Below are positions 1 through 64,000 of a stretch of DNA of 64,000 bases, piece by piece (positions within the stretch are counted from its first letter, which is position 1; every line of letters begins with the position of its first letter). The notes beneath the pieces are model-generated. The model ran no database searches. It was given only the letters and a program-made list of their open reading frames with translations, and was not told where the DNA came from. The DNA is taken from positions 62,001 through 126,000 of the forward strand of contig JAUVZD010000001.1 of the NCBI GenBank assembly GCA_030602715.1, given 5' to 3'. The position numbers and the translations under genes were made by a program. The DNA is from Candidatus Coatesiibacteriota bacterium (GTDB lineage: Bacteria; RBG-13-66-14; B26-G2; JAUVZD01).

Positions 1-104
1 CCCACTGTTACGCCTGCTTCTGCGGAGAATACCCCCTGGAGATTCCTCCGGATGTGGGAAAGGAGGCTCTGGAGGGTATCTTCCGAAGGAGCAAGATGTT
101 TTAA
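1..104 (+). CDS. purF: Amidophosphoribosyltransferase, C-terminal end (partial)
   Basis: Only the last 33 codons are in the window, read in the frame starting at base 3 and ending at the TAA at 102-104. The peptide begins HCYACFCGEYPLEI, which matches the C-terminal YACF-GEYP region of PurF, the enzyme that transfers ammonia from glutamine to PRPP in the first step of purine synthesis. The glutaminase and phosphoribosyl domains lie outside the window. The downstream purM-purN-purH genes support the call, but with so few residues it rests largely on context. Confidence 0.72.
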   Translation, partial: HCYACFCGEYPLEIPPDVGKEALEGIFRRSKMF

Positions 105-107
105 TAC

Positions 108-133
108 TTCCCCCCACAGTTTTTCGGGGGGAG
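108..133 (+). terminator. Hairpin after purF, possible terminator or processing site
   Basis: A C-run of six pairs with a G-run of six (arms 108-115 and 126-133, loop ACAGTTTTTC). No T-tract follows, so it may be a weak terminator or an RNA-stabilising hairpin inside the purine operon. Confidence 0.4.
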
Positions 134-214
134 CATTAATTCATGCAAATACAAGCCCATTTTACAAAATTTTCTCATAAACTAATTCCCTAACTACAAT
201 TAAGGAGGGTGGAG

Positions 215-640
215 ATGAAATTGCTACGCTGGATTCTAGCCGGCATCGCGGCTGGTGTGATAATGAATGCCTGCGGCTTCTTGTTCAATATGGTCATTTT
301 TGTGTCCCCTTATGAAGACCCGACTTACTCAGCGGTATGGAAGCAGATGGAGAACTGGATGCTGTGGACCAACCTGCTGGTTCTGGGGTCCGGTTTGGCG
401 TTCGCTCTGTTCTACGCCCTGCTTTACAAGGGCATACCCGGCAGAACCCCGGCGGTCAAGGGTATCCTGTTTGGCTTCTTCTGCTGGTTGTTTATCATCC
501 TGCCCCATCATCTGATGAACGCCATATTCATTAATATTCCCCAACTTTCGGTGGTCGCCTGGATTGTGGATTCATTTGTCTATTCCCTGCTGATGGGCTT
601 GGTAGTGGGGCTTATCTTCTGGCATAGTCTGGAGAGTTAG
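215..640 (+). CDS. Small four-helix membrane protein in the purine operon
   Basis: The protein has 141 residues and about four hydrophobic segments (near residues 5-28, 48-70, 82-106 and 112-137), so it should sit in the inner membrane. I do not recognise the family. The start chosen is the ATG at 215, six bases after an AAGGAGG at 202-208; a GTG at 209 in the same frame lies directly against that site and is unlikely. It lies between purF and purM, and its stop is two bases before the purM ATG, so it is probably co-transcribed with purine genes. A transport or sensing role for a purine or precursor is only a guess. Confidence 0.75.
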   Translation: MKLLRWILAGIAAGVIMNACGFLFNMVIFVSPYEDPTYSAVWKQMENWMLWTNLLVLGSGLAFALFYALLYKGIPGRTPAVKGILFGFFCWLFIILPHHLMNAIFINIPQLSVVAWIVDSFVYSLLMGLVVGLIFWHSLES

Positions 641-642
641 GG

Positions 643-1686
643 ATGACGATGGCTGATAAGTATAAGATGGCTGGGGTGGACCAGAAGCTGGCTGGCGAGT
701 TCGTGGAGCGGATAAAGAAGCTCGCCGAGGAGACCAAGGGTCCGGCGGTGCTTGGCGGTTTGGGTGATTTCGCCGGCTTCTTCCGACTGGATGTTGAGGA
801 CTTTGAACAGCCGGTGCTGGTGGCTTCCGCCGACGGGGTGGGCACCAAGCTGAAGATTGCCTTCGCCGCAAGCAGACATCGGACAGTGGGCGTTGACCTG
901 GTGGCTATGAACGCCAACGACCTCGTCTGCCACGGAGCCCGCCCCCTTTTCTTCCTTGATTATTACGCCACCTCTCGCTTGGAGGTGGAGGTGGCCTATC
1001 AGGTCCTGGAGGGCATAGCCGAGGGTTGTTCACAGTGCGGAGCCGCCCTGCTCGGCGGGGAGACGGCACAACTACCCGGTTTCTACGCCGAGGGTGAGTA
1101 TGACCTGGCGGGGTTCATGGTGGGAATAGTGGAACGGGGTAAAATCATCAACGGCGCCGATATAAAACCCGGCGACAGTATAGTCGGTCTCGCCTCCTCC
1201 GGCTTGCACTCCAACGGTTTCTCTCTGGTTCGTAATGTGCTCTTGGATTCCGGTAAATACAAGCTGGAGGATAAGCCCGAGGGATTGAAGAAGAAACTGG
1301 TGGATGAGATGCTCATCCCCACCAGGATATATGTCTCTGCAGTGCGGTCTTTGATAGAGAGTGGTTTTGTCCCCAAAGGAATAGCACACATTACCGGCGG
1401 TGGTTTCTATGAGAATATCGCTCGCATACTGCCTGAGGGCTGTAAGGCTCGGATTGAGGCAAAGGAGTGGGACCCACCCCCCATATTTAAGTTAATCGCT
1501 GAAGAAGGGGGAATTGAGGCCCAGGAGATGTTTGCCACTTTTAATATGGGGGTGGGGATGGTGTTGTTCTATCGTCCAGAGGATACCCCCTCTGTAATAG
1601 ATAAGCTGACCGAGCTGGGGACTCTGGCGACGGTTGTCGGTAGTGTCTTCCCCGGCGAAAAGAGTGTGGAGGTGGCTGGAATATGA
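643..1686 (+). CDS. purM: Phosphoribosylformylglycinamidine cyclo-ligase (AIR synthetase)
   Basis: This 347-residue protein should close the imidazole ring, converting FGAM and ATP to AIR in the fifth step of purine synthesis in the cytoplasm. Family features visible are the early GVDQKLAGEFVERIK stretch, the glycine-rich ADGVGTKLKIAF motif near residue 65, DLVAMNANDLVCHGA, GGETAQLPGFY and the HITGGGFYENIARILP segment late in the protein. Length is normal for PurM. The ATG at 643 is used, with another ATG two codons later. It overlaps purN by four bases (ATGA), which implies translational coupling. Confidence 0.96.
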   Translation: MTMADKYKMAGVDQKLAGEFVERIKKLAEETKGPAVLGGLGDFAGFFRLDVEDFEQPVLVASADGVGTKLKIAFAASRHRTVGVDLVAMNANDLVCHGARPLFFLDYYATSRLEVEVAYQVLEGIAEGCSQCGAALLGGETAQLPGFYAEGEYDLAGFMVGIVERGKIINGADIKPGDSIVGLASSGLHSNGFSLVRNVLLDSGKYKLEDKPEGLKKKLVDEMLIPTRIYVSAVRSLIESGFVPKGIAHITGGGFYENIARILPEGCKARIEAKEWDPPPIFKLIAEEGGIEAQEMFATFNMGVGMVLFYRPEDTPSVIDKLTELGTLATVVGSVFPGEKSVEVAGI

Positions 1687-2321
1687 GCACCAGAGTGGGC
1701 ATTTTGGTGTCCGGTCGGGGCTCAAACATGGTCTCCCTGATTGAGGCGGAGAAAGCCGGCAAGCTGGGTGGGGCGGAGGTGGCTCTGGTGATAAGCGATG
1801 TCGGCGATGCTCTGGCGCTTGAAAAGGCGAGAGAGAGGGGCGTTGAGGCAATCCATATTCAGATGGAGGCCGAGAAAGCCAGGCTGACCGAAAACGATGA
1901 GGAGCGCATGATCGCCGAGCTGGATGAGCGGGGGGTTAACCTGGTCTGCCTGGCAGGATTTATGCGGGTTTTATGCCACAGGATGCTTCCCGGTTATACG
2001 GGGAAGATGATGAACATCCATCCATCGCTTCTGCCCTCGTTTCCCGGGCTGGAGGTGCAGAGGAAGGCATTGGAATACGGCGTGCGTTACAGCGGGTGCA
2101 CGGTCCATTTCGTTACTGAGGATGTGGACTGCGGACCGATAATTATCCAGGCGGTGGTCCCCATCCTGCAGGACGATACCCCGGATGAGCTCTCCGCCAG
2201 GATTCTTAAGCAGGAACACCGGATATATCCCCAGGCGGTCGCCTGGTATGCTCAGGGCAAACTGCGGGTTGAGGGGCGCAGAGTTTTCGTAGAGGGCGGT
2301 TATTCTTGGGAGGAGGGATAG
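1683..2321 (+). CDS. purN: Phosphoribosylglycinamide formyltransferase
   Basis: The 212-residue protein transfers a formyl group from 10-formyl-tetrahydrofolate to GAR. It opens with the family's VGILVSGRGSNMVSLIEA nucleotide-binding segment. It carries the catalytic region MNIHPSLLPSFPG (Asn and His) near residue 110 and the VHFVTEDVDCGPIIIQ segment with the conserved Asp. Its start overlaps the purM stop and its stop directly abuts the purH ATG, so the three genes form one tight unit. The formyl donor links this operon to one-carbon units that the glycine cleavage system encoded downstream can generate. Confidence 0.95.
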   Translation: MSTRVGILVSGRGSNMVSLIEAEKAGKLGGAEVALVISDVGDALALEKARERGVEAIHIQMEAEKARLTENDEERMIAELDERGVNLVCLAGFMRVLCHRMLPGYTGKMMNIHPSLLPSFPGLEVQRKALEYGVRYSGCTVHFVTEDVDCGPIIIQAVVPILQDDTPDELSARILKQEHRIYPQAVAWYAQGKLRVEGRRVFVEGGYSWEEG

Positions 2322-3878
2322 ATGGAGGAGAAGAGGGCTTTGCTCTCCGTCTATGACAAGAGTGGGCTGGTGGAGTTTGCCGACGGCTTGGTGGAGCTGG
2401 GCTTTGAGATAATCTCCTCCGGGGGAACTCATGGTCATCTTCAGGATGCGGGCATAACCTCCCGGGATATCTCCGAGTTGACCGGATTCAGCGACCTATT
2501 GGATGGCAGGGTGAAGACCCTCCATCCGGTGGTCTATGCTGGCATTCTCTCCCGGGATACCGCTCAAGACAGGAAGGCGCTGGAGGGTTTGGGAATCGTC
2601 CCCTTCAGAGTGGTGGCGGTCAACCTCTATCCCTTCCAGAAGACGGTGGCGGACCCCCGGGTAACTATGGAGATGGCTATGGAGCAGGTAGATATCGGCG
2701 GGGTCAGCCTCCTGCGAGCCGCCTCCAAAGCCCATCACCGCTGTTATGCGGTCTGTGACCCCGATGATTATAGCCGGGTGCTGGAGGTGCTCCGCTCGGA
2801 GAGGGAAGATGATTCCCTGCGTATGGAGCTGGCGGTGAAGGCTTTCGCTCACACTATGGCTTACGACGCTGCCATCACCGACTTCCTTTCCACACATCTG
2901 GGCGAGGGTAAACTGCCACCATATTTTGTCGCCGGCTTTGAGCGGGATACTATCTTGCGCTACGGCGAGAATCCTCATCAGCGAGCCGCCCTATATCTGC
3001 CGATGAATGGGGGGAGGGGACCTGTGGCTGGCGGAAGGAAGCTCTCCGGACGGGAGATATCCTATAACAACTACTGCGACTTGGAATCCGCTTATGCTCT
3101 GGTGCAGGAGTTTGACCGTCCTGCGGGGGCGGTGATAAAGCACGCCAACCCCTGTGGCTGTGCTGTGGCGGATAATCCCGCAGAAGCATTGAAGATGGCT
3201 CGGGCTGGCGACCCGGTATCCGCCTTCGGCGGGATAATTGCCACCAACCGGACCCTGGATGTCAAGGTCGCTGGGGTAATAGTCGGTCCTAAGGGATTTT
3301 TTGAAGCGGTGGTGGCACCGAAGGTTACACCCAAAGCCCTGGAGATGATTCGCCACCGTAAAGGCTGGGGGGAGCGGATTATCGTAGTTGAGGCTTCTGC
3401 GGGTTCGGCAAGCGAGTTCTATCCCAGATGGATTGAGGGGGGATTACTGCTCTCCGATGCCGACCGGCTGGTGGTGGAGGGAGACAAACTGCAGGTGGTA
3501 ACCAAGCAAGGAGTGAGCGACGAACAGATGGCTGACTTGATATTCGCCTTCACCGTGGTCAAACATGTCAGGAGCAACGCCATAACTATCGCCCGAGAGG
3601 GGATGCTTCTGGGTATGGGTGCCGGTCAGCCCAATCGTATACTCTCGGTGCAGTTAGCCCTGCAGAATGCCGAGGAGCAGCACGGTGGCTGTGAGGGGGC
3701 GGTGCTTGCCTCCGACGCCTTCTTCCCCATGCCGGATGCCCCCACACTGGCGGCGAAGGCGGGGATAAGGGTTATCATCCAGCCCGGAGGTTCGGTGAAG
3801 GATGGAGAGGTGATTCGGGCCATGGATGAGCTGGGGGTGGCTATGGTCTTTACCGGTATCCGCCATTTCCGCCATTAA
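2322..3878 (+). CDS. purH: Bifunctional AICAR transformylase / IMP cyclohydrolase
   Basis: At 518 residues this is a full-length PurH, carrying out the last two steps to IMP. The N-terminal MGS-like cyclohydrolase domain shows LLSVYDKSGLVEFA and the GRVKTLHP motif. The C-terminal transformylase domain shows the active-site VIKHANPCGCAVA and GMGAGQPNRI. The ATG immediately follows the purN TAG and is preceded by a GGAGGAGGG ribosome binding site inside the end of purN. No terminator is evident after it; a new promoter precedes purD within 100 bases. Confidence 0.97.
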   Translation: MEEKRALLSVYDKSGLVEFADGLVELGFEIISSGGTHGHLQDAGITSRDISELTGFSDLLDGRVKTLHPVVYAGILSRDTAQDRKALEGLGIVPFRVVAVNLYPFQKTVADPRVTMEMAMEQVDIGGVSLLRAASKAHHRCYAVCDPDDYSRVLEVLRSEREDDSLRMELAVKAFAHTMAYDAAITDFLSTHLGEGKLPPYFVAGFERDTILRYGENPHQRAALYLPMNGGRGPVAGGRKLSGREISYNNYCDLESAYALVQEFDRPAGAVIKHANPCGCAVADNPAEALKMARAGDPVSAFGGIIATNRTLDVKVAGVIVGPKGFFEAVVAPKVTPKALEMIRHRKGWGERIIVVEASAGSASEFYPRWIEGGLLLSDADRLVVEGDKLQVVTKQGVSDEQMADLIFAFTVVKHVRSNAITIAREGMLLGMGAGQPNRILSVQLALQNAEEQHGGCEGAVLASDAFFPMPDAPTLAAKAGIRVIIQPGGSVKDGEVIRAMDELGVAMVFTGIRHFRH

Positions 3879-3891
3879 TCCATTCAATATG

Positions 3892-3920
3892 TTGACACCG
3901 ATGGGGTTTTACTATATATT
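3892..3920 (+). promoter_or_regulatory. Sigma-70 type promoter for purD
   Basis: TTGACA at 3892-3897, a 17-base spacer, and TATATT at 3915-3920, about 56 bases before the purD ATG. This lets purD-purE and later genes be expressed separately from purM-N-H. I see no obvious operator palindrome. Confidence 0.75.
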
Positions 3921-3976
3921 AGTGTTTAATTGGAGATTGAAGGAAGATTATTCAACGGGCAGACAAAGGCGTAGTT

Positions 3977-5272
3977 ATGGGTAAGAAAGTGCTGATAGTC
4001 GGTGGTGGAGGTAGAGAGCACACCCTGGCGTGGAAGATTGCTCAGAGCCCGCAGGTGGGGAAGATAATCGCCGCGCCGGGGAATGCCGGCATCGCGCAGT
4101 TGGGGGAGTGCTTTCAAATTAAAGATGTGGAGCTTTCCCAACTTGCCGACCTGGCGGAGAAAGAGGCGGTGGACCTGACCGTCGTCGGTCCGGAGATGCC
4201 CCTCTCTCTGGGCATCGTGGACCTCTTTGAGTCCAGAGGGCTCCCCATCTTTGGGCCCAATCAGTCTGCAACCCAGCTGGAGTCCAGTAAAATCTTCTCC
4301 AAGGAGATAATGACCTCCCAGAAGGTCCCCACCGGGCACTGGCGGATATTTGATGTCTATCAGGAGGCTTTGGAGTATGTATATGACCACGGCACCCCGG
4401 TGGTTATCAAAGCCGAAGGGTTAGCCGCCGGTAAGGGTGTAACCGTGGCTATGGAGGACGAGGAGGCTTATCTGGCGATTAAGGAGAATCTGATTAAGGG
4501 GCGCTTTGGTGATTCCAGCAAAAGAATAATCATAGAGGAGTATCTCTGCGGGGAAGAAGCCTCTATTTTAGCCTTCACAGACGGGGAGACTATCCTGCCT
4601 ATGGTCACTTCCCAGGACCATAAACGCATTTATGATGAGGACCAGGGTCCCAATACAGGGGGTATGGGCGCCTATGCCCCGGCACCTATCGTCGGGGAGG
4701 GACTCTATGATTTTATCATTAACCGCATATTTAAACCGACGATAAAGGGCTTGGAAAGGGGCGGGATTATTTATAAGGGTGTGCTCTATGCCGGCTTGAT
4801 AATCGGCTTCAACGGTCCCAAGGTATTGGAGTTCAATGTCCGCTTCGGAGACCCGGAGGTTCAATCCCTTTTACCACTGCTGAAAAACGACCTTTTTGAA
4901 CTGTGTCAGGCTACCGTTGACCGCAGGCTCAAGGAGCAGAAGCTGGAGTTTGAGGAGGGCAGTTGTCTGTGCGTGGTCATGGCTTCCGGGGGATATCCGG
5001 GGAACTACACCACCGGTTACCCCATCTCCGGCCTTGAGGAAGTTGCCAAGATGGAGGATGTAGCGGTCTTCCACGCCGGCACCAAGATGAAAAAGGGAGA
5101 GATGGTGACCTCAGGCGGTCGGGTGCTGGGGGTAACCGCTAAGGCTGAAAACCTGGAGAGTGCTAACCAGTTAGCCTACCAAGCGGTCGCCAAGATTAAT
5201 TTTGACGGTGCTTTCTTTCGCAAAGACATAGGCTATAAAGGACTGGCTCGCCTTGATGAGGTGCCGGAGTAA
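3977..5272 (+). CDS. purD: Phosphoribosylamine-glycine ligase (GAR synthetase)
   Basis: This 431-residue ATP-grasp enzyme joins phosphoribosylamine and glycine. The N-terminal KKVLIVGGGGREHTLAWKI motif, the VVGPEMPLSLGIVDLF loop, the VIKAEGLAAGKGV ATP-grasp strand and TGGMGAYAPAP are all typical of PurD. Length is normal. It is the first gene after the promoter at 3892-3920 and is followed 14 bases later by purE. Glycine, its substrate, is also the substrate of the gcv operon 7 kb downstream. Confidence 0.96.
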   Translation: MGKKVLIVGGGGREHTLAWKIAQSPQVGKIIAAPGNAGIAQLGECFQIKDVELSQLADLAEKEAVDLTVVGPEMPLSLGIVDLFESRGLPIFGPNQSATQLESSKIFSKEIMTSQKVPTGHWRIFDVYQEALEYVYDHGTPVVIKAEGLAAGKGVTVAMEDEEAYLAIKENLIKGRFGDSSKRIIIEEYLCGEEASILAFTDGETILPMVTSQDHKRIYDEDQGPNTGGMGAYAPAPIVGEGLYDFIINRIFKPTIKGLERGGIIYKGVLYAGLIIGFNGPKVLEFNVRFGDPEVQSLLPLLKNDLFELCQATVDRRLKEQKLEFEEGSCLCVVMASGGYPGNYTTGYPISGLEEVAKMEDVAVFHAGTKMKKGEMVTSGGRVLGVTAKAENLESANQLAYQAVAKINFDGAFFRKDIGYKGLARLDEVPE

Positions 5273-5286
5273 TGGGGGTTTAGGAT

Positions 5287-5784
5287 ATGGTTGAAGGAGG
5301 AAAGGTACAGATAATTATCGGCTCAAAAAGCGACCGGTCGGTCCTTAAAGGGGCGATAGAAATATTGGAGGAGCTGGGTGTGGGATATTACCTGAATGTT
5401 GCCAGCGCCCATAGAACCCCCAAGCGAGTGGTTGAGCTTTCCGCTGAGTTTGAAAAGAGGGGTGTGGCGGTAGTCATCGCTTGTGCCGGGCTTGCCGCTC
5501 ATCTGCCGGGCGTAGTGGCAGCGAACACCACCCTTCCGGTCATCGGCGTTCCAATAGATGCAGGTCCCCTGGGAGGGATTGACGCACTGCTCTCCATCGC
5601 TCAGATGCCCCCGGGGATTCCGGTGGGGTGTGTGGGCATAGGTGCCGCCGGGGCAAAGAACGCCGCCCTACTGGCTGTAGAGATCATCGGCTTACAGGAC
5701 AAAGATTTGGAGAAACGTCTCAAGCGGTATCGCCAGCAGCTATCTCAGGCGGTATTGGATGATGACCTGGAAATGGGAGAGTAG
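5287..5784 (+). CDS. purE: N5-carboxyaminoimidazole ribonucleotide mutase
   Basis: The 165-residue protein rearranges N5-CAIR to CAIR. The IIIGSKSDRSVL loop, the SAHRTP active-site motif near residue 40 and the GLAAHLPGVVAA segment match class I (bacterial) PurE rather than the class II AIR carboxylase. Class I enzymes usually need PurK, and no purK is present in this window, so it must lie elsewhere or the step differs. It lies between purD and a Sua5-type gene with short gaps on both sides. Confidence 0.93.
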   Translation: MVEGGKVQIIIGSKSDRSVLKGAIEILEELGVGYYLNVASAHRTPKRVVELSAEFEKRGVAVVIACAGLAAHLPGVVAANTTLPVIGVPIDAGPLGGIDALLSIAQMPPGIPVGCVGIGAAGAKNAALLAVEIIGLQDKDLEKRLKRYRQQLSQAVLDDDLEMGE

Positions 5785-5798
5785 GTGAAGGATAGTAG

Positions 5799-6452
5799 AT
5801 GGGTAGAGCTAAGGTAATCTCTCTCTCAGCAGACGAGCCGATATCTCCTCAGAGAGTTTTCCGGGTTGCAGGTAAGCTGGCTTCGGGTGGGGTAGTAATG
5901 CTGCCCACGGATACCATATATGGCTTTTCAGCCAGTGTGAGGGCTACAGCGGGGATAAAACGCATCCGGGAGATAAAAGGGTGGGAGACGAACAGACCCT
6001 TTCTTTTATTGGCTCCGTCGCTTGGTTTCGTTTTGGAGAGTGGATGTCGCTCTGACCGTAATCTTGTATCGGTGATGCGTAAGTTCTGGCCGGGAAAAGT
6101 CACCTTCATTTTGTGGGGAGGGGAGGGGTTGCCGGCTCATTTACACAGTGCAGACGACAAGGTAGCGGTTCGGGTCCCGGAGAGCGATTTTTTGTTGGCG
6201 GTTTTGGAGGAATTACAGGAGTTCGTCGTCTCCACTAGCGCTAATAAATCCGACCAGCCACCGATAAATGACCCTGAGATGTTGAAGGATGCCTTTGGAA
6301 AAGAGGTTGACCTGATTGTGGATATGGGCAGTATGGAGATGAGGAGCGCCTCAACGCTGGTGGATATTACCACCCCTGAACCGACCCTGATACGGCAGGG
6401 GGCGTTCCCCTTTGGCCTGATAGAGACCTACATACACGGCGGAGGTCGTTAG
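5799..6452 (+). CDS. tsaC: Sua5/YciO/YrdC family threonylcarbamoyl-AMP synthase
   Basis: The 217-residue protein consists of a single YrdC domain. It shows VVMLPTDTIYGFSA near residue 35, a KGWETNRPFLLLAPS substrate loop, FWPGKVTFIL, the basic VAVRVPES strand and a STSANKSDQPP motif. The family makes threonylcarbamoyl-AMP from threonine, bicarbonate and ATP for the t6A modification of tRNA. There is no C-terminal Sua5 extension, so it is the short TsaC form. The exact paralogue (TsaC versus YciO) cannot be settled by eye. It sits in a run with purE, a phosphatase and rpiB. Confidence 0.8.
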   Translation: MGRAKVISLSADEPISPQRVFRVAGKLASGGVVMLPTDTIYGFSASVRATAGIKRIREIKGWETNRPFLLLAPSLGFVLESGCRSDRNLVSVMRKFWPGKVTFILWGGEGLPAHLHSADDKVAVRVPESDFLLAVLEELQEFVVSTSANKSDQPPINDPEMLKDAFGKEVDLIVDMGSMEMRSASTLVDITTPEPTLIRQGAFPFGLIETYIHGGGR

Positions 6453-6455
6453 GGA

Positions 6456-6962
6456 TTGTTAATACTCTTCGTCTGCACCGGAAATATCTGCCGTAGTGTG
6501 ATGGCAAAATATCTGCTTTTAAGTAAGCTTTCCCCGGTGGCTAAAGAATGGTTGTTGGTGGATTCTTGCGGCACCGGGGTATGTTACCATGGAATAGCAA
6601 GCAAGGGCGCAATGGATGTTTTGGCTGAGTGGGGTTTGAATGCGGATGACCACCTGGCTAAGAACATTGACGGAGAGATTTTGAACCGGGCGGATCTGAT
6701 ACTGACCATGAGCGAAGGTCACCGTCGCATCGCTGAGAGGATAATGGGGGAAAGGAGTGCAAAGGTCTTCTTGCTCTCGGAATTTGCTAAAAATCTAAAG
6801 GAGATGAACCTCCAGCGAGGAACTTTTTCCCTGAGGGAGGATCTGGAGAGTGGAGAGGAGATAGAGGACCCTTTCGGCAAGGATGAGCAGGTATACCGAA
6901 GGATTAGGGATAAAATAGATGGATATATAGAGGCGATAGTTGATAAAATTCCCTTAAAATAG
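6456..6962 (+). CDS. Low-molecular-weight protein tyrosine phosphatase family
   Basis: The 168-residue protein starts with LILFVCTGNICRSVMAK, which contains the family's CX5R(S) phosphate-binding loop right at the N-terminus. It ends with an IEDPFGKDEQVYRR segment that supplies the general-acid Asp-Pro. Members act as phosphotyrosine phosphatases or arsenate reductases, and the DP motif favours the phosphatase. The start is a TTG at 6456, with GGAGG ten bases upstream. In many bacteria such a gene sits between a Sua5-type gene and rpiB, as here. Confidence 0.85.
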   Translation: MLILFVCTGNICRSVMAKYLLLSKLSPVAKEWLLVDSCGTGVCYHGIASKGAMDVLAEWGLNADDHLAKNIDGEILNRADLILTMSEGHRRIAERIMGERSAKVFLLSEFAKNLKEMNLQRGTFSLREDLESGEEIEDPFGKDEQVYRRIRDKIDGYIEAIVDKIPLK

Positions 6963-6985
6963 GCTTTCTTGAGGGAGGATCTGGG

Positions 6986-7429
6986 GTGAAGATAGTCATC
7001 GGTTCGGACCACGCCGGCTATGAGCTGAAGAAGGCGGTAGTTGAACACCTGCTGGAGAGCGGAAACGAGGTGGTGGATGTGGGCACCGACAGCATGGAAT
7101 CATGTGATTACCCCGATTTCGCTCCTCCAGTAGTCTCCGGGATTAAGAGTGGCGATTTTGAGCGGGGCATCCTCGTCTGCGGAACGGGTCTGGGGATGTC
7201 AATGGCTGCCAATCGCTATGCGGGAGTTCGTGCCGCTTTGGTCTCCGACCTTTTCTCCGCCGAGATGAGCAGACGGCATAACGATTCCAATGTGCTGGTG
7301 CTTTCGGGGATGATAACCGCACCCCCTCTGGCCAGAAAGATTGTGGATGTGTGGCTTTCCACCGAGTTTGAGGGCGGTCGGCACAGTAAACGGATCGCCA
7401 AGCTGGACCAAATTGGGGATACTCCCTGA
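6986..7429 (+). CDS. rpiB: Ribose 5-phosphate isomerase B
   Basis: The 147-residue protein should interconvert ribose 5-phosphate and ribulose 5-phosphate. It has the SDHAGYELKK opening with the substrate-binding Asp-His, the CGTGLGMSMAANR loop with the catalytic Cys, and the RRHNDSNVLVLSG motif. The GTG start at 6986 is supported by GAGGGAGG about seven bases upstream. It provides the pentose phosphate used for PRPP, which fits its place beside purine genes. RpiB is close in sequence to LacA/B, but the length and motifs favour RpiB. Confidence 0.93.
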   Translation: MKIVIGSDHAGYELKKAVVEHLLESGNEVVDVGTDSMESCDYPDFAPPVVSGIKSGDFERGILVCGTGLGMSMAANRYAGVRAALVSDLFSAEMSRRHNDSNVLVLSGMITAPPLARKIVDVWLSTEFEGGRHSKRIAKLDQIGDTP

Positions 7430-7452
7430 TTCTCTAAATTTACAGCCTTCTT

Positions 7453-8394
7453 TTGACCACGAGTGCAGAAGAGGAGGAGGGGACGAATAAGTGGGAGAAC
7501 ATAGGAGCTACCACCCTGGATGAGGAGATGACCATTCTGGGGGAGATGGAGGCGAAGCTCTCGCCTCTGTCGCCGAATATATCCGACATCCGCACTTTGA
7601 TTTCAAAGTGGCATCTCTGCCACTTCAAGAGCCCCCGGCGACTTGCACGTTTGATATACATAATCGGCGCTGTGGATATTGAAGCCGACCTGACCGACTT
7701 GGAACAGGAGCTTCCCTTCGCCGAGGACACCAATCTACCTCAGCGGGCTCAATTGATAGGCGACCAGATTGCCGCCCTTAAAGGCTGGTTGGACAACCGT
7801 AATCTGTTTCACTATATGCCTGAGGTGCGCCCCGTCGCTCAGGAGGTCTATCGTAAGCTGGGTAAGCGCAGTCCTCTAAAGGATGCCCAGGTGGAGTGGT
7901 TGCTCACCGTCCTTCCCTGGGGCGCTGAGGAGAAACTTCCCCCCGGCGATTTCACCCCGGAGACTAGAAAGATATTTGAGCAGATAAGCGAAACCCTCGC
8001 CTGCGCATATTCATATTTTCAGCTACTGGCTCTTGTTCTTGATGTTATCGGAAGGGGCATAGCCGCCGAAAATTTTGCCTCCTGCGCCACCTTTGATGAG
8101 GAACTGCTTTACATCGCCCAAAACTACTATCTAGCCCTGTGGAGCTGGCTACATCCTCATGCGAAGGCTGAACCGGTGGCGGAGGAATTTTTAAGCACTG
8201 GGGAGATTTTGGGGGAGAGGAGTGAGACGAAGTTGTGGTTAACCGCATCGCTGGCCAAGACTATATGGGGACAGCTGACGCCCTTTGAGGGGGGTGCTGA
8301 TGCGGTGGTAATTGAGAGGACCTATAATTTTCTAGGGGTCTCCCCCCAGAAGTTACCGCCCCTATTTCCGCTGGAAACCATCCATGAAAACTGA
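7453..8394 (+). CDS. Protein of unknown function
   Basis: The frame encodes up to 313 residues with no signal peptide and no clear membrane segment, so it is probably cytoplasmic. It is acidic at the N-terminus and looks mostly helical; I recognise no motif. The start is uncertain: a TTG at 7453 is the furthest upstream, and an ATG 26 codons later is possible. It overlaps the next membrane-protein gene by 11 bases, so the two are likely made together. Confidence 0.6.
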   Translation: MTTSAEEEEGTNKWENIGATTLDEEMTILGEMEAKLSPLSPNISDIRTLISKWHLCHFKSPRRLARLIYIIGAVDIEADLTDLEQELPFAEDTNLPQRAQLIGDQIAALKGWLDNRNLFHYMPEVRPVAQEVYRKLGKRSPLKDAQVEWLLTVLPWGAEEKLPPGDFTPETRKIFEQISETLACAYSYFQLLALVLDVIGRGIAAENFASCATFDEELLYIAQNYYLALWSWLHPHAKAEPVAEEFLSTGEILGERSETKLWLTASLAKTIWGQLTPFEGGADAVVIERTYNFLGVSPQKLPPLFPLETIHEN

Positions 8395-8767
8395 ACGCCG
8401 ATATCGCTGGCTCTCCCGTTCTATGTTGTGGGGGGGCATATATGACCTCGCATTCGGCTTGCCCATCCTGCTCTTTCCCGTCCAGGTGGGGGGGCTACTC
8501 AATATCGCTTGTCCGGAAAATCCCTTTTATGTGCGCTTCTGTGGTCTGTTTCTGCTGATACTTTCAATGGGCTATCTCATCGCCTGGCGGGATATACACC
8601 AGAATCTGGGCATAGTCCGTTTGATGATATTATCCCGAACCCTGGGATTTCTCTTCATGGGCGGATTTGCTCTCCTCGGGGGGATGGAGACGGTCTTCTA
8701 TCTTTTAGCCGGCGCAGATTTGCTCTTTGCCCTGCTTCATCTGGTCTTTTTTATGAGGAGAGTTTGA
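8384..8767 (+). CDS. Four-helix membrane protein of unknown function
   Basis: The 127-residue protein has four hydrophobic segments (near 14-36, 46-66, 78-98 and 102-124), each bounded by charged residues. This indicates an inner-membrane protein with both ends in the cytoplasm. The ATG lies inside the end of the preceding gene. I do not recognise the family. Confidence 0.68.
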   Translation: MKTERRYRWLSRSMLWGGIYDLAFGLPILLFPVQVGGLLNIACPENPFYVRFCGLFLLILSMGYLIAWRDIHQNLGIVRLMILSRTLGFLFMGGFALLGGMETVFYLLAGADLLFALLHLVFFMRRV

Positions 8768-8827
8768 CCAACTCCTTACAATCTGTAGTTACTAACCGTT
8801 TATCTTTGCTCTTTGGATGGATTTCTT

Positions 8828-9772
8828 ATGAGGCTCATCTCCGTTCTTTCTATATTGGTGGCTATACTGCTCACAGCCGGATGTGAGTATTTTGACTTGC
8901 TGTGGAAGAACTACGACAGTGCGGTCCTGGTCGCCGATACACCACTGGAGCCGATACCGGGGGGCTGGTCGTCGGACGGCAATGTAGTCCTGGCGGTGCA
9001 GGAGGTGGAGGACAGTTTTTCCGAGCAGTTGGTGGCGGTGGGGACAGATGGGGGGGGTTTGCGGACTATACCTATGAATGTTGACTTCGCCACCATAGAT
9101 TCCGCCTGTTTCTCCCTGGATGGATTGGAGATACTCTTTTCCGCCAATCCCCTGGCTGGCGGGTCTGCCGGGATTTACACCGTCCCCATAACCGGAGGGA
9201 CCCCGCAACTGGTGCCGGTCAGTGCTCCCAGCTCCTATCCCACCTGGGCGCATGAGAGCAATCTCATCGCCTATTGTAACTCCCTGGGGTTATGGATCTA
9301 TGATATGGATACGTCAGCGAGTCAGCAATTGGTGAGCGGTATGGCAATGTATCCCACATTTTCCCCGGACGACAGCAGGATAGCTTACATCAATTTTGTC
9401 TCTGTCGGTGAGGACGTCTTTGAGCGCCAGTTGTGGGTGGTTGAGGTTGATGATGCGGACAATAATTATTGTATCTCACCGGCGGGTTGGAACTGCCTCT
9501 ATCCTTGCTGGCAACCCGATGAGGATGACATCGCCTTCAGCGGGATGGAGGTTGGTTGGGATGAGGCGAGTAAGTTTGATATCTATCTGATTGATTCAGA
9601 GGGAGGGAGCGTCCCGGAGAAGTTGACCGATGAAGTGGTCTATTTCGGGAAGCACGGACCGGCGGGCGGGCTATGCCCCATGTGGTCACCCGACGGGGAG
9701 TGGATAACCTTCTACTCCGACCGCCAGATTGAGGGGACGAGCTATTTCCGCCTGTGGAAGATAATGCCTTGA
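8828..9772 (+). CDS. Lipoprotein with TolB/WD40-like beta-propeller repeats
   Basis: The predicted protein is 314 residues. A type II signal peptide ends in LLTAGC at residues 14-19, so the mature protein should be a lipid-anchored lipoprotein. The rest has repeated PD40-like blades such as YPTFSPDDSRIAYI, YPCWQPDEDDIAFS and CPMWSPDGEWITFYSD, each with the W/F-SPDG-I-F pattern of TolB-type propellers. The start at 8828 gives a normal signal peptide; an in-frame ATG at 8813 would add five residues. A TolB-like role in envelope assembly is not implied, since such propellers have many uses. A terminator follows. Confidence 0.82.
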   Translation: MRLISVLSILVAILLTAGCEYFDLLWKNYDSAVLVADTPLEPIPGGWSSDGNVVLAVQEVEDSFSEQLVAVGTDGGGLRTIPMNVDFATIDSACFSLDGLEILFSANPLAGGSAGIYTVPITGGTPQLVPVSAPSSYPTWAHESNLIAYCNSLGLWIYDMDTSASQQLVSGMAMYPTFSPDDSRIAYINFVSVGEDVFERQLWVVEVDDADNNYCISPAGWNCLYPCWQPDEDDIAFSGMEVGWDEASKFDIYLIDSEGGSVPEKLTDEVVYFGKHGPAGGLCPMWSPDGEWITFYSDRQIEGTSYFRLWKIMP

Positions 9773-9793
9773 CCTTAGAATGAAAAGATAGAG

Positions 9794-9824
9794 AAGCGCC
9801 GGATGAAGACCCGGCGCTTTTGTT
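9794..9824. terminator. Bidirectional terminator between convergent genes
   Basis: Perfect nine-base arms AAGCGCCGG and CCGGCGCTT with an eight-base loop, followed by T-rich sequence on the plus strand and preceded by A-rich sequence that serves the minus strand. It lies between the lipoprotein gene and the convergent glycosyltransferase. Confidence 0.88.
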
Positions 9825-9843
9825 ATACCATAAGAAGAGAGTC

Positions 9844-10572
9844 CTAGGGTTGGTCGTAGATGGTGATTCTTTTTTCGGATTTAGAGGTCTTCATACGCAG
9901 ACGCTTGACAAATAGCTGGAGATAATTTTTGATGCCGTCCCTCCACAGGGAGAGCTTGGAGTCGCCGTGTCGTTTGTAGTAGCTGAACTGGACGGGCACC
10001 TCCCGACTGCGAAATTTTCGCCGGCAGAAGACCTCCAACTTGAGCTCCTGAGAGAAAGGCATACCGTCGGATGTCACCTCCACCTCCCTAAGCACCTCAC
10101 GTTTGAACACCCACATACCCGACTGGGAATCGTGCAGGTGGCGACCGTAGAGAAGCAGTATGGTCAGGTTGAATATTCTGTTGCCGACAAAGCGCATGAT
10201 GTAGTCCAGAGATTCACGCCAGTCTATGGCAACACGCCAGGCGGAGATGAAGTCCAGATTGTCCTCAAAGAGAATGTCCAATAAGTAAGCGATGGCGATG
10301 CGGGGATAGGTGGCGTCTCCGTCCATGGTGATGATTATATCCCCGCCGGCTTGGGATAAACCGGTCTTGTATGCCCGTCCGTAACCCTTGCGCTCTTCAA
10401 AGACCACCCGGGCGCCGTACTTCCTGGCTACCTGTGAGGTATTGTCAATGGAGTTGTTGTCCACCACCACAACTTCGTCAATAAAATCGGGCATGGTGGA
10501 GAGCACCTGAGCGATGCCCACCTCTTCGTTGTAGCAGGGAATGACCACACTTATTTTCTTACCGCCGCGCAA
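9844..10572 (-). CDS. Family 2 glycosyltransferase, dolichol-phosphate-sugar synthase-like
   Basis: The 242-residue protein starts ISVVIPCYNEEVGIAQVL, a typical GT-A opening. It shows VVVDNNSIDNTSQVA and the DGDATYP metal-binding DxD region near residue 82, then SQSGMWVFKREVL. It lacks the C-terminal membrane domain of larger synthases. Such enzymes pass a sugar from a nucleotide donor to a polyprenyl phosphate or glycan. The start is a TTG, five bases after AAGGAG on the minus strand. It is the only long minus-strand gene in the first 44 kb and has its own promoter. Confidence 0.85.
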   Translation of the reverse strand: MRGGKKISVVIPCYNEEVGIAQVLSTMPDFIDEVVVVDNNSIDNTSQVARKYGARVVFEERKGYGRAYKTGLSQAGGDIIITMDGDATYPRIAIAYLLDILFEDNLDFISAWRVAIDWRESLDYIMRFVGNRIFNLTILLLYGRHLHDSQSGMWVFKREVLREVEVTSDGMPFSQELKLEVFCRRKFRSREVPVQFSYYKRHGDSKLSLWRDGIKNYLQLFVKRLRMKTSKSEKRITIYDQP

Positions 10573-10632
10573 AGAAACTCCTTGAGGTTAGTTTTCCAGG
10601 TTATCATCTATCGTTGTGCAAATTATTGTTAA

Positions 10633-10661
10633 ATGATAACATATGGTTTGAAGCAAGTCAA
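10633..10661 (-). promoter_or_regulatory. Promoter for the minus-strand glycosyltransferase
   Basis: Read on the minus strand: TTGACT (10661-10656), a 17-base spacer, and TGTTATCAT, an extended -10 with TATCAT at 10638-10633. It lies about 60 bases before the TTG start. Confidence 0.65.
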
Positions 10662-10704
10662 TTTTCTTCCTTGAACCTATGTGTTTTGCTTTCGGCAATT
10701 TAGC

Positions 10705-10733
10705 TTGACAAGCCCTGCCGGTGGTGTTAAATT
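10705..10733 (+). promoter_or_regulatory. Promoter for the aminotransferase gene
   Basis: TTGACA at 10705-10710, a 17-base spacer ending TGT, then TAAATT at 10728-10733. The transcript would start near 10740, about 40 bases before the TTG start codon. It is divergent from the promoter at 10633-10661. Confidence 0.7.
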
Positions 10734-10781
10734 TTTCACGATTGGAAATACTTAAAATTTTTCGGGAAGGGGGAGATAGAT

Positions 10782-11948
10782 TTGCCGAAGATTGCCAAGT
10801 GCATGGAACGGTTGGGCACCGAGACCGCATTTGAGGTGCTGGCTCGGGCAAAGGAGCTGGAGGCGGAGGGTAAATCCATGATCCACCTGGAGATAGGGGA
10901 GCCTGATTTTGACACTCCAAAAAACATAGTTGATGCCGCCAAGGGGGCGTTGGACGAGGGCTGGACCCATTACGGTCCTTCAGCCGGTTATCCCGATTTT
11001 CGGGAGGTCATAGCCGACTACATCTCCCGCACCCGTGGTGTGGATACCGACGCCGACCAGGTGGTGGTCACCCCCGGCGCCAAGCCGATAATCTTCTTCA
11101 CCATACTGTCCTGCGTGGAGTCCGGCGATGAGGTGGTCTATCCCAATCCCGGATTTCCCATCTATGAGTCAATGATAAACTACCTGGGAGTAAAGGCGGT
11201 TGCCGCTCCTCTTCTGCAGAAGAACGACTTCCGCATGGATGTCGGTGAACTGAAGAAGTTGGTCAATAAGAATACCAAGTTGATAATCATCAACTCACCC
11301 CAGAACCCCACCGGCGGAGTCCTGACCGAGGGGGATTTGGAGGGGATCGCCGAAATCGCCCAGGCATACGACTGCTGGGTGCTCACCGATGAGGTCTATA
11401 GCGAGATGGTCTATGAGGGAAAGTTTAAAAGCATCTACTCCCTGCCGGGGATGAAGGAGCGCACCATCCTCCTGGAGGGAGCCTCCAAGACCTTCGCCAT
11501 GACCGGGTGGCGGCTGGGATATGGCATTATGCCCCAATTCCTCCAGCCCCATTTTACCCGCATGATGACCAACTCCTGCTCCATGACCTGTGCATTTACC
11601 CAGCGGGCGGGAATAGAGGCGTTGACCGGACCGAAGGATGATGTGGGGAAGATGATGGCTGAATTCAAGAAGCGGAGGGATGTCATCGTCGCCGGCTTGA
11701 ACGAGATACCCGACATCAAATGCCTTCTTCCCAAGGGTGCCTTTTATGTATTTCCGGATATCACCGCAACCGGAAAGAGTTCCAAGGAGCTGGAGCAGGG
11801 CTTGCTCAACGAAGGTGGGGTTGCCTGCCTCGCCGGCACCAGCTTTGGAGAGTATGGTGAGGGTCACCTGCGCTTCAGCTATGCTAATTCCATTGAAAAT
11901 ATCCAGGAGGCGCTTAACAGGGTGCGGAATTATCTGGCAGGAGGGTAG
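10782..11948 (+). CDS. Class I pyridoxal-phosphate aminotransferase, aspartate aminotransferase-like
   Basis: The 388-residue fold-type I enzyme shows the IHLEIGEPDFDTP opening and HYGPSAGYPDFREVIA. It then has the NSPQNPTGGVL motif, DEVYSEMVYEG and the SKTFAMTGWRLGY motif containing the PLP lysine. The late LRFSYANSIENIQEAL region supplies the conserved substrate arginine. It would transfer an amino group between an amino acid (aspartate is the usual donor) and a 2-oxoacid; the exact substrate cannot be read from sequence. The TTG start follows AAGGGGGAG. The gene is monocistronic, with a promoter upstream and a terminator downstream. Confidence 0.9.
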   Translation: MPKIAKCMERLGTETAFEVLARAKELEAEGKSMIHLEIGEPDFDTPKNIVDAAKGALDEGWTHYGPSAGYPDFREVIADYISRTRGVDTDADQVVVTPGAKPIIFFTILSCVESGDEVVYPNPGFPIYESMINYLGVKAVAAPLLQKNDFRMDVGELKKLVNKNTKLIIINSPQNPTGGVLTEGDLEGIAEIAQAYDCWVLTDEVYSEMVYEGKFKSIYSLPGMKERTILLEGASKTFAMTGWRLGYGIMPQFLQPHFTRMMTNSCSMTCAFTQRAGIEALTGPKDDVGKMMAEFKKRRDVIVAGLNEIPDIKCLLPKGAFYVFPDITATGKSSKELEQGLLNEGGVACLAGTSFGEYGEGHLRFSYANSIENIQEALNRVRNYLAGG

Positions 11949-12006
11949 ATAAAGGGGAAATATTGCCCTTCAAGGTCGGGGAAAATAAGAAAAAGTATAC
12001 AGACAG

Positions 12007-12035
12007 ACCGCTCGGGTGCAATCTCGGGCGGTTTT
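12007..12035 (+). terminator. Rho-independent terminator after the aminotransferase gene
   Basis: Arms ACCGCTCG (12007-12014) and CGGGCGGT (12025-12032), eight pairs with one G-T, followed by TTTT and a second T-run at 12042-12047. Confidence 0.8.
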
Positions 12036-12109
12036 GTGCTATTTTTTACATGTAGTGCCCAAAAAATGGTTAAAAAAACACAAAAAATCTCCCCCTCTGC
12101 ATTATTCAC

Positions 12110-12136
12110 TTGCAAAAATTCCTAACAGATTATAAA
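12110..12136 (+). promoter_or_regulatory. Possible promoter for the gcv operon
   Basis: TTGCAA at 12110-12115 and TATAAA at 12131-12136 with a short 15-base spacer, about 80 bases before gcvT. I looked for a glycine riboswitch in 12036-12214 and saw no convincing one. Confidence 0.35.
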
Positions 12137-12214
12137 ATAGCCCCCTAAATCATCTTACTTGCGTCTGAAGATGGTAAGAAATTCCATATCCACGGTATTT
12201 CTCGCAAGGAGTCA

Positions 12215-13318
12215 GTGACGCCCTTCTCCCAAAGCAAGAAGACCCGTCTCTACGAGCGGCTGATTGAAGCCGGGGGAAGCATGATTGAATTCGCCGGCTA
12301 TCTCCTGCCGGTGCGCTACAGCGGGATTATCCAGGAGCATCTGGCGGTTCGCTCCACAGCCGGTATCTTTGACCTCTCGCACATGGGAGAGTTCTTCCTG
12401 CAGGGGAAGGACGCCGGTCGGTTCCTGCATCATCTTTTGGCGAACGATGTCCTTGGTCTTACAATCGGGCACATCTGCTATACACCTATGTTATACTCCG
12501 ACGGCGGGATAGTGGACGACCTGCTCTGCTATCGCCTGGGCGAGGAGGAATATATGTTGGTGGTCAACGCCACCAACATAGCCAAGGACGATGCCTGGGT
12601 CTGCGAGCGGTTGGATGCCTTCGGCGGGGAGGTGGAATATAGCAACCGTTCCGACGACTATACTCTAATCGCCGTTCAGGGACCCCGCGCCGAGGAGATT
12701 GTCGCTCAGGTGACCGATATTGACCTCTCGTCCATCAAACATTATTGGTGGGATAAGGGCCAGGTGGGCGGTCAGCGGGCGCTCATCTCCCGCACCGGCT
12801 ATACCGGCGAGGACGGTTTTGAGATATATGTGGATGGGGAATCCGACCGCATACCTATATGGGATGGGCTTGTTGCCGCCGGCAAGGATTTGGAGATGAT
12901 ACCGGTCGGGTTGGGGGCCAGGGATACCCTGCGCCTGGAGAAGAAATTTTGCCTCTACGGCAACGATATTGACCGGACCACCAATCCCCTGGAGGCGGGT
13001 ATCGGCTGGACGGTCAAGCTGGACAAGGATGATTTCATCGGCAGGGAAGCCTTACTTAAAATAAAGGAGGCTGGGCTTTCACGCAAGCTGGTGGGCTTTA
13101 AGATGGAGGATAAGGCTATCCCTCGCAAGGACTATCCCATCTTCGCAGGGGGAGACCGGGTGGGGAAGGTGACCAGCGGAACCTTCTCCCCCAGCCTTCA
13201 GGTGCCGGTTGGTCTGGGCTATGTTGACATAGCCCGCAGCAAGGTTGATACCGCTATAGAGGTGGAGATTCGGGGAAAGCGGCACCCGGCTAGGGTGGCG
13301 AAGGCGCCCTTTGTATAG
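12215..13318 (+). CDS. gcvT: Glycine cleavage system T protein (aminomethyltransferase)
   Basis: The 367-residue protein should move the methylene of aminomethyl-lipoyl GcvH to tetrahydrofolate, releasing ammonia. Visible features are EFAGYLLPVRYSGI, the FDLSHMGEFFLQG segment, LISRTGYTGEDGFEIYV and the C-terminal barrel with FSPSLQVPVGLGYV. Length is normal. The GTG start at 12215 follows AAGGAG with a short three-base gap. It is the first gene of a gcvT-gcvH-gcvPA-gcvPB-lipoate ligase run, and its product feeds 5,10-methylene-THF to purine synthesis. Confidence 0.96.
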   Translation: MTPFSQSKKTRLYERLIEAGGSMIEFAGYLLPVRYSGIIQEHLAVRSTAGIFDLSHMGEFFLQGKDAGRFLHHLLANDVLGLTIGHICYTPMLYSDGGIVDDLLCYRLGEEEYMLVVNATNIAKDDAWVCERLDAFGGEVEYSNRSDDYTLIAVQGPRAEEIVAQVTDIDLSSIKHYWWDKGQVGGQRALISRTGYTGEDGFEIYVDGESDRIPIWDGLVAAGKDLEMIPVGLGARDTLRLEKKFCLYGNDIDRTTNPLEAGIGWTVKLDKDDFIGREALLKIKEAGLSRKLVGFKMEDKAIPRKDYPIFAGGDRVGKVTSGTFSPSLQVPVGLGYVDIARSKVDTAIEVEIRGKRHPARVAKAPFV

Positions 13319-13428
13319 GAGATGATAAGGCTCTGGCTTTTTGCAAATCGGTCTAACTAAGTTTATTTTTTCAACAAGAAATTCAGTGAGATTTCGGATA
13401 ATCCGCAATATTCCAGAAAGGAAGGGGA

Positions 13429-13806
13429 ATGGCAGAGACTCGCTACACCGAAACCCATGAATGGGCTCGTAAGGAGGGCGAGGAGGTGCTCATCGGCATC
13501 TCCGACCACGCTCAGAAGGAGCTGGGGGAGATAGTCTATCTTGATGTGACTGTGGGCGTAGGAGACAAGCTGGAGAAAGGTAAGGAGTTTGCGGTCCTTG
13601 AGTCGGTCAAGGCGGCGTCCGACATCTATGCTCCAATATCCGGAGAGGTCACCCGCATCAATCAAGAGGTCATAGACAAAACCACTATGATCAACGACGA
13701 CGCCGAGGGAGCCGCCTGGATGGTGGCGGTCAAACCGACCGATATGGCTGAGTTTGAATCTATGATGGACGCCGATGCTTACAAGAAGGCGATAGAGGAG
13801 GGTTAG
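13429..13806 (+). CDS. gcvH: Glycine cleavage system H protein
   Basis: The 125-residue lipoyl carrier shows RYTETHEWARKEGEEVLIGI at the N-terminus and the lipoyl-lysine context VLESVKAASDIYAP near residue 63. It shuttles the aminomethyl group between the P and T proteins. AAGGAAGGGG precedes the ATG. A 110-base gap separates it from gcvT with no clear terminator. The lipoate ligase encoded three genes later probably modifies its lysine. Confidence 0.96.
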   Translation: MAETRYTETHEWARKEGEEVLIGISDHAQKELGEIVYLDVTVGVGDKLEKGKEFAVLESVKAASDIYAPISGEVTRINQEVIDKTTMINDDAEGAAWMVAVKPTDMAEFESMMDADAYKKAIEEG

Positions 13807-13812
13807 ATTCCG

Positions 13813-15147
13813 ATGAGCTATCTGCCCCTCACCGATGGTGAGCGGGAGGAAATGCTTGCGAGCATGGGCTACTCCTCCATTGACGAGCTTTTTTCCGCCG
13901 CCGGTCTATCGGGTAAGGTGGAGTTGGGGCTGGGAGAGGCTAAATCCGAAGCCGAGGTCACCTCCTACATGGAAGAGCTGGCAGAGGAGGTGCAGACAGA
14001 TGTTCTTTCCTTTGTCGGTGCTGGGGCTTATCGCCACTTTATTCCCTCGGTAATCGCTCACATCACCTCCCGAGGTGAGTTTTATACCGCCTACACCCCT
14101 TACCAGGCGGAGCTAAGCCAGGGCACCCTGCAATCCATATATGAATACCAGAGTATGATCTGCCAACTGTCGGCTATGGCGGTAACCAACGCCTCAATGT
14201 ATGATGGCGCCAGCGCCCTGGGCGAAGCTGCACTTTTAGCAATGCGCACCACGCACCGTAACCGCCTGTTGGTGTCGGCATCGCTCCATCCCCGTTGGCG
14301 AGAGGTGCTCGCCACCTATGTCAGCGGGATTGAAGCCCAGTTGGTGGAGATACCTTTTGACGAGAAGAAGGGGACGATGGATATTTCCGCAGTGGAGCGG
14401 GAGGCGGAGGAGGGCGCCGCCCTGATAATCCAGAACCCCAACTTCTTCGGGGTAATTGAGGAGGAAGCCCCCAAATTGGGGGAGATAATTCAGTTGGCGA
14501 AGGGGCAGTTTATCGTCTGTGCCGACCCCATCTCTTTGGGAATAATTGAGGCTCCGGGCAACTACGGCGCCGACATCTATGTCGCTGAGGGACAAGGGCT
14601 GGGTAGCCCTCTGTCATATGGAGGTCCATATCTGGGCATAATGGCTGCCCGCAAGGGCTTGGAGCGGAGCCTGCCCGGCCGAATTGTCGGCAGGACCAGC
14701 GATGCGGAGGGGAAGGTGGGCTATGTGCTCACCTTGCAGACCCGAGAACAGCACATCCGCAGGCAGAAAGCCACCAGTAATATCTGCACCAACCAGGCGT
14801 TGGTGGCTTTAGCCGCCGCAGTCTTCCTCTCCCTTTTGGGAAAAAATGGTATCCACGAGTTGGCAACCCAGAACCTGGCAAAGGCGGAGTATGCTAAAAG
14901 AGAGTTGGTGAAGAGGGGATTGAAGGTTGTTTTCAGTGGAGCGACATTCAACGAATTCCTGGTGGAATTCTCCGTTTCCGCCCGGGAGGTATATAAGTCC
15001 TGCATAGAGGAGGGGGTAGTTCCGGGTATATATATTGACCAATGGTATCCGCAATTTGAGAAAAACCTCCTGATATGCGTGACCGAAAGGCACAGTAAAG
15101 CTGAGATTGACCGGTTGGTGGAGCTTCTGGGGAGGTGGGGTGGATGA
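13813..15147 (+). CDS. gcvPA: Glycine dehydrogenase (decarboxylating) subunit 1
   Basis: This 444-residue protein is the N-terminal half of glycine decarboxylase in the split two-subunit form. It shows the family's YLPLTDGEREEML opening, FVGAGAYRHFIPSVIAH, YTPYQAELSQGTLQ and MYDGASALGEA. The split form is found in many thermophiles, Gram-positives and other phyla, rather than in organisms with a fused GcvP. It starts six bases after gcvH and overlaps gcvPB by four bases (ATGA). Confidence 0.95.
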   Translation: MSYLPLTDGEREEMLASMGYSSIDELFSAAGLSGKVELGLGEAKSEAEVTSYMEELAEEVQTDVLSFVGAGAYRHFIPSVIAHITSRGEFYTAYTPYQAELSQGTLQSIYEYQSMICQLSAMAVTNASMYDGASALGEAALLAMRTTHRNRLLVSASLHPRWREVLATYVSGIEAQLVEIPFDEKKGTMDISAVEREAEEGAALIIQNPNFFGVIEEEAPKLGEIIQLAKGQFIVCADPISLGIIEAPGNYGADIYVAEGQGLGSPLSYGGPYLGIMAARKGLERSLPGRIVGRTSDAEGKVGYVLTLQTREQHIRRQKATSNICTNQALVALAAAVFLSLLGKNGIHELATQNLAKAEYAKRELVKRGLKVVFSGATFNEFLVEFSVSAREVYKSCIEEGVVPGIYIDQWYPQFEKNLLICVTERHSKAEIDRLVELLGRWGG

Positions 15148-16607
15148 TGCGCCCTGAGCAGATTATCTACGACCTCTCTGTGCCCGGTAGATGGGGCTAT
15201 CGTTTACCAAAACTGGATGTCCCCGAAGTTGACCCGGCAAAGGCTCTGCCCAAGTCAATGGTTCGCAAAGACAAGCCCCCGCTCCCTGAACTCTCCGAGG
15301 TGGATGTGGTGCGTCACTTCACCCGCCTCTCCCGCATGAACTACGGCGTAGATGTGGGCTTCTATCCCCTGGGCTCTTGCACCATGAAATATAATCCCAG
15401 GATAAACGAGGACTTGGCGACCATGAGTCCCTTCACCGACTCTCATCCTCTTATGGAGGAGGCTGACGCTTCCGGTTTGATTAGATTGTATTATGAGCTG
15501 GGTGCGGCTCTGTGCAGGATAGTGGGGCTTCCCGCCATAACCTTACAGCCGGCTGCCGGCGCTCACGGCGAGATGGTGGGCATGCTCATGGTTCGTGCCT
15601 ATCACCTGGACAAGGGAAGCGAGCGCTCGGTAGTGCTCATACCCGACTCCTCTCACGGCACCAATCCGGCGTCGGCGGCTTTAGCCGGTTATGACATACA
15701 AGAGGTAGCCTCCAACGGGCGGGGGCGAATAGACATTGAAGCCCTCAAGGAAGCTATATCGCCTCAGGTGGCGGCTATGATGGTCACCAATCCCAATACC
15801 CTGGGTCTCTTTGAGGAGGAGATGGCGCTTGTGGCCGAGTTGTTACACGAGGTTGACGCCCTGGTCTATTACGATGGAGCCAACGCCAACGCCATATTGG
15901 GGCGCACCACGCCCGGGGCTATGGGTTGTGACATAGTCCATCTCAATCTACATAAGACCTTCTCCACCCCGCACGGTGGTGGAGGACCCGGCTCGGGTCC
16001 GGTGGTTGTGACTGAGAAGCTGGCACCGTATTTACCAATTCCGGTGGCGGTAAAGTATAAGAACGGTTATCACTTTGACTACGACCGACCCAAATCCATC
16101 GGTCGGGTGCAGGCTTGGCAGGGGAACTTTTTGGTCCTGGTCAAAGCATTTGCCTATATCCTCATAATGGGCGAGGAGGGCTTGCATCAGGTGAGCGAGG
16201 ATGCGGTGCTCAACGCCAATTACCTGATGAGCCTGATTAAGGACACATTTAATGTGAAGTATGACTATCCCTGTATGCACGAGTTCGTCGCCTCCTCCAA
16301 GGTTCTGGCTTCCGAGACCGGAGTGCGCACCCTGGATGTGGCAAAAAGGTTGATGGACTACGGCTTCCATCCGCCGACGGTATATTTCCCGCTCATCGTT
16401 GAAGAGGCGTTGATGATTGAGCCTACGGAGACCGAGGATAAAGCCACTCTGGAAGCCTTCGCAGAGGCGATGAAGGATATATATCGGGAAGCACAGCAGG
16501 ATGCGGAAAAGGTAAAAGGAGCGCCCTATACCACTCCGGTGGGCCGTCTGGATGAGGTGAAGGCAGCAAAGGAACTGGATTTGTGCTATCATCCACCCGA
16601 TGAGTAA
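15144..16607 (+). CDS. gcvPB: Glycine dehydrogenase (decarboxylating) subunit 2
   Basis: The 487-residue PLP-bearing half of glycine decarboxylase. It contains PLGSCTMKYNPRINE, IPDSSHGTNPASA and the cofactor-lysine motif HLNLHKTFSTPHGGGGPG near residue 277. It decarboxylates glycine and loads the remaining aminomethyl group onto GcvH. The start is the ATG at 15144, nine bases after a GGAGG. A GTG at 15135 in frame would overlap that ribosome binding site and is less likely. It overlaps the lipoate ligase gene by eight bases. Confidence 0.95.
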   Translation: MMRPEQIIYDLSVPGRWGYRLPKLDVPEVDPAKALPKSMVRKDKPPLPELSEVDVVRHFTRLSRMNYGVDVGFYPLGSCTMKYNPRINEDLATMSPFTDSHPLMEEADASGLIRLYYELGAALCRIVGLPAITLQPAAGAHGEMVGMLMVRAYHLDKGSERSVVLIPDSSHGTNPASAALAGYDIQEVASNGRGRIDIEALKEAISPQVAAMMVTNPNTLGLFEEEMALVAELLHEVDALVYYDGANANAILGRTTPGAMGCDIVHLNLHKTFSTPHGGGGPGSGPVVVTEKLAPYLPIPVAVKYKNGYHFDYDRPKSIGRVQAWQGNFLVLVKAFAYILIMGEEGLHQVSEDAVLNANYLMSLIKDTFNVKYDYPCMHEFVASSKVLASETGVRTLDVAKRLMDYGFHPPTVYFPLIVEEALMIEPTETEDKATLEAFAEAMKDIYREAQQDAEKVKGAPYTTPVGRLDEVKAAKELDLCYHPPDE

Positions 16608-17322
16608 ACTGCGTCTTATAAGAAGTAAACCGGATAAAGCCTGTGTCAATATGGCTATAGACGAAGCTCTTCTGGAGCTCTCTTCGGGAGGAAATGGCGA
16701 CCTCATACTTCGTCTTTACACCTTCTCCGAGCCGTCGGTAACTGTGGGGTATTTTCAAAGGGTATCTCCCGATAGCTATCCGGGGCGAGAGAAGGTGCGC
16801 AGGATAACCGGTGGGGGGATAGTCCTGCACGGCTGTGACCTGACAATCGCTTTGGTCATCTCCCCGAAAGGATTCGGCTTGGAGGGGCGAGATGAAGTTT
16901 ACCGGCTCTTCTCCCGGGCGCTTCTGAGGGGGCTTGGCGAGAGCATATCCCAGCTAGGGGTAAAGGAGGAGGGGGATTTAAAAGTTGAGGGGAACTATGA
17001 GTGTTTTCGGGAGCCGGTAGCCTCAGACCTGATTTGGGGGGGGAGAAAATTAGCCGGTTGTGCCGGGCGTCGTCGCCGGGGGAACTTTCTACTACACGGT
17101 TCTCTTCGGGTGTATTGTGGCGAGGATGACGATGCCTGCTCCCTGGAGGAGTTTTTGGAGGAGGAGCCGGAGATTGATGAGGTGGCGGAGAGAGTGGCTT
17201 TTGGCTTTGCGCAGGTCTGTGGATTGGAGATTGGCGAATCGGGGATGAGCGAAAATGAAAGGCGGGTTGCACTGCATTTTGAGGAAAAATATAAGGACCC
17301 CAGATGGAATTTCAGGAGATGA
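16600..17322 (+). CDS. Lipoate-protein ligase A family protein
   Basis: The 240-residue protein has the LplA/LipB/BirA fold signatures: NMAIDEALLEL, VTVGYFQRV, the RRITGGGIVLHG lipoyl-AMP loop and GGRKLAGCAGRRRRGNFLLH, which has the catalytic lysine. It should attach lipoate, or octanoate, to GcvH. Its location, overlapping the end of gcvPB, strongly supports GcvH as the target. It lacks the C-terminal accessory domain of long LplA proteins, so it may be an octanoyltransferase (LipM-type) or need a partner. Confidence 0.87.
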   Translation: MSKLRLIRSKPDKACVNMAIDEALLELSSGGNGDLILRLYTFSEPSVTVGYFQRVSPDSYPGREKVRRITGGGIVLHGCDLTIALVISPKGFGLEGRDEVYRLFSRALLRGLGESISQLGVKEEGDLKVEGNYECFREPVASDLIWGGRKLAGCAGRRRRGNFLLHGSLRVYCGEDDDACSLEEFLEEEPEIDEVAERVAFGFAQVCGLEIGESGMSENERRVALHFEEKYKDPRWNFRR

Positions 17323-17343
17323 ACTCAATCAGGAGGTAAAGCT

Positions 17344-18231
17344 TTGTCTCGGCTCATAAATATCGTCTTATTGGTAACTATCTCGGTCGGTCTGCTGTGG
17401 TTGCTTGGCTGTGCGGCTACAAAAGAAGACATAGAAGACCCAATCGTCGCCCAGGTAGGCGAGGAAAAGCTTTACGCTTCCGACTTGAAGATGATGGTGG
17501 TGGGGCGTAAAGCAATGGTCCAGATGTCCATGCAGAATGATATTACCCCGGAGCTGGTAATGGACGAGTGGATAAACGCCACCCTGATTGCCCAGGAGGC
17601 AAAGCGTCGGGGGCTGGATGAGGATGAGGAGATTCAGAAACTGGTAGATGACTATCTGAAGGGTCTTTTGGGGCAGAAGATGTGGGAGACGGAGATAGAG
17701 GGAAAGGTGGACTCCGTGACCGAAGAAGAGATTATGGAGTTCTATGAAGCGGTCAAGGAGACGGAATACAAGTCCATGTATCCCAAGATGCGCATGTCTC
17801 TGCTCACAGTCAAGGGGTTGGCGGAGGCGGGGGGTTTGGTTGAGCGGGCTCGTGCTGGCGAGGATTTTGCGAAATTGGTGGAGGAACACTCCATCCGCAA
17901 GGACCTGGGCTTGGATGGGGATATGGGTTATCATCGCAAGGAGGAGTTGCCCTTCAAACTTTCCGAGGTAGCCTTCAGTATGAAGGTGGGCGAAGTCAGC
18001 GACCCCATCAAATTTGAGGTGGGATATTCGGTTGTAAAGATAACCGGGAAGGTGGAGGCTGGTGATTATATTCCTTTGGGCGAGAAGGAGAAGGCTCAAT
18101 TGTATGAACGGACTTTATTTGAGAAAAGAAAACAGTATGCCACTGAATTTCTTAATGAGTTGAAGAAAAACACCACGGTCTTCAAGTTTCTCCATAAGTA
18201 TCAGGAGGCTATTGAGGCGACGGAGGAGTAG
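17344..18231 (+). CDS. PpiC/SurA-type peptidyl-prolyl isomerase lipoprotein
   Basis: The 295-residue protein has a lipoprotein signal peptide ending in WLLGC at residues 19-23. It then has a SurA_N-like helical region (VGEEKLYASDLKMMVV) and a PpiC parvulin domain. That domain shows MRMSLLTVKG, ARAGEDFAKLVEEHS, GDMGYHRKEELP and VGEVSDPIKFEVGYSVVKI. Such proteins help fold exported or outer-membrane proteins. The TTG start follows AGGAGGT with normal spacing. It sits between the gcv operon and the microcompartment genes with gaps of 21 and 35 bases and may be co-transcribed with either. Confidence 0.86.
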   Translation: MSRLINIVLLVTISVGLLWLLGCAATKEDIEDPIVAQVGEEKLYASDLKMMVVGRKAMVQMSMQNDITPELVMDEWINATLIAQEAKRRGLDEDEEIQKLVDDYLKGLLGQKMWETEIEGKVDSVTEEEIMEFYEAVKETEYKSMYPKMRMSLLTVKGLAEAGGLVERARAGEDFAKLVEEHSIRKDLGLDGDMGYHRKEELPFKLSEVAFSMKVGEVSDPIKFEVGYSVVKITGKVEAGDYIPLGEKEKAQLYERTLFEKRKQYATEFLNELKKNTTVFKFLHKYQEAIEATEE

Positions 18232-18266
18232 GGACTCCTGAGTAGAGATAATGGGGGGATTTTCGT

Positions 18267-19784
18267 ATGGATGAGGACTTAAAATCAATAGAAGAGGTGC
18301 GGCAACTCTGCCGAAGGGCGATTGTAGCCCAGGAGGAGTTCAACAGTTTCTCCCAGGAGGAGATAGACCGTATCGTCTCCGCCTGCGCAAAAGCCGGGGA
18401 GCAGTCGGCCCTGAAACTGGCGGAGATGGCTGTCGCCGAGACCGGCTTCGGGGTGGTCAAGGACAAGGAGACCAAGAACCTGGTAGCCTCCCGCATGGTC
18501 TATGAGTTTATAAAGGATATGCCCACCCGGGGAATCCTCAGTCGGGACGAAGCGCGCAAAGTTGTCAATATCGCCAGCCCTATGGGTCTGGTCGCCGCCG
18601 TCATCCCTACTACCAACCCCACCTCCACCGCTATATACAAGATACTTATCTCCGTCAAGGCTGGATGTGCCATCATCGTCTCCCCCCATCCGCAAGCCCT
18701 CAAATGCACCCGGGAGGCGACCAGAATAGTGCGGGAGGCGGCGATAGGGGCAGGTGCCCCTGAAGACCTCATCTCCTGCATGTCCTATCCTATGATGGAG
18801 GGCACTCAGGAGTTGATGAGGTGTCCTGAGGTGGCGGTAATACTGGCAACCGGGGGAACTGAGTTGGTGCGGGCGGCAAATATCGCCGGAAAGCCAGCTT
18901 ACGGCGTGGGTCCCGGCAATGTTCCCGCCTACATTGAGAGAAGTGCGGATATTCCGATTGCGGTAAAGAAAATCCTGGAAAGTAAATGCTTTGACAACGG
19001 CACCGTCTGTGCCTGTGAGCAGGCAATTGTGGTGGAGCGGGAAATAGAGCCAGAGGTGCGCCGGGAGTTGCTTGCCAACAATGCCTATTTTATGAGCTCC
19101 AGTGAGATGGGCGCGGTCGGCGATGTGCTGGTTATGCCCACCGGGGGAATCAACCCTCGCCTTGTGGGTCAGCCGGCGGCTTATATCGCCGAAGCGGCTG
19201 GTATTACCGTTCCTCAAGGGACCTCGCTGCTCATGGCCGAGTTGGAGGGCGTCGGTAGCGATTATCCGCTGTCCTGTGAGAAGCTGAGTCCGGTAATGGC
19301 TTATTATGTGGTCGGTGATTGGCAGGAGGCATGTCGGCGCTGTATTGAGATTTTGGAGTTCGGCGGACTGGGCCACACTATGGTTCTACATTCCAGAAAC
19401 GACCGCCTGATAATGGAGTTTGCCATGAAAAAACCGGTATATCGTATTCTGGTGAACACCCCAGCCTCACAAGGGGCAATCGGCGCCACCACCGGTCTTG
19501 AGCCGGCACTTACCCTGGGCTGTGGCACCATGGGTGGAAGCATCACCGCAGACAACATCACCCCCCTGCATCTGATTCACATCAAACGCCTGGCATACGA
19601 TAAGGACGGTCCGCAGCTTCCCACACAGGAGGTCTTTACCCGGCCCCTGGAGGAGGCGGTGAAAGAGCCGGCAGTGGCTGAATCCAGACGGGAAGATGAG
19701 GTGCGGGTAATGGCTAAGACCCTGGACCGTTCGGTGGTGGAGATGGTGGTGCGGGAAGTGCTTGGAGAGAAGGGGCTGCTTTAA
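18267..19784 (+). CDS. CoA-acylating aldehyde dehydrogenase, microcompartment-associated
   Basis: The 505-residue protein resembles EutE/PduP and the N-terminal half of AdhE. It shows SPMGLVAAVIPTTNPTSTAI, ILATGGTELVRAA and the catalytic-cysteine region FDNGTVCACEQAIVV near residue 250, followed by LEPALTLGCGTMGGSIT. It oxidises an aldehyde with NAD and CoA to an acyl-CoA. The last 20 residues (DRSVVEMVVREVLGEKGLL) form a probable amphipathic helix after a charged linker, the usual form of a microcompartment encapsulation peptide. It is the first gene of the compartment locus. The aldehyde substrate is not determined. Confidence 0.9.
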   Translation: MDEDLKSIEEVRQLCRRAIVAQEEFNSFSQEEIDRIVSACAKAGEQSALKLAEMAVAETGFGVVKDKETKNLVASRMVYEFIKDMPTRGILSRDEARKVVNIASPMGLVAAVIPTTNPTSTAIYKILISVKAGCAIIVSPHPQALKCTREATRIVREAAIGAGAPEDLISCMSYPMMEGTQELMRCPEVAVILATGGTELVRAANIAGKPAYGVGPGNVPAYIERSADIPIAVKKILESKCFDNGTVCACEQAIVVEREIEPEVRRELLANNAYFMSSSEMGAVGDVLVMPTGGINPRLVGQPAAYIAEAAGITVPQGTSLLMAELEGVGSDYPLSCEKLSPVMAYYVVGDWQEACRRCIEILEFGGLGHTMVLHSRNDRLIMEFAMKKPVYRILVNTPASQGAIGATTGLEPALTLGCGTMGGSITADNITPLHLIHIKRLAYDKDGPQLPTQEVFTRPLEEAVKEPAVAESRREDEVRVMAKTLDRSVVEMVVREVLGEKGLL

Positions 19785-19841
19785 GTGAAATTTTTTAAAT
19801 ATAACTTGTAGAAAGTGTGAATTCGGAAGGATGGTAAGGTT

Positions 19842-20141
19842 ATGCCCAAAGAAGAGAGGATGGACACCGCCCTGGGAATGGTTGAGACCCGTGGGCTGGT
19901 GGGGTCTATAGAGGCTGCTGACGCTATGGTCAAGGCGGCTAATGTTACCTTAATAGGTAAAGAGAGGGTTGGTGGGGGCTTGGTTACGGTGATGGTGAGG
20001 GGGGATACCGGTGCGGTGAAGGCGGCTACCGAAGCCGGTGCCGCCGCCGCCAATCGGGTAGGGGAACTGCTCTCCGTCCATGTCATTCCCCGCCCCCATG
20101 CGGAGATTGAGCAGATATTGCCCCAATTACCTAAAGAGTAA
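19842..20141 (+). CDS. BMC-H hexameric microcompartment shell protein
   Basis: The 99-residue protein is a single BMC domain close to Pdu[40 protein letters not shown] and [17 protein letters not shown]. It forms the hexagonal facets of the shell. The pore loop reads KERVGGGLV, where PduA has KIGSG, so the residue lining the pore is glycine rather than serine, which may widen the channel. The ATG at 19842 follows GGAAGGATGGTAAGG. It lies between the aldehyde dehydrogenase and the phosphotransacylase genes. Confidence 0.95.
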
Positions 20142-20181
20142 CCACCGAAATTGAGCAAGAAAGCTTGGGCTGTATAAGTTG

Positions 20182-21030
20182 ATGGAAGCAGTAGAGATAG
20201 AGTCCATTCTTGCTCAGGTGAGGGCTCGCCTGGGGATTTATATGTCACCCGCAAAAGCGGCGCTGGTTCCCATAGGTGTCTCCGGGCGCCATGTCCACCT
20301 GAGTGAGGCTCATCTGGGAAAGCTCTTCGGAGCCGAGCATCGTCTGGTGAAGGTGCGGGAACTGCTCCAGCCGGGGGAGTTTGCCGCCGAGGAGACCGTC
20401 ACCCTTATCGCTCACCAGGGGGTGCTTGAACGGGTGCGGGTGCTGGGACCCACCCGCAGAAAGACCCAGGTAGAGCTTACCTACACCGACAGCAAGACAT
20501 TGGGTTTGGAACTTCCTCTGCACGGCGAGGGAGTCGGGGGGTTGACTTTATGCGGTCCGAAAGGCTCGGTTCACCTGGAAAGTGGGGTGATGCTCTCCAA
20601 GCGCCATCTTCACTGCACCCCTGCTCTGGCGACAAAGATGGGCTTCTGTGACGGTGAGGATATCCTGGCTTTCTGCGGGGATAGGCGTCAGGTGCTGTTT
20701 GATAATGTGTGGGTGCGAGTGAGCCAGAACTATGCCGACGAGCTCCACCTGGATACCGACGAAGCCAATTCCGCCCTGGTTACTACCGGCGATAAAGCCC
20801 TGGTCTTCTCCTCCCCCGGCGGGCAGATGGGAACGGTTGATACGGGTCTTGGAAGGTCAACCCATACCGCCGAGCGCTACGAGGGAGTGTTGACCGAAGA
20901 GGATGTGGTGGCTATGGCCAAGAAGGGTTTGAGCAGGATAGTTGTGGGGAGTCGCACCATAATAACCCCCTTAGCCTGGGACATTGCGCGCCGTCTGAAG
21001 ATACGGATTGAGGGAAAAGAGCTGGTATGA
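20182..21030 (+). CDS. pduL: PduL-type phosphate acyltransferase with C-terminal extra module
   Basis: The 282-residue protein converts acyl-CoA and phosphate to acyl phosphate, recycling CoA inside the compartment. Residues 1-18 form a likely N-terminal encapsulation helix (VEIESILAQVRARLG). The two PduL half-domains carry the zinc-binding histidines in SGRHVHLSEAH and MLSKRHLHCTP, and the ELHLDTDEANSA motif. The typical family length is about 210. Here about 70 extra residues follow, including IITPLAWDIARRLKIRI, which resembles a module in EutT and EutQ. The ATG at 20182 is chosen; a TTG lies one codon upstream and no clear ribosome binding site is seen. Confidence 0.92.
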   Translation: MEAVEIESILAQVRARLGIYMSPAKAALVPIGVSGRHVHLSEAHLGKLFGAEHRLVKVRELLQPGEFAAEETVTLIAHQGVLERVRVLGPTRRKTQVELTYTDSKTLGLELPLHGEGVGGLTLCGPKGSVHLESGVMLSKRHLHCTPALATKMGFCDGEDILAFCGDRRQVLFDNVWVRVSQNYADELHLDTDEANSALVTTGDKALVFSSPGGQMGTVDTGLGRSTHTAERYEGVLTEEDVVAMAKKGLSRIVVGSRTIITPLAWDIARRLKIRIEGKELV

Positions 21031-21509
21031 GCGCAAAGGAAGATGAGGTCTGCTATTACCCCATCGGGGTGATACATTCGCCATACAAGAGGTGCGAGGA
21101 GACACCCATTCAGGGAAGGTTCAATCGGGGTGTGGAGGGCAGAGTTGAGCTTTTCCCCCAGTATGAAGAGGGCTTAAAGGATATTGAGGGCTTCAGCCAC
21201 ATCATCTTGCTTTACTCTTTCCACCTTTCTACCAGCCATCCTCTGTCGGTAATCCCCTTCAGGGATGATGAGCCTCACGGTGTTTTCGCCACCCGCTCTC
21301 CCAGACGCCCAAACAATATCGGCATGAGCATGGTGGAGCTTACCGGGCGGGAGGGGAATATTCTGCACTTTTTGGGCGTGGATGTGGTGGATGGCACGCC
21401 ACTTCTGGACATCAAGCCCTATGTTCCTTCCTTTGATGAGAGTGGAGAGGTGCGCATCGGCTGGCTCACCGACAAGCTGGGCGACAGGGAGGATGAAAAA
21501 TACAGTTGA
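21027..21509 (+). CDS. trmO: TrmO/TsaA family SAM-dependent methyltransferase
   Basis: The 160-residue protein shows YYPIGVIHSPYKRCEETPIQ, FSHIILLYSFHLS, GVFATRSPRRPNNIGMSMVE and DGTPLLDIKPYVPSFD. All are signatures of the family that N6-methylates t6A37 in threonine tRNA using S-adenosylmethionine. It overlaps pduL by four bases (ATGA), and pduS overlaps it by four bases in turn, so it is embedded in the compartment operon. Whether it methylates tRNA or was recruited for something else cannot be told from sequence. Confidence 0.87.
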   Translation: MSAKEDEVCYYPIGVIHSPYKRCEETPIQGRFNRGVEGRVELFPQYEEGLKDIEGFSHIILLYSFHLSTSHPLSVIPFRDDEPHGVFATRSPRRPNNIGMSMVELTGREGNILHFLGVDVVDGTPLLDIKPYVPSFDESGEVRIGWLTDKLGDREDEKYS

Positions 21510-22843
21510 CTCTCAAATTTGTTGAGGTGACGAAAGCGGTGCGGAAGGCGGGAGTGGTTGGAGCCGGGGGAGGTGGTTTCCCCACCCATGTTAAACTTTC
21601 CGCATCCGCCCAGATTTTGATTATAAACGCCGCCGAGTGCGAACCGGGGCTCTCCAAGGACCTCTCCCTGCTCGGGGAGAGACCCGACGACATTCTGACC
21701 CCAGCCCTGAAGATCGCAGACGGTCTGGGAGCTGGGGAGATAATACTGGCACTGAAGGAGAAGCACCGCAAGCTGACCAGAGCACTGGAGAAGCTGCTGT
21801 CCTCGGATGAAAGATACCGCTCCATAAGATTCCTCTCCCTGCCGGATATCTACCCCATCGGTGATGAGTTCCTACTGGTGGAGCTAGCCACCGGGAAAAG
21901 AATCCCTCAGGGGGGACTTCCCCTTGAGGTTGGCTGTGTGGTGCAAAATGTGGAGACGCTTTATAATATCGGTAGGGCACTGCAAGGGAAGCCGGTGGTC
22001 TCCAAGTATATCACCGTTCTTGGGGAAGTGGGCTCCCCGGGGGTCTATCAGGTTCCGGTGGGCATCTCCTTCGGGGAGATAGTCTCAGCTTTAGGGGGAG
22101 CGACCATTGACCATCCCAGGTTGGTCGCCGACGGCTTGATGATGGGGCGTTTGGTGGAGAGTGTTGATGTGGTGGAGAAGACCACATCGGGGCTGTTCGT
22201 CCTTCCTCGCAGTAACCGCAGTGCCGTCCGGATGACCTTTGACCGGGAGCAAGTCCGCAGGCAGGGGAGAAGCGCCTGCGAGCAGTGTCGTCTGTGCACC
22301 GACCTCTGCCCCCGCTATCTTTTGGGCTATGACATCCAGCCCCATCGGGTTATGCAGGGATGGTGCTACTCGCTTTTGGAGACACCGCCGTTGACTATGG
22401 TCTTCAACTGTTCTCAGTGCGGGGTCTGCGAGCAGTATGCCTGTCCCATGGACCTCTCCCCTCGCAGGGTGTGTGTAATACTTCAGGAGGAGCTGACCGC
22501 TCAGGGGGTTAGCGCAGAGGGCTCTCAACCGCCGCCCGATTCTCAGAGCATCTTCCGCTCTGACCGTCTGCTCCCCAACGAGCGTTTGATTGCCAAACTG
22601 GGGCTGAGGGATTATTGTCTGGATGATGATAAAATAAAGGCTCTCACTGCAAATCAGGTTTCCATCCCCCTGGAAGGTCCTTATGGGGGAGAGGCAAAAC
22701 CGAAGGTGAAAGTAGGCGATGAGGTCTCCGTCGGTCAGGTATTGGCAGAGCCGACTGATGACAGGATGGGGCTTGCGGTGCACAGCTCCATCAGCGGGAA
22801 GGTGTGGAAGATTGACCGTAAAATACATATTAGCTCATCATAA
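21506..22843 (+). CDS. pduS: PduS-type flavin/iron-sulfur electron transfer protein (RnfC-like)
   Basis: The 445-residue protein opens with KAGVVGAGGGGFPTHVKL, the NADH/FMN-binding glycine-rich loop of RnfC and PduS, followed by INAAECEPGL. A SLBB-like segment follows, then two 4Fe-4S motifs, CEQCRLCTDLCP and CSQCGVCEQYACP (near residues 253-314). In Salmonella, PduS reduces cobalamin and contacts the shell protein PduT. No cobalamin enzyme is encoded here, so it may instead pass electrons from NADH out through the PduT-like shell protein at 23430. The TTG start overlaps the trmO stop. Confidence 0.9.
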   Translation: MTLKFVEVTKAVRKAGVVGAGGGGFPTHVKLSASAQILIINAAECEPGLSKDLSLLGERPDDILTPALKIADGLGAGEIILALKEKHRKLTRALEKLLSSDERYRSIRFLSLPDIYPIGDEFLLVELATGKRIPQGGLPLEVGCVVQNVETLYNIGRALQGKPVVSKYITVLGEVGSPGVYQVPVGISFGEIVSALGGATIDHPRLVADGLMMGRLVESVDVVEKTTSGLFVLPRSNRSAVRMTFDREQVRRQGRSACEQCRLCTDLCPRYLLGYDIQPHRVMQGWCYSLLETPPLTMVFNCSQCGVCEQYACPMDLSPRRVCVILQEELTAQGVSAEGSQPPPDSQSIFRSDRLLPNERLIAKLGLRDYCLDDDKIKALTANQVSIPLEGPYGGEAKPKVKVGDEVSVGQVLAEPTDDRMGLAVHSSISGKVWKIDRKIHISSS

Positions 22844-22878
22844 GCGACGGCGAGCGGCAGCAAGCGGAGAAGTGTGAG

Positions 22879-23406
22879 ATGGGTCCTTTTGCCATATTCT
22901 TTGCCGTCCATGTCCTCATCAATACCGCCAGTTTGGGGTTGTGGGGTGAGGGTATCTGGGTGGAGGACATCCTCGCCCCGCCCCCGCCCCCACCGGGGGA
23001 GGACGGAACGGTGTTTGAACTCATCAACCAGGAACGGATTGATGTGGGCTTGAGACCCCTGACCTACAGCTCCAAAGTCTCCGTCTTCGCCTGGAAATAT
23101 GCCAATAGGATGATAGATGAGGATTTCTACGGTCATGTGGACCCTCAGGGGAGGGAACTTGCAGAAAGGATTGAGGAGGCGGGGATAACTTATTCCATTG
23201 CCGGGGAGATAATAGCCGAGAACAGCAGCGCATATGGGGCGGTAAAAGCCTGGATGGAGAGCCCCGGTCACCAGGAGCAGATACTGACATCGGATTACAC
23301 CTCTATGGGCATTGGAATAGGTCAGTTTCATCCGTTGCATAAATATTATGTGGTGCTATTTTATCGCCCTTATGAATCTCCGCTTGAGAAATTGATGGGC
23401 TATTGA
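22879..23406 (+). CDS. Exported CAP-domain (SCP/YkwD-like) protein
   Basis: The 175-residue protein has an N-terminal hydrophobic segment (residues 3-22), an all-proline stretch near residue 34-39 and then a CAP domain. The domain shows FELINQERIDVGLRPL, YGHVDPQGRELAERI, GEIIAENSSAYGAV and AWMESPGHQEQIL, with the conserved histidines. CAP domains act outside the cytoplasm in bacteria and their substrates are mostly unknown. An exported protein inside a microcompartment operon is unexpected. Its stop overlaps a TTG that could extend the next gene. Confidence 0.85.
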   Translation: MGPFAIFFAVHVLINTASLGLWGEGIWVEDILAPPPPPPGEDGTVFELINQERIDVGLRPLTYSSKVSVFAWKYANRMIDEDFYGHVDPQGRELAERIEEAGITYSIAGEIIAENSSAYGAVKAWMESPGHQEQILTSDYTSMGIGIGQFHPLHKYYVVLFYRPYESPLEKLMGY

Positions 23407-23429
23407 GCGGGAATCGGAAGGATGGGGAG

Positions 23430-23996
23430 TTGCCAAAAGATGAGCGCAACATAATCGCTTTGGGGATGATGGAGACCCACAGCGTAGCCTTGGGTATAGA
23501 GGCGGCTGACGCCATGGGCAAGGTCGCCGATGTGGAGCTCTTAATGTCCCACACCGCCTGCCCGGGAAAATACCTGACCTTGTTAGGCGGGGAGGTGGCT
23601 GCGGTGCGGGCGGCTGTAGAGGAGGGAGAGAGGGTCGCCGGGGACAGTTTCGTTGACCGTTTCATCCTGCCCAATCCTCACCCGCAGATATTCCCCGCTC
23701 TGGCGGCGACCACCATGCCCGAGGAACTGGACGCCCTGGGCATAATTGAGACCTTCAGCGCTGCTTCCACAGTGGTCGCTGCCGATACCGCCGCAAAAGC
23801 CGCCGCGGTTACCCTGCTGGCGCTCAGGTTGGCTGTGGGTCTGGGAGGAAAGTCCTATGTTCTGCTCACCGGGGAGGTTTCCGCGGTGCGCAGTGCGGTG
23901 GAGGCTGGCGGAAGGGGGGCGGCGGAGGAGGGGCTGTTGCTGGCAAAGGTGGTCATTCCCGCACCTCTCAGCAGGCTGTATAGTCATCTGCTTTGA
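23430..23996 (+). CDS. pduT: Tandem-domain BMC-T shell protein, PduT-like
   Basis: The 188-residue protein holds two BMC domains (about 1-92 and 93-188) and would form a pseudohexameric trimer in the shell. The first domain contains SHTACPGKYL, matching the PduT segment whose cysteine binds a 4Fe-4S cluster at the trimer pore. The second ends VVIPAPLSRLYSHL. I prefer the TTG at 23430, because it sits after GGAAGGATGGGGAG and gives a start MPKDER that mirrors MPKEER of the BMC-H protein. A TTG at 23403 would add nine residues. With PduS it suggests an electron path across the shell. Confidence 0.9.
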   Translation: MPKDERNIIALGMMETHSVALGIEAADAMGKVADVELLMSHTACPGKYLTLLGGEVAAVRAAVEEGERVAGDSFVDRFILPNPHPQIFPALAATTMPEELDALGIIETFSAASTVVAADTAAKAAAVTLLALRLAVGLGGKSYVLLTGEVSAVRSAVEAGGRGAAEEGLLLAKVVIPAPLSRLYSHLL

Positions 23997-24018
23997 TGCG
24001 AATTTTTGAGGGGATAAG

Positions 24019-24789
24019 ATGTCGGTGCTCTCCCTGCAAGATGGAATCATCTACGGACCAATTGACTCCCGCCGGCTGGGAAAGTCGCTGGGCATAAACC
24101 TCCTGCCCACGGGCTACAAGCTCTGCCCCTTCAACTGCGTCTATTGCCACTACGGTTGGACTGATAAGTATTGGCGGAGGAGTGGGAAGGAGAATTTCCC
24201 CGGTGTGGATGAGGTGAAAGATGCCCTGAAGAGGGGACTGGAGTATGCGAGGGAATGTGGTTTGACCATTGATTACATCACCTTCTCCGGCAACGGGGAG
24301 CCGACCACCCATCCCCAATTTGCCCGGATGGTGGAGATGGTCTGGGTGTTGAGGAATGGGTTGTGCCCCTCTGCCAGAATAGCATTGTTGTCCAACTCGG
24401 CTTTGGTGGGGTCGGGGCACATCCGGGAGGCGATAGGGCGGGTGGAGCTTCCCATAATGAAATTGGATGTGGGCAGTCAAGGGCTTCTGGAGAAGGTCAA
24501 TCAGCCGGTCAGGGGAACCGACTTTGAGGAGATAGTCTCCGGACTGGCAATGATTCCGAATATCACCGTTCAGGCTCTCTTCTTAGCTGGAAGGGTGGAC
24601 AACTCCACCCCCCGGGCGGTGGCTGACTGGCAGGGGGCGTTGGAGCGGATAAAGCCCAAGGAGGTGCAGATATACACCACCGACCGACCGACAGCCGAGG
24701 GTGGTATCGTTGCCGTGTCTGATGAGAGGTTGGAGGAGATAGCCCTCCAGACTGCAGAGCTTCTGGGGGTTGAGGTTAGGGTTTATTGA
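24019..24789 (+). CDS. Radical SAM protein
   Basis: The 256-residue protein has GIIYGPIDSRRLGKSLGI followed by the cluster motif CPFNCVYC (C-x3-C-x2-C) at about residue 36, FSGNGEPTTHPQF and PIMKLDVGS. This is the pattern of a widespread family of small radical SAM proteins (COG0731-like) with no settled function. There are no extra C-terminal cysteine clusters. It lies 22 bases after the BMC-T gene and 10 bases before the small module protein, so it is in the compartment operon. It might activate a glycyl radical enzyme or modify a peptide, but nothing here shows which. Confidence 0.83.
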   Translation: MSVLSLQDGIIYGPIDSRRLGKSLGINLLPTGYKLCPFNCVYCHYGWTDKYWRRSGKENFPGVDEVKDALKRGLEYARECGLTIDYITFSGNGEPTTHPQFARMVEMVWVLRNGLCPSARIALLSNSALVGSGHIREAIGRVELPIMKLDVGSQGLLEKVNQPVRGTDFEEIVSGLAMIPNITVQALFLAGRVDNSTPRAVADWQGALERIKPKEVQIYTTDRPTAEGGIVAVSDERLEEIALQTAELLGVEVRVY

Positions 24790-24799
24790 GAGGTGAGTG

Positions 24800-25090
24800 A
24801 TGGTAAAGATTCTGACCATGGATGAGGTGTGCAAGCAGGCGTTGGACGGGGTGGTAGAGGTGGAGAAGGGAACCAAGTTCACCCCCCTGGCGCAGGACTA
24901 CATCTCCGAGAATCAACTTGAGGTGCGGGAGGTTCCCAAAAAGACCACAGTAACCCCCACCCGCAGTGCATCCTCCTATCCCTATTCACCGCCGAAGGCT
25001 CAAGGGGATAATTCCCCCCTGGATGAAGCCAGGCTCGCTGAAGTGGTGCAAGAGGTAATCAGGCGATTGAAGGAGAGGGGTCTGGTCTGA
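24800..25090 (+). CDS. Small microcompartment-linked protein with EutT/EutQ-like module and terminal helix
   Basis: The 96-residue protein has three parts. Residues 1-40 (LTMDEVCKQAL, then TKFTPLAQDYI and LEVRE) align with the C-terminal extension of the PduL protein and recall the N-terminal module of EutT and EutQ. A Pro/Ser/Thr-rich linker follows. The end (LAEVVQEVIRRLKERGLV) is an amphipathic helix like the tail of the aldehyde dehydrogenase. I infer a cargo adaptor or scaffold inside the compartment. The ATG at 24800 follows GAGGTGAG; a GTG one codon earlier is possible. Confidence 0.75.
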   Translation: MVKILTMDEVCKQALDGVVEVEKGTKFTPLAQDYISENQLEVREVPKKTTVTPTRSASSYPYSPPKAQGDNSPLDEARLAEVVQEVIRRLKERGLV

Positions 25091-25091
25091 T

Positions 25092-25451
25092 TTGGATACT
25101 CCATGGCTGTTTGCCCTGCGCATCTGCTCTTATTCCTTCCTATCTGTGGGCGTTATTCTTCTGCTCTTTATCGCCTTCGTCGCAATCGTTCTCGCCCGCC
25201 CCAAAGCGGACCTCAAGCTGAAGGTTCGCCTTTTCCAATATCGCTACTTCGCCCTCTTCCTGGGGGTGATAGCCGCCGTGCTGTTCTTCGTCTCCGCACT
25301 GATAACCACCACCATCACCGATTCTTTAGTGGAGAAGAGATTGCTCCTGGCGCTGTTATCAATCGTCTCCATCGCCTACTTCTTATTGTGGTTGGTGGGT
25401 AGATTTCGGGAGAAAGAATCTGAAAATGAGGGGAAGGAAGATGGTGACTGA
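25092..25451 (+). CDS. Three-helix membrane protein of unknown function
   Basis: The 119-residue protein has hydrophobic segments near residues 8-35, 50-73 and 83-102 and a charged tail (REKESENEGKEDGD). The TTG start lies one base after the stop of the preceding gene, with GAGGGGT about 12 bases upstream. It overlaps the next membrane-protein gene. No family is recognised. Confidence 0.65.
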   Translation: MDTPWLFALRICSYSFLSVGVILLLFIAFVAIVLARPKADLKLKVRLFQYRYFALFLGVIAAVLFFVSALITTTITDSLVEKRLLLALLSIVSIAYFLLWLVGRFREKESENEGKEDGD

Positions 25452-25773
25452 GGCTGAGCTGACCACCCTGCGCAGGATTCTCCTGCTCCTCTTTCGCCTC
25501 CTTGCCGGGCTCTCCTGGGGGCTTTTGTTTATTGGAGCGATAGTGGCGGTTATCGTCTCCCTTTGCGCCCACTGGCAGAGCGAGCTGGGTTGGATGAAGG
25601 TGCGGGACGGTTTTATGCTGCTTACAGCGATTATGTTGTTGCCGGCGTTCTTCGCTGGTTTAATCTTGGGTTTCATCACCCACAAAAGAATGGAGAGATA
25701 TATCTTCTGGGGGCTGTGCGTTCTTATCTTCGCCGGGTTGTTTGGACATTGGTTATATTGGGCTTTGAGGTAG
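25441..25773 (+). CDS. Three-helix membrane protein of unknown function
   Basis: The 110-residue protein has hydrophobic segments near 11-40, 54-75 and 84-107. The ATG at 25441 follows GGGGAAGGAAG and is preferred over an in-frame ATG at 25426. It overlaps the previous gene by 11 bases, so the two membrane proteins are probably a pair. No terminator is seen after it; the next 434 bases hold two short ORFs and their signals. Confidence 0.65.
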   Translation: MVTEAELTTLRRILLLLFRLLAGLSWGLLFIGAIVAVIVSLCAHWQSELGWMKVRDGFMLLTAIMLLPAFFAGLILGFITHKRMERYIFWGLCVLIFAGLFGHWLYWALR

Positions 25774-25837
25774 AGGGGTAGGTTACAGGAATTTTTTAGG
25801 AGTTGCAAAAGAAAATTAAAATTCCCCCAAAAAACAC

Positions 25838-25865
25838 TTGACATCCTCGCTCTCTGTGTTATATT
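25838..25865 (+). promoter_or_regulatory. Strong promoter in front of a short ORF
   Basis: TTGACA at 25838-25843, a 16-base spacer, and an extended -10 TGTTATATT ending at 25865. The predicted start of transcription is about 40 bases before the ATG of the 34-codon ORF. It is one of the best promoter matches in the window. Confidence 0.78.
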
Positions 25866-25910
25866 CTCATTCAAAGCTGCAGGAAAATCTACCTGAAAGG
25901 GGTGAAACCG

Positions 25911-26015
25911 ATGAGATACTGGCTTACAGTGCGTAAGATGCAAATTTCTACGCTGGGTTTTTCCATAGGCGTAGTGTATCCATTGGCGACCCCGGGAGGA
26001 CCACCAGATTCATAA
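25911..26015 (+). CDS. Candidate small protein, 34 residues, monocistronic
   Basis: The ORF encodes MRYWLTVRKMQISTLGF followed by SIGVVYPLATPGGPPDS. AAAGGGGTG lies six bases before the ATG, a strong promoter lies upstream and a terminator begins 32 bases after the stop, giving a self-contained unit of about 200 bases. The peptide has a basic N-terminus, a hydrophobic middle and a Gly/Pro-rich end. I do not recognise it. The alternative is a structured non-coding RNA with a chance ORF, since I could not match the transcript to a known riboswitch or small RNA. Confidence 0.5.
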   Translation: MRYWLTVRKMQISTLGFSIGVVYPLATPGGPPDS

Positions 26016-26046
26016 CTTCTTGATTTTACTTGGCTTATGCCATCCT

Positions 26047-26075
26047 CCCACCGCCAGCAGGTCGGTGGGTTTTTT
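26047..26075 (+). terminator. Rho-independent terminator after the 34-codon ORF
   Basis: Arms CCCACCG (26047-26053) and CGGTGGG (26063-26069), a nine-base loop and a run of six T. It closes the short transcript before the ABC transporter genes. Confidence 0.9.
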
Positions 26076-26133
26076 ATTATAGCGGAAAACGGAACGGATA
26101 TATCATCCCCGAAATATCAAAAGGAGGCATAAA

Positions 26134-26196
26134 ATGTTCAATCTTTCCCTTTTTCATGTGATTTCTAATTCATACGGAACTTTAACTTTTTCATAA
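26134..26196 (+). CDS. Candidate 20-codon leader peptide before the ABC transporter
   Basis: A consensus AAAAGGAGG at 26119-26127 lies six bases before this ATG, better than the site in front of the transporter gene itself. The peptide is MFNLSLFHVISNSYGTLTFS and the TAA lies 11 bases before the transporter ATG, so ribosomes could reinitiate. It could be a regulatory leader peptide or a very small product. No hairpin that would make a classical attenuator is evident. Confidence 0.4.
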   Translation: MFNLSLFHVISNSYGTLTFS

Positions 26197-26207
26197 TGAG
26201 GTAAGCG

Positions 26208-27068
26208 ATGATACACAAAGCACTACAATGCCGAGGAGTGACCAAGACCTTCATAGTTGATGGGGAGGAGGGGGGCATAATCAAACGGATAAGGAACCGG
26301 AAGAATCGCTTCCGGGCGGTGGACGACATCAGCTTTACCGTTGAGGCTGGCGAGATATTCGGCATCATCGGACCCAACGGAAGCGGAAAGTCCACCCTGA
26401 TCCGGCTCATCTCCACCCTGCTCCTCCCGAATGAGGGTTATATCAGCGTCTTTGGGAACGATGTGGTCAAGGACTCAAGAAAGGTGCGTCGGCTGATAAA
26501 CCGGGTGACGGTGGAGGCTTCCTTCTTCAAAAAGCTCTCCGCCCTGGAGAATCTCACCTATGCCGCCAGGCTTTACGATGTGCCCATAAAAGAGGCTAGG
26601 GAGAAGATAGAGTACATTCTGGGGCGGTTGCAGTTTCCCACCAAGAAGCTCAAGGAACCTCTGGAGAATCTCTCCAGGGGTATGCAGCAGAAGGTGGCTA
26701 TCGCCAGAGCACTCTTCACCCGACCGACGCTGTTGTTGTTGGACGAGCCCACCACCGGTCTTGACCCCCGCTCCAAGCGGGAGGTGCAGGCTTTCGTCAG
26801 GGAGGCTCAGTCGGAGTTCGGTGCCACCATCCTGTTCACCACCCACGACATGGAGGAGGCGGAGAGCATCTGCGGACGCATCGCCATAATCAAGGACGGA
26901 CGGTTCGTGGCTCTGGACACCGCAGAGGGCTTGAAGCGGCTTGCTGGAAACGGAAGCGGCAAGGAGCTGACCATGGAGGATGTATTCTTCATCCTCACCG
27001 GTGAGGAGTGGGAAGGTAAGGAAGATAAAGGGGAAGGCGAGGTGATGGAGAATGCCGGCGTTAATTAG
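26208..27068 (+). CDS. ABC transporter ATP-binding protein
   Basis: The 286-residue protein has Walker A GPNGSGKST (near residue 54), the LSRGMQQKVAIARAL signature, Walker B LLLLDEPTTGLD and the switch histidine in ILFTTHDMEEAES. This is the type that pairs with ABC-2 family permeases for export of drugs, lipids, polysaccharides or peptides. It overlaps its permease by 17 bases. The substrate is unknown; a short ORF with a strong ribosome binding site lies directly upstream. Confidence 0.93.
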   Translation: MIHKALQCRGVTKTFIVDGEEGGIIKRIRNRKNRFRAVDDISFTVEAGEIFGIIGPNGSGKSTLIRLISTLLLPNEGYISVFGNDVVKDSRKVRRLINRVTVEASFFKKLSALENLTYAARLYDVPIKEAREKIEYILGRLQFPTKKLKEPLENLSRGMQQKVAIARALFTRPTLLLLDEPTTGLDPRSKREVQAFVREAQSEFGATILFTTHDMEEAESICGRIAIIKDGRFVALDTAEGLKRLAGNGSGKELTMEDVFFILTGEEWEGKEDKGEGEVMENAGVN

Positions 27069-27852
27069 AGAGATACGGGCTTCTTACGGCTTTGTGGAAC
27101 GCAACTTCAACCTGGTGAAACGCTACATGGGTTGGGAGGTGGTCTTCCTCTTCTACAATGTAGTCAATACCCTGACCATCGGCTTAATCGGCTACGCCAC
27201 CGGGGATATGGAGCTGGTGCTCTTCCTGGTCATCGGTGCGCTCATGTGGGCTTTCCTGGGGGTCCTCTTCCACGAGGTATCCGAGAGCGTAGCCTGGGAG
27301 CGCTGGGAGGGAACCATAGAATTTACCTTCATGGCTCCCATCAGGCGCATCACCATGCTTTTAGGAACCTGTTTATATGCGGTCATCTACGGCGTGTTGC
27401 GCACCATCGTGGTCTTGCTCTTTGTTCTGCTCTTCTTTGACTTGGGCTTTGAGAACGCCAACTTCCTCTCCGCGGTGGTGATCCTGGTAGTCTCCTCGCT
27501 CAGCTTCATCGGTCTGGGACTGATGGCTGCGGTGTTGCCTTTGATAAGCCCGGAACGTGGTCCCCAGGCGACGCACATCATCCAGGCGCTGATTTTGCTG
27601 GTATCCGGCGTCTATTATCCCATCTCGGTTCTGCCGGTCTGGCTTCAGCCGCTCTCCTATATCAGCCCGGCTACCTACACCCTGAGGATGATGCGCTCGG
27701 CGATGCTGGAGGGCGCCTCCCTCAACACCATGGGTTGGGACCTCTTGGGACTGACCATCTGTGGAATAGCGCTTATTCCCATCGGTGCGTGGATATTCAA
27801 CCTGGGTGAGCTCTATGCCAAGAAGGTGGGTAAGCTCAAGCGAAGCGGTTAA
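27052..27852 (+). CDS. ABC-2 type transporter permease
   Basis: The 266-residue protein has about six membrane segments, beginning near residues 25, 55, 105, 138, 170 and 230. It has the ABC-2 pattern GVYYPISVLPVWLQPLSYISP before the last helices. With the overlapping ATP-binding gene it makes a two-component exporter. A strong GC-rich hairpin follows. Confidence 0.9.
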   Translation: MPALIREIRASYGFVERNFNLVKRYMGWEVVFLFYNVVNTLTIGLIGYATGDMELVLFLVIGALMWAFLGVLFHEVSESVAWERWEGTIEFTFMAPIRRITMLLGTCLYAVIYGVLRTIVVLLFVLLFFDLGFENANFLSAVVILVVSSLSFIGLGLMAAVLPLISPERGPQATHIIQALILLVSGVYYPISVLPVWLQPLSYISPATYTLRMMRSAMLEGASLNTMGWDLLGLTICGIALIPIGAWIFNLGELYAKKVGKLKRSG

Positions 27853-27875
27853 GCGGAAAGCCAAATGCAGAATAA

Positions 27876-27900
27876 AAGCCCCCCGTTTATCGGGGGGCTT
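27876..27900. terminator. Terminator hairpin after the ABC transporter genes
   Basis: Perfect ten-base arms AAGCCCCCCG and CGGGGGGCTT with a five-base loop TTTAT. An A-run precedes it, but only a weak T-rich tail follows. Confidence 0.75.
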
Positions 27901-27909
27901 AGAATTGTA

Positions 27910-27938
27910 TTGAATGAGCTTTTCACTTGTGCTATGAT
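27910..27938 (+). promoter_or_regulatory. Promoter for proline dehydrogenase
   Basis: TTGAAT at 27910-27915, a 17-base spacer ending TGC, and TATGAT at 27933-27938 (extended -10). It starts ten bases after the upstream hairpin. Confidence 0.65.
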
Positions 27939-27988
27939 AGCGTTTAGCTAATGCATTTTTTCACAATTCCAATATGAGGTGGAGGGCG

Positions 27989-28894
27989 ATGGGAGCAATA
28001 AGCAAAATGGTTGTGGGTATGGTGCGGATAATGCCTCCTGCTCTGGTGAAGGTATTCGCTATGCGATATATCGCCGGGGACAAGCTGGAGGATGCGATAG
28101 AGGTGGTTGAGCAGTTGAACCAGCGGGGGGTGATGGCTACCATAGATGTCTTAGGGGAGAGTATCACCGAGAAAGAGGAGTCCCGACGGGCGGTGGAGGA
28201 TTATAAGAAAGTCCTGCAGGAGATTGATAGAAATGGTTTGGATTCTAATATCTCCATAAAACCCACTATGTTCGGAATAACTTTTGATTACAATTTCTGT
28301 TACGCTAACATAGAGGAATTGATTGAGGAGGCGGAGAAATACGGTAATTTCGTGCGTCTGGATATTGAGGACACCTCGGTCACTGATGATACCTTCAAGC
28401 TCTGCCTTGAATTGATGAAGAGACACAAAAATGTGGGCACTGCAGTGCAATCAATGTTGCGCAGGACCCTGGACGATGTTTATATGCTGGGGAAACATAA
28501 GGTCAACCTGAGGATTTGTAAGGGGGCATATAAGGAACCCCGAAAGGTTGCCTATCAGGATAAAGTAAACATTGACCGGAGTTTTATCGCCTGTATGGAT
28601 GTCCTGTTTTCAGCCGGGAGTTATGTGGGCATAGCTACCCATGATGAGAAGATGGTCTTTGAAGGGGTTCGGCTTGCCAGAAGATACGATCTGAAGCGGG
28701 AGCAATATGAGTTTCAGATGTTACTCGGCGTGGACAGAGAGCTTGAGGACATAATCGTTGAAGGTGGGCATCGTCTGCGCATCTATGTTCCCTTCGGAGA
28801 ACAATGGTATCCTTACTCCATCAGGCGTTTCCACGAGAACCCGGATATAGCTGGGAACATAATGAAGAATATGTTCAGCAGGTATGAGAGGTAG
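27989..28894 (+). CDS. Proline dehydrogenase
   Basis: The 301-residue flavoprotein should oxidise proline to pyrroline-5-carboxylate. The barrel shows TIDVLGESITEKEESRRAV, ISIKPTMFG, VRLDIEDTSVTDDT, NLRICKGAYKEPR, GIATHDE and the C-terminal YVPFGEQWYPYSIRRFHENP arginine motif. It is the short single-function form; no pyrroline-5-carboxylate dehydrogenase gene is nearby. The ATG at 27989 follows GGTGGAGGG; an in-frame ATG at 27974 lacks a ribosome binding site. Confidence 0.92.
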   Translation: MGAISKMVVGMVRIMPPALVKVFAMRYIAGDKLEDAIEVVEQLNQRGVMATIDVLGESITEKEESRRAVEDYKKVLQEIDRNGLDSNISIKPTMFGITFDYNFCYANIEELIEEAEKYGNFVRLDIEDTSVTDDTFKLCLELMKRHKNVGTAVQSMLRRTLDDVYMLGKHKVNLRICKGAYKEPRKVAYQDKVNIDRSFIACMDVLFSAGSYVGIATHDEKMVFEGVRLARRYDLKREQYEFQMLLGVDRELEDIIVEGGHRLRIYVPFGEQWYPYSIRRFHENPDIAGNIMKNMFSRYER

Positions 28895-28930
28895 GCTTTC
28901 CTGGAAGACTACATAAGAATATTTCATTTG

Positions 28931-28955
28931 TAGCGGAGGGTTTCAACCTTCGCTA
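28931..28955 (+). terminator. Hairpin after proline dehydrogenase
   Basis: Arms TAGCGGAGG and CCTTCGCTA (nine pairs, one G-T) with a seven-base loop, followed by AT-rich sequence but no T-run. It may be a weak terminator. Confidence 0.4.
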
Positions 28956-28976
28956 TGATTATTTATCCCAAAATCG

Positions 28977-29005
28977 TTGACAGCATCGCTCATTTTGCAT
29001 AATAT
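28977..29005 (+). promoter_or_regulatory. Promoter placed directly before a start codon
   Basis: TTGACA at 28977-28982, a 17-base spacer and TAATAT at 29000-29005. The next ATG begins at 29012, where transcription itself would be expected to start, so the message may have no leader. Confidence 0.72.
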
Positions 29006-29011
29006 TAAGTT

Positions 29012-29275
29012 ATGGCTAAACCTTCCAAAGATTTGCCGTATGAACCCGTGCACAGCCCGGGGGTGGGGAGGGGGATGTTGTTCGGCTCTCTTGTGGGTTT
29101 CGTCATCGGCATCCTACTGGGCTGGAGGTTCGGGAGGCTGAGTTTTTTTGCGGGCTTATGCTCGGCTTTGGGGGTGGTGGGGGGAGGATTTATCGGGCGT
29201 TCGCTTCCCATAATTAGAAGTATTTTGGGAAAAGCGCGGGGTTGGTTTGTCGGCTTGTTCAGGAGAGGAAGATGA
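29012..29275 (+). CDS. Small membrane protein, possibly from a leaderless message
   Basis: The 87-residue protein has a hydrophobic segment near residues 24-40 and a Gly-rich second segment near 48-66, then a basic tail (LGKARGWFVGLFRRGR). It may be a two-helix inner-membrane protein. The ATG at 29012 has no ribosome binding site and lies seven bases after a good -10. A GGGGAGGGGG immediately before an in-frame ATG at 29075 offers an alternative start. It overlaps the nitroreductase gene by four bases. Confidence 0.6.
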   Translation: MAKPSKDLPYEPVHSPGVGRGMLFGSLVGFVIGILLGWRFGRLSFFAGLCSALGVVGGGFIGRSLPIIRSILGKARGWFVGLFRRGR

Positions 29276-29904
29276 TGGATGTCTTTACGGCGATTGAGAA
29301 GCGGCAGAGCATTCGCAGATACAAAGAAAACCCCGTCTCCGAGGAGGACCTGGGGATAATACTGGAGGCGGCAAGGCTTGCCCCTTCGGGGAGTAATGTT
29401 CAGCCCTGGCGTTTTATCGTGGTCAAGAATAAAGCCACCCGCAAAGCCCTGCGCCAGATAGCAAAATACAACCTATGGGTGGAGGAAGCGCCGGTGGTCA
29501 TCTGCGCCCTGGGCAAGCTGGATTTCTATGAGGAGCTTCCGGATAGGCTTAAAGAGTGGGTTGAGCAGGATAGTCTTGATGAGAGGCTGGCAAAGCGCTA
29601 TGTTCGGGAGGCTAAGCGCTCGTTCAGGGAGGATTCGGAAGATGTACTGCGGAGCTATGTGCGCTATAATGTGGCAATCGCTCTGTCCTACATCACTCTG
29701 GCGGCGGTCTCCTTGGGGTTGGGCACCTGCTGGATAAACGACTTTTATGAGAGCGAGGCAAAGGAGATACTGGGTGTGCCGGAAGGCTATATGGTTGTAG
29801 CCCTGATGACCCTGGGTTATCCCCAGGGCACCCCGCCCAGACGGAGTCGCTTACCGCTTTCGGAGATAATCTTTGAGGATAGATTCGGCAACACGATGAG
29901 CTAA
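29272..29904 (+). CDS. Nitroreductase family flavoprotein
   Basis: The 210-residue protein shows EKRQSIRRYKENPVSEEDL, LAPSGSNVQPWRFIVV, LSYITLAAVSLGLGTCWI and VVALMTLGYPQGTPP. This is the usual FMN-binding nitroreductase layout. Members reduce nitro compounds, quinones or flavins with NAD(P)H; the natural substrate is not predictable. The ATG at 29272 follows AGGAGAGGAAG and overlaps the preceding stop. Confidence 0.9.
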   Translation: MMDVFTAIEKRQSIRRYKENPVSEEDLGIILEAARLAPSGSNVQPWRFIVVKNKATRKALRQIAKYNLWVEEAPVVICALGKLDFYEELPDRLKEWVEQDSLDERLAKRYVREAKRSFREDSEDVLRSYVRYNVAIALSYITLAAVSLGLGTCWINDFYESEAKEILGVPEGYMVVALMTLGYPQGTPPRRSRLPLSEIIFEDRFGNTMS

Positions 29905-29927
29905 TTCCCCTTGGGGAGGTGAACGGG

Positions 29928-30083
29928 ATGTACCGGGACCCCATCTGTGGAAGGCTGGTTGACGAGAGGAGGGCTGTAAAGCTGGTCTATGAGGGCAAGG
30001 TGGTCTATTTCTGCAGTCAGGAATGCGCCGAGCAATTCAGCCAGGACCCGGAGGGCTTCCTGGAGGAAGAGGGGGAGGATTAG
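29928..30083 (+). CDS. YHS-domain mini-protein
   Basis: The 51-residue protein reads MYRDPICGRLVDERRAVKL, then YEGKVVYFCSQECAEQF. This matches the YHS pattern D-P-x-C-G followed by Y-F-C-S-x-x-C, a small metal-binding fold found alone or fused to heavy-metal ATPases. GGGGAGGTG lies upstream with normal spacing. It follows the nitroreductase by 23 bases. Copper or another soft metal ion is the likely ligand of its three cysteines, by family analogy only. Confidence 0.85.
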   Translation: MYRDPICGRLVDERRAVKLVYEGKVVYFCSQECAEQFSQDPEGFLEEEGED

Positions 30084-30266
30084 CTGTCTTTTTTAAGGCA
30101 GTTGTGGTTAAGGTCATACCATCGGTTTTTTATCGTTCTCTGGTCGTTTTCGCAAACTCCTGGTGTGGGGATGGTCGTTTAGGGTTGCCTTCATTCAAAA
30201 GCGTAAAAAAGAAAGTAATGTGAAGTAATTTATATAATAGTCTAGGTGGAGAATATGCCGTACACT

Positions 30267-30289
30267 GCCGGGGGGTTATCCCGGCTTTT
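30267..30289 (+). terminator. Terminator downstream of the YHS gene
   Basis: Arms GCCGGG (30267-30272) and CCCGGC (30280-30285) followed by TTTT. The 265 bases between the YHS gene and the next CDS hold this hairpin and the promoter at 30303-30330; I see nothing else convincing there. Confidence 0.6.
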
Positions 30290-30302
30290 CCCATTTCCCC
30301 CT

Positions 30303-30330
30303 TGATTATTAGCCATTTCGGGTATATATT
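30303..30330 (+). promoter_or_regulatory. Promoter for the secreted peptidase-like protein
   Basis: TTGATT at 30303-30308, a 16-base spacer and TATATT at 30325-30330, 18 bases before the ATG, leaving room for the AGAGGTGG ribosome binding site. Confidence 0.55.
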
Positions 30331-30348
30331 AGTCGGTAGAGGTGGATA

Positions 30349-31470
30349 ATGAAAAGGGTAGTATCACTACTGCTGTTAGTGCTTTCCCTCGCCGGGAGCT
30401 CCCTCGCCGGTGATGTTCTGGGCTGGGTGGAGATTGTCAAGGACGGTTATAGCATCTTCGTGGAAGCCAGCGGTCCCGCCTATAGGGATATTGAAGAAAT
30501 TGAGGAGTTGCTTGAGGGCTCCATTGAACGCATCTTCTCCATCATGGGTGACCGAGAGCCCCTGCATCACTTTGATGTCTTTATTCACTCCAAGATGGGT
30601 ATCTATGTGGGTCCTGGTGGGGGCTATACCACCACGGCGTATGGCAGACCGCAGATGCATATTTATTATCAGGAGGGTTATGATTTAGAAGATCAGGAGT
30701 TCCTTGAGGTGACGGAAAACGAGTTGACCAAGACCATCTTTTATACCGTCATGGGGAAGCCGGATGAGGAGATAAACAACTCTAACACATTCTCTTGGAT
30801 GATGGAGGGGTTAGGCGCTTCTTTGCAGGGGGAGACCTTTGACGGGCTCTCCTGTGAACTATGGTCGCTTTTAGCCCTGGATAACGGCTTGCTCTTTGAC
30901 ATCTCTCGGATAAATCTTGTTGAATACGGCGAGTATCTGGGGACCAGCCTTCCGGGGATAATTGATGAGGGTATCTTTCTCACCTTCCACGAGAGGATGT
31001 TCTATCTGGATGAGGTCTTGCTCCCCCAGATGGGCTCATTCTGCAATTTTTTGTGTCAGACATACGGCATTGAAGCGGTGGTAAATTTCATCGCCTCCAC
31101 CGCCGACTACAATTTTTCCGAAAATGCGGAAAGCTACTTTGGATATTGTGCCGAGGAACTGCAGATGGAGTGGTTAGCCTGGCTCGGTGAGCAGAGGGAT
31201 GACCTGGTCTCTTTGCTGGACGATTATAAAACTTTCAACGAGCTCTATTCCCGCTGGGTGGATGTGGGCTTCAAAGCCTGCAACATGGGGGTAAAGACAC
31301 TGCAAGACGAAGGGGATGGAGTAAAGCTGGCGCTGGTGAATGAGTGCATAAGCAGGATGCGGTTGACGATAAAGGATGTAATCGTTGAAGGGGAGTTGGA
31401 TGAAGCTCAGGATTATATCACCGACATTGAAGAGTTCCTTAATAAACTTGAGGGATTGGGTAGTAGATAG
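30349..31470 (+). CDS. Secreted protein resembling an inactive MA-clan peptidase
   Basis: The 373-residue protein has a signal peptide ending SSLAG near residue 21. Residues 30-165 follow the layout of the peptidase MA-like domain: an amphipathic opening helix (EIEELLEGSIERIFSIMG), a YVGPGGGYTTTAYGRPQMHIY strand region shortened at both ends, then the place for HExxH and W-x-EGLA. Here those read TENELTKTIFYT and WMMEGLGASLQGE, so both zinc histidines of HExxH are missing. It probably does not cut peptides. The C-terminal half is helical and unrecognised. AGAGGTGG precedes the ATG. Confidence 0.65.
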   Translation: MKRVVSLLLLVLSLAGSSLAGDVLGWVEIVKDGYSIFVEASGPAYRDIEEIEELLEGSIERIFSIMGDREPLHHFDVFIHSKMGIYVGPGGGYTTTAYGRPQMHIYYQEGYDLEDQEFLEVTENELTKTIFYTVMGKPDEEINNSNTFSWMMEGLGASLQGETFDGLSCELWSLLALDNGLLFDISRINLVEYGEYLGTSLPGIIDEGIFLTFHERMFYLDEVLLPQMGSFCNFLCQTYGIEAVVNFIASTADYNFSENAESYFGYCAEELQMEWLAWLGEQRDDLVSLLDDYKTFNELYSRWVDVGFKACNMGVKTLQDEGDGVKLALVNECISRMRLTIKDVIVEGELDEAQDYITDIEEFLNKLEGLGSR

Positions 31471-31496
31471 GGTAACTGCGGTCAAAGAAGGGGTCT

Positions 31497-32420
31497 ATGG
31501 CAATCGTCGTCAGGAGGGTCAGGGAGTCGGATAAGGACCGGGTTATGGCCATCGCCGCCAAAACCTGGCGTGGGCATGATTACATCCCCCGGGTTTGGGA
31601 CGAGTGGCTTGCTGATAACCTGGGGGTTTTCCTTGCCCTGGAGGTGGACGGTGTGGTCTCTGCGTTGGCAAAAGTTACCATTCAGGGTCCGGGGGAGATA
31701 TGGCTTGAGGGACTCAGGGTGGCTTGGGATATGAAGGGGAAAGGCTACGGCATGATGCTTAACGATTATGTCCTATGGTATCTGAAGCGGCTCAACCCCA
31801 CCCAGATAGCCTTTGTCACCGCCGATGTCAGTAAGGCAAGCATTCACATCGGCACAAAGAGCGGATTTGTCGTCGTAAACGAGTATATCATCTATCAAGG
31901 CAAGCCCCGACGTTCACTGGCACAATGGGATGAGGGGTTGGTGCTTGAAGACATTAGTGAGGTCTATGACTATATCGCCGAAAGCGAGGAGTTAGCCCGT
32001 TTGCATGGTTTTATTACCTATGGCTGGAGTTGTCGTAAGATGAAGCGATACCTGGTGGAGGATTTTGTGGGGCAGGGGTTTGCCTGGGGCGTGAGGGGTG
32101 ATTCGGGATTGCGCTCGCTCATGCTTGTCCACAGCAGTCTTTACTCAAGGCTATTGCTGGTCTCCTTCCTGGCGGGAGAGGAGGGCGATTTCCCTCACCT
32201 CTTTGCGATGTTGTACCACTCTGCCAGAAAGGGCGGATATAAGACGGTGGCTTGTTTTGATGCTTTGGGGAAATTGGCGGGATTGCGCCGCAGATTGAAA
32301 CTCCGTCGTCCATGGGGGTTTAAAAGCGTCATTCTATTCTCCCTGCCTATATTCCGTTGGAGGGAGAATCTGCCACAATTTGAGGGGGGGGCGTCGGCTC
32401 TGGAAGGGGAGGATGTATAA
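31497..32420 (+). CDS. GNAT-family N-acetyltransferase with C-terminal extension
   Basis: The 307-residue protein has a GNAT fold in residues 1-145: VVRRVRESDKDRVMAIA, LEVDGVVSALAKVTI, WLEGLRVAWDMKGKGYG (the acetyl-CoA loop) and FVTADVSKASIHIGTKSGF. Residues 150-307 look like a second, degenerate acetyltransferase-like domain with no clear cofactor loop. Two-domain GNAT proteins of this size are common. The substrate is unknown. Confidence 0.8.
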   Translation: MAIVVRRVRESDKDRVMAIAAKTWRGHDYIPRVWDEWLADNLGVFLALEVDGVVSALAKVTIQGPGEIWLEGLRVAWDMKGKGYGMMLNDYVLWYLKRLNPTQIAFVTADVSKASIHIGTKSGFVVVNEYIIYQGKPRRSLAQWDEGLVLEDISEVYDYIAESEELARLHGFITYGWSCRKMKRYLVEDFVGQGFAWGVRGDSGLRSLMLVHSSLYSRLLLVSFLAGEEGDFPHLFAMLYHSARKGGYKTVACFDALGKLAGLRRRLKLRRPWGFKSVILFSLPIFRWRENLPQFEGGASALEGEDV

Positions 32421-32546
32421 ATGCGGAATTTTATCAATTATCGCACTTTTTGGAATTTTTTTGCTGGATTTTTGGTTTGTTTTATGTTAAAGAAGGCGGA
32501 TGGTTTCTCCTTGAAGACGGAGCATAACCGGGAGGCGAAGTGGTAG
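32421..32546 (+). CDS. Candidate 41-residue single-span membrane protein
   Basis: The ORF begins one base after the preceding gene, with GGGGAGG eight bases before the ATG. It ends seven bases inside the ferredoxin gene. Residues 9-22 (TFWNFFAGFLVCFM) could form one short membrane helix, followed by a charged tail (LKTEHNREAKW). The overlap with the GTG of the ferredoxin gene would couple their translation. It may be a real small protein or just a leader; the AT-rich composition also fits non-coding DNA. Confidence 0.35.
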   Translation: MRNFINYRTFWNFFAGFLVCFMLKKADGFSLKTEHNREAKW

Positions 32547-32941
32547 TAAGGCGCTCAATGAGGCCCAGTCATCTGGTGCAGATGGAACGGAAGGGCGAGA
32601 CTATCCACATCCACGACACCTGGTGTAAAGCCTGTGGCATCTGTGTGGCTCTGTGTCCCCAAAATGTTCTGGCTATGAACGAGATGGGTTATCCATATGT
32701 AGCCAATGAGGAAGCCTGCACCCGCTGTGGGCTCTGCGAACTGCATTGTCCGGACTTCGCCATAGACATCTACAAAGCGGGCGAGGTTCCTTTTGATGCC
32801 GCCCATCGCACCTATATCAATGAGGGGAATAATAAGGCAAGGGGTAATGATAAACAGGGAAAGACAGAAGATATGGTTGGAGATGGGGGCGAAAGGAAAA
32901 AGCCAAAAGCTGAAAAAAAGAAAAAGGCACATACGAAATAG
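32540..32941 (+). CDS. korD: 2-oxoacid:ferredoxin oxidoreductase delta (ferredoxin) subunit
   Basis: The 133-residue protein has two 4Fe-4S motifs, CKACGICVALCPQNVL and CTRCGLCELHCPDFAI (residues 29-74), in the spacing seen in KorD subunits. A lysine-rich tail follows. It would carry electrons from the KorAB thiamine enzyme. The korA, korB and korC genes lie 6.4 kb further on, separated by a polysaccharide cassette. The GTG start is supported by GGGAGG a few bases upstream; an ATG six codons later is possible. A terminator follows. Confidence 0.85.
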   Translation: MVVRRSMRPSHLVQMERKGETIHIHDTWCKACGICVALCPQNVLAMNEMGYPYVANEEACTRCGLCELHCPDFAIDIYKAGEVPFDAAHRTYINEGNNKARGNDKQGKTEDMVGDGGERKKPKAEKKKKAHTK

Positions 32942-32960
32942 GATAAGGATTGCTTTCGCT

Positions 32961-32990
32961 AACCCCCCAATCTTTGGGGGGTTCGTTTTA
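32961..32990 (+). terminator. Terminator between korD and the polysaccharide cassette
   Basis: Perfect ten-base arms AACCCCCCAA and TTGGGGGGTT with a three-base loop, followed by CGTTTTA. Confidence 0.82.
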
Positions 32991-32993
32991 TCC

Positions 32994-33022
32994 TTGCCTG
33001 GTCGCTGGTTTCATCTTATATT
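32994..33022 (+). promoter_or_regulatory. Promoter for the polysaccharide cassette
   Basis: TTGCCT at 32994-32999, a 17-base spacer and TATATT at 33017-33022, about 37 bases before the first cassette gene. Confidence 0.6.
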
Positions 33023-33058
33023 CACCATTATAGCTCATCTTACGAGAGAGGAGCCCCC

Positions 33059-34501
33059 TTGTCTAAAGATAGATATTGGAATTTATGGATCGACCGGGTT
33101 ATTCTGCTCATCTGCTCGCTTATACTGTTGTCTTGGCACATTTTCAAGCCGGACATTTCCTATGCTGCCCTGGTCGGTCTGTTGGCGGCTGTGGCTTGCG
33201 TTTTGACTTTGGTGGACCCACTGCGTTGTCTCTTCTTACTGCTCGTCTCCATCGTCTTTGAGATAAGCGGAGACCTTTTCGGCACCTTTACCGTCTCCTC
33301 CACCGAAGTAATCCTGGCTGTCTTCCTGGCTACCTGGCTGGTGGTTATAATCCTGCGCCGACAGGTGCACGACAATCGGATTCCCCTGGCAGGTTGGATT
33401 CTGCTCTTCGTTGCGGTTCTGGTAGCCACCCTGACCACAGCCCTGGACAAAGCCGGCACCATTAAACATATCTTTCGCTGGCTGGAGCTTTTCGTTGCCA
33501 TGATATTAGTGGTCAATGTGGTGAGGGGGAGGAATCTTCTCCGCTTCTGGAATGCCTTCCTCTTCGCCGTTTACGCAGGAGCCCTGATAGCAATACTACA
33601 GTCGTTTATTCCCTTCTTTATTTCCATTTTCCCTCCACCAGCCGCCCACGAACCGGCGGTAATCTTCAAAGCGCTGGTGCGGGTTCACGGCTCTTTTGAA
33701 TTTCCCAATCTCCTTGCCGCCTTCCTCAATCTGGGCTTATTCCTCTCACTGGGAGGTATCCTGCACGGTTATAAGCGGAGAGTGGAGTGGGTTTTTCACC
33801 TGGTGGGTCTGGCGCTAATTATCATCGCCCTGGTGCTTACCTACTCCCGTGGAGGGTGGCTCTCCGCTTTCGTCGCACTGCTTTTCCTGTTCATCCTCAC
33901 TTTTGTGAGAAACTGGTGGCCGAGAAGGAGGCTGGCGATTATCGGTCTGGTCGTCCTGGCATTGCTGGTTGTCACCATTCCTCTCACCCCTGTCTTATTT
34001 CATGGTGTATATCAAAGGGTAACCTCGGTTGGGGAGCTGGAAAGTGAAGCCCCGGCAGTTGACCGGGCAAGCAACCTGCAGAACGGACTGCGGATGGTTG
34101 CCGACCGTCCGCTTCTGGGAATAGGCACGCTGGGGAGCGATTATCAGGTGATGCAGGAGGTGGAGGCGGAATATGGTATCGTTGACCTTTCAAAAAATGC
34201 CTGGGGTTATACCTTTATTCTTTATCTGCAGATAGCTGTGGAATACGGGCTTTTAGGTCTGGTCACGTTCTTACTCTTTATCGTGATGGTTTACAGAAGC
34301 TTTTTCAGGGCACTGCGCAGGGACAGCGCCTCGCCTCTGGTGGGTGGGGTGCTTTCAGCACTAACGGTATTTTTATTGCACGGTTTCTTTGAGGTGATGA
34401 TGTTCAGGAGCATGCTTGTTGCTTTGGGCATTCTTCTGGGTATGGGCTTCGCTCTCTGTAAGAGGGGAGAGGATGGTTGGGGATACCCAGGAGAGGATTA
34501 G
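33059..34501 (+). CDS. O-antigen ligase/polymerase family membrane protein
   Basis: The 480-residue protein has about 11 membrane helices and the Wzy_C-type loop. The features visible are VHGSFEFPNLLAAFLNLGLF near residue 215, LALIIIALVLTYSRGGWLSA, the large loop with DRASNLQNGLRMVADRPLLG and the late ALTVFLLHGFFEVMMF. Such proteins link or polymerise surface glycans in the periplasm. The TTG start follows AGAGGAG. It is the first gene of the cassette, and its 3' end overlaps the flippase gene by 29 bases. Confidence 0.85.
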   Translation: MSKDRYWNLWIDRVILLICSLILLSWHIFKPDISYAALVGLLAAVACVLTLVDPLRCLFLLLVSIVFEISGDLFGTFTVSSTEVILAVFLATWLVVIILRRQVHDNRIPLAGWILLFVAVLVATLTTALDKAGTIKHIFRWLELFVAMILVVNVVRGRNLLRFWNAFLFAVYAGALIAILQSFIPFFISIFPPPAAHEPAVIFKALVRVHGSFEFPNLLAAFLNLGLFLSLGGILHGYKRRVEWVFHLVGLALIIIALVLTYSRGGWLSAFVALLFLFILTFVRNWWPRRRLAIIGLVVLALLVVTIPLTPVLFHGVYQRVTSVGELESEAPAVDRASNLQNGLRMVADRPLLGIGTLGSDYQVMQEVEAEYGIVDLSKNAWGYTFILYLQIAVEYGLLGLVTFLLFIVMVYRSFFRALRRDSASPLVGGVLSALTVFLLHGFFEVMMFRSMLVALGILLGMGFALCKRGEDGWGYPGED

Positions 34502-35936
34502 CGGTGCGGCAAGGAATGTAGCCTTCAAATTCTTATCCGAGGTAGTGGGGAAGATGCTCCTGTTGTTTTACGCCGTCCTCCTCACCCACTTCCTCAACGC
34601 CGAACTTTTTGGTCGTTTTACCTTCGCCCTCACTCTGGGGGGGATGTTAGCCCTGATAAGCGACCTGGGTCTTCCGGTCATCGCCTCCCGGGAGATAGCC
34701 CGAGTATCATCCGGGCAGGTTCGTTCCCTCTTCGCACGGCTCATCAATATTAAAGTTATCGTCCTAATCCCCATAGCCCTCATCTCCCTGGGTCTATATC
34801 TATTCTGGCCCGCCGATTCCAACATCCCCGCTTCGCTCCCCGCCGTCCTCACCATCTCCATCGCCTTGACCCTGGTGATGGAGCTTTTTGCCTCCGCACT
34901 GCGAGCCCGCTTTCGGGGCGGAAGAGAAGCTCTCTTGTTCATATTCCAGAGAGGGGTGCTTCTTCTGGGAACCGCCGGATTGCTATTGCTCGGCGGGGGA
35001 CTGGTCTCCGTCGGATGGGCTCACCTGCTGGCTTCGGCGTCCGGTGTGGTTGTAGGCTTCCTCCTGCTAACACCGTTGTTTGGCAAAAGTGAGGGGGCTC
35101 ATTTTGCGCCCCCCAAAAGAGGCAAACTTCTCTCTTCCGCTCTGCCCGTTTTCGCCGCCTCGCTTTTCATCACCGCCTACTTTCGCATAGACATCCTCCT
35201 CCTCCGCTGGCTGGGGGTAGGAGACGGAGAGATAGGTTATTACGGTGCCGCCTTCCGACTGATAGACGCCATTATGGTCCTGCCGGCGCTCTTCGTCGCC
35301 GGCATATTTCCTGCACTGAGCTCCTTTTTCAGCGGGAGGGAGGAGGTGGACAAGGAGACCTTTCGTAAGAGCGGGGAGCTCTCACGGGTGCTTGCGGTGC
35401 TCGGCTTCGGGATAACCTTGCTCCTCTTCCCCTTGACCGAGCCTCTGGTGCGCATAGCTTTCGGAGCGGAGTTTGCGCCTTCCGCGGCTACTCTGCGGAT
35501 TCTCCTGTGGGCGTTGCCCCTCATCTTCATCAACTATCTGCTGTATTATCTTATCATTGCCATGGACCGCCAGAAGCTCAACCTCATCCCCACCGCTGTC
35601 TGCCTGGTCTTCAACCTGACCTTAAATCTCCTGCTCATTCCCCATTTCGGCATAATGGCTTCCGCTGCGGTCACCATAGGAACCGAGCTCGTCCTGTTTG
35701 CCTTTCTGGTCGCATTCACATTTCGCAGGGTGGACATCCCGGCGGGCAGATTGATGCTTGTCGCCGTTGGGGCGGTGCTCTGCGGTGGTTTCCAGGTGTG
35801 GAGCGGAGGTTTCTGGGGTTTGGCAGGTTTTATTGTCTTCATCGGCTGGTCTTTTTTGGTGGGGGGGATTACCCCGGCGGATTTCACCCTGGTCTTTTCC
35901 GCACTTCGGCGAAGGGGGGTGGGGGAGGGTGCTTGA
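34473..35936 (+). CDS. Polysaccharide flippase (Wzx/MATE-like)
   Basis: The 487-residue protein has 12-14 membrane helices. It opens with ISGAARNVAFKFLSEVVGKM, then LLTHFLNAELFGRFTFALT, DLGLPVIASREIARV and GYYGAAFRLIDAIMVLP, typical of the polysaccharide biosynthesis (Wzx/RfbX) group. It would flip lipid-linked oligosaccharides across the inner membrane. The ATG at 34473 follows GAGGGGAGAGG; the frame is open further upstream but without a signal. Confidence 0.88.
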   Translation: MVGDTQERISGAARNVAFKFLSEVVGKMLLLFYAVLLTHFLNAELFGRFTFALTLGGMLALISDLGLPVIASREIARVSSGQVRSLFARLINIKVIVLIPIALISLGLYLFWPADSNIPASLPAVLTISIALTLVMELFASALRARFRGGREALLFIFQRGVLLLGTAGLLLLGGGLVSVGWAHLLASASGVVVGFLLLTPLFGKSEGAHFAPPKRGKLLSSALPVFAASLFITAYFRIDILLLRWLGVGDGEIGYYGAAFRLIDAIMVLPALFVAGIFPALSSFFSGREEVDKETFRKSGELSRVLAVLGFGITLLLFPLTEPLVRIAFGAEFAPSAATLRILLWALPLIFINYLLYYLIIAMDRQKLNLIPTAVCLVFNLTLNLLLIPHFGIMASAAVTIGTELVLFAFLVAFTFRRVDIPAGRLMLVAVGAVLCGGFQVWSGGFWGLAGFIVFIGWSFLVGGITPADFTLVFSALRRRGVGEGA

Positions 35937-35937
35937 G

Positions 35938-36873
35938 GTGAGCGTCATCGTCCCCACCAGGGACCGTCCGGACCTCTTAGCCCGCTGTCTTGAGTCGCTG
36001 AAGGAACAGGGGTTGGATTCAATGGAGATAATCGTGGTTGACGATTGCTCCCTCGGAGACCGAACCCGCTCCATAGCTCGTGGTGCGGGGGCGGTCTATA
36101 TTCGCCAGGACTATCCCCAGGGTCCCGGAGGGGCTCGCAATCGTGGTCTGGAGCGTGCCAGGGGTTATGTCGTCGCCTTTATAGATGACGATTGTGTGGC
36201 TTCTTCGGGGTGGCTTTCCGCCGGTCTGGCTCATTTTAAGGACGGCACCATCGGCGGTGTGGAGGGACGCACAGAGGCGGAGCCGAAGGGTGACCTTTCT
36301 CCCTTCTCCCATTATATTGAAAATTTAGAGGGAGGAGGCTACCAGACCTGCAACATCTTCTATCGCCGGGACGTCCTTCGCTCCGTCGGCGGATTTGACC
36401 CCTCCTTCCCCATATTTCGGGAGGACGCAGATTTGGCTTTTCGGGTGATGGAACTGGGCTTCTTAATCCCCTTTGAGCTCAAGGCTCTGGTCTATCATCC
36501 TCCACGACCCACTTCCTACATCACCCCCCTGAAACATGCCCTCCGACACCATTTTGACCCCCTGCTCTCCAAACGCCACCCCCATAGTTACCGGGCAATG
36601 GGGAGTTTCGCCCTCGCCCGCAGTCACTACGGCGCTTACCTGGGCTACGTCTGCTGGATAGTCTCTATAGTCGGGGGCTTTTGGTGGCTTGCGCTCATCG
36701 GAGCGGTGCCCTGGCTGGTGAGCCAGATTTATAGCACTCAAAAAGCCTGCCGGGGGAAGGGTGGGGGGATGAAGGATAGGGTCATGGTTTTCCTGGTCAA
36801 CCTGGCGGTCCCCCTGGTCCGTCTGGTGGCGGTAGTTGGCGGCTGGATTCGCTTTGGGAAGCTGGTGCCCTAA
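35938..36873 (+). CDS. Family 2 glycosyltransferase with C-terminal membrane segment
   Basis: The 311-residue protein starts SVIVPTRDRPDLLARCLESL and shows IIVVDDCSLGDRTRSIA, GGARNRGLERARGYVVAFID with the DDD metal site, and REDADLAFRVMELGF. A hydrophobic segment lies near residues 240-265. It probably adds a sugar to the lipid-linked glycan. The GTG at 35938 is chosen, nine bases after GGAGG; a GTG at 35929 touches that site. It overlaps nothing but begins one base after the flippase stop. Confidence 0.85.
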   Translation: MSVIVPTRDRPDLLARCLESLKEQGLDSMEIIVVDDCSLGDRTRSIARGAGAVYIRQDYPQGPGGARNRGLERARGYVVAFIDDDCVASSGWLSAGLAHFKDGTIGGVEGRTEAEPKGDLSPFSHYIENLEGGGYQTCNIFYRRDVLRSVGGFDPSFPIFREDADLAFRVMELGFLIPFELKALVYHPPRPTSYITPLKHALRHHFDPLLSKRHPHSYRAMGSFALARSHYGAYLGYVCWIVSIVGGFWWLALIGAVPWLVSQIYSTQKACRGKGGGMKDRVMVFLVNLAVPLVRLVAVVGGWIRFGKLVP

Positions 36874-36901
36874 TGGTCCTTGTCCTTTGCGCAAGCTGTC
36901 C

Positions 36902-36930
36902 TTGCCCTTGTGGATAAGGGCTGTTATAAT
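36902..36930 (+). promoter_or_regulatory. Internal promoter of the polysaccharide cassette
   Basis: TTGCCC at 36902-36907, a 17-base spacer and TGTTATAAT, an exact consensus extended -10 ending at 36930. It indicates that the following glycosyltransferase starts at 36970 and not at an upstream TTG. Confidence 0.75.
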
Positions 36931-36969
36931 CTCAAAAGTTGTGGTCTATTTTTTTGCTGGGGTAATCTC

Positions 36970-38112
36970 TTGAGAGTTGCCATAGACGCCCGTTGGCACA
37001 TAAAAAGTTCGGGGGGGATAGTTACCTATCTGCTCAACCTGCTCACCTACCTGGCGAGGATGGATGGGGGGAACAGATATTGCATCATCTACAACGATGA
37101 CGAGAGCAGGAGGGCAATCTCCATGCTCTGTGGCTCTCCCCCAAACTTCAATTTCGTGGCTTGCTCATCTACACCATATTCCCTGCGGGAGCAGGTGGAA
37201 CTGCCCCATCTTTTATCCATATATAAATGTGAATTGCTCCACAGCCCCCACTTTATGATTCCCCTCTCTCCAATGGCTACTAAGCTGATAATTAATATCC
37301 ACGACCTCATCCCCCTGATCTTCCGGAGGTATCTTCCTCCATCTTCTAAGGTGAGGAGACACTTCTGGCTTTATAGCCGTTTCGTGCGGCGTTGTGCCCG
37401 CTGTGCCGACCACATCATCACCGGCTCTCATAATTCGGCAAGGGATGTAATCTCCCTGTTGGGCGTCTTCCCCCAGAGAGTGAGCGTAATATATCACGCC
37501 GTCGCCTCGTCTTTTAAGCCCGCCGAAGGTTCAGATGAGATTGATGGCTCAAGGCGGAGGCTGGGCATATCCAAACCATATCTTCTCTTCGTGGGGCGTC
37601 AGGACTATAATAAGAATCTGCGAACGGTGGTGGAGGCTTTCCTCATCCTGCGCAGGATGGGCTACGACTTGATGTTGGTCCTGGTGACCGAGCCGGGTGA
37701 GTATTATCATCAGGTGGAGGGATACATAAGGGAGGACGGGGCGGAGGGGGATGTGGTGGTGACCGGCACCCTACCGTATTCACAAATACCTCCCCTTTAT
37801 CAGGGGGCGCTGGCTCTGCTAATACCCTCATTGTATGAGGGCTTCGGTCTTCCGGCGCTGGAGGCTATGGCTTGCGGGACGCCGGTCATCTCCTCCCATC
37901 TCGCCTCCCTGCCGGAGGTAGTGGGTGAGGCGGGGATATATGTTCATCCTGAAAGGGAGGACCAGATTGTGGAGGCGGTGGTGCGCCTGATAGAGGAGGA
38001 CGGTCTGCGGGAGAAGCTCTCTGGTGCGGGAATTTTGCAGGCGGGTAAGTTCCGCTGGGAGGATATCGCCGGGCGGACGATAGAACTATACCGGCAGGTG
38101 GTCGCTAGATGA
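36970..38112 (+). CDS. Family 4 (GT-B) glycosyltransferase
   Basis: The 380-residue protein begins [20 protein letters not shown]. It has the GT4 donor-site features [39 protein letters not shown] and the [18 protein letters not shown] motif with its conserved glutamates. It should transfer a nucleotide-sugar to a growing glycan with retention. The TTG at 36970 is chosen because a strong promoter lies between 36902 and 36930. It overlaps the next gene by four bases. Confidence 0.87.
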
Positions 38113-39350
38113 GCCCGAGGGAAAAGGCTATCCGTATCCTAGATATAATCATCCTTTCTGGGTTGGCGGTCTTCTTCGCAAGCGCCTCGCTCTCCATATC
38201 GGTGATTAAGTTGTCCAGCGGTTTTTTAATTCTTCTGCCCTGGATAATCAAATCCATCATAGAGAGAAGGATAAGCGGGGCTTTCTGGACCAAACTGGAG
38301 ATTCCCATCTTGGTATTCTTGCTGGTGTGCCTGATTACCTCCCTTGCCAGCTATCGCATCGGGGGCTGGGATTATGTCATACGTGCTCTGGGGTGGTTCC
38401 CACATTCGGCGACATTCTTTTTGGTAATCTTTATGGTAGCATTCAATTTGCGGGGGAAGTATCGCCGTCCACTCTGCTATCTCCTCATTCTGGGTGCGGT
38501 GTTAAACAGCTTGGTCGCCCTGGGACAGTTCACCCACACCATATTTACCTCCGGCAGCCTGATGGAGAATAGACCCAGCGGTATGCTCTTCTATATGACT
38601 TTCGGAAGCATCGTCGTTATGGCTGCCTCCCTCTCCCTCTCCATGGCGGTTTTTGACCAAGGCGGTGGATGGAGGAGAGTCATTCTCTGGCTGTCCTTCG
38701 CCGTGCTCACTTTGGGTTGTGCGGTCTCTCTGGTTCGCTCCGCACTTTTGGGTCTTTTTGTAACAATTTTCACAATTATTCTCTTGAAAGGGAGGAAGAT
38801 TTTTATTATCATACCCCTCTTATTTATTATGGTGCTTATGTTGGTTCCCCAGGTGCGTGAGCGAGTAACCGAGACCTTCATCTTTGGTGAGGGTGGTCTT
38901 TCTCTGAAGCTGGCTAATGAATACGATGAACGTCTGTATATTTACAGGAGTGGTTGGGAGATGGTCCGCCGTTATCCTATCCTGGGGGTGGGAATGCGAA
39001 ATGTAGCCTGGGAATATACCCATTTCCGGGAGAAAGAAGCGGTGCGCCATTACAGCCATCTGCACAACAATATTCTACAAGTATCCGCCCAGTCGGGGGT
39101 CATCGGGTTGGCTTCGTTTATCGCTTTGATAGTCTCTTTCTTCTGGGTCACCGTCCGGCGGTTCAAATTGAAGGATGCTGAGGATGGCCACCCACCCCTG
39201 GACCGGGCTTTAGCCGTCGCCGCCATCGCCGGATTGGCTGGTTTTCTGGGTGTGGGGATCTTTGAGTATAACTTTGGAGACTACGAATCGTGCAATTTTC
39301 TTATGATTCTTTTGGGGCTTGCCCTCAGCCGCAGCGATTCATCTAATTGA
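38109..39350 (+). CDS. Second O-antigen ligase/polymerase family membrane protein
   Basis: The 413-residue protein has about ten membrane helices. The features visible are the LVALGQFTHTIFTSG region, LGCAVSLVRSALLGLFVTIF and a periplasmic loop with the YDERLYIYRSGWEMVRRYPI and YSHLHNNILQVSAQSG motifs, which match O-antigen ligases (WaaL type). Having two such proteins in one cassette suggests one polymerase and one ligase. It overlaps the preceding gene by four bases and ends 14 bases before korA. Confidence 0.85.
   Translation: MSPREKAIRILDIIILSGLAVFFASASLSISVIKLSSGFLILLPWIIKSIIERRISGAFWTKLEIPILVFLLVCLITSLASYRIGGWDYVIRALGWFPHSATFFLVIFMVAFNLRGKYRRPLCYLLILGAVLNSLVALGQFTHTIFTSGSLMENRPSGMLFYMTFGSIVVMAASLSLSMAVFDQGGGWRRVILWLSFAVLTLGCAVSLVRSALLGLFVTIFTIILLKGRKIFIIIPLLFIMVLMLVPQVRERVTETFIFGEGGLSLKLANEYDERLYIYRSGWEMVRRYPILGVGMRNVAWEYTHFREKEAVRHYSHLHNNILQVSAQSGVIGLASFIALIVSFFWVTVRRFKLKDAEDGHPPLDRALAVAAIAGLAGFLGVGIFEYNFGDYESCNFLMILLGLALSRSDSSN
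39319..39347 (+). promoter_or_regulatory. Possible promoter for korABC
   Basis: TTGCCC at 39319-39324, a 17-base spacer and TCTAAT at 39342-39347 inside the end of the preceding gene. It would let korABC be expressed apart from the polysaccharide genes, but the -10 is imperfect. Confidence 0.35.
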
Positions 39351-39364
39351 TAAGAGAGCAGAAG

Positions 39365-40510
39365 ATGACAGAAAGAGAGGAGCGAAGACAATTATTGTCC
39401 GGAGCGGAAGCCATCGCCAGCGGGGCGATAGCGGCCGGTCTGCGCTTTTTTGCAGGCTATCCCATCACCCCTTCCACGGAGATCGCCGAGATTCTCTCCA
39501 TAAAACTCCCCAAAGTGGGGGGGAGCTTTATCCAGATGGAGGATGAGATCGCTTCCATCTCCGCAATTATCGGGGCTTCCATCGGGGGGGCGAAGTCAAT
39601 GACCGCCACCAGCGGTCCGGGTTTCTCCTTGATGATGGAGGGGTTAGGATTTGCCTGTATGGCTGAGATTCCCATTGTGGTGGCAAATGTCCAGCGTGGT
39701 GGACCCAGCACAGGACTGCCCACCAAGGTTGGTCAGGGTGATGTCCTGCAAACCCGCTGGGGAACACACGGCGACCACGCCATAATCGCCCTTTCGCCCT
39801 CCTCAGTTTATGAATGTTTTACCATAACCGTTCGTGCCTTCAATCTGGCGGAGAGGTATCGGGTTCCGGTCATCATCCTCACCGATGAGAGCGTAGCCCA
39901 TATGCGGGAGACGGTGGTTTTGCCACAGGAGGGAGAGTATGAGGTAATAGACCGGGAGCTACCCACAGTCCCGCCGGAGTGGTATTTACCTTATGATCGG
40001 GCGCATGGCGGTGTAGCCCCGATGGCTAGCTTTGGGAGCGGTTATCGTTATCACATCACCGGCTTGACCCACGACGCGCACGGCTTCCCGACCTCGGTCT
40101 CTGAGGAGGTGGATGACTGTATCCGTGGTCAGATTGAAAAGATTATATTCAATCTGGATGATATAGTTGAGGTGGAACAGTTGTATATGGATGACGCCGA
40201 GATAATGGTGGTATGTTATGGAATAACCGCCCGAGCCGCCAAGGAGGCGGTGGAGATAGCCCGAAGCAAGGGGATTGCTGTAGGTATATTGAACCTGCTT
40301 ACCATCTGGCCGTTTCCGGTGCAACTGCTTCAGACGATAACCGAACAGATAAGAGTTGCCATAGTCCCGGAGATAAATATGGGACAGATAATTCGGGAGG
40401 TTAAAAGCTCCGTGGAGGGACGGTGTAAGGTGGTGGGGATAAATCGGGTTGACGGTGATAATATCTATCCCCATCAGATTCTGGAAAAGATAAGTGAGGT
40501 TCTATCATGA
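39365..40510 (+). CDS. korA: 2-oxoacid:ferredoxin oxidoreductase alpha subunit
   Basis: The 381-residue protein shows FFAGYPITPSTEIAEIL, FIQMEDEIASISAIIGAS, MTATSGPGFSLMMEGLGFA and VQRGGPSTGLPT, the pyrimidine-binding half of the thiamine enzyme. With KorB it decarboxylates a 2-oxoacid, most likely 2-oxoglutarate, to acyl-CoA while reducing ferredoxin. The gamma domain is a separate gene (korC) here. The ATG at 39365 is preferred over an ATA-preceded upstream TTG. It overlaps korB by four bases. Confidence 0.93.
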   Translation: MTEREERRQLLSGAEAIASGAIAAGLRFFAGYPITPSTEIAEILSIKLPKVGGSFIQMEDEIASISAIIGASIGGAKSMTATSGPGFSLMMEGLGFACMAEIPIVVANVQRGGPSTGLPTKVGQGDVLQTRWGTHGDHAIIALSPSSVYECFTITVRAFNLAERYRVPVIILTDESVAHMRETVVLPQEGEYEVIDRELPTVPPEWYLPYDRAHGGVAPMASFGSGYRYHITGLTHDAHGFPTSVSEEVDDCIRGQIEKIIFNLDDIVEVEQLYMDDAEIMVVCYGITARAAKEAVEIARSKGIAVGILNLLTIWPFPVQLLQTITEQIRVAIVPEINMGQIIREVKSSVEGRCKVVGINRVDGDNIYPHQILEKISEVLS

Positions 40511-41331
40511 TATCCGAGAAGATGCGCAAATATCTGCGCCCGACCAAAAAGTTTCCTCATGTGTGGTGCCCGGGGTGTGGAATAGGAACAATTATGGGCG
40601 CCATCGTGCGAGCCATTGATAAATTAAAGCTGGATGCGGATAAAATTGTTATGGTATCCGGCATCGGCTGCACCTCCCGCATGCCGGTCTATCTTGACTT
40701 TAATACCCTGCATACCACCCACGGTCGGGCGCTGGCATTCTCCACCGGACTGAAGCTGGCTCGCCCGGAGTTACACATAATTGTGGTAACCGGCGACGGG
40801 GACGCCTGCGCCATCGGTGGAAACCACTTCATCCATTCCGCCAGACGGAATATTGAGATGACTATGATAGTGGTGAACAATAGTATTTACGGCATGACCG
40901 GGGGACAGGTCTCTCCCACCACCCCTTACCAGGCATACGGCACCACTGCCAAACTGGGAAATATTGAGCGTCCCTTTGACATTTGCGATCTAGCCATCGC
41001 TGCCGGCGCCATCTATGTGGGCAGAGCTACATGTTATCATTCCACTTTGATGGAGAAGCTGGTTTATGACGCCCTGCAGAAAGACGGTTTCTCGGTAATA
41101 GAGGCAATCGCTCAGTGTCCCACCTTTTTTGGAAGGCTCAACGACTTCAAGAATGTAGTGGAGATGGTGAATTGGCAGAAAGCCAATGCTGTCCCCGTCA
41201 AGAAAGCGGAGAAGATGAGCTCCGAGGAACTTGAGGGCAAGTTCACCATCGGGCTCTTGCACGATGTTGACTTTCCAGAATACACAAATTTATATAGAAA
41301 GCTGATGAAGAGAGCCCAGGGGGGCGGATGA
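40507..41331 (+). CDS. korB: 2-oxoacid:ferredoxin oxidoreductase beta subunit
   Basis: The 274-residue thiamine-diphosphate-binding subunit shows FPHVWCPGCGIGTIMGAIV, SGIGCTSRMPVYLDFNTLH, the GDGDACAIGGNHFIHSARRN Mg-ThDP motif and NNSIYGMTGGQVSPTTP. Its 2-oxoglutarate specificity is the usual annotation but could also be another 2-oxoacid. It overlaps korA by four bases and is followed by korC after one base. Confidence 0.94.
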   Translation: MISEKMRKYLRPTKKFPHVWCPGCGIGTIMGAIVRAIDKLKLDADKIVMVSGIGCTSRMPVYLDFNTLHTTHGRALAFSTGLKLARPELHIIVVTGDGDACAIGGNHFIHSARRNIEMTMIVVNNSIYGMTGGQVSPTTPYQAYGTTAKLGNIERPFDICDLAIAAGAIYVGRATCYHSTLMEKLVYDALQKDGFSVIEAIAQCPTFFGRLNDFKNVVEMVNWQKANAVPVKKAEKMSSEELEGKFTIGLLHDVDFPEYTNLYRKLMKRAQGGG

Positions 41332-41332
41332 G

Positions 41333-41908
41333 ATGGTTGGACGGCGGATCAGGCTCTCCGGTTCAGGTGGACAGGGCTTGCTCCTGGCGGGGCTTATGCT
41401 CGCAGAGGCGGCGGGTCTCCATGACCGCAAATATGTCAGTCAGACGCAGTCCTACGGTCCCGAGGCGAGGGGAGGGGCAAGCCACTCGGATATAATTATA
41501 AGCGACCGACCGATAATCTTCCCCATTCCGGATAAGGTGGATGTCCTGCTTGCCCTCAACCAGAAGTCGGTGGACAGGTTCTATCCCTCTCTGGTGGAAG
41601 ACGGGGTTTTCTTGGTTGACGATAGTCTGGTGGAGAGCCTGCCCACCCACCCCGCCTATCGGATTCCCTTTACCACCATAGCTTACGAGAATTTCAAAAA
41701 TCGCATCGTCACCAATGTGGTTGCTTTGGGAGCCTTGAATGAGCTGGCTGAGCTGGTCAGCCCAGATGCATTGCGCAAGGCGGTTTCTAAGAGAGTACCC
41801 CACGCCCACTTGAAAATAAATTTGAAAGCCCTGGATTTGGGAATCGCTGAGGGCAAGAAAGTCAAAACGGGGAAGGTATCCGAACATCTGGAGGAGTGGG
41901 AACTGTAA
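41333..41908 (+). CDS. korC: 2-oxoacid:ferredoxin oxidoreductase gamma subunit
   Basis: The 191-residue protein starts RRIRLSGSGGQGLLLAGLML and shows QSYGPEARGGASHSDIIIS, the CoA-binding gamma-subunit pattern. It completes the Kor enzyme with korA and korB; the ferredoxin-type delta subunit is at 32540. Its stop overlaps the ndk start by one base (TAATG). Confidence 0.92.
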   Translation: MVGRRIRLSGSGGQGLLLAGLMLAEAAGLHDRKYVSQTQSYGPEARGGASHSDIIISDRPIIFPIPDKVDVLLALNQKSVDRFYPSLVEDGVFLVDDSLVESLPTHPAYRIPFTTIAYENFKNRIVTNVVALGALNELAELVSPDALRKAVSKRVPHAHLKINLKALDLGIAEGKKVKTGKVSEHLEEWEL

Positions 41909-42321
41909 TGGATGAGAAGCCCGGAAGAAGCCTGGTCCTGGTTAAACCCGATGGGGTGGGTCGGGGCTTGATTGGTAAGGTGCTCTCCGCCATAGAGGAA
42001 GAGGGGCTCAAAATTGCCGAGCTTGCGATGTTGACCCTGGATAAAGAGAGGGCACAGCGTTTCTATGGGGTGCACAAGGAGAAGGGTTTCTTTGGCGACT
42101 TGATAGAATTTATTACCTCCGGTCCGATAGTGGCACTGGTTGTGGAGGGGGATGATGTAATCCCCAGGGTTCGGGAGATAATGGGTGCCACCAATCCGAA
42201 GGAAGCCCGCCCCGGAACCATAAGGGCCAGGTTCGGCGAGAGCATCCAGCGGAATGTGGTGCACGGTTCCGATTCCGAAAGCTCTTTTGAGTATGAATAT
42301 GAGGTAATCTTTGGAAGTTGA
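41908..42321 (+). CDS. ndk: Nucleoside diphosphate kinase
   Basis: The 137-residue protein shows SLVLVKPDGVGRGLIGKV, MGATNPKEARPGTIRARFG and the active-site histidine in NVVHGSDS. It balances nucleoside triphosphates through a phosphohistidine. The ATG at 41908 is chosen, 11 bases after GGAGGAG. Its place directly after korC may reflect a link with GTP made by a succinyl-CoA synthetase, but no such gene is in the window. Confidence 0.95.
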   Translation: MDEKPGRSLVLVKPDGVGRGLIGKVLSAIEEEGLKIAELAMLTLDKERAQRFYGVHKEKGFFGDLIEFITSGPIVALVVEGDDVIPRVREIMGATNPKEARPGTIRARFGESIQRNVVHGSDSESSFEYEYEVIFGS

Positions 42322-42381
42322 GATTAACTGGTAAATTGCAATTTTTTACATATCCCAGAGTTTGCTCAAGGAGTGGGGTGG

Positions 42382-43224
42382 ATGCATAAAATCTTACGCA
42401 AGGAGGAGCTTACCCCGGAGACGGTTCTCTTTGATGTGGAAGCTCCGCTGATAGCCCGCAAATGTGAGCCGGGCAATTTTGTAATACTGCGCATTGACGA
42501 AAAGGGTGAGCGGATTCCCCTGACCGTAGCCGACTTTGACCGCAAAGCGGGCACGGTAACCATCATCTTCCAGAAGGTGGGCAAAACCACCTACCATCTG
42601 GCTACTCTTGAGCAAGGCGACTCCATACAGGATTTCGTCGGTCCCTTGGGCAAACACATGGAGATAGGCAAAGTGGGAACGGTGGTGGCGGTCGGCGGTG
42701 GCTTGGGCATAGCTCCCATCTATCCCAAGATCCGCCTTATGAAGGAGGAGGGAAATAAGGTCGTCGCCATCATCGGGGCTCGCTCTCATAATCTGCTCAT
42801 ACTGGAGAAGGAGGTCTCTGAGTTGGTGGAGAAACTATATGTCACCACCGACGACGGCAGCTACGGCTTGCACGGTTTTGTCACCGAACAACTGAAGATA
42901 CTGTTTGACGAGGGCTTAAAGCCGGATATGATATTAGCGGTCGGACCCATCCCGATGATGAAAGCGGTTTGCGCTATGACCAAGGAATACGGAATCAAGA
43001 CCCTGGTCAGCCTGGATACTATTATGGTTGACGGCACCGGCATGTGCGGTTCCTGCCGGATAACTGTGGGCGGGAAGACCCGGTTCGCCTGCGTTGACGG
43101 ACCGGTCTTTGATGGTCATGAGGTGGACTTTGAAGAATATGCCGCTCGCCAGGTTCGCTATAACCCTGAGGAGAAAGAAGCCCTGGAGGCTTATGGCATC
43201 AAATGTGATGAGGGGGGAGGATAA
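42382..43224 (+). CDS. nfnA: NADH-dependent ferredoxin:NADP oxidoreductase subunit A
   Basis: The 280-residue protein is a ferredoxin-NADP reductase-like flavoprotein. It shows KCEPGNFVILRIDEKGERIP (FAD site), VGTVVAVGGGLGIAPIYP (NAD site) and a C-terminal 2Fe-2S loop GMCGSCRITVGGKTRFAC. With the larger NfnB it forms the electron-bifurcating transhydrogenase that couples NADH, NADPH and ferredoxin. The SudB name is used for the same family in sulfide dehydrogenase. The ATG at 42382 follows AAGGAG. Confidence 0.9.
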   Translation: MHKILRKEELTPETVLFDVEAPLIARKCEPGNFVILRIDEKGERIPLTVADFDRKAGTVTIIFQKVGKTTYHLATLEQGDSIQDFVGPLGKHMEIGKVGTVVAVGGGLGIAPIYPKIRLMKEEGNKVVAIIGARSHNLLILEKEVSELVEKLYVTTDDGSYGLHGFVTEQLKILFDEGLKPDMILAVGPIPMMKAVCAMTKEYGIKTLVSLDTIMVDGTGMCGSCRITVGGKTRFACVDGPVFDGHEVDFEEYAARQVRYNPEEKEALEAYGIKCDEGGG

Positions 43225-44675
43225 TGGCTGAGAAAGGGAAAAAGAAGCCCCAATCCAAAGCTGATAAGGCAAAGCCCAAGAGGGAACTGATTCCCAAGAA
43301 ATATCCAATATCGCGTCAGCCCCCCAAGAAGCGGGTCAAGAACTTCAACGAGGTGGCTTTGGGTTATGATGAGAAGACTGCGGTTGCTGAAGCCGAGCGC
43401 TGTCTTTTATGTAAGAAACCTACCTGTATCGCTGGATGCCCGGTGGAGGTGGACATCCCCGGTTTCGTCAAAGCCATAGCCGACCGCAATTTTCAACTTT
43501 CAATAGATATACTCAAGGCGACCAACAGCTTGCCGGCGATATGCGGGCGGGTGTGCCCGCAGGAGACCCAGTGCGAAGAGGTCTGTGTTATGGCGAAGAA
43601 GATGGAGCCGGTGGCATTAGGTCGTCTGGAGCGTTTCGCCGCCGATTGGGAGGCTGAGAAAGGTATCATAGCCAAGAACCTGAACCCCAGGGGACCCAAA
43701 GTGGCTGTGGTGGGAAGTGGACCGGCAGGATTGACCTTCGCAGGCGATATGGTCAAGATGGGCTATCGGGTGCATGTTTTTGAGGCTTTCCATGCCACCG
43801 GCGGCGTCCTTCGTTACGGCATTCCTGAGTTCCGTCTGCCCAAGAGTATAGTTGACCAGGAGGTCAAGTATATCTCCGATTTGGGGGTGGAGTTCCATAT
43901 GAACATGGTCATCGGGAAGATATTTTCAATTCAGGAGCTTTTAGAGGAGGAGGGCTTTGCCGGGGTATTCATTGGAGCCGGTGCCGGCTTGCCCAACTTT
44001 ATGAATATTCCCGGCGAGAACCTGAACGGCGTCTATTCCGCCAACGAGTTTTTGACCCGGGTAAATTTGATGAAGGGCTATCTCTTCCCGGAATATGACA
44101 CCCCCGTCTGGTGTGGTAAAAAGGCGGTGGTGCTAGGCGCCGGCAATGTCTCCATGGATTCGGTGCGCACCGCAAAAAGGCTCGGCGCCGAGGAAGCGAC
44201 CATCGTCTATCGCCGTTCAAGGGTGGAGATGCCAGCCCGCGAGGAGGAGATTGAAAATGCCGAGGAGGAGGGGATAGAGTTCAAATTGCTGACCAACCCG
44301 GTGCGCATCATTGATGACGGCAAAGGTTGGGTTAAGGCGATGGAGTGCATTAAAATGGAGTTGGGGGAGCCGGACGAGTCCGGCAGGCGCCGACCGCTAC
44401 CCATTGAGGGGTCCAACTTCATAATTGACTGTGATATGGTAGTGGTAGCCATCGGTCAGACCCCCAACCCCCTGATTCCCCAAAGCACCCCCGGTCTTAA
44501 GCTGGGAAAATGGGGCAACATAGACGCCGACCTGGAAACCGGCGCCACCTCCCTTCCCGGCGTCTATGCCGGGGGGGATATCGTGACCGGAGCGGCGACG
44601 GTGATAGAGGCTATGGGTGCGGGCAAACGTTCCGCGCGGGCGATGGATGAGTGGATTAGGAAGGAAAAGAGATAA
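43224..44675 (+). CDS. nfnB: NADH-dependent ferredoxin:NADP oxidoreductase subunit B (GltD-like)
   Basis: The 483-residue protein has an N-terminal cysteine-rich Fe-S domain (ERCLLCKKPTCIAGCPVEV and CGRVCPQETQCEEVC), then FAD and NADPH dinucleotide folds (VAVVGSGPAGLTFAGDM, AVVLGAGNVSMDSVRTAKR) and a final GVYAGGDIVTGAATVIEAMG. This is the GltD/NfnB family. Pairing with nfnA argues for transhydrogenase rather than glutamate synthase, since no gltA-like large subunit is present. The start overlaps nfnA by one base. Confidence 0.9.
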   Translation: MAEKGKKKPQSKADKAKPKRELIPKKYPISRQPPKKRVKNFNEVALGYDEKTAVAEAERCLLCKKPTCIAGCPVEVDIPGFVKAIADRNFQLSIDILKATNSLPAICGRVCPQETQCEEVCVMAKKMEPVALGRLERFAADWEAEKGIIAKNLNPRGPKVAVVGSGPAGLTFAGDMVKMGYRVHVFEAFHATGGVLRYGIPEFRLPKSIVDQEVKYISDLGVEFHMNMVIGKIFSIQELLEEEGFAGVFIGAGAGLPNFMNIPGENLNGVYSANEFLTRVNLMKGYLFPEYDTPVWCGKKAVVLGAGNVSMDSVRTAKRLGAEEATIVYRRSRVEMPAREEEIENAEEEGIEFKLLTNPVRIIDDGKGWVKAMECIKMELGEPDESGRRRPLPIEGSNFIIDCDMVVVAIGQTPNPLIPQSTPGLKLGKWGNIDADLETGATSLPGVYAGGDIVTGAATVIEAMGAGKRSARAMDEWIRKEKR

Positions 44676-44688
44676 CATAGACATGTAG

Positions 44689-44724
44689 GGTCAAGGGCGG
44701 GTTAAAGAAGACCCGCCCTTGACC
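44689..44724. terminator. Long perfect hairpin between convergent genes
   Basis: Fourteen-base perfect arms GGTCAAGGGCGGGT and ACCCGCCCTTGACC with an eight-base loop. It lies between nfnB and the convergent gene at 44747-45295 and probably ends both transcripts, although no T-run follows on either side. Confidence 0.75.
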
Positions 44725-44746
44725 GTAATCAATTTGGTTGATTTCA

Positions 44747-45295
44747 TCACTCTCCGAAGTTATATCCGGTCAGCTCCTCGCGGAATTCCTCCCCGCAATA
44801 TTGTATCAGACCGATGCCGTCTGCGTAGTAGGCGTAGAGTTCCTCGCTCTCGCCCCCGGCTTCCACGGTAACCTTTATCTTAAGCGCATCAAATGTCCCC
44901 AGTGATATCGTGACCGCTTCGCTTCCCTCAACCCGGCAGGTGCGCTTCTCCTTCTTGCCGATACCGATGAGATTGAAGGTCCAGTTGTCGCCGGGATATG
45001 GGTCCAGAGGGAGCAGGGGATGGAACTCCTCCCCGGCGCCCATATTGGAGAAGACCCACCCCTCCACAACCTTTATCCTCTCTATTTTAGTGCCATATTT
45101 ACCCGTTATCAGCATGGTATAGACAGGATGACCGTCCTCATACTCCATAGCGGTAATAATCTTCACGGTAATACTACTGCCTTCGGGGGAGTGGGTCTTA
45201 TACTCCCACTTATAGCCCACGCCGATGGGGAAGTCAATGCCTGCTGCCGGAACCGCCAGGGCTAAGAGTAGAATAAGATAAGCAAGGTATCGCAT
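44747..45295 (-). CDS. Secreted protein of unknown function
   Basis: The 182-residue protein has a signal peptide (MRYLAYLILLLALAVPAAG). The mature part is beta-rich, with GVGYKWEYKTHSPEGSSITV near the start and YYADGIGLIQYCGEEFREEL near the end. The latter is a pattern common in small periplasmic or outer-membrane-linked proteins of the DUF3108 kind, though I cannot confirm that family. The ATG at 45295 follows AAAGGA on the minus strand. It is the second of two minus-strand genes in the window. Confidence 0.7.
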   Translation of the reverse strand: MRYLAYLILLLALAVPAAGIDFPIGVGYKWEYKTHSPEGSSITVKIITAMEYEDGHPVYTMLITGKYGTKIERIKVVEGWVFSNMGAGEEFHPLLPLDPYPGDNWTFNLIGIGKKEKRTCRVEGSEAVTISLGTFDALKIKVTVEAGGESEELYAYYADGIGLIQYCGEEFREELTGYNFGE

Positions 45296-45408
45296 CTGCA
45301 ATTCCTTTGAGGTTTTGGCTTTGACGCTAAACTTATTATAACTTATATAACAATATTACTGCAAAAATTCAAGCTAGATCCGTTTGAGAACTTTTTCCCA
45401 GTCATAAC

Positions 45409-45437
45409 TTGACAAGCCCCACCTTTTAGGCTAATAT
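45409..45437 (+). promoter_or_regulatory. Promoter of the ATP synthase operon
   Basis: TTGACA at 45409-45414, a 17-base spacer and TAATAT at 45432-45437, 24 bases before the first GTG. Confidence 0.78.
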
Positions 45438-45460
45438 CAGCAATCAATCAGGAGGTCGTT

Positions 45461-45727
45461 GTGACCCCCAAAGAGGGTGATGGCCTCACCCCAGAGAAGA
45501 AGCTTGATAGTAGCGAGAGGAAACCCCCCAAATGGCGGGGCGTAACCATTGCTGTTAACATCGGTTATTATCTGGTGGGACCTATCTTTGGAGGATTATT
45601 TTTGGGCTATCTTCTGGACCGCTGGTTGGGGACCCGTCCCTGGTTGACGGTCATTATGCTCTTTCTGGGCATTGCCGTCGGATTGATAAGGACCATCCAG
45701 TTAGCATTGAAGATGGGTGGTGAGTGA
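45461..45727 (+). CDS. AtpZ/AtpI-type ATP synthase accessory membrane protein
   Basis: The 88-residue protein has a charged N-terminus and two helices (near 27-50 and 60-80). It carries the family pattern GYYLVGPIFGGLFLGYLLDR and IAVGLIRTIQLALK. Such proteins help assemble the c-ring or carry magnesium and stand first in many atp operons. The GTG start follows CAGGAGGT. It overlaps the next gene by 11 bases. Confidence 0.8.
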   Translation: MTPKEGDGLTPEKKLDSSERKPPKWRGVTIAVNIGYYLVGPIFGGLFLGYLLDRWLGTRPWLTVIMLFLGIAVGLIRTIQLALKMGGE

Positions 45728-46109
45728 GATAAAGCGGATTATTTGGGGATATGTCATAACCGTCTCCTTGATAATGCTTTCGGCATGTGGGCTGGCTCTA
45801 ACCGGCCCGTTCCGGGAGCATATTTTATCATATTCTCTGTCCACAGTTATATTCTCCCTGGAGGTATCCTTTCTACTTTTGATATCCGACCTGATCTTAC
45901 GGCGCAAGATGAGCTTTCGCAAGAAGATAGTGCTCTTCCTCCTCTCCCTGTTCAGATGGCCCGCCCTGGGCTTTGCCCTTTATTTGCTCATTAGCTTTGG
46001 CTATCTTGATGCCCTGGGAATGGCTGGGGGGGCATTGACCGTCTCCATCGGCGTGGCTGGCGCAGGTATCGGGGCAATCGTTTTACTGCCCGGCAAGGAG
46101 GGGGTGTGA
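45717..46109 (+). CDS. Four-helix membrane protein, AtpI-like
   Basis: The 130-residue protein has about four hydrophobic segments (8-30, 38-60, 70-92 and 98-122). Its place between atpZ-like and atpB genes, and its size, match the ATP synthase I (AtpI) subunit, although sequence motifs are weak. There are two adjacent GTG codons at 45717 and 45720. AtpI-like proteins aid assembly of the membrane sector. Confidence 0.62.
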   Translation: MVSEIKRIIWGYVITVSLIMLSACGLALTGPFREHILSYSLSTVIFSLEVSFLLLISDLILRRKMSFRKKIVLFLLSLFRWPALGFALYLLISFGYLDALGMAGGALTVSIGVAGAGIGAIVLLPGKEGV

Positions 46110-46110
46110 T

Positions 46111-46815
46111 ATGGGTGGGCTGGAAGTGGGGATGGAGTTCGGCATACCCTTCCCCGGGTTAGGCGGACACGACAGCGTAATTTTCACCAACACCCTCATC
46201 GTGATGGTGCTGATATTTGTCCTCGGTTTGCTCATCGTTCGCCGGCTGAGGCTTGAGCGCCCGTCTAAACCCCAACTGGTTCTGGAGATGACGCTCAACT
46301 GGCTTAAAGGATTGATGAGAGATATTATCGGGGAGAGTGGAGTCCGCTATCTTCCCCTCATAGCAACCCTGTTCATATTCGTCCTTTTCGCCAACCTAAT
46401 AGGGTTGGTGCCCGGTCTGGTGAGCCCCACTTCCAACCTGAACACCAATTTTGGGCTGGCTATGATTGTTTTTATAGCCACGCCCTATGTGGGTATCCGT
46501 GAGGTGGGCATAAAGTCTTTCCTGCGCCACCGTATGGGACCGGTCCTGGCTCTGGCGCCTTTAATGTTCGTCCTGGAGACCATCGGTGAGTTTTCAAGGC
46601 CGATATCGCTGACCATGCGTCTCTTCGGCAATATCATGGGCGAGGAGATACTGGTGATGGTGATAAACAAGATTGCTACAATGATTTATTATGTGCCCAT
46701 AACCGTGATAATCCTGCCGCTATCGTTAATAACCGGCTTAGTGCAGGCTTTTATCTTTGCCCTCCTGCCCACCATTTACTTCGGGGGAGCCAGCGCCTGG
46801 GGGGAGAAGCATTGA
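46111..46815 (+). CDS. atpB: F-type ATP synthase subunit a
   Basis: The 234-residue membrane protein shows NLIGLVPGLVSPTSNLNTN, the key arginine region in EFSRPISLTMRLFGNIMGEE (residues 160-178) and the final VQAFIFALLPTIYF helix. It forms the ion half-channels against the c-ring. The ATG at 46111 follows AAGGAGGGGG. Confidence 0.95.
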   Translation: MGGLEVGMEFGIPFPGLGGHDSVIFTNTLIVMVLIFVLGLLIVRRLRLERPSKPQLVLEMTLNWLKGLMRDIIGESGVRYLPLIATLFIFVLFANLIGLVPGLVSPTSNLNTNFGLAMIVFIATPYVGIREVGIKSFLRHRMGPVLALAPLMFVLETIGEFSRPISLTMRLFGNIMGEEILVMVINKIATMIYYVPITVIILPLSLITGLVQAFIFALLPTIYFGGASAWGEKH

Positions 46816-46868
46816 TTTGCAAGAGTTAATTAAGTATGGAATTTTTTGCCCAGAAAGGGGAAACGAAG

Positions 46869-47303
46869 ATGCTTAGGTTTTTTACAGTAGCCCTAATCCT
46901 GACGATATTGTTGGGCTTGGTGAGCATTGCTTTGGCTCAGGAGGAGGAATCGGTAATTGAAGAGAGTGTGGTGGCGGAGAGTGTTGAAGTGAAAGAGGGC
47001 AGCACGGTGAACGGGGGGGATGTAAAAACGGCGGCAATTCAATACTTCATCTGGGTGGCGGTCATATGTGCGAGTGCTATGGCTGTAGCTGCGGTGGGTG
47101 CGGCTATGGCTCAGGCTCGGGCTGCTAAACAGGCTCTGGAAAGCGTAGCCCGTCAGCCGGAAGCCTCCGGCCCAATCCAGATTCAGATGGTTTTAGCTTT
47201 GATTTTCATTGAGACCTTGGCTATCTATACGCTGGTTGTCGCACTCATCTTACTTTTTATCAACCCATTCACCGAATCTGTGGTAAAGATGACCGGAATG
47301 TGA
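46869..47303 (+). CDS. atpE: F-type ATP synthase subunit c with signal peptide
   Basis: The 144-residue protein is long for a c subunit. It starts with a signal peptide (to about SIALAQEEE, residue 26), then an acidic linker, then the two-helix hairpin with the polar loop ESVARQPEA. The ion-binding Glu lies in [17 protein letters not shown] Gln in helix 1 (AMAQARAA) and the Thr after the Glu match the sodium-binding pattern. The ATG at 46869 follows AAAGGGGAAACG; an ATG at 46836 lacks a site and would spoil the signal peptide. Confidence 0.93.
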
Positions 47304-47356
47304 TAGAGGAACCCTAAGCCAGGGAAACCTCACAAATTTGAAGGATTTGATGTTTC

Positions 47357-47857
47357 ATGATGGAGATAAACCCAGCGCTTTTGGGTTATCAGATAGTCGT
47401 CTTTCTCATCTTTCTATACCTGATGTATCGCTTCGTCTATAAACGGGTATTCAGAATTCTGGAGAAGAGGCAGGACAAGATTGAGGGGGACATAAACGAA
47501 GCGGAGAAGAACCGCCTGGAGATGGAGCGTCTGCGGGAGGAGTATCAGCGGAAGATGAGTCAGGTGGGGGAGGAATCGGATAGGATACTGAGGGAGGCGG
47601 AGCGAGAGGCAAATCAGCGGCGCAACGATTTGATTATGGCGGCTAAGGAGGACGCCGGCACCATCATTGAGCGTGCCGAGCGGCGGATAGCTGAGGAGGA
47701 GGAAAAAGCTTCTGCCGAGATTCGCAGACGGACGGTGGAGATATCCCTCTCCATCGCCGAAAAACTCCTGAAGGAGAAGATTGACGAAAGGAAAGACAAA
47801 GCCCTGGCGGAGAAATTTTTGGCTGAGGTGGAAGACGTGAGATGGAAGACCGAGTAA
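47357..47857 (+). CDS. atpF: F-type ATP synthase subunit b
   Basis: The 166-residue protein has one N-terminal membrane helix (ALLGYQIVVFLIFLYLMYRF) followed by a long charged coiled coil rich in Glu, Arg and Lys. This is the peripheral stalk subunit. Two ATG codons are adjacent at 47357 and 47360. It overlaps atpH by 16 bases. Confidence 0.92.
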   Translation: MMEINPALLGYQIVVFLIFLYLMYRFVYKRVFRILEKRQDKIEGDINEAEKNRLEMERLREEYQRKMSQVGEESDRILREAEREANQRRNDLIMAAKEDAGTIIERAERRIAEEEEKASAEIRRRTVEISLSIAEKLLKEKIDERKDKALAEKFLAEVEDVRWKTE

Positions 47858-48378
47858 TAGCAAAAAGATACGCCAGAGCTCTGGTCGGAAGCGCCAAAAC
47901 CACCAAAAATGCGTGGACTATTTTTGGGGAGCTTTCCGAAATCTGGGAGATATTGTCGCTTGAAGAAAGGCTTCGCCAATTTATGGAGCTGCCGAATATT
48001 GACGATGAAATAAAGACCAGAATTATGGATAGCATAGCGTTAAAGGAACGTTCACCTCTGCTGAAGCGGATGGTGGAAAAGTTGATAGAGAGGGGGAGGT
48101 TGAGTGTTCTTCCCCTTATTCTGGAGTATATGGAGGGGGAGATATGCGGTCTGGAAGGGACACTGCTGGTCGTCGCCAGAACCGCCAGGGAGCTTGAAGG
48201 AGACCTGAAGGATAGGATGACCGTTATTCTTAAGAAGAAGTTCGGTCAAAAGATTCGCTTGAAGAACATCGTTGATGAAGACTTAATCGGCGGTATCCGT
48301 CTGGATTTTGATGACCGGGTTGTTGACGGAACTATAAGGGGGGGGTTGAATGAGTTGCAAGAAATACTGGTCGGGTGA
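47842..48378 (+). CDS. atpH: F-type ATP synthase subunit delta
   Basis: The 178-residue protein shows the opening VIAKRYARALVGSAKTT and the C-terminal DEDLIGGIRLDFDDRVVDGT motif of the OSCP/delta family, which joins the stalk to the top of F1. Length is normal and gene order fits. Confidence 0.92.
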   Translation: MEDRVIAKRYARALVGSAKTTKNAWTIFGELSEIWEILSLEERLRQFMELPNIDDEIKTRIMDSIALKERSPLLKRMVEKLIERGRLSVLPLILEYMEGEICGLEGTLLVVARTARELEGDLKDRMTVILKKKFGQKIRLKNIVDEDLIGGIRLDFDDRVVDGTIRGGLNELQEILVG

Positions 48379-48405
48379 TGAGCTCAGTCCTGGAGGTTTG
48401 CCAGG

Positions 48406-49959
48406 GTGAGAATAAGAGCCGATGAAATCAGCGCTTTGATAAGCCAGGAGATTCGTGATTTTGACGACCGCCTGAAGCTGGATAATGTGGGAACCGTGGT
48501 CTCCATAGGCGACGGTATCGCACAGGTATATGGCTTGAGGGAAGCGATGGCTGCGGAGATGGTCCTCTTCCCCGGGGAAGTATATGGTCTGGTGCTCAAC
48601 CTTGAGGAGACCATGGTCGGCGTGGTCCTTCTGGGAGAAGATGTGCACATCAAAGAGGGAGATGTGGTCAAAAACACCGGGCGAATCCTGCAGGTTCCGG
48701 TAGGCGAGGAGCTTTCGGGAAGGGTCATAAACCCGGTGGGGTTTCCTCTGGACGGCAAGGGAGAGGTGAAAACGGAGAAGTTTTATCCCATAGAGGGGCT
48801 TGTCCCCAATGTCGTCCATCGCCAGCCGGTAAAAGAACCTCTGCAAACCGGATTGAAAGCCGTTGATTCCATGATTCCCATCGGAAGGGGACAGCGGGAG
48901 CTCATTTTGGGGGATAGGGGAATCGGAAAGACGGCCATCTTTATGGAGACAATTATTAACCAGAAGGATACCGATGTCCGCTGTATCTATGTCTCCATCG
49001 GTCAGCGCAACTCCATTGTAGCCCGGGTGGTCAAGACCCTCTCCGACTATGGAGCTATGGACTACACCACCTTGGTTCATGCCGGTGCCTCAGACCCCGC
49101 CTCTCTGCAATATTTAGCTCCTTACGCCGGATGCGCCATCGGTGAGGAGGTCAGGGACAGCGGGGGTCATGCTTTGGTGATGTATGACGACCTGACCCGC
49201 CACGCATGGGCTTACCGCCAACTCTCCCTGCTTCTGCGGCGCCCCCCCGGTCGTGAGGCCTATCCCGGCGATGTCTTCTATCTCCACTCCCGCCTGCTGG
49301 AGCGGGCGGCTAAACTCTCCGATGAGATGGGTGGGGGCTCACTGACCGCCTTGCCCATAATAGAGACCCAGGCAGGAGATATTACCGCCTACATCCCCAC
49401 CAATGTCATCTCCATCACCGACGGACAGATATATATGGAAGGCGACCTGTTCTATGCCGGGTTGCGCCCAGCCATCAATGTAGGGCTGTCCGTCTCCCGG
49501 GTGGGGGGACATGCGCAGATTCCGGCGATGAAGAAGGTGGCTGGTGGGCTTCGCCTGGAGCTGGCGCAGTTCAGGGAGCTTGAAAAGTTCGTCCAGTTTG
49601 GGACCGAGCTGGACAAGGCAACTATGGCTCAGCTGAAGCGTGGACGGCGGTTGACCGAGCTGTTGAAGCAGGGGCAATATGTCCCTATGCCGGTGGACGA
49701 GCAGATATTTATTATCAATGCGGGAATAGCCGGTCATCTTGATAAGGTTCCTATTGTCCATATCCGGGATTTTGAGGTGGCTTTCCTCTCCCATATGCGG
49801 GAAAAACATCCGCAGTTGAGCGAAGCCATTAAAAAGAGCGGTGACCTTTCCGACGAGGAGCTGGAGAAACTGAACCGGATTACCGCAGGTTTTGTGGACA
49901 GATTCATGGTGGATATCAAACCGGGCGAGGGGGAGGAAGCAGGTGACGGGGAGGAATAG
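48406..49959 (+). CDS. atpA: F-type ATP synthase subunit alpha
   Basis: The 517-residue protein shows Walker A GDRGIGKT (near residue 170) and [12 protein letters not shown]-like [14 protein letters not shown]. It also has the arginine-finger region [14 protein letters not shown] and [20 protein letters not shown]. It forms the non-catalytic sites of F1. The GTG start follows GGAGGT. Two lipoprotein genes intervene before atpG. Confidence 0.97.
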
Positions 49960-49990
49960 CCAAGGAGAATATACATTAGGAGCTGAGATT

Positions 49991-50524
49991 ATGTCCCGAG
50001 TTACAATAAAAGTATTTACCGCCATTGGTGTTGCCCTTCTCCTTTCCGGTTGTTTGAACATCACCGACATTGACCAGCCGGATGAAGTGATTGCTTGCGG
50101 GGAGGTGCGCGTGGTCGTCACCTGCGCTCCGGATGAGGGTTACGAGGAGTATGCAGGTTCACTCTATTGGGGCTTTTTGGGGGTCTGTGTCCCCGACGAC
50201 TGGAGATTGACAGAGGCACGGGTGGACAGCCCCATCAAAGCCGACCTGAGGGAGAACGAGCGCATCGCCACCCTGATGGATTTATGCACTCCCACTAGAG
50301 TGGGATATCAATGGATAGGTTTATTGACCGAGAAGCAGATGGAGTTCTCAGAAAAGATGACCACTGAACCGATAAAGGTCAAGCTGAAGTTTATTGTCGG
50401 CAGAAAGACCGGTCTGTTCGCCATCAACTATCATATAGGCTTAGCCGATTCCGAAGTGGTTACCTTGGGTGGCATAAACTGGGGAAACGACCTTGGACCG
50501 AGGGCTATTGAGGTGACCGAGTAG
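49991..50524 (+). CDS. Lipoprotein of unknown function inside the atp operon (copy 1)
   Basis: The 177-residue protein has a lipoprotein signal ending LLLSGC (residues 16-21). The mature part begins LNITDIDQPDEVIACGEV and later shows WGFLGVCVPDDWRL and VGYQWIGLLTEKQMEFSEK, then a strand-rich region that reads like an Ig-type fold. It is clearly related to the next protein. The ATG at 49991 follows AGGAGCTG. No known ATP synthase component looks like it. Confidence 0.8.
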   Translation: MSRVTIKVFTAIGVALLLSGCLNITDIDQPDEVIACGEVRVVVTCAPDEGYEEYAGSLYWGFLGVCVPDDWRLTEARVDSPIKADLRENERIATLMDLCTPTRVGYQWIGLLTEKQMEFSEKMTTEPIKVKLKFIVGRKTGLFAINYHIGLADSEVVTLGGINWGNDLGPRAIEVTE

Positions 50525-50563
50525 TTATTCCATGAGGATAGCTTACTCTTAAGCAAGGAGGAG

Positions 50564-51091
50564 ATGATGAAGAGGATATCGGCACTATTTATACTCCTTC
50601 CTTTGGTTTTCATCGGCTGTATCAAGATAACCACCGTGGAGCAACCGACTGAAGCCAAGGCAGGAGCAGAGATCACGGTCAAGGTCCACCTGGAGACCGA
50701 CCTGGGGGAGGGGACCGAAGCCGAGGATTTGGCTATACAGAATGCCCACGGTCTTTTAGGGGTTTGTATTCCCAATGATTGGGAACTTATCTTTGCCGAG
50801 TTCAGTGGAGATGTCAGCGGATGGATGAGCGAGGATAGGGCTTTAGCCGATGACTGTGAGGGTAACTCCCCGGCGGACTTGGGATACCGCTGGATAGCCT
50901 TGATATCCCAGCAGGGATTTGTCTATACTGAGAAGATAGTTAAATTTCTGGTCACCCTGGAATTTAAAGTGGGGGAGGTTACAGGAAATTACCACCTAAT
51001 GTATCGTTCGGGATTATCCTACGGCGCAGGCTCGGACACCACTACTGTGTGGCACGAACATACTGAGGTGGCAGATATAACCGTCAGGTAA
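50564..51091 (+). CDS. Lipoprotein of unknown function inside the atp operon (copy 2)
   Basis: The 175-residue protein has a lipoprotein signal ending LVFIGC near residue 19. The mature N-terminus IKITTVEQPTEAKAGAEITV, HGLLGVCIPNDWELIFAEF and LGYRWIALISQQGFVYTEK align with copy 1 along most of the length. The two are therefore paralogues that have diverged. AAGGAGGAG precedes the ATG. The gene ends 15 bases before atpG, so it is part of the same transcript. Confidence 0.8.
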   Translation: MMKRISALFILLPLVFIGCIKITTVEQPTEAKAGAEITVKVHLETDLGEGTEAEDLAIQNAHGLLGVCIPNDWELIFAEFSGDVSGWMSEDRALADDCEGNSPADLGYRWIALISQQGFVYTEKIVKFLVTLEFKVGEVTGNYHLMYRSGLSYGAGSDTTTVWHEHTEVADITVR

Positions 51092-51106
51092 ACAAGGGAG
51101 GATGTT

Positions 51107-51970
51107 TTGGCGGCTCTGCGGGACATCAAGCGGCGAATAGGAAGCGTGGGGAAGACCAGGGAGATCACCCAGGCGATGAAGACCGTGGCTGCGGTCAGGG
51201 TGCGCAACGCTCAGCAAGCTCTCTACAGTATGCGCCCCTACTCCGACCGTCTGGCAACCATGATCGCTTCCCTCTGCTCCCACGAGGACCGTAGCACCCA
51301 TCCTCTTCTGGCGGAGCGGGAGAGTAAAAATGTCCTGCTGGCGGTTCTGACATCGGACAAAGGTCTCTGCGGACCTTTCAACTCCAACGTACTCAGGGAG
51401 GCGGAGAGACGCATTAAATACCTTAAAAGAATCGGTCATGAGAATGTGGGGTTAATCGCCATCGGCAGAAAGGGACGAGACTACCTCAAGCGTCATAATC
51501 ATAATATAGTGGCGGAATACTTTATGTTCGGAACCAAGGTGCACATGGACGATGCACGGAAGATAGGGCAGATATTGATAGATAACTTCAAGGGCAAGGG
51601 TGTGGATAGGGCGGAGCTTATCTATAACCGCTTTCACCACGCCGGTCGTCAGGAGGTTGTGGTGCGCACCCTGTTGCCGATTGCCGGTCTTGAGGAGTGC
51701 ATGTTTCCCGGAGTGGATTATATCTATGAACCTGACAAGCACCAGATACTCAATGTCCTATTACCGTTATATCTAAATGTCCAGGTCTGGCGTATCGTGC
51801 AGGAGTCCACAGCCGGCGAATATGGAGCTCGTATGACCGCCATGGAGATGGCCAGCCGGAACTGCGAAGAGGTCATTGAAAAACTGACCCTGCACTACAA
51901 CAAAGCCCGTCAGAGCCACATCACCAATGAGCTTATTGAGGTGCTCACCACGGCGGAGGCTTTCAGATAA
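51107..51970 (+). CDS. atpG: F-type ATP synthase subunit gamma
   Basis: The 287-residue protein shows LRDIKRRIGSVGKTREITQA at the N-terminus, VLTSDKGLCGPFNSNVLR, and the C-terminal GARMTAMEMASRNCEEVIEK and RQSHITNELIEVLTTAEAF. It forms the rotating central shaft. The TTG start follows GGGAGG. Confidence 0.95.
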   Translation: MAALRDIKRRIGSVGKTREITQAMKTVAAVRVRNAQQALYSMRPYSDRLATMIASLCSHEDRSTHPLLAERESKNVLLAVLTSDKGLCGPFNSNVLREAERRIKYLKRIGHENVGLIAIGRKGRDYLKRHNHNIVAEYFMFGTKVHMDDARKIGQILIDNFKGKGVDRAELIYNRFHHAGRQEVVVRTLLPIAGLEECMFPGVDYIYEPDKHQILNVLLPLYLNVQVWRIVQESTAGEYGARMTAMEMASRNCEEVIEKLTLHYNKARQSHITNELIEVLTTAEAFR

Positions 51971-51992
51971 AGAGTTGCGGTTTTACTAATAG

Positions 51993-53462
<1,470 letters not shown>

Positions 53463-53466
53463 GGGT

Positions 53467-53787
53467 ATGGGCCTGCCGGACAAGATACATCTGGAATTGG
53501 TGACCCCCATCATGATGGGTCTGCACCTGGATGTGGTGTCCATAATCGCTCCGACTACCGAAGGTTATGTCGGCATTCTTCCGGGACACACATTTTATAT
53601 CACCTCACTCGCAGAGGGGAAGTTGGCGGTGCGTTTTGAAGGTCAGCTGAAGGCGGTACGGGTAGGACCCGGTTACATGGAGGTAAACCCGGATTATGTG
53701 GTGGTGGTTACCGAGATGATGGAGGGAATTGGAGAGACAATCAAAGAGGTGCAGGCTTGGGGAATTAAATATGAGGAAAAAATGTAG
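53467..53787 (+). CDS. atpC: F-type ATP synthase subunit epsilon, short form
   Basis: The 106-residue protein has the N-terminal beta-sandwich (TEGYVGILPGHTFYITSLAEG) and ends soon after. The usual length is about 130-140, so the two inhibitory C-terminal helices are missing. Last gene of the atp operon; an unrelated membrane protein follows after 92 bases. Confidence 0.9.
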   Translation: MGLPDKIHLELVTPIMMGLHLDVVSIIAPTTEGYVGILPGHTFYITSLAEGKLAVRFEGQLKAVRVGPGYMEVNPDYVVVVTEMMEGIGETIKEVQAWGIKYEEKM

Positions 53788-53879
53788 ATTTTGTTGTATA
53801 ATCGGGACTTAAACCACTCGCATTTTGGGAGATTTTGATAGAAGGTCTTTTTGGATTTTGATTAAAAGGAGAATATGTT

Positions 53880-54569
53880 ATGGAGACTGTGCCTCCAAAG
53901 TCCACCGCATCCACAATCGCAAAGAAAGGGATACCGTGGCAGTTAACACTCATCTGTGTATTACTGCTGTTGCACATCGCTTTTAACATGATCTTCCTCT
54001 TTACGGTATCCCTTCCCGGGCAGTATACCTCTGGATTTGTCAAGTTTATGTTCCCCGGTTTCTATATCCTGTCATCATTGTTTGACATCCTGTGTATCCT
54101 TCTCCTGTTGATCCGCAGGGATAGAGCCATCGCCGTCGCCAAGGCTTATATCGTCCTGGCGGTTACCGTCTCCTTCGTCTTGACCATCTTGCTCATCTGG
54201 AATTTGAATGTAATTTATGTGGTCAAGGTGACCGAGAATACCGGAAAAGAACTGGTGTTCACCGTCTTTATGGGAGTGGAGGAGGGTTCTCCTATAACCG
54301 AGGAGGGGCGAATGGATTTGAAGAAGTTTCCCCAGATGAAATCAAAGAAGAAGGATGATAGCTTCAAGGTATATCTGGATATAGTTGAGGGAAAAGGGGG
54401 TAAGATGTTGCACAAATACTCTCCGATAGATTATGGGCCTTATCGCAATAATATTTTCGTCCATGGCGTGGCAATAATTTTACTTATCGCCTCAATTATC
54501 TTCCTCAACACCAATGCGGTTTATAACTATGTCTATGCCCGGGTGCTGGTTAAAGCCCCCGAGGTATGA
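53880..54569 (+). CDS. Membrane protein of unknown function
   Basis: The 229-residue protein has about four hydrophobic segments (22-45, 55-78, 88-112 and 190-212) with a soluble domain of roughly 70 residues (115-185) between the last two. AAAAGGAG precedes the ATG. No family is recognised. It follows the atp operon and is closed by a terminator. Confidence 0.7.
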   Translation: METVPPKSTASTIAKKGIPWQLTLICVLLLLHIAFNMIFLFTVSLPGQYTSGFVKFMFPGFYILSSLFDILCILLLLIRRDRAIAVAKAYIVLAVTVSFVLTILLIWNLNVIYVVKVTENTGKELVFTVFMGVEEGSPITEEGRMDLKKFPQMKSKKKDDSFKVYLDIVEGKGGKMLHKYSPIDYGPYRNNIFVHGVAIILLIASIIFLNTNAVYNYVYARVLVKAPEV

Positions 54570-54584
54570 TTAACTCCGGTGTTT

Positions 54585-54618
54585 AAAAAAATCGCCTGCT
54601 TGCGTGGGCGATTTTTTT
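54585..54618 (+). terminator. Rho-independent terminator
   Basis: Arms AAAAAAATCGCC and GGCGATTTTTTT around a ten-base loop, ending in seven T. Works in either direction by its A and T runs. Confidence 0.9.
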
Positions 54619-54709
54619 ATGAGTAAGTCTGTTGTATTGAACCTTCTGCTTGAATGGATTGGTTACACAGAGAGGTTTGAAAGTCTGTTAAGGGCTTCTC
54701 AAAAATACC

Positions 54710-54738
54710 TTGAATATAACTCTAAAGATTGCTAATAT
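54710..54738 (+). promoter_or_regulatory. Promoter of the hdr-flx operon
   Basis: TTGAAT at 54710-54715, a 17-base spacer ending TGC, and TAATAT at 54733-54738 (extended -10), about 57 bases before hdrC. Confidence 0.7.
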
Positions 54739-54795
54739 ATCTCCTTAAATCCATCCGCGGTTGTAGCAATTCAATCAACACAGGAAGAAGCAGAT

Positions 54796-55374
54796 TTGAA
54801 GTGGGAGATAAAGACGGAGGACATTCACACTTCCTTCCGAGATGAAGTGGAGGAACTCAGCGGAGAGAGCTTCGGCGCTTGTTATCAGTGCGGAAAGTGT
54901 TCCGCCGGCTGTCCCATAGCATTTGCTATGGATCATGGGCCTACAAAAATTATGCGCTTCTGCCAGCTGGGGATGGAGGATGAGGTCATAAATTCCGATA
55001 CCCCCTGGCTCTGTGCTTCCTGCCAAGCCTGCACCACCCGTTGTCCCCGGGAGATAGACATAGCCGAGGTTATGGATGCCTTGCGCATAATCGCCAAACG
55101 GCGGGGCATCAAGCCCAGAACCGACCCGGATATAGCGCTCTTCGCCGAAATCTTCTTGAGCAACTTGCGGTGGTTCGGGCGAATCTATGAACTGGGCTTG
55201 GTCGGCGAGTTTAATCTTCTGAGCGGGCGCTTCTTCAAGGACTTTGGCAAAGCACCGGCTATGTTTCTCAAACGTAAGCTGGCTCTTCTCCCTTCTAATC
55301 CGTTCAAGTGGGGCAAGGTGAGGGAAATCTTTAAAAAGTGCGAGAAGATGAAAGAGGGGGAGGGGAGAGAGTGA
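54796..55374 (+). CDS. hdrC: Heterodisulfide reductase subunit C-like Fe-S protein
   Basis: The 192-residue protein has two 4Fe-4S motifs, CYQCGKCSAGCP and CASCQACTTRCP (near residues 33-83), the HdrC arrangement. A hydrophobic-basic C-terminal stretch follows. It links HdrA to HdrB electronically. The TTG start follows AGGAAG. First gene of the operon; it overlaps hdrB by four bases. Confidence 0.9.
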   Translation: MKWEIKTEDIHTSFRDEVEELSGESFGACYQCGKCSAGCPIAFAMDHGPTKIMRFCQLGMEDEVINSDTPWLCASCQACTTRCPREIDIAEVMDALRIIAKRRGIKPRTDPDIALFAEIFLSNLRWFGRIYELGLVGEFNLLSGRFFKDFGKAPAMFLKRKLALLPSNPFKWGKVREIFKKCEKMKEGEGRE

Positions 55375-56264
55375 AATATTCCTATTATCCCGGATGTTCC
55401 ATGCACTCCACCGCTGCCGAATTTGAAAGTTCTTTTCGGTTCGTAGCTGGAGTCTTGGGAATGGAGCTTACGGAGGTGGAGGATTGGTTTTGTTGTGGTG
55501 CCACCCCAGCCCACATCACCGACCCCCTTTTGGGTTTAGCCCTTCCCACCCAGAACCTGCTTCAAGCCAGACCGACCGGCCTGGATGTAGCCACCACCTG
55601 TGCCGCCTGCTACAACAGGCTGAAGACCGCAAATCGGGTAGCTTTGGAGAAGCCGAAGAAAAGGGAGGCGCTCGCCCAGATACTCGGTGAGGAGTATAAG
55701 GGAGAAATTCCCGTCCGCCATATCCTGGATATCTTTGTCAACGATGTGGGCGTGGATAACATCCAGAGAAATGTGCTCTTTCCTCTAAACGGTCTGCGGG
55801 TGGCGAGTTACTACGGTTGTCTGCTTACCCGCCCGCCGGAGGTGGCGGATTTTGATGATGTGGAGAACCCGGTAACTATGGATAAAATAGTAGAGGCTCT
55901 GGGTGGGGTAGCCCTGGAGTGGCCCTTCAAGACCGAGTGCTGTGGAGCCAGCTTCAGCCTCTCCCGCAGTGACATCGTGGGCAGATTGGCAGGGGAGATA
56001 ATGAGATATGCGAAACAAGCCGGGGCGGAGTGCATCGCAGTTGCCTGCCCCCTCTGCCAGTCCAACCTTGACCTGCGCCAGAAGGAAGCGAGCGAATACG
56101 AGGGTGTGGAGTTCAACATGCCCATACTTTATATAACCCAATTGATGGCTGTCGCCTATGGTGGTGGGGGCAAGGATGTGGGCTTGGGTAAAGCGATAGT
56201 GAATGCGGAATCGGTGGTGCACCGTGTCTTCGGTCATCGGGGTTCTGAACGAGTGGAGAGATAG
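55371..56264 (+). CDS. hdrB: Heterodisulfide reductase subunit B-like protein
   Basis: The 297-residue protein has the two CCG domains of HdrB: YYPGCSMHSTA, WFCCGATPAH, TTCAACYNRL, YYGCLLTRP, TECCGASFSLSR and ACPLCQSNLD. These bind the unusual clusters that split a disulfide. The natural disulfide in bacteria may be DsrC or another protein; no dsrC is in the window. The GTG at 55371 follows GGAGGGGAGAG and overlaps the hdrC stop. Confidence 0.92.
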   Translation: MKYSYYPGCSMHSTAAEFESSFRFVAGVLGMELTEVEDWFCCGATPAHITDPLLGLALPTQNLLQARPTGLDVATTCAACYNRLKTANRVALEKPKKREALAQILGEEYKGEIPVRHILDIFVNDVGVDNIQRNVLFPLNGLRVASYYGCLLTRPPEVADFDDVENPVTMDKIVEALGGVALEWPFKTECCGASFSLSRSDIVGRLAGEIMRYAKQAGAECIAVACPLCQSNLDLRQKEASEYEGVEFNMPILYITQLMAVAYGGGGKDVGLGKAIVNAESVVHRVFGHRGSERVER

Positions 56265-56267
56265 ATT

Positions 56268-58292
56268 ATGGCTCGGATAGGGGTCTTTGTCTGCTGGTGC
56301 GGTTCCAATATCGCCGGCACGGTGGATGTGAAGAAGGTCGCCGAAGAGGTCAGCAAACTGCCTTATGTGGTCTATTCCACCGACTATAAATATATGTGCT
56401 CCGACCCCGGCCAGAATATGATAAAGGAGGCAATAAAGGAACACCGCTTGACCGGGGTGGTGGTCTCCGCCTGCTCGCCGAGGATGCACGAGGTCACCTT
56501 TCGCAGGACGGTGCAGGAGGAGGGGGTCAATCCTTACATGATGGAGATGGCTAACATCCGGGAGCACTGTAGCTGGGTGCATGATGATATGGAGGAAGCC
56601 ACCGAGAAAGCCATTGAACTGGTGCGTATGGCTGTGGCTAAGGCTGTGGAGCTTGAGCCGATGGAGAAGATAGAGGTGCCGGTAACCAAGCGGGCGCTGG
56701 TAATCGGCGGGGGCATAGCCGGAATCCAGGCGGCGCTGGATATCGCCGACGGCGGGGTGGAGGTAATTTTGGTGGAGAAGTCTCCCTCCATAGGTGGAAA
56801 GATGTCCCAGCTGGATGAGACCTTTCCCACCCTGGACTGCTCGCAGTGCATCCTCACCCCCAAGATGGTTGACGCCGCACAACACCCCAACATCAAGATA
56901 TATTCCTATGCCGAACTGGAGGAGCTGGACGGATTCATCGGCAACTTCCAAGCGCGCATCCGCCAGAAGGCTCGCTCGGTGGATATGGAGCTGTGCAACG
57001 GCTGCGGCGACTGCTGGAATAAATGCCCCCAGAAGAAGATTCCCAGCGAGTTTGAGGCGGGAATGTCCGACCGTGCCGCCATCTATGTCCCCTTTCCCCA
57101 GGCAATTCCCAACACGCCGGTCATTGACCGGGAAAACTGCATCTACTTTCAGTCCGGCAAATGCGGGGTCTGCGCCAAGATATGCCCCACCGGAGCCATA
57201 AGCTATGACCAGAGCGACGAGTTCATCACCGAGGAGGTGGGGGCGGTGGTGGTGGCAACCGGATACGACCTGTTCAATACCGATGTCATCGGCGAATACG
57301 GCTACGGAGAGATTCCCGATGTCATCTCCGGTCTGCAGTTTGAGCGGCTGTCCTCCGCTTCCGGTCCCACCGAGGGGAAGATAGTCCGCCCCTCCGACGG
57401 CAAGAAGCCCGAGGAGGTGGCTTTCATCTGTTGCGTCGGCTCCCGGGACGACAAATATGGACGACCTTACTGCTCTAGAATATGCTGTATGTATACTGCC
57501 AAGCACGCCATCCTCCTCCATCATAAATCACACGGCTCTCAAGCCTATGTCTTCTACATAGATGTGCGTGCCGGGGGCAAGGGGTATGAGGAGTTCCTCC
57601 GCCGGGCTACTGAGGAGGAGGGAGCCATCTACATGCGGGGAAGGGTCAGCCGACTGTATAGAGACAACGGCAAAGTGGTGGTCAAGGGCGCAGACACCCT
57701 CTCCGGAGCCCAGATAGAGTTGCACTGTGATATGGTTGTGCTGGCAAACGGCATCACCGCCAGCCCCGGAGCAGAGGAGTTGGCTCGTAAGCTGAGCATT
57801 TCCTACGATGAATACGGTTTTTACAGTGAAGCCCACCCCAAATTAAGGCCGGTGGAGACCAACACCGCCGGTATCTATCTTGCCGGCTGTTGCCAGGCGC
57901 CCAAGGACATCCCCGATTCGGTGAGCCAGGCAAGTGCCGCTGCAAGCAAGGTCTTAGCCCTCTTCAGCGGCGATTTCCTCACCCGAGAACCCAATATCGC
58001 CGAGGTCAATCCCTTCACCTGCACCGGCTGTTTCACCTGCAGAGAAGTCTGCCCCTATGACGCCATAGACGAGGAGGAGGTTACCGTCCACATTGATGGG
58101 AAAAAGGTGACCAGGACGATAGCCCGGGTCAACCTTGGTAAATGTCAGGGATGCGGGATATGCTGTGCGGTATGCCGTTCCAACGCAATTAACCTCAAGG
58201 GGACCAAGGACTTGCAGATATTCAGGCAGATAAAGGCATTTACCGGGTCTGAAAAGGAGAAATCTGACGAACCGGTGGGCTCAAAAAAGTAG
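56268..58292 (+). CDS. hdrA: Heterodisulfide reductase subunit A-like flavoprotein
   Basis: The 674-residue protein has an N-terminal IGVFVCWCGSNIAGTVDV domain and a FAD fold with VIGGGIAGIQAALDIADGG and DETFPTLDCSQCILTP. Several 4Fe-4S motifs follow: CNGCGDCWNKCP, CGVCAKICP, CTGCFTCREVCP and CQGCGICCAVC. HdrA is the flavin-bifurcating subunit that sends electrons to ferredoxin and to HdrBC. It belongs to the bacterial type paired with Flx proteins. Confidence 0.95.
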   Translation: MARIGVFVCWCGSNIAGTVDVKKVAEEVSKLPYVVYSTDYKYMCSDPGQNMIKEAIKEHRLTGVVVSACSPRMHEVTFRRTVQEEGVNPYMMEMANIREHCSWVHDDMEEATEKAIELVRMAVAKAVELEPMEKIEVPVTKRALVIGGGIAGIQAALDIADGGVEVILVEKSPSIGGKMSQLDETFPTLDCSQCILTPKMVDAAQHPNIKIYSYAELEELDGFIGNFQARIRQKARSVDMELCNGCGDCWNKCPQKKIPSEFEAGMSDRAAIYVPFPQAIPNTPVIDRENCIYFQSGKCGVCAKICPTGAISYDQSDEFITEEVGAVVVATGYDLFNTDVIGEYGYGEIPDVISGLQFERLSSASGPTEGKIVRPSDGKKPEEVAFICCVGSRDDKYGRPYCSRICCMYTAKHAILLHHKSHGSQAYVFYIDVRAGGKGYEEFLRRATEEEGAIYMRGRVSRLYRDNGKVVVKGADTLSGAQIELHCDMVVLANGITASPGAEELARKLSISYDEYGFYSEAHPKLRPVETNTAGIYLAGCCQAPKDIPDSVSQASAAASKVLALFSGDFLTREPNIAEVNPFTCTGCFTCREVCPYDAIDEEEVTVHIDGKKVTRTIARVNLGKCQGCGICCAVCRSNAINLKGTKDLQIFRQIKAFTGSEKEKSDEPVGSKK

Positions 58293-58308
58293 AATTGGCT
58301 CGCCAATT
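58293..58308 (+). other. Short hairpin between hdrA and flxD
   Basis: AATTGG and CCAATT around a CTCG loop just after the hdrA stop. Too weak and without T-run to be a clear terminator; may affect message stability. Confidence 0.3.
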
Positions 58309-58363
58309 TCAATAAATCAGAGATGGTTTTTTAAGAGGTTACTTTAAAAGTAAGGACTTAACA

Positions 58364-58816
58364 ATGGCGGATGCCGAAACCACTGCCAAGACCAAGAAAA
58401 AAGCGGATAGAACGGGTTTTGAGCCCCATATAATCGGCTTTTTGTGCAACTGGTGCACCTATGCCGGCGCCGATCTTGCTGGGACTAGCAGAATCGGTTA
58501 TCCCACGAACATAAAAGCGGTGCGAGTGCCATGTTCGGGGCGGGTTGACGCCATGTATGTCATAAATGCACTGAAAAACGGTGCCGATGGGGTTCTGGTT
58601 TCCGGCTGTCATCCCGGCGACTGCCATTATAACCAGGGAAACTACTACGCCAGACGGCGATTTATGATTTTGAGGGAGATATTTTCCGCTATGGGCATAA
58701 ACCCGGAACGGTTGCAGATGAGCTGGTGCTCAGCCGCAGAGGGAGCCAAGTGGGCCCAGATTGTAGCCCAAGTGACTGAGAAAATAAGGGAATTGGGACC
58801 TTTTGAGGGAATCTAG
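58364..58816 (+). CDS. flxD: FlxD/MvhD-like Fe-S subunit
   Basis: The 150-residue protein shows GFLCNWCTYAGADLAG, VRVPCSGRVDAMYVINALK, SGCHPGDCHYNQGNYYA and QMSWCSAAEGAKWA, the cysteine pattern of MvhD, which passes electrons to HdrA. A poorly conserved lysine-rich N-terminus precedes it. The gene is separated from hdrA by 71 bases. Together with flxC, flxB and flxA it forms the NADH-oxidising side of the complex. Confidence 0.92.
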   Translation: MADAETTAKTKKKADRTGFEPHIIGFLCNWCTYAGADLAGTSRIGYPTNIKAVRVPCSGRVDAMYVINALKNGADGVLVSGCHPGDCHYNQGNYYARRRFMILREIFSAMGINPERLQMSWCSAAEGAKWAQIVAQVTEKIRELGPFEGI

Positions 58817-58888
58817 AAATTACTTTAAGTCAGAGGGTGAGAATAGAGGACAATCTGCTAGGAGTTGGTTTAGCAAAAGGATTTATAA

Positions 58889-59776
58889 GTGGAGCAGTTG
58901 ATCCAGGAAGCCAAGAAATTACTTGAAGAAAATAAGGTGGATGTGGTCATAGGTTATCGCTCCTCGCCCCTTCCGCCGTTCACCCGGCCGGCATTCATAC
59001 GCCGACCGGAGGACTGCGAGCAGTTGGTCTTCAACTGCGGGTCGGTCTATAACCTGACCCGCTACTTGATTGGGCTGGGAGAGAAGCCTGCCATCGTAGT
59101 CAAGGGTTGTGAGCAGAGAGGATTGGTGGTGCTGGAGCAGGAGAATATGCTCCCTCGTGACTCCTATCTGCTCATTGGTGTGGGGTGTTCCGGTCAGGTG
59201 GACGAGAGGAAGCTTAGGGAAGGGGGTTTTGACCGCCTACCTGAGCAGTTGAGCGATGAACTTATGGCTGACAAATGCCTCTACTGCGACCAACACAATA
59301 CGCCGGATGCGGATATCTTTGTCGGCGACGAGGTGGAGTCCGTTGAACCCCGCACAGAGCGCTACGCCGGTCTGGATGAGTTTTTTGCTCAGGACTACGA
59401 GGAACTCTATCACCACTGGACGGAGGTTTTTTCCCGCTGTATCCGCTGTTATGCCTGCAGAAATATCTGTCCGTTGTGCTACTGCGAGCAGTGCATCTCC
59501 TATGTAAATATGCCCCAGTGGCTTCCCCGCTCGGTTGCGGACAACAACAACTATCTCTTCCACATGCGCAGGGTGCTGTGCATGGCTGGACGTTGTATAG
59601 ACTGCGGGGAGTGTGAGCGCGCCTGCCCGGTGGATATTCCCCTGCGCACCCTATATAAGCGCATCGCCCAGAAGATAGAGGGCTTTTTCTATGGCTACCG
59701 AGCCGGTAATAACAGAGAGCAACTACCGCCACTTCAGGATTTCAATAAGGACGATTCCGCTGATTTTATCCTGTGA
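58889..59776 (+). CDS. flxC: FlxC-like 4Fe-4S protein
   Basis: The 295-residue protein begins with a domain related to the F420-hydrogenase beta family (VKGCEQRGLVVLEQE, LIGVGCSGQVDERKL). It ends with two cluster motifs, CIRCYACRNICPLCYCEQC and CIDCGECERACP. Its place between flxD and flxB matches the FlxABCD-HdrABC gene set, read here in the order D-C-B-A. The GTG start follows AAAAGGA. Confidence 0.8.
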   Translation: MEQLIQEAKKLLEENKVDVVIGYRSSPLPPFTRPAFIRRPEDCEQLVFNCGSVYNLTRYLIGLGEKPAIVVKGCEQRGLVVLEQENMLPRDSYLLIGVGCSGQVDERKLREGGFDRLPEQLSDELMADKCLYCDQHNTPDADIFVGDEVESVEPRTERYAGLDEFFAQDYEELYHHWTEVFSRCIRCYACRNICPLCYCEQCISYVNMPQWLPRSVADNNNYLFHMRRVLCMAGRCIDCGECERACPVDIPLRTLYKRIAQKIEGFFYGYRAGNNREQLPPLQDFNKDDSADFIL

Positions 59777-59798
59777 ACAAAGTTGAGGGAAGCGACCG

Positions 59799-60800
59799 GT
59801 GAAGATGCAGAAACTCTCCGAAGATGACATTAGAGCCGGACTGGATAAGTTGAGCCGGGAGACGGTCGTCTATGCCCCCATGGAGCAGGAGGGACGGCTG
59901 GACTTCCGTAAAATGGAGAAGGGTGGGGAGGTGGAGCTGGGAGCGAGGAAGACCATAATGTCCGCCAAGAAGCTCTTCCTTCCTCAGGCGGAGGAGTTGT
60001 TCAGCTTCAAAGCCGGTAAGCACAGCGTGGAAATGATTGACCCGCCAAAAGACGAGGAGCCCTTGGTCCTCTTCGCCTGTCGTCCCTGTGAGATGCGGGC
60101 TTTGGAGATTATGGATAAGGTGTTCAACTGGGATTATGCGGATTTCCAGTGGAATGAGCGGAGGGCGAGAGCTACAATTATCGTCTTCGCCTGCCTTGAA
60201 CCCCTCACCGAGACCTGTTTCTGCAACTCGCTGGGCATAGATTCCTCCAGGAGCGATGGCGCAGATGCCATCATCTATACCACCGCTGAGGGTTTCTTCG
60301 CCCGAGCACATAGCGAGAAGGGGAAAAAAGCGCTGAAGGTGTTCGTTGGTAAGGATGAAGAAGCGCCGGAGTTTACAACCAGGGATTTCCCGGAGAAATT
60401 CAACACCGACCTGCAAGAGAAGATGATGGAGAACTTTGAGAGCCCCACCTGGAAGGAGATAGCTCCCGCTTGCATAGGTTGTGGAATCTGCACCTTCGTA
60501 TGTCCCACCTGCCACTGCTTTGATATTCAGGATGAGGGCGGCAGGCGGGTTCGCCTGTGGGACTACTGCACCGGCGCCGACTTCACATTGATGCTCGCCC
60601 ACCAGCCCCGACCCACCCAATACCGCAGATACCGGCAGAAGGTGATGCACAAATACAGTTACTATCCCACCCGTTTTGGGGAGATTCTCTGCACCGGATG
60701 CGGTCGTTGTATAGACCAATGCCCGCAGAATATTGACTTTCGAGAGGTTCTCAAGAAGTGCAACCGACTTGCGCCGGCTGAGACCGGAGGTGAGGAATGA
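59799..60800 (+). CDS. flxB: FlxB-like 4Fe-4S protein
   Basis: The 333-residue protein shows ACRPCEMRALEIMDKVF, ACLEPLTETCFCNS and the two cluster motifs CIGCGICTFVCPTCHC and CTGCGRCIDQCP, as in the beta subunit of sulfhydrogenase-type complexes. It carries electrons between FlxA and the rest. The GTG start follows GAGGGA with normal spacing, and the gene overlaps flxA by four bases. Confidence 0.88.
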   Translation: MKMQKLSEDDIRAGLDKLSRETVVYAPMEQEGRLDFRKMEKGGEVELGARKTIMSAKKLFLPQAEELFSFKAGKHSVEMIDPPKDEEPLVLFACRPCEMRALEIMDKVFNWDYADFQWNERRARATIIVFACLEPLTETCFCNSLGIDSSRSDGADAIIYTTAEGFFARAHSEKGKKALKVFVGKDEEAPEFTTRDFPEKFNTDLQEKMMENFESPTWKEIAPACIGCGICTFVCPTCHCFDIQDEGGRRVRLWDYCTGADFTLMLAHQPRPTQYRRYRQKVMHKYSYYPTRFGEILCTGCGRCIDQCPQNIDFREVLKKCNRLAPAETGGEE

Positions 60801-61645
60801 CGGCGGAGAACGGCAATCTGTATAAGCCCCATATTGTAACCGTCACCGAAGTCTGGGAGGAAACCCCGACCATAAAGACCTTTCGGATGGTCTTTGATGA
60901 CCCCAAGGTTGGGGACAATTTCACCTTCAAAGCCGGGCAGTTCGGCGAATACTCAGTCTTCGGTGAGGGCGAAGCCACCTTCTGCATCGCTAACTCTCCC
61001 ACACGCAAAGGTTACATTGAGTGCTCGGTAAAGGAGGTGGCTCGGATGACCCACGGACTCCATCTCCTTGATGTCGGCGACAAGGTGGGCTTTAGAGGAC
61101 CGTATGGAAACTGGTTTCCCCTGGAGGAGATGAAGGGCAAGAAGCTGATGTTCATCGGCGGGGGGATAGGATTAGCTCCCTTGCGCTCACTTATTCAGAA
61201 TGTGCTGGATACCCGAAAAGATTTTGACCAGGTGGACATTATATACGCCGCCCGCTGTGAGGAGGAGTTCGTATATAAACGAGAGATAGAGGAGTGGAAG
61301 GCTAGTTCCGACTGCGGGCTCTGTCTGGCGGTGGACCCCATCCCCGACCAGGTGTGCGGTGACGATGTGCGCGTCAGTTTTATCCCCCCCATACTGGAGG
61401 AGATGAAGCCCAACCCCAAGAACCGAATCGTAATCACTTGCGGACCGCCGATAATGATCAAGCTGGTGACCGCTAAACTGGAAGAGCTTGGCTGGCCGGC
61501 GGAGCAGATTATCACCACTCTGGAGATGAAGATGAAGTGTGGGCTGGGGAAGTGTGGTAGATGTAACATCGGTTCTACTTATGTCTGCAAGGACGGACCT
61601 GTATTCACCTACGAGCAGATAAGAAGCTTCCCCCAGGAATATTAA
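60797..61645 (+). CDS. flxA: FlxA-like NAD(H)/FAD oxidoreductase subunit
   Basis: The 282-residue protein is a ferredoxin-reductase type flavoprotein: TFKAGQFGEYSVFGEGEA, LMFIGGGIGLAPLRSLI and a C-terminal cysteine cluster CGLGKCGRCNIGSTYVC for a 2Fe-2S site. It should take electrons from NADH. In Desulfovibrio vulgaris the FlxABCD-HdrABC complex is known to act in ethanol metabolism with NADH; the same partner set is present here. Confidence 0.9.
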   Translation: MTAENGNLYKPHIVTVTEVWEETPTIKTFRMVFDDPKVGDNFTFKAGQFGEYSVFGEGEATFCIANSPTRKGYIECSVKEVARMTHGLHLLDVGDKVGFRGPYGNWFPLEEMKGKKLMFIGGGIGLAPLRSLIQNVLDTRKDFDQVDIIYAARCEEEFVYKREIEEWKASSDCGLCLAVDPIPDQVCGDDVRVSFIPPILEEMKPNPKNRIVITCGPPIMIKLVTAKLEELGWPAEQIITTLEMKMKCGLGKCGRCNIGSTYVCKDGPVFTYEQIRSFPQEY

Positions 61646-61670
61646 CAATCCCTTAATGGACTTATGATGG

Positions 61671-61707
61671 CTCCCCTCAAAGAGATTGCGGTTCCTTTTG
61701 GGGGGAG
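61671..61707 (+). terminator. Possible terminator hairpin after flxA
   Basis: Arms CTCCCCTCAAA and TTTTGGGGGGAG (about 11 pairs, one G-T) with a 14-base loop; AT-rich sequence follows but no clean T-run. Confidence 0.45.
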
Positions 61708-61751
61708 ATTTGAAAATATTTGCGGTTGTTAGACCTGAGCGGAGATGATGG

Positions 61752-63302
61752 ATGACAGACAAAGGTAAAGAAAATGGAGGTGGAAACCCCATTTGGAGGG
61801 AGCTTATCTTGGTGTTAATCTCCCTTTGCGCCCTCTGTCTTTTAATCTTTATCATACTAAAGCCCTTCTCCTTGCCGATTCGCCTCTCCGACCACTGGAT
61901 GATGGTTCGCCTAGCAGAATCCATTGCCGAGGGTGAGCCGGAGGTGTCGCCATATTGGAACCTTGGCTATCCGTCTCTGCTTGCCCTCTTCGCCAAATTG
62001 TTCGGCGGATACGAGAATTCCGCCAAGGTAATCTCCCTTGCAGGGGGGATATACCTGCTTCTGGTCAGCTATCTTCTAAGCAGAAAATATTTGGGCAGAA
62101 AGTGGGCACATGGGGTGCTCTGGGCGGTTGCGGGAAGCGAAGCATTCGTCTTCTGCGCCCCCGGATTGAAGGACTATCTACTCTTCGCCGCTATATTGGT
62201 TACCGCCATCATGGTGCTAGAATGGGCTCTCTCCAGGGGTAGATGGTGGACCTTCCTCATCGCCGGTGCGGTGCTGGGAACGGGCTTCCTGGATAGATAT
62301 ATCTGCCTCCTGCTTCTACCCGTATTCTTATTGGGGATATTGGTCAAGGCGGAAGGTTGGAGAAGGCGGTTGACTTTTTCAGCCGTGTATTTGGGAGCGT
62401 TCATCATCCTTGCCAGCCCCCAGATGGTCATAAACCTCTGGCGAGAGGGAACTCCCTTCTATGCCGGCAACGTCCGAACCGTCTGGTTTGCCCTGCAAGG
62501 AACCAGTGACTGGAGCATCCTCTTTGAGCATGAGGGTCAGGAGAGCATAGTCAATTTGCTCTCAGAAAATCCCACAGGGATTGTGATTCTTTGGCTTAAG
62601 AACCTGTGCGCCTTACTGATGACTCCGCTTATACAGGTCCCCCTCTTTGTCTTCGGTTGGGCTGGGCTTGTTTATCTCTGGTTCAAGAGAAAGGGATGGC
62701 ATCTAGGGCTGGCTTCTGCTATACTTGTGGTATACTGTGTCCTGACCCTTCTCTTCAACTATGGGGGGAAATACTTCCTCGCCTTGAGCCCGTATATGGC
62801 TGTCGGAGCCCTGAGCCTGATGCGGGAGGTAATTCCCGGCAGGGTGGGGAAAGGACCGAGACCGCCCCTCTTGGTGCCGGTAGTGGTAATGTTCATCGTA
62901 TCTGCTTTGGCGATATCGTTCTACAGCGTTAAGAACGATAGCCATTATCGTTGGGAGAAGGAGGCTATCTTTGAGGTTGCAGACACGCTCAGCGAGGAGG
63001 GCATAACCGACCCCAAGGCGGTGCTCTCCACCAACTACGATCTTTATCTTGTTGAGGCGGATTCCACTGATAAGCAGTTTGCCATGGTCCCCTTTGATAT
63101 TTCTACAGTTGAGGATTTGACCTCATATATCAATAAAGAGGGGTATGGTTATCTTATCGCTTATCACCGTGGCTGGACTGAGGGCTACTGGCGGGGACTG
63201 ACCGCTCAACTGATAGAGCCTAGAAATATGCCGAATAATTACCAACCCATTTACACCAAAGAGGGCGTCCAGAGAATCGTAGTCTATCGTGTAGTCAGGT
63301 GA
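61752..63302 (+). CDS. GT39-like polytopic membrane glycosyltransferase
   Basis: The 516-residue protein has about 10-12 membrane helices and a periplasmic C-terminal part of roughly 110 residues. The N-terminal loop IRLSDHWMMVRLAESIAEG takes the place of the acidic sugar-transfer loop in the GT39/ArnT family, and PYWNLGYPSLLALFAKLFGG follows. It may move a sugar from a polyprenyl donor onto a lipid or protein. No ribosome binding site is strong at the ATG. Confidence 0.72.
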   Translation: MTDKGKENGGGNPIWRELILVLISLCALCLLIFIILKPFSLPIRLSDHWMMVRLAESIAEGEPEVSPYWNLGYPSLLALFAKLFGGYENSAKVISLAGGIYLLLVSYLLSRKYLGRKWAHGVLWAVAGSEAFVFCAPGLKDYLLFAAILVTAIMVLEWALSRGRWWTFLIAGAVLGTGFLDRYICLLLLPVFLLGILVKAEGWRRRLTFSAVYLGAFIILASPQMVINLWREGTPFYAGNVRTVWFALQGTSDWSILFEHEGQESIVNLLSENPTGIVILWLKNLCALLMTPLIQVPLFVFGWAGLVYLWFKRKGWHLGLASAILVVYCVLTLLFNYGGKYFLALSPYMAVGALSLMREVIPGRVGKGPRPPLLVPVVVMFIVSALAISFYSVKNDSHYRWEKEAIFEVADTLSEEGITDPKAVLSTNYDLYLVEADSTDKQFAMVPFDISTVEDLTSYINKEGYGYLIAYHRGWTEGYWRGLTAQLIEPRNMPNNYQPIYTKEGVQRIVVYRVVR

Positions 63303-63367
63303 AGTTTCGGGCGTATTATATAGGGGGAGCGGAAAATGAATAAACCGGAAAAACAGAGGATTTAAAA

Positions 63368-64000
63368 ATGACATCAAGAGAAAAGCTGACAGAAGAGGTA
63401 CTTCCTCCGGCATTGGTGAGTTTTGGAATAACCAGGGAGTGTGACCTGGACTGCCCGCACTGTTATAGCGACTCTGGAGAGAAAGACCCCCGGGAGCTGA
63501 CAACAGAAGAGGCGAAGAGGGTTATCAATGATATTGCAGATTTGGGAACGAAGATTATTATATTGGACGGTGGAGAACCGACTTTAAGAAAGGACCTGAT
63601 AGAGTTAATTCAACATTCAGGTGATAACGGTCTGGTGACGGTGATGGGGTCACACGGCGGACCACTGACCAAGGAGATGGCGAGAGACCTTAAGTCTGCA
63701 GGATGTAAAGGCGTGGCGATCAGCCTTGACGGGGCGGTGGCAAAAACTCACGATGAATGGAGAGGAATGGAGGGCGCCTGGAAAGGGGCTGTTGAAGGTG
63801 CAAGGAACTGTGCTGAAGTGGGCTTGGAATTCCAGATTGCCCCTCTGCTCCACAGAAAGAATTCAGGGGAGTTGTCCGGTATCATAGATTATGCCAAGGA
63901 GTTAGGTGCGGGAGCGGTTGAAATTTTTGATTATGTCCCTGCGGGAAGAGGAAAGGGACATTTTGAGCATGAGCTGGATACGGAGCAGAGGAAGATGGTG
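63368..64000 (+). CDS. Radical SAM protein (partial, runs off the window)
   Basis: The first 211 codons are present. The cluster motif CDLDCPHC (C-x3-C-x2-C) follows LVSFGITRE, then IIILDGGEPTLRKDL, SHGGPLTKEMARDL and VAISLDGAVAKTHDEWRG. This resembles the AhbD/NirJ and peptide-maturase group that often carries a C-terminal SPASM domain, which would lie beyond base 64000. The ATG follows AGAGGA. Function cannot be told from this half. Confidence 0.82.
   Translation, partial: MTSREKLTEEVLPPALVSFGITRECDLDCPHCYSDSGEKDPRELTTEEAKRVINDIADLGTKIIILDGGEPTLRKDLIELIQHSGDNGLVTVMGSHGGPLTKEMARDLKSAGCKGVAISLDGAVAKTHDEWRGMEGAWKGAVEGARNCAEVGLEFQIAPLLHRKNSGELSGIIDYAKELGAGAVEIFDYVPAGRGKGHFEHELDTEQRKMV

Follow-up and report, generated by a model that had tools for sequence, protein, structure and literature searches.

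The locus examined here raises the question of what a compact transcription unit is for when it stands by itself in a gap between genes. In the window, by which is meant the whole stretch of 64,000 nucleotides that was analysed, a 434-nt gap between the open reading frame (ORF) ends at 25773 and 26208 contains a promoter, a ribosome binding site, a short ORF ending at 26015 and a terminator, all on the + strand. An earlier note reported these parts, and their coordinates and the size of the gap are confirmed by direct reading. It took the unit to be self-contained, with a small protein or else a small RNA as its necessary product, and regarded an exported or sensed peptide as conceivable in view of the neighboring ABC transporter. 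The comparisons described below instead make it quite likely that the unit is the 5′ leader of the exporter operon at 26208–27852 and that it acts as a ribosome-mediated transcription attenuator.

The promoter (TTGACA-16 nt-TATATT, 25838–25865) is of the sigma-70 type with an extended −10, its −35 hexamer TTGACA occupying 25838–25843 and its −10 (TGT-TATATT) ending at 25865. It matches the consensus at 11 of 12 positions with the TG present, is the top-scoring site of the region and is directly preceded by an A-tract. The Shine–Dalgarno (SD) sequence AAAGGGGTG at 25896–25904 serves a 34-codon ORF at 25911–26015 (MRYWLTVRKMQISTLGFSIGVVYPLATPGGPPDS; ATG at 25911, TAA at 26013–26015), which is the putative sensor and whose codons also contain the 5′ strand of an antiterminator; a start at the in-frame GTG of position 25902 would lengthen the product to 37 aa, but that codon overlaps the SD. 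The intrinsic terminator at 26047–26075 (CCCACCG-N9-CGGTGGG-T6), recognized from sequence and folding, comprises a stem at 26047–26069 and the T6 tract at 26070–26075, and folded alone it reaches −16.0 kcal/mol (z −4.2), a value equaled by 0 of 200 shuffles. The combination of promoter and terminator at such spacing likewise arose in 0 of 500 shuffled upstream regions. The unit is present as a single copy in the 2.31-Mb genome. At the gathering score, 4227 Rfam families gave no match to the unit or elsewhere in the window, and at E up to 10 the unit drew chance matches only; the earlier note had not recognized a known RNA, and the Rfam hit that it named as its own refutation is absent. A DNA search for the unit in 60 relatives returned nothing besides the window itself, a search for the leader peptide in relatives gave nothing convincing (best E 0.02), and the peptide matches no family of Pfam or NCBIfam.

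The presumed regulated gene encodes a DrrA-like ABC exporter ATPase (26208–27068, +), and it is overlapped in the same operon by the gene of an ABC-2 type permease (27052–27852, +). The top NCBIfam match of the ATPase is drrA (TIGR01188), with a score of 244.3 that lies below the curated cut-off of 312.45 and marks it as a relative of that family and not a member; no peptide-exporter family was matched at its cut-off. A proline dehydrogenase (a Thermus-type relative, 27974–28894) stands after the permease. The window also holds a microcompartment-type locus at 19842–25090, with BMC shell-like proteins at 19842 and 23403 and a PduL-like protein at 20179 (all recognized by eye), an RnfC/PduS-like protein at 21506 and a protein with weak ethanolamine-utilization/PduM-type matches at 24797; TrmO-like, CAP-domain and radical-SAM genes lie among them. 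In the short flanks examined around the orthologs none of the window's neighbors turned up, and synteny gives no hint of the substrate.

The loci of relatives were found by searching for the permease in place of the unit. All six genomes of the same class (G001–G006, Coatesbacteria) carry an orthologous ATPase–permease pair, and ahead of every pair stand a TTGAC-type promoter, a short ORF and a terminator of the CCCACC/GGTGGG type, the promoter being of like position and sequence type (AAAAAA-CTTGAC..TGTGTTATATA). A like arrangement was found by a GTDB scan and further genome searches in Zixibacteria, WOR-3/Stahlbacteria, Thermoactinomycetales, Alicyclobacillales and other Firmicutes. The orthologous transporters that have it stand at 52–66 per cent identity. 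In a more distant family of the same phylum (f5) the transporter is present and the leader absent, and the Poribacteria sampled yielded no such terminator. A detection rule demanded a promoter of at least 10/12 and a terminator 40–330 nt later, no farther than 480 nt from the gene. It was positive at 39 of 100 distinct orthologs; for the other ORFs of those loci the count was 10 of 425, and for shuffled upstream regions 0 of 500. These counts are descriptive because the 100 orthologs are mutually related and not phylogenetically independent, and the rule overlooks some clear cases such as Coatesbacteria with TTGACT. Among 17 relatives searched with Rfam at the gathering threshold the sole match was a TPP riboswitch (76 bits; L054, 6684–6785), which flanks an ortholog locus of Firmicutes, far from the leader and unrelated to it. 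One Coatesbacteria locus (L049 of G005, 3477–5990) has one ATPase and then three tandem permease genes, and in Thermoactinomycetales (L155, L156 and L158) a conserved small ORF containing YW[LM]IEGPRSYR[QE]SI[LI][NS]DKIR sits between attenuator and transporter.

The earlier note was right to suspect that the ABC transporter was involved, in that comparable units recur before its orthologs, and for the same reason a self-contained gene is unsupported. Its choice between small protein and small RNA fails on the spacing of terminator and transporter in relatives. That gap is 9, 21, 22 and 29 nt in L117, L143, L140 and L065, respectively, and 38, 39 and 46 nt in L152, L053 and L058, with the transporter starts in these seven loci being alignment estimates. 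Gaps of 9–46 nt are too small for a sigma-70 promoter, and therefore the transporter should be transcribed through the terminator; with no room for a second promoter, the unit would be the leader of the transporter mRNA. The window has a gap of 138 nt (start by alignment), and the best promoter-like site inside it (26169–26197, 9/12) is of chance-level quality and would begin transcription a few bases 5′ of the ATG. From the short gaps of relatives it would follow that leader and transporter share one transcript in the window as well. The same gap contains a second mini-ORF that the earlier note missed (26120–26196, +; strong SD AAAGGAGG, product MFNLSLFHVISNSYGTLTFS), with a near-perfect SD at 26120, 20 codons from the ATG at 26134 and a TAA at 26194–26196, 11 nt 5′ of the transporter start. 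It is possible that its translation is coupled to that of the transporter; no conserved counterpart was noticed in relatives.

What is conserved in the leader ORF appears to be its extent. In seven WOR-3 leaders (L101, L102, L112, L140, L143, L145 and L146) the ORF is exactly 30 codons long, even at 51–92 per cent nucleotide identity (51–78 per cent for all pairs except one), and starts 7–8 nt past the −10, where transcription is expected to begin, so that it would be leaderless. Where WOR-3 relatives have an early stop, a second ORF abuts it and extends to the usual end point. Differences are spread evenly over the codon positions, without a third-position excess, in both WOR-3 (250/211/220) and Coatesbacteria (66/79/69), which together with the constant ORF length indicates that frame and length are kept and the peptide is not. 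The leader ORF is thus very probably translated, with its exact length or its tiling kept in relatives. The earlier note had proposed synonymous changes across relatives as proof of a peptide, and these comparisons reveal no synonymous excess.

The orthologous leader peptides are nearly unrelated and range over 18–45 residues. Short stretches are shared, WV[IT]VP.ARW.GV in Coatesbacteria and EVKST at the WOR-3 stop; both coincide with RNA helices, and conservation of peptide and of RNA is inseparable here. A universal peptide motif, h-h-x-h-P-[IL], was considered and dropped: GTGTATCCATTG or a close variant is common to three Zixibacteria-like leaders, where it is out of frame as judged from the only plausible start, and no conserved arrest peptide is therefore claimed. 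In these leaders (L051, L053 and L058) the nucleotides GGAGTGTATCCATTG are similar to GTAGTGTATCCATTG of the window while the plausible start reads a different frame, a likeness that may reflect conservation at the RNA level, frameshifting or coincidence. IGVV and LFHVIS resemble motifs of Erm leaders, a likeness too weak for use. No usable statement on macrolide Pro motifs was found in PMC6238534.

Within the ORF, the sequence GGGAGGA (25994–26000, +) is predicted by folding to pair with UCCUCCC (26043–26049, +), whose last three bases also open the terminator's 5′ arm. This antiterminator hairpin has a computed energy of −18.6 kcal/mol (z −2.85), compared with −16.0 for the terminator, and the two are mutually exclusive through an overlap of three bases in the window and six in the Coatesbacteria relatives; because just three bases are shared, the switch in the window may be leaky. 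In Coatesbacteria, CGGTGG and GGYGTAA of the ORF pair with TTACRCC and the terminator 5′ arm CCACCG, with energies of −26.1 kcal/mol (z −3.3) in L046 and −20.0 (z −2.4) in L040. Across five Coatesbacteria leaders 94 per cent of antiterminator cells are paired, versus 26–53 per cent when slid, and two pairs are altered on both sides. The compensatory base-pair change by which the earlier note would have recognized an RNA is accordingly present to a modest degree, and it is located in the antiterminator. In a test of the energy of any duplex the window antiterminator is no better than shuffles (p 0.43), and over 42 leaders the enrichment is weak (5 below 0.05; chi-square 113, 84 df); because this test does not single it out, support for the window antiterminator comes from its position and from relatives. 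The whole leader transcript folds at −67.9 kcal/mol (z −2.95 versus shuffles), and in this fold its 5′ end pairs with the terminator 3′ arm, a pairing that had no counterpart in the relatives looked at.

The relation between the two helices and the ORF was computed by folding each leader at equilibrium with a ribosome on every codon, the RNA being removed up to a point 13, 15 or 17 nt beyond the start of the P-site codon as an assumed footprint. In the window the antiterminator is predicted to form with the P site at or before codon 23 (Tyr) and to be lost from codon 25 on; at codon 24, a Pro, it is possible with the shorter footprint. This places the decision point within codons 20–24 (GVVYP, 25968–25982, +), with the boundary between on and off at GVVY|P. 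Of five Coatesbacteria leaders, four (L045, L046, L048 and L049) have it near WV[IT]V|P, one to three codons ahead of the conserved Pro, and these boundaries, like that of the window, are robust to two-base changes of the footprint; in L047 and L040 the boundary is not at Pro. The permissive stretch of the WOR-3 leaders opens at codon 22, with Pro in five of the seven. That such a codon geometry would be common to clades whose leader sequences are unrelated is the most telling of the computed results, within the terms of equilibrium folding and an assumed footprint. When full-length leaders are folded at equilibrium, the terminator is often favored at any ribosome position (L048 and several WOR-3 leaders), and thus the switch would have to be kinetic.

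These features suggest the following mechanism. Transcription would begin about 7 nt past 25865, and a ribosome would trail the polymerase through the 34-codon ORF. If translation were free, the ribosome would pass GVVYP, reach the stop codon and mask GGGAGGA, the CCCACCG/CGGTGGG terminator would form, and transcription would end at about 26075. A ribosome that stalled or lagged at or before codons 23–24, the X-Pro bond, would leave GGGAGGA exposed and free to pair with UCCUCCC, which would take three bases of the terminator's 5′ arm and allow read-through into the exporter. Translation of the ORF is probably the sensing step. The likely signal would be impaired translation, caused for example by a ribosome-targeting compound that the exporter expels, and translation stress or such a compound is probably the inducer; that a ribosome-targeting compound in particular is the natural inducer is a guess at somewhat short of even chances, and slow translation of other cause would act alike.

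Other explanations of the same parts have to be weighed against an attenuator. There is some reason to think of an independent gene for a 34-aa peptide, exported or sensed and possibly served by the adjacent ABC transporter: the SD and ORF are good, promoter and terminator are the unit's own, the peptide has a hydrophobic middle and a Gly/Pro-rich tail, and an exporter adjoins. Such a gene is nonetheless very unlikely, given orthologous peptides that differ in length and are nearly unrelated, codon-position counts in Coatesbacteria and WOR-3 that lack a third-position excess, a peptide that has no Pfam or NCBIfam match, an ATPase below the cut-off of every peptide-exporter family and a terminator that in relatives abuts the transporter gene. 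An exported or pheromone-like peptide is likewise disfavored by amino acids that are without visible purifying selection.

A ligand-binding riboswitch or a protein-binding attenuator that controls the transporter, with the ORF incidental, would also account for the presence of both terminator and antiterminator, and the riboswitch reading was considered for other ABC-leaders (Naville and Gautheret 2010; PMC2965389). It is slightly less credible again than a peptide gene, in that no aptamer-like core is conserved between clades, no Rfam riboswitch lies within these leaders, and the features that are kept are the ORF, its length and the distance from codon to antiterminator. The lowest probability is assigned to a small RNA some 200 nt long that acts in trans. 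A discrete promoter and terminator and a transcript that folds better than shuffles would suit it, but it has no Rfam match, the length of the ORF is conserved in relatives, and strict linkage to one transporter gene across phyla, together with the tiny gaps between terminator and gene, argues for action in cis. The terminated product of the attenuator's leader could still have a side activity.

An attenuator of this type is known already, and the interest of the present case is mainly its breadth across phyla. In Bacillus subtilis bmrB–bmrCD has been shown by experiment to be a ribosome-mediated attenuator, in which translation of the bmrB leader governs read-through into bmrCD and 50S-targeting antibiotics are the inducers (PMC4191407). 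The likeness extends to the leader ORF (53 codons in bmrB), the alternative stem-loops and the terminator before an ABC exporter (PMC4191407), whereas BmrCD, a heterodimeric multidrug exporter, belongs to another ABC class than the DrrAB-like ATPase and ABC-2 permease found here. The present leaders, which are predicted from sequence, occur not just in Firmicutes but also in Coatesbacteria and further uncultured phyla, and have putative sensor ORFs that in WOR-3 are leaderless or split. Streptococcal msrDL–msrD also combines a short ORF, a terminator and a resistance ABC gene, and a stalled ribosome blocks the terminator (PMC10314930); there a 6-residue peptide senses cladinose macrolides and the ribosome itself covers a terminator arm (PMC10314930), whereas the window-type leader would use an antiterminator and its peptide is not conserved. 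As in the trp-type attenuators of Escherichia coli, the position of the ribosome would choose between antiterminator and terminator, but here there is no run of codons for a single amino acid and no biosynthetic gene downstream. Naville and Gautheret (2010) reported 205 candidate ABC-leaders with predicted premature terminators and antiterminators (PMC2965389), and the five displayed (potABCD, a Lactobacillus multidrug exporter, metal/methionine, alkanesulfonate and one unknown Bacillus transporter) include neither the present exporter family nor any case from Coatesbacteria, Zixibacteria or WOR-3, with overlap with the Firmicutes cases being possible. A literature search, thin on subscription papers, found no description of this leader–exporter family.

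More tentatively, the leaders of Firmicutes, Coatesbacteria, Zixibacteria and WOR-3 may constitute a single translation-sensing family that spans phyla and is linked to one DrrAB-like exporter, in which nearly all of the sequence has been replaced while the geometry, a slow X-Pro step placed where antitermination becomes possible, has been kept, and whose sensor is leaderless in WOR-3. Leaders of this kind would be recognizable, absent sequence conservation, by the same gene, a terminator in the leader and the distance from codon to antiterminator. If the attenuator reading is true, an exporter family known just from its sequence gains an inducer class, translation stress, in phyla without a cultured model, and leader-ORF attenuation of exporters extends beyond the resistance genes of Gram-positive bacteria. 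If the phylum-spanning reading is also true, the exporter would have an ancient and conserved tie to ribosome stress in these uncultured lineages.
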